17,985 nt of DNA from Nocardioides sp. (GTDB lineage Bacteria; Actinomycetota; Actinomycetes; Propionibacteriales; Nocardioidaceae). The notes under the pieces were generated by a model that was given only the letters and a program-made list of their open reading frames with translations, did no database searches and was not told the DNA's origin. Positions within the stretch are counted from its first letter, which is position 1, and every line of letters begins with the position of its first letter. The stretch spans positions 1 through 17,985 of the forward strand of contig JARICB010000019.1 of assembly GCA_029264225.1 (NCBI GenBank), read 5' to 3'. The translations under genes were made by a program, and so were the position numbers. Shown here piece after piece: positions 1-17,985 of this stretch.

Positions 1-105
1 CGCACTGTCCGGGGGCGTTGCTGCCCGAGCCGCCGCGTCGCTGGGCTGGTGCAGGAGGGCGGACCTGCGGGTCTTCGCGGGGAGCAATCCATGAAAGCGG
101 ACGGG

Positions 106-1011
106 TCATCGTGGCACCAGACCGCCGGTGCATCCGAGTTGAACTGGGCGCTCGTTCGGCCGAAGGAGGGCGCGGATCGCGGCCCGCGACTGGGCATGGC
201 CGCGCACAAGCCAGGAGACCTCGGACAGCACTGTCAGCGCGTGGTAGGCAGCCCCCGCAACCAGGCCGTGTCGTCGGGCGTAGAGCCGGACCCGGTTGAC
301 GATCTGCAGGGTGTGGGTCAGGTCGTTGCGCCCGGACGCGCCGCCTACGTGGACGGCCACGGATTCGGGTACGAACCAGGTCCCGTAGCCGTGCTCGCGT
401 GCGCGCAGGCAGTAGTCGGTCTCCTCGGAGTACAGGAAGAACGATTCATCCCATCGGCCAACGTCGACCAGGCAGTCGCGCGAGATGGCAAGTACGGCGC
501 CCAGCGCCCAGTCGACGAGACCAGCGTTCGTGTACGCGGTCGGCTCTTGGATGTACTCGGAGAAGGTCGCACTTCGAGCCCTGCTCAAGCCGAGTGCGCG
601 CAGCAGCGTTGGCTCTCGACGCAGCGAGAACTGGAGCACCCCGTCCTCGGAATGAATGCGTGGGCAGGCGATTCCGATGCCGTCACGCAGGGACACCAGC
701 AGTGGAGAGACCGATCCCTTGTGCATTCGCACGTCAGGGTTGAGAACCAGCACGGCCGGGGCGGCCGGGCACGCAGCGATTCCTGTGTTGATACCCGCCG
801 AGTACCCAGCGTTGACGCCGACCAGCACGCGGCAATCCCCGCGAGCCTCGACCACAGCAACGGTCGAGTCCTGGGAAGCGTTGTCCACCACCACGACATC
901 TGCAGTCAAGCCCCCCAGGGCAGCAGGCAAGGAGTCAAGGAGGTCGCCGATGACGGACTCACTGTTGTGGGTCACCACCACGATCGCGAGATCCGGGATC
1001 GGTGCGCTCAT
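106..1011 (-). CDS. Family 2 glycosyltransferase (rhamnosyltransferase-like)
   Basis: This is a predicted cytoplasmic GT-A fold glycosyltransferase of about 301 residues that would transfer a sugar from a nucleotide donor onto a growing lipid-linked oligosaccharide. The N-terminus has the GT2 pattern VVVTHNS at residues 11-17 and VVDNASQDS at about 41-49. NPDV at 91-94 stands where the metal-binding DxD lies, a form typical of WbbL/RfbF-like rhamnosyltransferases. SEETDYCLRAREHG at about 195-208 holds the likely catalytic acidic residues. No membrane segment is visible. I chose the ATG at 1011 because the conserved domain begins right after it; an in-frame GTG at 1047 would add 12 residues, and neither has a strong ribosome binding site. 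The gene is divergent from the asparagine-synthetase-like gene. Donor and acceptor cannot be read from the sequence; rhamnose is a family-based guess. Confidence 0.9.
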   Translation of the reverse strand: MSAPIPDLAIVVVTHNSESVIGDLLDSLPAALGGLTADVVVVDNASQDSTVAVVEARGDCRVLVGVNAGYSAGINTGIAACPAAPAVLVLNPDVRMHKGSVSPLLVSLRDGIGIACPRIHSEDGVLQFSLRREPTLLRALGLSRARSATFSEYIQEPTAYTNAGLVDWALGAVLAISRDCLVDVGRWDESFFLYSEETDYCLRAREHGYGTWFVPESVAVHVGGASGRNDLTHTLQIVNRVRLYARRHGLVAGAAYHALTVLSEVSWLVRGHAQSRAAIRALLRPNERPVQLGCTGGLVPR

Positions 1012-1130
1012 GACAACGACAGTAGGAGCGATTGCATCGTGGAGCACGGGTTCGGCCCTCAGATCCCCGGTCGGGGGTACGCCTCAACCAGGTTCGACGT
1101 CGGCAGGCAGCCGGTAGCGGTGAGTCGCGC
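1012..1130. promoter_or_regulatory. Divergent intergenic region between the GT2 and asparagine-synthetase-like genes
   Basis: These 119 bases separate two start codons that point away from each other, so promoters for both genes probably lie here. A compact inverted repeat, CCCCG-GT-CGGGG, sits at 1065-1076 near the middle and could be an operator half-site pair or a chance GC palindrome. No clear -35/-10 pair is recognisable. The weak GGTGAG at about 1119-1124 is the only ribosome-binding-like sequence before the ATG at 1131. Confidence 0.35.
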
Positions 1131-2912
1131 ATGAGTGAGCGACTACCTGAACCGCGCGCCGCGCTGGCCGTGACCTGGCGTGGGGCTCCGTTGTCGGGCT
1201 GGAAGGCGGCCTGCGCAGTTCTCGCCGCTGACGTGGAAGACGTGGACCTCGTGGTGGAGGGCGAGGGGCTGGCTATGTGTGTCGCCGGAGGTTCCCCGCG
1301 CAGCGATCGCGACCCCGCGCTGATCCAGATCCCGCTCGTGGCACGTGCGCGGGTCGCCGACCGTGATGTCACGCGAGAGGACGTGGCGCGCTGGCTCGGG
1401 GCAGATGGTCGGCATCCGGGGCTGGACGAGGTCGTGCCGCCCTTTGCGGCGATGGTGCACGATTCGGCATCGGGCGCCATTCGAGCTGCTACGGACTTTC
1501 TGGGCTTTCGCTGCCTCTACGTGGCCGAAGGGTCCGGCTGGGCCGCCCTTTCGACCTCCACCCGCGCGCTGGCGGCGCTGACTGGGGCGAGCACTGACCT
1601 GACCTCGCTCGCCGCCTACAGCCTGATCGGGTGGCGGATCGGTGATCGGACACATTATGACGGTGTTTCGGTGCTGCCTCCGGGGACCTCGGCACGACTC
1701 TGCGACGGTCGGCTTCAGACCTGGACGGCGCTACCGACCGACCTTCCCGCAAGCAACGGCACAGGCGCAGTGCAATCGGCTGCGCGACAACTCCGCACCT
1801 TTGTGAACGCACTGCTGGATGATCACCCGGACACCTGCCTGCAGCTCACCGGTGGACTGGATTCAAGGTTGCTTCTCGGCGCCATCGAGGCTCCCCGTCG
1901 CCCTCAGGTGAGGGCGATGACGCTGCAGGCGCCGGACAATCCCGACGCGACGATCGCGGCTGCCTTGGCGACCCGGTACGGCATGGACCATCAAGTAGTC
2001 GACGTGACCACGACGGGCCTTCTCGAACCCGACGTGGCGGCGGCGCTCGCCTTGACTGGCGCGCACCGGGTGGACTACTCCGCAGATCCCCTCGCCTGGG
2101 CATCCCTCGACGTCGTGGAACGCTCGGTGCCCCAAGGCGCTCGCTTGTCCGGCCTCGGTGGAGAGGTGGTGCGCGGCTTCTACTACATCGGCCGTCCCCG
2201 ACCCGTAGCCACCAGTGCGCGTCGGGTGGCGGGTCTGGCCAGGTGGCGCCTGTTCCCCAACGAGTCCGTCCCAGACGAGATTCTCGACCCCGGGTTTGCT
2301 GAGTCGCGCCGCGATATGACCGTGTCCGAGCTGGAGCGCATCTTCGCCGCCCTTCACCGCACCTGGCCAGAGGCGACCGATGGCTTCTACCTGTGGCAGC
2401 GGATGCGGCGATGGGCTGGCGCCACCACGACCTCGACCTGTCAACAGCGATACGCGGTGAACCCGATGCTGGACCCTCGGTTCATCGCTGTCGGCGCACA
2501 AGTCGCGCCACGAGAGCGAGCAGGGATGCAATTCTTGAGCCGGATCCTCCTCGAACTGGATGCCGATCTGGGGGACCGGCCCCTCGACGGCCGCCCGCCT
2601 CCGTCGGTCTACGCCCACCCCGGCCCTGTCAATCGGACGAGACTGGGGGCGCTCACCATGCGCAAGGTAGGCGGCAAGGTGTGGCAGCGGATGGGCTCAC
2701 ACACGCGCCCGCCCGAAGGTGGCGTACTGCTGGCAGACCGAGTGCTCCAACACTGGCGCCGCGACCCCCGTGATCTGGCCGCGTTGGCCGGTGCGCCCTT
2801 CCTGCGCTCGGGCGTGCTGGACCGGATCCTCGACGGTGACGTGCGTCCGACACCTACGACCATTGGATTCCTGGCCACTCTCGCGGCCGCCGACCAGAAC
2901 GTCGCGACATGA
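1131..2912 (+). CDS. Asparagine-synthetase-like protein with degenerate glutaminase domain
   Basis: This 593-residue protein resembles class B asparagine synthetases. Residues 1-210 look like a decayed Ntn-type glutaminase domain: the protein starts MSER and has no cysteine at position 2, so it should not hydrolyse glutamine in the usual way. The synthetase half carries the ATP-pyrophosphatase loop as TGGLDSR at 240-246 (family consensus SGGxDSS) and GLGGEVVRGFYY at about 341-352, where the family usually has a conserved GxGGDE-like segment. Such proteins adenylate a carboxylate and attack it with an amine, or act as amidotransferases on uronic acids in O-antigen loci (for example WbpS-like proteins). 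In this neighbourhood a sugar acid such as a ManNAcA residue is a plausible substrate, but that is inference. The ATG at 1131 is used because the upstream in-frame extension is arginine-rich and non-conserved-looking. The gene converges on the next with 8 bases between stops. Confidence 0.8.
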   Translation: MSERLPEPRAALAVTWRGAPLSGWKAACAVLAADVEDVDLVVEGEGLAMCVAGGSPRSDRDPALIQIPLVARARVADRDVTREDVARWLGADGRHPGLDEVVPPFAAMVHDSASGAIRAATDFLGFRCLYVAEGSGWAALSTSTRALAALTGASTDLTSLAAYSLIGWRIGDRTHYDGVSVLPPGTSARLCDGRLQTWTALPTDLPASNGTGAVQSAARQLRTFVNALLDDHPDTCLQLTGGLDSRLLLGAIEAPRRPQVRAMTLQAPDNPDATIAAALATRYGMDHQVVDVTTTGLLEPDVAAALALTGAHRVDYSADPLAWASLDVVERSVPQGARLSGLGGEVVRGFYYIGRPRPVATSARRVAGLARWRLFPNESVPDEILDPGFAESRRDMTVSELERIFAALHRTWPEATDGFYLWQRMRRWAGATTTSTCQQRYAVNPMLDPRFIAVGAQVAPRERAGMQFLSRILLELDADLGDRPLDGRPPPSVYAHPGPVNRTRLGALTMRKVGGKVWQRMGSHTRPPEGGVLLADRVLQHWRRDPRDLAALAGAPFLRSGVLDRILDGDVRPTPTTIGFLATLAAADQNVAT

Positions 2913-2920
2913 CACGGAGT

Positions 2921-4132
2921 TCAGGACGGTCGAGGAGTGAGTTCTGCGTAGAGGTTCAACATCCAGTCGACCTTGCTCTCCCACATACCCACCGCACGCA
3001 CCTGCGACAGGGCGCCCTCGCCGAGTCGTCGCCTTCTGGCGGGATCGATGACCAGTTCGCGTATTGCCCTGGCCAGGTCATCGGCGAGTTGTGTAGGCGA
3101 CGTCGCGGTAACCGTGATGCCGCAGGCGTCCGTGACGACATTGCCCGGCCCACCACGGTCGCAGGTGATGACGGGAAGCCCGTGGCCCATCGCCTCGAAC
3201 ACGACGTTCCCCCCCGGCTCGCGGAAGCTGGGAAAGACGAAGAGATCGGCTTGCTCGTAGAACGAGTCGACCTGGTTGCGAGGCTGGGCGCCGGCAAACG
3301 TGATCCGGTCGGTGAGGCCGAGCTCGACGCTGAGGCGTTCGCACGCCTCGCGGTCGAATCCGTCACCGACGATGTCGAGAGTGAGGGGCAGGTCGCGCAG
3401 GTGGTCGAGCGCCGCGATCAGGTCACGAGCTCCCTTGGTCCGAATCAGACGTCCTACGAACAGGATCCGCACCGGAGCGTCCGAGCGGGGCAGGGGACGC
3501 GGGGAGCGGTCCGGAAGTGTGGTGAGCGCAGTTTCCGGCAGGTACTCGAGTCGCTTCAAGCGCAGTCCGGACAATGCCTCGCCTACGTAGGGCGCGATGC
3601 CGACTACACAGGCGGCGTCCTGGTAAGTGCGGCGCAACGTCGGGTCGTGCGCGAGACGCCACGCGTCCAGCCGACGCAGACCTGTGTACCAAGGGGCAGT
3701 GTCCTCGTCCGCGAATCCGGGTGGGGTCGCCAAGCTGCCGCCGACCGGTCCGATCACATAGGGGATCCCGAGTCCGGCCAACGGAGAGGGGTAGCGCATG
3801 GCTACCGGTACCGGCTGATGAGCAACGTCGAACGTCTCGCCGTCGGCGAGGGCCTGCCTGATCCAGTGTCTGGCCTTCACCGCGAAGGGCGCGTACCCGG
3901 GCTTGAGCAGGCTGTTGAGGCGCTCGAAGCGACCCAGTCCCGGGGGCTCGACCCACTCCACGACGCGTACTCCTGGGAGTTGGTGGACCGCGCTGGGCCT
4001 GCTGCGCTTGCGGTAGGTGAACAGGGTGAGATCGACATGCCCCGCCAGGTGGGCGCCCCACTGGTGGGCGACCCACGACTCGCCCACGTCGGTGCCATCA
4101 ACCGTGGGCGCGACCATCAAGATCCTGAGCAC
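2921..4132 (-). CDS. Family 4 glycosyltransferase (GT-B fold)
   Basis: This 403-residue retaining GT-B glycosyltransferase would add one sugar of the repeat unit at the inner membrane face. The N-terminal Rossmann domain starts RILMVAPTVDGTDVGES, and IGPVGGSL at about 127-134 is typical of GT4 enzymes of this size. The C-terminal donor-binding domain has ILFVGRLIRTKG at 223-234, LDIVGDGFD at about 252-260, and the E-x7-E signature with E305 and E313 inside FREPGGNVVFEAMGHGLPV. The length fits the family. Translation probably begins at the GTG at 4132 (V/M-L-R-I-L-M-V); an ATG five codons in is an alternative. The gene faces away from the double glycosyltransferase gene across 41 bases and converges with the asparagine-synthetase-like gene. 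Donor sugar and linkage are not readable. Confidence 0.92.
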   Translation of the reverse strand: MLRILMVAPTVDGTDVGESWVAHQWGAHLAGHVDLTLFTYRKRSRPSAVHQLPGVRVVEWVEPPGLGRFERLNSLLKPGYAPFAVKARHWIRQALADGETFDVAHQPVPVAMRYPSPLAGLGIPYVIGPVGGSLATPPGFADEDTAPWYTGLRRLDAWRLAHDPTLRRTYQDAACVVGIAPYVGEALSGLRLKRLEYLPETALTTLPDRSPRPLPRSDAPVRILFVGRLIRTKGARDLIAALDHLRDLPLTLDIVGDGFDREACERLSVELGLTDRITFAGAQPRNQVDSFYEQADLFVFPSFREPGGNVVFEAMGHGLPVITCDRGGPGNVVTDACGITVTATSPTQLADDLARAIRELVIDPARRRRLGEGALSQVRAVGMWESKVDWMLNLYAELTPRPS

Positions 4133-4173
4133 GGGTGCACCCTAGACCCGCCACGTCCTGGTGGAGGTGTGAG
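4133..4173. promoter_or_regulatory. 41-bp divergent gap with perfect palindrome
   Basis: Only 41 bases separate the GTG at 4132 (leftward) and the ATG at 4174 (rightward). A perfect 10-bp palindrome GGGTGCACCC occupies 4133-4142, directly against the leftward start codon. A clear ribosome binding site GGAGG lies at 4163-4167, six bases before the ATG at 4174, which fixes that start over an in-frame ATG-less extension from 4135. Promoters for the two genes must overlap this gap or lie inside the opposite gene. Confidence 0.45.
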
Positions 4174-6708
4174 ATGAGAATTCTCATCTATCCGCATGAC
4201 CTGGGCATGGGTGGCAGTCAGATGAACGCCATCGACCTCGCTCGTGGCCTCGTCGACCGCGGCCATGAGGTGTGTATCTACGGCCGACCGGGGGTCCTGC
4301 TCGAGCGGATCGAACAGTTGGGCCTGGAGTTCATCGCCGCACCGGAGCCACGGCACCGACCCAGTGACGAAGTGATCACCGACCTGATCCGGCTGGTCAA
4401 GCAGCGACGTCTGGACGTGCTGCACGGTTACGAGTGGCCGCCAGGTCTGGAGTGCCACCTGGCGGCCCGCAGAAGCGGGGCGCTCGCCATCACCACGGTC
4501 ATGTCGATGGCCGTAGCCCCGTTCCTCCCTCGGTCGATGCCATTGGTCGTAGGGACCGAACAGATCGCCGCGCTCGAACGTCGGCAGGGCCGCCGGCTGG
4601 TGCATGTGCTGGAACCACCGGTCGACACGAGTGAGAACGCACCCGGGCTCGATCTCGATCTGACGGGTTTTCGCTCGCGCTGGCTGCCGGGCGAGCGGCC
4701 GACCATGGTGTGCGTGACGCGGTTTGCGCGTGAATTGAAGCTCGAGGGGCTGTTGACGGCGATGGACGCGGTCGGCCGGCTCGCGGCCCAGCAGGTGCCC
4801 CTGGGCGAGGCTCCGATTCGTCTGCTGGTGGTAGGCGATGGAGTCGCGCGACCCGAGGTGGAGGAGCAGGCGCGCCTGGTCAACGCTGCCGCCGGGCCCG
4901 GCACGGTTGTCCTGACCGGCACACTGGCCGACCCGCGACCCGCCTACGCGGTCGCGGACATCGCCCTCGGGATGGGTGGGTCAGCATTACGGGCGATGGC
5001 CTTCGCGAAGCCTCTGGTGGTGCAGGGGGAGCAGGGATTCTTCCGGCTCCTGGACCGGGAGAGCGTCCCGGATTTCCTCTGGACGGGCTGGTACGGCGTG
5101 GGTGGCCCCCACGACCCGGCGGCCCCCCTGGCGGCCAGCCTCCACGAACTTCTCCATGACCCGCAGCGACGCAGCGATCTGGGAGCCCTCAGTCGCGACT
5201 TGGTGGTGCGACGGTTCTCGCTCGAGGAGTCGACATCGCGGTTGGAGGGGATCTTGCGTCGGGGACTGACGGCGCGACGGTCGAACCGACTGGTCGCAAT
5301 GGGCGCGGATGTTGCTGCTGCAGCCCGCTTCACCCGCTACTACCTGGCCAAACGAGCGCGTCGTGCCCTGGGCACTGGCGCCACAGACGATTTCAACTCC
5401 CGTCCGGTCGCCTCGACGAGCGTGGCTCGTCCCAGGCAGTTGCCCGCGGCTGCCGACGGCACCACGTCGAGGCTCGATCCCCAGGCGTGGTTGTGGTTTC
5501 CGGGGGTCTCCTACGACGGCGTGACCGGCACTGACAAACAGTTGGTGCGAGCCCTGTCCACACTCCGACCCGTGGTGTGGGTGGACCCGCCGATGTCCTG
5601 GCGCGATCCACGCCGACCTGGTTGGCAAGAACGGGGGGCGACCCTCCTTCCCGACGGCATCATCCGGGTGCGGACCATCAGTCCACCCGGCGTGACGCGT
5701 CCGCTGCTGCGAGAGGTGGCGAGGTGGCTGACCCAACGCAATGCTCGGCGCGCTCTGCGCGCATCCGGTTATGGCCTGGAGGCCGTGCTGGTGAGCACCC
5801 CCGAGCAGCACCTCCCGTCGTGGACAGGATCGGCCACCCGACTCTATTTCGAGACGGATGACTTCGTGGCAGGGGCGTCCTTGCTTGGTCATTCTGTGCG
5901 GCACATGGTGCGGAATCGGGCTCGAAACCTGGCCCACAGTCATGGCGTCCTGGGGGTGACCGAAGAGATCCTGACCTCCATGCGGGCCGGGAGCAAGGGA
6001 CATGTCCTTCCCAACGGGTGTGACGCCGCATCGTTCGACCCGGACTGTTCAGAATCGTCACCGACTTCGATCGAGGTGTCCCTTCCGCAGCCCGTCGTCG
6101 GGGTGGTCGGCCAGCTCAACGAACGGCTGGACCTGTCTCTGCTGGAGGCGGTCGCCGATGCGGGCATCAGCCTGCTGCTCGTGGGGCCCCGGTACGAGCA
6201 GGATGGCCTTGTTCGAGCCCGGATCGATCAACTGATTGCCCGGACGAACGTGCAGTGGATCGACCGGCGTCCCTACGCCGAGATCCCGGCGCTGATGGGT
6301 CAGCTCACGGTTGGCCTGACGCCCTATACGCGTAGCGACTTCAACCTGGGCAGTTTTCCACTCAAGACCCTCGACTACCTGGCAGCCGGGCTGCCGGTCG
6401 TTTCCACGGACCTGCCCAGCGCGCGGACCCTCGATGCTCCGGATCTGTTGCTGGCCGTCGGGGCTGAGGAGTTCGTCGCCGCCACTCGTAACCATCTGGA
6501 GGGCGACAGGCTCAACGAGGACGCTGCCGGCGAACGACGACGGTTTGCGGCACGCCACTCATGGGCGGCCCGCGCGCAGGCCTTGGTGGAGATCGCAGCT
6601 CAGGTGCGCGGCGATAGCCCTTGTTCACCCCTACACTCGTTCCGGACGGGATCGGCGGCCCCTCCTGCGCAGATCCGGGATTCACCGCTACGGATGGACG
6701 GGGGATAG
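4174..6708 (+). CDS. Two-domain glycosyltransferase fusion (GT4 + TuaH-like GT)
   Basis: This 844-residue protein joins two GT-B glycosyltransferases, so it may add two successive sugars. Module 1, about residues 1-365, begins RILIYPHDLGMGGSQMNAIDLA with an N-terminal glycine loop and has LLVVGDGVARPEVE at about 217-230. Its donor-site region reads GMGGSALRAMAFAKPLVV (267-284), where the usual E-x7-E glutamates are replaced. A variable linker (about 366-435) contains a basic stretch near 385-400 that may touch the membrane. Module 2, about 436-812, has YFETDDFVAG at 558-567, VLPNGCDAASFDP at 611-623, VVGVVGQLNERLD and FPLKTLDYLAAGLPVV at 728-743, resembling TuaH-like glycosyltransferases. The start at 4174 follows a good GGAGG site. 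The stop lies 4 bases before the next gene's ATG, so the three rightward genes likely form an operon. One rare TTA codon occurs at 4987-4989. Family assignment is firm; sugars are unknown. Confidence 0.9.
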   Translation: MRILIYPHDLGMGGSQMNAIDLARGLVDRGHEVCIYGRPGVLLERIEQLGLEFIAAPEPRHRPSDEVITDLIRLVKQRRLDVLHGYEWPPGLECHLAARRSGALAITTVMSMAVAPFLPRSMPLVVGTEQIAALERRQGRRLVHVLEPPVDTSENAPGLDLDLTGFRSRWLPGERPTMVCVTRFARELKLEGLLTAMDAVGRLAAQQVPLGEAPIRLLVVGDGVARPEVEEQARLVNAAAGPGTVVLTGTLADPRPAYAVADIALGMGGSALRAMAFAKPLVVQGEQGFFRLLDRESVPDFLWTGWYGVGGPHDPAAPLAASLHELLHDPQRRSDLGALSRDLVVRRFSLEESTSRLEGILRRGLTARRSNRLVAMGADVAAAARFTRYYLAKRARRALGTGATDDFNSRPVASTSVARPRQLPAAADGTTSRLDPQAWLWFPGVSYDGVTGTDKQLVRALSTLRPVVWVDPPMSWRDPRRPGWQERGATLLPDGIIRVRTISPPGVTRPLLREVARWLTQRNARRALRASGYGLEAVLVSTPEQHLPSWTGSATRLYFETDDFVAGASLLGHSVRHMVRNRARNLAHSHGVLGVTEEILTSMRAGSKGHVLPNGCDAASFDPDCSESSPTSIEVSLPQPVVGVVGQLNERLDLSLLEAVADAGISLLLVGPRYEQDGLVRARIDQLIARTNVQWIDRRPYAEIPALMGQLTVGLTPYTRSDFNLGSFPLKTLDYLAAGLPVVSTDLPSARTLDAPDLLLAVGAEEFVAATRNHLEGDRLNEDAAGERRRFAARHSWAARAQALVEIAAQVRGDSPCSPLHSFRTGSAAPPAQIRDSPLRMDGG

Positions 6709-6712
6709 CGGT

Positions 6713-7477
6713 ATGTATGTCCGCGAAGCGTTTCGCAGCCTGCTCCGGCGCTGGTACCTCGTAGCGATCGCGCTCGCGCTCACCGCTGCCGCAGCGTGGG
6801 GGCTTGCCCAGTTGGTCGAACCCACCTACAAGGCCACTGCCAGTGTGGTGCTGGTGCCTCCCGAAACGACGTTGGGCGATACCGGCAACCCCTACCTGTT
6901 CCTCGGAGGGCTCGACCAAACGGTCGACGTGCTGGCGCGGTCGATGAACAGTGGCGCGACTCGAGACAGCATCGCCGCAGCGGATCCGAGCGGCGACTTC
7001 GCCGCGGTGGCAGATTTCACGACAAGTGCCCCGATCATCCTGGCCTCGGCTGAGGACAGTTCGCCGGCTGGTGCTGACCGCCTGCTCGACGAGGTGCTGG
7101 CTCGGGTCTCGAAGAACCTCGCCGCTCTGCAGTCCGACCTCGCCGTTCAGTCCAAGTCTCAGATCACGGCTCAGGTGGTCTCGAGGACGGCTGAGCCCGA
7201 AGTGATGCAGAAGGCCCGTTACCGCCAACTCGTGATGGGCACGTGTGGCGTCCTGGTGCTACTCCTGTTTCCCATCGCGGTGATCGACAGCCTGCTGCAG
7301 CGGCGTCGTCTCAGCCGGGCTCGGACCCCTGGCACGACGCCGGACTCGCCCGAGCGTCCTCTCGCCGCCCTGCCGTCCCAAGGCCCGGCATCAGGCTCGG
7401 CTGTAGGAACGTCCGGCCACGACGACACGTCCACGTCACGAGTCACCGGGCACAAAGGGCGGGGACGGGCGCGCTAG
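6713..7477 (+). CDS. Wzz-like polysaccharide chain-length determinant
   Basis: This 254-residue inner-membrane protein has the architecture of polysaccharide co-polymerases: a short cytoplasmic start (MYVREAFRSLLRRW), TM1 at about 15-35, an extracytoplasmic domain of about 135 residues beginning with the conserved-looking YKATASVVLVPP at 39-50, a helical stretch near 120-150, and TM2 at about 173-196. The cytoplasmic tail (197-254) is rich in Ser, Pro, Gly and Arg and has no Walker motifs, so there is no attached BY-kinase. It would set or support chain length with the polymerase encoded 2 bases downstream. The start ATG is 4 bases after the preceding stop and follows GGGGGA. It shares the 'RRW + TM + V-type strand' layout with the C-terminal part of the next protein, suggesting a hetero-oligomeric pair. 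Assignment rests on topology and local motifs. Confidence 0.78.
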   Translation: MYVREAFRSLLRRWYLVAIALALTAAAAWGLAQLVEPTYKATASVVLVPPETTLGDTGNPYLFLGGLDQTVDVLARSMNSGATRDSIAAADPSGDFAAVADFTTSAPIILASAEDSSPAGADRLLDEVLARVSKNLAALQSDLAVQSKSQITAQVVSRTAEPEVMQKARYRQLVMGTCGVLVLLLFPIAVIDSLLQRRRLSRARTPGTTPDSPERPLAALPSQGPASGSAVGTSGHDDTSTSRVTGHKGRGRAR

Positions 7478-7479
7478 CG

Positions 7480-9501
7480 ATGGCCGTCGGTTCCTTGCCC
7501 CGGTCCGGGGTCGCGGATGTCGGGGCAACCGCTCCTCCGAAGTGGGATGCCGCGCGGTTGTTGATCGTGTATGCGGTGCTGCTCATTGCCCTACCGTCAC
7601 GGCTCGTGGTGGCGCCCTTGGGCGGAATCGGCCAACCTGCCGCACTCCTTGGGTTGGGGTTCCTGGCCTGGTGGGCCTGGTATCACGTGACTCGCCCGTT
7701 TCCCACCGGCGAGCGGGCTCAGTCAGTTCGTTCGGCCTACCTCATTTTTGCGGGCGCGCTGTGCGTCGCGTTCGTCGCGGCCACTACTCGCCCGATCGAG
7801 GGGCAGGAGTACAGCACCGCGACGCTCGGCGTGGTGCTGATGGCATCGTGGGGGGGCATCCTTCTCCTAGCCAACGACGGGGTGAGGGACCGAAACCGGT
7901 TGTTGGCCGTGGTGCGAGCAGTAGTGCTGCTCGGAGCGGCGATGTCGGTGCTTGGTATCGCCCAGTTTCTTACCGGACGTGTCTTGGTCGACCTGGTCGC
8001 GATCCCCGGACTTACGGCCAACCACAGCATGTTCGGCCTGACGATGCGCGAGGGTTTCACTCGTCCGGCGGGCACAGCTACCCACCCCATCGAGTACGGC
8101 GCCGTGGTCACCATGGTGTTGCCCCTCGGACTGGCTCTGGCCGTCGCTGACAGGTCGCGTGGACGGTTGGTGAGGTGGTTGCCGGTGGCCGTCATGCTCG
8201 GCTGTGTCCCGCTGTCCATCTCCCGCTCCGCCCTCGTTACTTGCGCAGTCGGTGTGGTGATCATGCTGGTCTCGTGGCCGCCGAGGTTGCGCTGGACAGC
8301 AGGTGCCTCCCTCCTGGCGGCGAGCGTCATGGTTTTTCTCTTCATCCCGGGGATGGCGGGCAGTCTGCTTGGTCTCTTCACCAATGTTGGCAACGACAGC
8401 AGCGCAGCTTCACGGACTGGGTCCTACGCCATTGCGGCCGAATTCATCGAGCGGGCCCCACTCTTCGGACGAGGCTTCTCGACGTTCCTGCCCAGCTACC
8501 GAATCCTCGACAATCAGTACCTCGGCCTGCTGATCGAGACCGGCTTCGTAGGCCTGGCCTGCTTCCTGTCACTGATAGCAGCAGCGCTGTGGGCAGCCCA
8601 TCGAGCCGGTCGCGAAAGCCAAGACCTGCTCGGTGCGCAGCTCGGACGAGGATTACTGGCGGGGGTCGCCTCCGGAGCCGTCACCCTCGCTCTTTTCGAC
8701 GGTCTCAGTTTCCCCATGGCTGGCGGCATGTTCTTTCTCCTGCTGGGTCTTGCCGGCGCCGCGGGGCGAGTGCTGCGCACCGACAGCGCCGGATCCGGAA
8801 CAGCGATCGCGACCTGGGAGGTGCTGCTGCTGTTGCGCAGGCGCTGGTACGCCGCACTCGCGGGCCTGACACTGACTATCGGTGCCCTCGCACTGGTCCA
8901 GACGTATCCAGGGGTCTACACGGTTCAAGCCAACGTGCTGTTCCTTGCCCCCATCACGCCCGCGCGTCCTAACGCGCTGGAGTCGAGCACCTCGAGTGTG
9001 ATCGCGACGGCTGGTCTCGTGGAACGTCTCGTCAACGAGAACGGCGAGTCTTCTGCTACCTCTTCCCTGGTCACCTTGGCAGGCAGGGGGGTTCGGAAGG
9101 GAACCGCCATCGAGCTGCCCAACTCGGGAGGACAGTGGGCGGAGAACTTCGACCAGCCAGCGTTGCGTCTGCAGGCCACCGGCCCCTCGGCTGACTCGGT
9201 CGCGCGCGAGTTTGCTCGGCTCAATGCACGGGTCGCGGCGCAGACGGTGCGGATCCAGCAGGACTACCGCGTGCGTGACCGCTTCCTCATCAGCACCCGG
9301 CTCTCGCCGGCCGCTCCGCTGGTGCGCTACGAGGCTGGGCACCGCAAGGTGGCGCTGCTCGTCACGGCTGGCCTGGGGGTCGCCCTCTCGCTGGTGTTCA
9401 CCGAGTTCGTTGACCGACTTCTCGGGTCGACTTCTGGTCGCAGGCGACTGCGATGGCGACGGCGCGTTGATCCTCCCGCTGAGGACCCAGCCAGCCGATG
9501 A
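7480..9501 (+). CDS. O-antigen polymerase/ligase-like protein fused to a C-terminal Wzz-like domain
   Basis: This 673-residue polytopic membrane protein has two parts. Residues about 24-430 form a Wzy/WaaL-type domain with roughly ten or more hydrophobic helices, a large periplasmic-type loop around 165-205, the short motif ISRSALV at 247-253, and EFIERAPLFGRGFSTFLPSY to DNQYLGLLIETGFVGL (321-359), which is the classical end of Wzy_C-type proteins. Residues 446-645 then look like a complete co-polymerase: EVLLLLRRRWY, a TM at about 457-474, an extracytoplasmic domain starting YTVQANVLFLAPI (480-492), and a second TM at about 622-643 before a basic tail. The reading frame is uninterrupted across the junction. 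It would polymerise exported repeat units while its own C-terminus and the preceding Wzz-like protein influence chain length. The ATG is 2 bases after the preceding stop. One TTA codon lies at 8653-8655. Polymerase versus ligase cannot be settled by eye; locus context favours polymerase. Confidence 0.82.
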   Translation: MAVGSLPRSGVADVGATAPPKWDAARLLIVYAVLLIALPSRLVVAPLGGIGQPAALLGLGFLAWWAWYHVTRPFPTGERAQSVRSAYLIFAGALCVAFVAATTRPIEGQEYSTATLGVVLMASWGGILLLANDGVRDRNRLLAVVRAVVLLGAAMSVLGIAQFLTGRVLVDLVAIPGLTANHSMFGLTMREGFTRPAGTATHPIEYGAVVTMVLPLGLALAVADRSRGRLVRWLPVAVMLGCVPLSISRSALVTCAVGVVIMLVSWPPRLRWTAGASLLAASVMVFLFIPGMAGSLLGLFTNVGNDSSAASRTGSYAIAAEFIERAPLFGRGFSTFLPSYRILDNQYLGLLIETGFVGLACFLSLIAAALWAAHRAGRESQDLLGAQLGRGLLAGVASGAVTLALFDGLSFPMAGGMFFLLLGLAGAAGRVLRTDSAGSGTAIATWEVLLLLRRRWYAALAGLTLTIGALALVQTYPGVYTVQANVLFLAPITPARPNALESSTSSVIATAGLVERLVNENGESSATSSLVTLAGRGVRKGTAIELPNSGGQWAENFDQPALRLQATGPSADSVAREFARLNARVAAQTVRIQQDYRVRDRFLISTRLSPAAPLVRYEAGHRKVALLVTAGLGVALSLVFTEFVDRLLGSTSGRRRLRWRRRVDPPAEDPASR

Positions 9502-9502
9502 G

Positions 9503-9546
9503 GCCAGTGCCGCTGGCGTGACAGATGCGCGGGCATCTGCTTTCCT
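9503..9546 (+). terminator. Likely terminator after the polymerase gene
   Basis: Starting two bases after the stop codon there are two consecutive hairpins. The first is GCCAG-TGCCG-CTGGC at 9503-9517. The second is a perfect 7-bp stem CAGATGC-GCGG-GCATCTG at 9522-9539, followed by CTTTCCT, a short T-rich run. This fits a modest intrinsic terminator ending the glycosyltransferase-Wzz-polymerase unit, which implies separate control of the beta-helix genes. Confidence 0.5.
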
Positions 9547-9560
9547 GAGATGAGTCCCAT

Positions 9561-9610
9561 TGCTGGTCTAGACCTGACCGGAGCCCGGGGGGTGCTGGTC
9601 GAACTGACCG
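9561..9610 (+). repeat. Imperfect direct repeat upstream of first beta-helix gene
   Basis: TGCTGGTC-N5-CTGACCG at 9561-9580 is repeated as TGCTGGTC-N3-CTGACCG at 9593-9610, with start points 32 bases apart, about three helical turns. Each copy is itself a partial dyad (GGTC...GACC), and the first contains the perfect 10-bp palindrome GGTCTAGACC at 9565-9574. The pair lies between the terminator and the gene start I prefer (9643), where a regulator could bind. If translation instead starts at 9550, this DNA would be coding. Confidence 0.4.
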
Positions 9611-9642
9611 ACGTCCCCATTCCCGACTCGGAAGCCCCCCTG

Positions 9643-10698
9643 ATGAACACCCCACGAAACTTTGACAGTGTCTCGACGCTCCGCCTTCGAGCATCCCGTC
9701 CGGTGCTCATGGTTGCCATGGCGACGCTCATCTTCGCCGCGACAGGCGTTGCCGCAGGGATGCCGGCTACCGCCGCCTCCCTCCAGAAGGCGCCATCGCA
9801 TCGCAGCACCTGCGCCACCGTGCCGAGCAAGTGCGGTTACCCGGATGCCACCAACACCGGGCCGTCGCCCGCGCGACTTACTCAGGTGCCAGCTGAGCGC
9901 ACGTCCGGATCGGGCTGGGTATGGAACGAGACGTATGACACCGTCTTCGTGAGCGGTAGAGGTGCAGTGCTGAAGGGGCTGGACATCGCCGGTGGCGTGG
10001 TCATCGATGCACCCGGTGTGACGCTGCGAGACTCCCGCATCTCCTCCTGCGGCGGAGACGACGATTCCGATGTGGTCGCGGTCCGCTACCGCCCTGCCGA
10101 GAACTATCGCGGCGCCCGGGCGAGCATTGTCGACAATCAGATTCTCGGAAGCCCTGCTGGGTGCACCCACAGGGCTCGTTCAGGGGTGCGGGACGTCTTC
10201 GGTGCTGCTCCCGACGTGTTGGTTGCGGGCAATGACATCTCGGGGACCGGGAACGGCATCACGATTGAGCACGAGGGTGTGGTTCGGGACAACTGGATTC
10301 ACGACCTTGGCCATCTGCCGGGAGACCACCACTCGGGTATCTCCACTCACGGCGGCGCGCGGGCGGTACGTATTCGCCACAACACCGTGTTGCTCCACGA
10401 CCAGGAATTCGCAGGCGGCGGAGGGGTGTCCGGTGCTGTCACGGTCTACAGCGACTTCGGACATGCCCAGAACGTCATGATTCGCAACAACTTGATCTCG
10501 GGTGGGTCCTACGTCGTCTATGGCGGCAACAGCGGCGACTCCTACTCCTCGCCGGCAACCCGGATCCGCATCATCAAGAACCGGTTCGTGTGCGGCGACT
10601 GGCTCTATGGCCCACTGGCGGCCTTCAGCCTGAAGGGTGTCGGCAACAAGTGGTCCGGCAACTACTGCGACGGTTCCGGCCGACGGGTCCGCCGGTGA
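9643..10698 (+). CDS. Secreted right-handed parallel beta-helix protein (first copy)
   Basis: This protein of about 351 residues has an export signal: a basic start with TLRLRASRP, then VLMVAMATLIFAATGVAAG and an AxA-like cleavage region near residue 43-46. The mature part begins with a Cys-containing segment and CGYPDATNTG at about 64-73, a motif I associate with secreted actinobacterial beta-helix proteins. It continues with short repeated turns such as VVIDAPGVTLRDSRI, NGITIEHEGVVRDNWI and VMIRNNLISGG that are typical of PbH1 repeats. A conserved block GDHHSGISTHGG may be part of an active or metal site. Beta-helix proteins of this kind are often polysaccharide lyases, hydrolases or C5-epimerases, so it may act on the locus's polymer outside the cell; activity is not provable. 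I prefer the ATG at 9643 because it opens directly into the signal peptide; an in-frame ATG at 9550 would add 31 residues before it. No strong ribosome binding site supports either. Confidence 0.82.
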   Translation: MNTPRNFDSVSTLRLRASRPVLMVAMATLIFAATGVAAGMPATAASLQKAPSHRSTCATVPSKCGYPDATNTGPSPARLTQVPAERTSGSGWVWNETYDTVFVSGRGAVLKGLDIAGGVVIDAPGVTLRDSRISSCGGDDDSDVVAVRYRPAENYRGARASIVDNQILGSPAGCTHRARSGVRDVFGAAPDVLVAGNDISGTGNGITIEHEGVVRDNWIHDLGHLPGDHHSGISTHGGARAVRIRHNTVLLHDQEFAGGGGVSGAVTVYSDFGHAQNVMIRNNLISGGSYVVYGGNSGDSYSSPATRIRIIKNRFVCGDWLYGPLAAFSLKGVGNKWSGNYCDGSGRRVRR

Positions 10699-10711
10699 AT
10701 ACGGTCGGCCC

Positions 10712-10717
10712 AAGGAG
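10712..10717 (+). promoter_or_regulatory. Ribosome binding site of second beta-helix gene
   Basis: AAGGAG lies 4 bases before the ATG at 10722 and 7 bases before a second in-frame ATG at 10725. The spacing slightly favours 10725, so the true start may be one codon later than annotated. It rules out the longer upstream open frame that overlaps the preceding gene. Confidence 0.6.
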
Positions 10718-10721
10718 AACG

Positions 10722-12356
10722 ATGATGACCCTTCGTCATAACCGAAGGCTGGCGCTGGCCTTACGCGTGCGCATGACGGCCCTCGCTGTGCTGTGCATGG
10801 CTGTCGTGGCAGCCGGGGCACTCGTACTCGACCCCGATCATGGTGGCTCGCTCGCGCCCCGGGCCGCAGCCCTGACAGCGGCTCCGGCCTACCGGACCAT
10901 CTTCGGTGATCAGGAGCCCCAGGGCCGGATGCGCAGCCGCCCTGTCTCGAAGCCGCTGGTGGTGGGCACCCGGTTCGTGGTCGGGGCGGCGGGCACCGTG
11001 CATGGTGCCCGATTCTGGAAGGTGCCCGGTGGTGCTGGGCGCCACGTCGTCGGACTGTGGGGGCCACGCGGAATCCGGTTAGCCACCGCCCGAGTCGTCG
11101 GCGAATCGCGGTCTGGTTGGCAGCAGGTGCTCTTCAAGAAGCCGGTCCGGGTTCGGACGGGTCGTACCTATGTAGTCGGCTATCGGTCGAAGCGCGGTGA
11201 CTATGCGGTGACTCCCAGGTATCGGGGGCGGACAGCGACAGGGGTGATATCGCTCGCCGGTCGGCGCAGTGGCGTGACCGGGCCACGCCGGACTCGAACC
11301 CATCACCAGTTCTGGGTCGATGCGCTCTTCGTCGAGGGCGGCAAGCGCAGTTCAACACCATCACCTGGCGCGACCCAGGACCCCACGCAGATGACGGCTC
11401 CGGTGCCGGCTCAGCCTTCCGTTCCCGCTGTGACTGGCACCGCTTCCCCCGCGCCCAACGCCGCCTGCAAGGAGGTGCCCTCGGTCTGCGGCTACCCCGA
11501 TGCGACCAACACAGGTCCGGCAGCGGGAACCGTCTTCGTGCAAGTGCCCTCCCAGGCGACGTCCGGGGCTGGCTGGGCGTGGAACGCCAGGTACAACGCC
11601 ATCTTCGTCAAGGGGAGTGGCGCCGTCCTCGAGGCTTTGGACATCGCCGGGTCAGTCGTGATCGACGCTCCCAACGTGACCCTGCGCAACTCCAGGGTCG
11701 CTGCCTGCGGGGGCAGCGACGACAGCGACGTGGTGGCGATCCGATACCGCCCCCAAGACGGTCTGCTGGCATCGGGAGCGCAGGTGCTGCACAACCAGAT
11801 CAACGGCAGTCCGACGGGTTGCGGCCGGCGCGCTCGATCCGGGGTCCGCGACGTCTACGGCGCCGCGCCCGGTGTGCTGGTCGACGGAAACAACGTCTAC
11901 GGCGCGGGTAACGGGATCACCATCGAACATGAGGGGGTGGTTGCCAACAACTGGGTGCACACACTGGGTCACGAGGCTGGCGATCATCACTCCGGTATCT
12001 CCACACATGGCGGGGCGATCCAGGTGTCCTTCCTGCACAACACGGTGCTGCTGCATGGCCAGAAGTTTGCCGGCGGAGGTGGAATCTCCGGGGCGCTGAC
12101 GGTTTACAGCGACTTCGCGCACGCGCAGAACGTCACCCTGCGCGACAACTTCGTGTCTGGTGGCTCGTATGTGATCTATGGCGGTAACAGTGGTGACGGA
12201 TACACGACCCCGGCGACCAACATCAAGATCTCCGGAAATAGGTTCGCCTGCGGCGACTGGTTGTACGGACCGGTCGCGGCCTTCGACCCCAGATCTGCGG
12301 GCAACGAGTGGACGGGTAATTACTGCGATGGGACCGGCGTAGCCGTCCGTCCCTGA
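10722..12356 (+). CDS. Secreted beta-helix protein with N-terminal DUF4082-type domain (second copy)
   Basis: This 544-residue protein has a signal sequence (basic start MMTLRHNRR, hydrophobic core at about 19-36). A DUF4082-type module follows at about residues 58-205, recognisable by RTIFGDQEPQG, LVVGTRFVVGAAGTVHGARFWK, GLWGPRG, the GWQQVLFKKPVRV stretch and GRTYVVGYRSKRGDYAV. A Pro/Ser/Thr linker runs from about 207 to 247. The right-handed beta-helix domain begins at CGYPDATNTG (256-265) and matches the preceding protein along its full length, roughly two thirds identical by eye, including GDHHSGISTHGG. DUF4082 is thought to be a beta-sandwich found next to carbohydrate-active modules, so here it may anchor the enzyme to the polymer or wall (inference). 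The gene follows its paralogue by 23 bases with its own ribosome binding site, so the two are likely co-transcribed. TTA codons occur at 10761-10763 and 11079-11081. Confidence 0.88.
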   Translation: MMTLRHNRRLALALRVRMTALAVLCMAVVAAGALVLDPDHGGSLAPRAAALTAAPAYRTIFGDQEPQGRMRSRPVSKPLVVGTRFVVGAAGTVHGARFWKVPGGAGRHVVGLWGPRGIRLATARVVGESRSGWQQVLFKKPVRVRTGRTYVVGYRSKRGDYAVTPRYRGRTATGVISLAGRRSGVTGPRRTRTHHQFWVDALFVEGGKRSSTPSPGATQDPTQMTAPVPAQPSVPAVTGTASPAPNAACKEVPSVCGYPDATNTGPAAGTVFVQVPSQATSGAGWAWNARYNAIFVKGSGAVLEALDIAGSVVIDAPNVTLRNSRVAACGGSDDSDVVAIRYRPQDGLLASGAQVLHNQINGSPTGCGRRARSGVRDVYGAAPGVLVDGNNVYGAGNGITIEHEGVVANNWVHTLGHEAGDHHSGISTHGGAIQVSFLHNTVLLHGQKFAGGGGISGALTVYSDFAHAQNVTLRDNFVSGGSYVIYGGNSGDGYTTPATNIKISGNRFACGDWLYGPVAAFDPRSAGNEWTGNYCDGTGVAVRP

Positions 12357-12465
12357 CGCATCGCCAGCCAGATCCCCAATATGGGGCTCAGTGCTGGGCC
12401 GTATCGACACTAGCGTCGAACGTGGAGCATTCCGGTGAGCGGCCGGGCGCAGACGCGGGGAACGC
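12357..12465 (+). promoter_or_regulatory. Intergenic region before wecB with two small inverted repeats
   Basis: These 109 bases hold CCCCA-ATA-TGGGG at 12374-12386 and TCGAC-ACTAGC-GTCGA at 12404-12419. The second overlaps TAGCGT (12411-12416), which fits a TAnnnT-type actinobacterial -10 box, but no convincing -35 is present. The first repeat could be a weak terminator for the beta-helix genes. GGGG at 12457-12460 precedes the wecB ATG. All assignments here are tentative. Confidence 0.25.
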
Positions 12466-13617
12466 ATGTTGAAAGTGATGATCGTGTACGGCACTCGTCC
12501 CGAGGCCATCAAGATGGCTCCGGTAGTGGTGGCCCTCAACGGATCCGGGGAGATCACGCCAGTGGTCGCGGTCACTGGCCAACATCGACAGATGCTGGAT
12601 CAGGTGAACGGTCTCTTCGAGATCGTGCCCCAACACGACCTCGACGTCATCAAGCCACGCCAACAGTTGCATGAGGTCACCCAGAAGGTTCTCGGTGGCC
12701 TCACAGCCCTGCTCCGTGCCGATCGCCCCGACGCCGTCCTGGTTCAGGGCGACACGACCACCACGATGGTCGCCGCCATGTCGGCGTTCTACGAGCAAGT
12801 GCCGGTGATCCACCTGGAAGCTGGACTGCGGACCCAGGACCGATACAACCCGTTCCCTGAGGAAGGGAACCGGCGCGTCACCTCGCAACTCGCGTCGCTG
12901 CATCTGGCGCCCACGACGCTGGCACGCGACAACCTGCTGCGCGACGGGATCGAGGCCGCCGACATCGTGATCACGGGCAATACGGTGATCGACGCGCTAC
13001 TGGAAGTGGTCTAGCGGCGGTTGCCGCCCCAGAATCCGGCTCTGAAGGTGCTCGACGGCCGAGCCGCTGTGCTCGTGACGAGCCATCGCCGAGAGTCGTG
13101 GGGAGAACCGATGGCTCGCACTGCAAGGGCGGTGGCGAGGCTGGCCACAGAATTTCTGGACACTCATTTCGTGCTTCCTGCGCACCTCAACCCACGGGTG
13201 CGCGAGGTGTTGCTTCCCCCACTCGTCGGACTGCCCAACGTGACGGTCACTGAACCCTTGTCCTACAGCGACTTCGCTTGGGCGATGGGCGCGTGTTCGA
13301 TCATGCTGACCGATAGCGGCGGGGTTCAGGAAGAGGCTCCGAGCTTGGGGAAACCGGTGCTGGTGCTGCGTGAGACCACCGAGCGTCCCGAGGCCGTCGC
13401 GGCCGGCACCGTTCGCCTGGTCGGGACTGATCCGGACCTGATCGTGCGGGAGGTCAGCGAACTGCTCACCAACCCTGCGGCGTACGAGGCCATGGCCCGC
13501 ACCGTCAATCCGTACGGCGATGGGCATGCTGCCGCTCGCAGTGTGGCCGCGGTCGAGGAGTTCTTCGGCGTCGGCAGGCGCCTGCCTGACTTCGACGGGG
13601 CTCTCAAGGTCCAGTAG
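12466..13617 (+). pseudogene. wecB: UDP-N-acetylglucosamine 2-epimerase interrupted by an in-frame TAG
   Basis: The intact enzyme converts UDP-GlcNAc to UDP-ManNAc in the cytoplasm, feeding the dehydrogenase encoded next door. The first piece (12466-13014, 182 residues) has YGTRPEAIKMAPVV at 8-21, GDTTTTMVA, HLEAGLRTQD and PFPEEGNRR. The second piece (13021-13617 as an open segment) has LVTSHRRESWGEPM, LPAHLNPRVREV, LTDSGGVQEEAPSLGKPVLVLRETTERPEA and GTVRLVGT. Both are in the same frame; only the TAG at 13012-13014 (codon 183 of 384) separates them, at the junction between the two Rossmann-like domains. Without it the protein would be 383 residues, the normal size. All main motifs persist, so the lesion is recent, a sequencing error, or bypassed by readthrough or reinitiation (a TTG at 13021 has no good ribosome binding site). 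The two halves alone are unlikely to be active because the catalytic cleft lies between domains. Confidence 0.88.
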
Positions 13618-13635
13618 AGGGGAGCCGCATCAGCG

Positions 13636-13652
13636 TGCCGGATCGGTCCGCA
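13636..13652. terminator. Possible hairpin between converging wecB and wecC
   Basis: In the 43-bp gap between the two stop codons, TGC-(C)-GGA-TCGG-TCC-GCA can form a 6-bp stem with one bulged C and a TCGG loop. It has no T tract on either side. Its position between convergent genes is what suggests termination. Confidence 0.28.
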
Positions 13653-13660
13653 GCCGCAGG

Positions 13661-14917
13661 CTAGCGCCAGATCCCTCGGGTGTCGTAGACGATCTTGCCC
13701 TCGAGTCGAGAGCGGCTCAGCGCGCGGAAGTGATCGTGGTCGACCAGCACCACCACGATGTCGGCATCGTCGATGGCCTCCTTGACGGGCTGGAGGCGTA
13801 GGCCGGGACGGCCTTGTAGGGAGGTAGGCAAGCGGTCGATGAAGGGCTCGGCAATCCGGATGTCCAGCTCTGGCAGCGCGTCAGCGATGTCCTCGACGAT
13901 GTCGAGGGCGGGGCTCTCGCGCAGGTCGTCGACGTTGGCCTTGTAGGCCAAACCGAGGCAGGCGACGGTCGGCTTGCGGAACCGCTCGGTCTTGGCCACG
14001 ACCTGGGCTGCCACGTGATGAGGTTTGTGGTCATTGATCTCGCGGGCCGTGCGGATCAGCCGCGACAGCTCCGGGGAGGCGCCGACGATGAACCAGGGGT
14101 CCACCGCAATGCAGTGTCCACCGACGCCGGGTCCTGGCGTGAGGATGTTGACCCGGGGATGGTGGTTGGCCATCTTGATGACCTCCCACACGTCGAGCCT
14201 CAGGTCTTCGCTGATCAACGACAGTTCGTTGGCGAAGGCGATGTTGACGTCGCGGTAGGCGTTCTCCACGAGCTTGGCCATCTCCGCGCTCGCCGCGTCG
14301 GTCAGATGGATGGTGCCCTGGCTGAACACCCGGTAGATCGAGGCGGCCCGCTCCGCGCACCGCCGCGTCACCCCGCCGACAACCCGGTCATTGGTGATCA
14401 TCTCGATCATGATGCGCCCCGGCAGCACCCGCTCGGGACAGTGCGCGACGTAGTAGTCGGGAACCCCTTCGGAGGTGTGGGGCGCCACCAGGTCGGGGCG
14501 GAGCTCCGCCAGCCACCGGCTCACCCCTTCGGTCGTGCCTGGCGGGGAGGTCGACTCCAGGATGATCACCTCGCCGCCGTGCAGCCTCGGGGCGATCTGC
14601 TCGACAGCCGCGCGCACGTAGGTCAGGTCAGCAGTGTGATCGGAGTTGAAGGGGGTAGGCACCGCGATGATGAAGGCGTCAGCCTCGGGCACCTTCGTCG
14701 TTGCCTCGAGTCGTCCCATCGAGACGGCACCGCTGACCCCGATCGCGAGCTCCGGCTCGACGAAGGGGACCTCGCCTCGCGAGACCGCCTCGACGGTGTC
14801 CTCGTTGACGTCGACGCCGATGACCTCGACGCCGCGGGTCGCGAGCGCCACTGCTGTAGGCAGGCCGATATAGCCCAATCCCACGACGGCTACCCGTCCC
14901 TCGAAGACCTCATCCAT
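13661..14917 (-). CDS. wecC: UDP-N-acetyl-D-mannosamine dehydrogenase
   Basis: This 418-residue cytoplasmic enzyme would oxidise C6 of UDP-ManNAc twice with NAD+ to give UDP-ManNAcA. The N-terminal NAD-binding Rossmann domain has VAVVGLGYIGLPTAVALA at 9-26. The middle domain has ESTSPPGTTE at 121-130, CPERVLPG at 160-167 and the family helix EMAKLVENAYRDVNIAFANE at 212-231. GPGVGGHCIAVDP at 262-274 contains the catalytic cysteine, C269. The C-terminal UDP-binding domain has GLAYKANVDDLRESPAL. The start at 14917 follows AGGAGAG with 7-base spacing and overlaps the end of wecG by 8 bases (ATGGATGA), so translation is probably coupled. A UDP-GlcNAc dehydrogenase of the WbpA type is a close alternative; the adjacent wecB and wecG genes favour WecC. 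Confidence 0.92.
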   Translation of the reverse strand: MDEVFEGRVAVVGLGYIGLPTAVALATRGVEVIGVDVNEDTVEAVSRGEVPFVEPELAIGVSGAVSMGRLEATTKVPEADAFIIAVPTPFNSDHTADLTYVRAAVEQIAPRLHGGEVIILESTSPPGTTEGVSRWLAELRPDLVAPHTSEGVPDYYVAHCPERVLPGRIMIEMITNDRVVGGVTRRCAERAASIYRVFSQGTIHLTDAASAEMAKLVENAYRDVNIAFANELSLISEDLRLDVWEVIKMANHHPRVNILTPGPGVGGHCIAVDPWFIVGASPELSRLIRTAREINDHKPHHVAAQVVAKTERFRKPTVACLGLAYKANVDDLRESPALDIVEDIADALPELDIRIAEPFIDRLPTSLQGRPGLRLQPVKEAIDDADIVVVLVDHDHFRALSRSRLEGKIVYDTRGIWR

Positions 14918-15713
14918 GGTCGGACTCTCCTGATCTGTCGTGACTCGCGAGGTAGGGCGGGCTCGGGTGCCTTCGCTCACCCGCGACCAGCCGGAGGAAG
15001 GCCGTGTTTGTGACCAGGTATCGCCCTGCCAGCCGTCGCGGTTCCTGGAGCAGCCGGTAGGCCCACTCCATTCCGCACGACTGCCACGCCCGTGGCGCCC
15101 GTTTGGTCACTCCCGCCAAGACGTCGAACGAACCGCCGACACCGTGCAGCACTGGTACGCCGAGATGATGGCCGTAGGTGCCCAGGAAGATCTCCTTGGC
15201 CGGAGTGGTCATCCCGAGGAAGAGCATGTCGGCGCCGGAGGCCTTGATGGCGGCGGCCACTTCGGCCGAGTCGGAGTCGTCGAAGTATCCGTCCCGGCTG
15301 CCGGCGATCTCCAGGCGTGGCCACCGCTGCGCAACCAGCCGCTCGAGGCGAGCCAGGACGTCGGGTCGCGCGCCCAGGAAGAACACCCGGTGGCCGTCGT
15401 GGTCGGCCAGGTCGAGCAGCGACTCGAACAGATCGATACCCGCGACGCGTTCGGGGAGCGGGTGGCCCAGGAGCCGGCTCGCCCAGACCACGGACTGGCC
15501 ATCGGCGAGCAGGACGTCGCAGGTGAGCAGGGAATCGCGAAGGAACGCATCGCTGCGCAACTTGACCACCTTGGCGGCGTTGACCACGCCGACCAGCAAC
15601 TGTCGGCGTAGGCGCAGGGCGTCATCGGCCAGGTCCACGACCTGGTCGAGGGTCAACGGGTCGAGGCTCATGCCGAAGAGCACGTCGCTCGGGCGGTTCA
15701 GCACCTCACTCAT
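14910..15713 (-). CDS. wecG: WecG/TagA/CpsF family (GT26) glycosyltransferase
   Basis: This 267-residue protein would transfer ManNAcA (or ManNAc) from UDP onto undecaprenyl-PP-GlcNAc at the cytoplasmic membrane face. It shows the family pattern throughout: VNAAKVVKLRSD at 44-55, LADGQSVVWASRLLG with the conserved aspartate at 71, RVAGIDLFESLL at 89-100, RVFFLGARP at 109-117, GYFDD at 142-146, LFLGMTTPAKEIF at 165-177, GVGGSFDVLAGVTKRAP at 191-207 and the basic C-terminal EWAYRLLQEPRRLAGRY at 216-232, which in this family helps membrane attachment. The start at 15713 gives the normal length and overlaps the preceding gene by 8 bases (ATGAGTGA); the gene also overlaps wecC by 8 bases. With wecC beside it, the ManNAcA-transferring WecG role is likelier than TagA. 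Confidence 0.9.
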   Translation of the reverse strand: MSEVLNRPSDVLFGMSLDPLTLDQVVDLADDALRLRRQLLVGVVNAAKVVKLRSDAFLRDSLLTCDVLLADGQSVVWASRLLGHPLPERVAGIDLFESLLDLADHDGHRVFFLGARPDVLARLERLVAQRWPRLEIAGSRDGYFDDSDSAEVAAAIKASGADMLFLGMTTPAKEIFLGTYGHHLGVPVLHGVGGSFDVLAGVTKRAPRAWQSCGMEWAYRLLQEPRRLAGRYLVTNTAFLRLVAGERRHPSPPYLASHDRSGESDHG

Positions 15714-16878
15714 CGGCGTTGACCCGGCTGGCAGGGGTAACGGCGGCCGTCGGCTGCCATGCGTAGAGCAGCCAGCCGAGCTCGTAGGGGCGACATTCGT
15801 GATCGACGTTCGCGGCCGGGAACATCCGGTCGACACCGGGCACCTTGGCCCCGGCCCGAGCGGTGGTCGCCACGGCCTGCACAGCACGGGTCGCCTTGGG
15901 TGGCTCGCGTCGACCGACCTTGCGCCAGACCACGCCCCATCGCGGTGACACCAGTTCCTCAACGACTTCGGGGTGGGTCTCCAGCCACCTCACCCCGAGC
16001 TGTATCTCGGCCGTGTGGTCGGAGCCGCCCGCCTCACGCAGTTCCAGGAGTGCCATGGGCGCCATCGCGTGCTGGTGCACGCTGTAGACGGGGTAACCCT
16101 CGACGACCGAACCGTTGCGGACGTCGTAGTGCCACCACCACTGTCCGTGATCGCCCTGAAGCCGGCAGATCTGCTGTGCCGTTCGGCTTGCCGCGTCGAT
16201 CCACAGTGGCTGGCCCATCGTAAGGCCGGCCCGGGTGAGCGCCTGGATGGGATAGACCTGATCGGCGAAGCAACCGATGTGTGCGCGCCAGCGAGGCTGA
16301 TCGGCAGCGGGCAGGCGATGCGGGAAGATCCCGTGGTTCCCGCAATGAGCCATCAGCAGGTCGGCGCCGTGGTGCATCACCTCGGCCGTGTCGCCGAGTG
16401 GTGCGGCGGCGGCGGCGGCGCTCACCATCCACGAGACGTCCACTGTGGCCAGCGATGGTGTCGTCCGCAGCAGACGTGAGAGCCGTCGGAAGAGCGCGGC
16501 GTCGTAGACCCCGCAGATCTCGGCTCGGGCCCAGGCAGCGAGGGCGATCGCCCCCGGATCGGTAATCGCTCGGGCCCGACTCGAGATGAGTTCGGCGAGG
16601 TCGGCGGCCGTGTTGCCCGCGAGCACTTCACGCTGGGTCGCCTCGTCGAGGCGGTGCAGGCCGAGGGCGGCCATTGCGTCATACCGGGCGTTGTGGCCTT
16701 CACGTCGCACGTGCACACCATCGGAGCCGCGGAGCCCGCGCACCGTTTGCGCAAACTCACCTGCCGCCGCGTTGTAGGCGACCTTCAACCCCTGCGGTGC
16801 CAGGCGGAGGAGCGCTGTGACGGTAGTCGCAGTCTCCTCATCAACCGCCCAGGTCCGGGCCGTGCTTGTGACTGTCAT
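15706..16878 (-). CDS. Uncharacterised protein, predicted alpha/alpha-toroid fold
   Basis: I do not recognise the family of this 390-residue protein. It is largely helical, with Ala/Leu-rich amphipathic segments repeating about every 50 residues. It has aromatic- and histidine-rich motifs in a row: HCGNHGIFPHRLP at 178-190, IGCFADQVYPIQAL at 201-214, GDHGQWWWHYD at 242-252 and GYPVYSVHQHAMAPMALLEL at 261-280, ending with VDHECRPYELGWLLYAW near 359-375. GQWWW resembles the QW-type turns of terpene-cyclase-like (alpha/alpha)6 barrels, which also include many polysaccharide lyases and sugar epimerases. No signal peptide or transmembrane segment is visible, so it is probably cytoplasmic. The stop overlaps the wecG start by 8 bases, so the two are coupled and likely act in the same step. 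The ATG at 16878 follows GGAGTGGGGGG. The fold is inferred; the function is unknown. Confidence 0.75.
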   Translation of the reverse strand: MTVTSTARTWAVDEETATTVTALLRLAPQGLKVAYNAAAGEFAQTVRGLRGSDGVHVRREGHNARYDAMAALGLHRLDEATQREVLAGNTAADLAELISSRARAITDPGAIALAAWARAEICGVYDAALFRRLSRLLRTTPSLATVDVSWMVSAAAAAAPLGDTAEVMHHGADLLMAHCGNHGIFPHRLPAADQPRWRAHIGCFADQVYPIQALTRAGLTMGQPLWIDAASRTAQQICRLQGDHGQWWWHYDVRNGSVVEGYPVYSVHQHAMAPMALLELREAGGSDHTAEIQLGVRWLETHPEVVEELVSPRWGVVWRKVGRREPPKATRAVQAVATTARAGAKVPGVDRMFPAANVDHECRPYELGWLLYAWQPTAAVTPASRVNADE

Positions 16879-16941
16879 GAGCCCCCCACTCCGTGGCCGT
16901 CGCCGACCCTGCCTGTGTCGACCATCGCCCGTATGCGTGCT

Positions 16942-16976
16942 CCAAAGGGGCCTCCCGGGTCATTTCCCCCATTTGG
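16942..16976. other. Bulged hairpin in gap between propeller and toroid-like genes
   Basis: CCAAAGGGG (16942-16950) pairs with CCCC-A-TTTGG (16967-16976), giving a 9-bp stem with one bulge and a 16-base loop. An alternative stem GCCTCC/GGAGGC uses 16950-16955 and 16978-16983, so the two structures compete. This is the 110-bp leftward gap between two genes; a partial terminator, attenuator or mRNA processing site is possible. No T tract follows on the minus strand. Confidence 0.33.
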
Positions 16977-16988
16977 TGGAGGCAGGAA

Positions 16989-17985
16989 TCAGCGCACGAC
17001 GGTCGGCGACCAGGCGTCCTCGATGAGGAGCTCGGGCTGGGCTGCGAGGTGCGTGTCGAGTGCCCACACGTCAGTGACGCCGGGTTGGTCGGCCCGTGGC
17101 AGTCCATAGAGCAAGGTGTCGTCATCGAGCCAGGCGGCCTGGTCGTCGACGCCGCGGGGCGAGCCGGTCAGCAGGGTTCGGTCTCCGGAGCGGAGGTCGA
17201 GCACGGCGAGCTGCCAGGTCGTGGTCCGGCCGGGATCGACGTCTTCCTTGAAGGCGATCCTGGTGCCGTCGGGGGACAGGGCCGGACACTCGACCCGGTC
17301 GGTGAGCGAGGTCAGGGTTCGCTCAGCGAGATCGCCCTCGACCAGCCAGGTGGTCCCTCCGGTGGCGAGCGTGGCGTAGAACCTGTTGTCGTCGGCGAAG
17401 GTGACGCCCCAGACGTTGCGATCGCGCGGTGCCACGGGGTGGCCCTCGATGACGATGTCGAAGCGCTCCAGGTTGCCCCAGTCGGTGCCACCCCCGACCT
17501 CGCGGATCACCGTCTCGGTCGAGAAGCCGGTGGTCATGTAGGAGTGACCCGACACGAAGGAGGTGGTGGCTGCCAGGGTGCCGTCGGGGGAGAGGCGCGT
17601 TCGGCTCGGAGTCCCTGGCAGCGGATGGCTGCGGGCCACCTGCCAGTCGGCGTCCAGTTCACGGGCCTTGAAGCTGGTCACCACTCCACGCTCGGTGGCC
17701 AGGCAGGACGCACCGCCGGTCCAGGCCGCGACCCGGTCGCAGGCCACGCCGGTAAAGGCGCGCGGACCACCCGGGTCACCGAGCGCGACCATGGCCACCA
17801 GACCGTAGGAGTTGTCCGGGCCGGTATGGCGAAACACGATCCGAGCCCCCGTCGGAACCGGCCCCGAAGCGACCCGGGGCACGGCATTCGTTCGATCGCG
17901 GTACTGGTCGAGCTCGCTCATCCCGTAGGCGAGGGCGCTTCCCATGGCCAGTAGGGCGATGGCGGCGAAGGCGATGATCCGGGTC
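16989..17985 (-). CDS. Membrane-anchored TolB-like beta-propeller protein (5' end outside window)
   Basis: The open frame runs off the right edge, and the real start is beyond it. The ATG at 17945 lies inside a hydrophobic segment whose visible part, RIIAFAAIALLAMGSALAYG, looks like a signal anchor or transmembrane helix, so 17945 is not the start. About 331 codons are present. The exported part carries PD40/WD40-like strands, such as TRLSPDGTLAATTSF, CPALSPDGTRIAFKED and AAWLDDDTLLYGLP, spaced as in TolB-type propellers, with a final blade near the end (TDVWALDTHL). Such domains bind proteins or polysaccharides without catalysis; a scaffold or sensor for the exported polymer is a guess. It is the first visible gene of the leftward set, 110 bases before the toroid-like gene. 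Confidence 0.75.
   Translation of the reverse strand, partial: TRIIAFAAIALLAMGSALAYGMSELDQYRDRTNAVPRVASGPVPTGARIVFRHTGPDNSYGLVAMVALGDPGGPRAFTGVACDRVAAWTGGASCLATERGVVTSFKARELDADWQVARSHPLPGTPSRTRLSPDGTLAATTSFVSGHSYMTTGFSTETVIREVGGGTDWGNLERFDIVIEGHPVAPRDRNVWGVTFADDNRFYATLATGGTTWLVEGDLAERTLTSLTDRVECPALSPDGTRIAFKEDVDPGRTTTWQLAVLDLRSGDRTLLTGSPRGVDDQAAWLDDDTLLYGLPRADQPGVTDVWALDTHLAAQPELLIEDAWSPTVVR

Follow-up and report, generated by a model that had tools for sequence, protein, structure and literature searches.

A single in-frame TAG interrupts an otherwise well-preserved wecB in a Nocardioides surface-polysaccharide locus

The window, that is, the whole 17,985-nucleotide stretch analyzed here, is contig C259 of a Nocardioides draft assembly (2.9 Mb, 451 contigs, 83.9% complete). 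Judged by its predicted products, the neighborhood is a surface-polysaccharide locus. The forward strand carries a wecB frame (12466-13617), and on the reverse strand lie an intact wecC for UDP-N-acetyl-D-mannosamine dehydrogenase (13661-14980; NF008286 at 563 bits, cut-off 459), convergent with wecB, and an intact gene for a wecG/tagA/cpsF-family glycosyltransferase (14910-15962; PF03808 and TIGR00696), the true start of which probably falls inside this open reading frame (ORF). Other neighbors encode glycosyltransferases, an O-antigen-ligase-like protein, and beta-helix-type proteins, as well as a Wzz-like protein that scores under the Pfam cut-off. An 844-amino-acid forward-strand ORF (4174-6708) has two glycosyltransferase regions in tandem, with Pfam GT4-type matches near both ends, and is an apparent fusion. 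Two further forward-strand frames (9550-10698 and 10590-12356) encode proteins that look similar by eye, an apparent tandem duplication; the product of the first matches the Pfam beta helix and that of the second has a DUF4082 domain.

Since wecB closes its strand run and faces wecC, a lesion in it would not be expected to act in a polar way on either wecC or wecG. This convergent arrangement recurs in 1 of 11 close loci of the genus (L158), and in the other 10 wecB and wecC share one strand. The closest named loci, at 78%, are those of Nocardioides solisilvae and a Marmoricola; the same-genus locus L158 shares 78.2% identity with the window in wecB and 86.6% in wecC, figures identical to those for N. 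solisilvae, and by these relatives the genus would be Nocardioides. A search of the open-access literature returned no title on this locus, which does not prove that none exists.

The wecB frame contains one internal stop, a TAG at 13012-13014 (codon 183), and thus lacks the uninterrupted frame of about 380 codons typical of WecB. The N half (12466-13014, forward strand) has an ATG start and 182 codons before the TAG, and it matches the TIGR00236 wecB model at positions 1 to 180 with 244 bits, over the cut-off of 210.15. The C half (13015-13617, forward strand) continues in the same frame to a terminal TAG at 13615-13617 and matches the same model at positions 199 to 363 with 198 bits, which is under the cut-off when taken alone, as can be expected for half a protein. 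The Pfam Epimerase_2 (PF02350) match likewise runs on across the halves, from 3 to 160 and then from 176 to 346. Because both halves jointly span one complete family member, the split is beyond chance, and the interrupted frame is, by these family matches, an otherwise complete WecB-type (non-hydrolyzing) UDP-GlcNAc 2-epimerase. The ORFs and both models thereby bear out, in frame, place, and identity, the sequence-only reading that a single TAG splits a one-frame wecB. The epimerase motifs named in that reading are all present in the translation, and its description of the gene as otherwise well preserved holds: of 152 near-invariant positions, at which no fewer than 119 of 120 homologues agree, the protein retains 149.

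Compared with the WecB/MnaA family (TIGR00236, PF02350; solved structures include 1f6d and 7vza), the halves jointly span the model and retain the conserved residues, including the lysine of GTRPEAIK, but the frame that is uninterrupted in the family here has a TAG at codon 183. With X at the stop, the protein aligns with solved UDP-GlcNAc 2-epimerases over most of its length. A structure predicted for P0002, the closest intact relative (mean pLDDT, 91.3), matches 7vz6, 1f6d, 7vza, and others. In this model codon 183 would correspond to a residue at the end of the helix spanning 173 to 184, ahead of the stretch that connects to the next strand. From the known two-domain architecture we take this site to be the domain linker, at the end of a helix before the second domain, and the alignment column is variable. 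PMC8669472 reports that the K15A epimerase of Escherichia coli is inactive; by the shared motif, K16 here would correspond to that residue.

Apart from the P0243 fragment described below, none of the relatives examined carries a stop here. The sequence-only reading had held that a TAG common to many related genomes with conserved halves would argue against recent decay, and that test came out negative: a stop at the aligned position was found in none of the 120 best-listed homologues (of 7998 scored), and an internal stop in wecB in none of the 20 other genus genomes carrying the gene. The searches turned up no same-species sequence; the nearest protein shares 83% identity, and a 182-amino-acid N fragment at 100% identity is the window's own. 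Alignments of 57 loci, one of which (L088) stops short of position 183, held a single stop, near the C end of a cyanobacterial locus (L072) at query residue 372. Among order-level relatives, 10 rows were flagged with one TGA and one with a TAG, besides the window's own. Seven of these (L005-L007 and L009-L012) had no stop in the aligned stretch on re-alignment, and the flagged matches therefore probably ran past the gene end. In three of the other four (33 to 38% identity), the TAG row included, the stop lies at residue 356 of 359 to 362, which is the gene end; in the fourth (G045; 33%, partial from query residue 113) it falls at match residue 23 and not at codon 183. This last region (G045:C1:4741100-4742000, L184) holds a distant epimerase-like match with a TGA, perhaps a broken paralogue. 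The best non-self match to the C half, P0243 (81% identity, 200 amino acids, on a 76.9-kb contig), starts at the same linker and may be another interrupted or mis-started wecB.

Both halves look constrained. Alignments to relatives show no frameshift in wecB, and we found no lesion in it besides the TAG. By Nei-Gojobori counts, dN/dS to L158, the nearest genus locus, is approximately 0.13 for the N half and 0.11 for the C half, compared with 0.14 for wecC, although the ratios are rough given the large synonymous distances of wecB to its relatives (approximately 1.0 to 1.5). A long-standing break should raise dN relative to dS in both halves, and the break would thus be either recent or not real. 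The mean ratio of wecB to wecC protein divergence to 11 genus loci, with three more distant loci left out, is 1.32, within the range of 1.13 to 1.40 among those 11. The picture of constraint in these comparisons is not clean, however, given the high ratios to the two loci nearest by wecC (1.71 for L158 and 1.83 for L162, versus 0.89 to 1.78 for pairs of other loci). Synonymous distance to L158 is raised in about equal proportion (1.13 to 1.33 for wecB, 0.64 for wecC), which makes a more diverged wecB likelier than relaxed selection. At 196 columns that are at least 95% conserved, the window protein departs 5 times, against a homologue median of 1; 11 of the 120 homologues depart at 5 or more. 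GC at third codon positions (compared over 12466-14899) is 0.77 to 0.80 in this wecB versus 0.90 to 0.98 in 11 genus loci, and since it is low in the window's wecC as well (0.87 versus 0.91 to 0.99), the low value likely characterizes the genome or locus as a whole and does not reflect wecB decay alone.

We searched the genome for a second wecB, as the sequence-only reading had proposed, using each half and the Pfam family, and found no other epimerase of the wecB family in the 83.9%-complete assembly, from which approximately 16% of the genome is missing. Across 215 genomes of the genus, with the window genome counted in both tallies and with at most 9 wecB and 8 wecC first-look candidates scored per genome, a wecB-like match (E ≤ 1e-60) occurs in 21 and wecC (E ≤ 1e-80) in 15. 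wecB is an accessory gene in the genus, present in about one genome in ten. At these cut-offs all 15 wecC genomes also have wecB, and in the 14 other than the window genome the wecB match is free of internal stops. wecC therefore appears to need wecB, in agreement with the pathway, which leads from UDP-GlcNAc to UDP-ManNAc and on to UDP-ManNAcA. Pathway logic and this co-occurrence uphold the earlier proposal that the neighboring wecC and wecG rely on the wecB product.

The best reading of these observations, which we favor with moderate confidence, is a recent nonsense null allele of an accessory wecB. One nonsense substitution would recently have struck the only copy of wecB found, and translation would terminate at codon 183, where the first of the two domains ends, leaving no working epimerase. 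This strain would then lack the supply of UDP-ManNAc for WecC and the WecG-family transferase, and would in consequence lose whatever part of the surface polymer contains ManNAc or ManNAcA. We infer three things here: the reality of the base, the inactivity of the protein, and the loss of the polymer. Among accessory surface-polysaccharide genes, nonsense pseudogenes are a known kind, and the present case resembles them in having a single substitution-type lesion that is unseen in relatives, within a cassette that is otherwise intact. The finding is accordingly an ordinary one, most likely either a fresh mutation or an assembly error.

The main rival is a consensus or assembly error, with an incorrect base in the draft and an intact wecB in the strain itself; this is possible though on the unlikely side. 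The draft, in 451 contigs and 83.9% complete, does contain errors, as at one end of contig C281, where a low-GC alaS fragment is fused to the strain's rho. wecB itself shows little sign of relaxation and is present in 15 of 15 genus genomes with wecC, and the lack of decay in wecC and wecG is likewise compatible with a spurious lesion. Against an error, wecB has no frameshift, the window bears no sign of a chimeric join (GC is 63 to 69% in 1-kb bins), and internal stops occur in none of 53 listed family matches from the same genome (11,027 codons). These comprise 24 of 24 AMP-binding matches and, among the matches listed of a total of 70, 29 of 29 ABC matches, so that stops are not scattered through the assembly.

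At the start of C281 (G000:C281:1-400, L179), the first 300 to 370 bases or so have a GC content of approximately 46% and encode an alanine-tRNA ligase fragment beside the end of rho; its composition and content point most readily to a chimeric end of the contig. The low-GC stretch had no match in an E. coli collection. A coding-potential screen of the window and 159,041 sampled bases for further interrupted genes failed its positive control: owing to the weak score of the C half, it did not pick up the TAG in wecB. Its three candidates (L099 at 6702, L103 at 6655, and L110 at 2538) are all TGA codons with an ATG 2 to 10 codons later and look like neighboring genes.

The accounts in which the TAG is real and serves a function, namely, readthrough, a two-piece enzyme, or a phase switch, are unlikely even when taken together. 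Readthrough, in which TAG would be decoded as an amino acid often enough to yield full-length WecB, is improbable. The apparent constraint on both halves speaks for it, and in PMC7918605 many in-frame stops in bacterial genes are argued to be conserved and maybe read through. The genes treated there resemble this one in having low dN/dS on either side of the stop; the focus of that study is on stops common to orthologues of at least two species, to limit artifacts, whereas the stop here is shared with no relative examined (0 of 120 homologues and 0 of 20 genus genomes). None of the 42 tRNA genes found by Rfam and ARAGORN in the assembly, which lacks approximately 16% of the genome, has the anticodon CTA that would read amber. 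The RNA 3' of the stop folds no better than shuffled sequences (z = -0.53).

TAG also acts as a normal stop in this genome. The stops of 79 long coding-like ORFs from the sample and window comprise 17 TAG, 61 TGA, and 1 TAA, and the mean codon score falls from +0.31 before to -0.14 after TAG (16 ORFs), much as it falls from +0.27 to -0.18 around TGA (60 ORFs). A TAG reassigned to sense would be out of use as a terminator, and here it is in use. The possibility raised earlier that readthrough maintains the supply is thus left without support from the tRNA set, the downstream fold, or TAG usage. A pattern search for amber suppressor tRNAs gave 3 matches, compared with 2 for the reversed control. 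Of the 3, one is within a tRNA-Glu but off its anticodon, and ARAGORN finds no tRNA at the other two. Release factor 1 (prfA) was not found in the draft assembly, where the sole match was RF2. In actinobacterial gene order prfA follows rho, and since rho borders the chimeric end of C281 on the expected side, this absence is probably a gap and no evidence for recoding. A real but tolerated TAG, with leaky termination or an epimerase split at the linker keeping up a reduced ManNAc supply and so tuning the surface polymer, is quite improbable.

We regard as highly doubtful an enzyme made in two pieces, in which translation restarts just past the TAG and the separately made N and C domains then assemble. 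The break does fall at the end of the first domain, with a TTG two codons past the TAG, and the C-half relative P0243 starts at the same place. By eye, however, no convincing ribosome-binding site precedes the TTG, and the split occurs in none of the full-length relatives examined. The 119 N-half fragments listed, many of which come from short contigs, end anywhere from the 150s to the 310s, with 8 of the 119 ends at 180 to 189 and 26 at 190 to 209, a mild excess just past the linker with no peak at the site.

Three N/C fragment pairs (P0125/P0337, P0162/P0332, and P0174/P0261) were matched solely by the equal sizes of their contigs (13,386, 4,074, and 10,065, respectively), and each pair is probably one broken wecB, with the break in a different place.

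Least credible is the phase-like OFF switch of the surface polymer proposed from the sequence, with ON/OFF variation through reversible mutation at the site: surface-polysaccharide genes are frequent targets of such switches, but the site has no tandem repeat, no inverted repeat of at least 12 bases lies within 12400-13700 (which holds one weak 10-base array, at 13416-13443), and substitution of a single base is not the kind of change that reverses at high frequency.

Returning to the recent nonsense null allele, loss of such a gene can be selected, since the WecB-dependent glycan of E. coli is a phage receptor (PMC8669472); nothing in our data shows such selection in this strain. Should the TAG prove to be a base error, its sole significance would be as a caution on draft genomes. 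If it is real, the strain would have lost its ManNAc-sugar supply naturally while the remaining pathway is still intact, and the locus would offer a snapshot of how the loss of accessory surface polymers starts.
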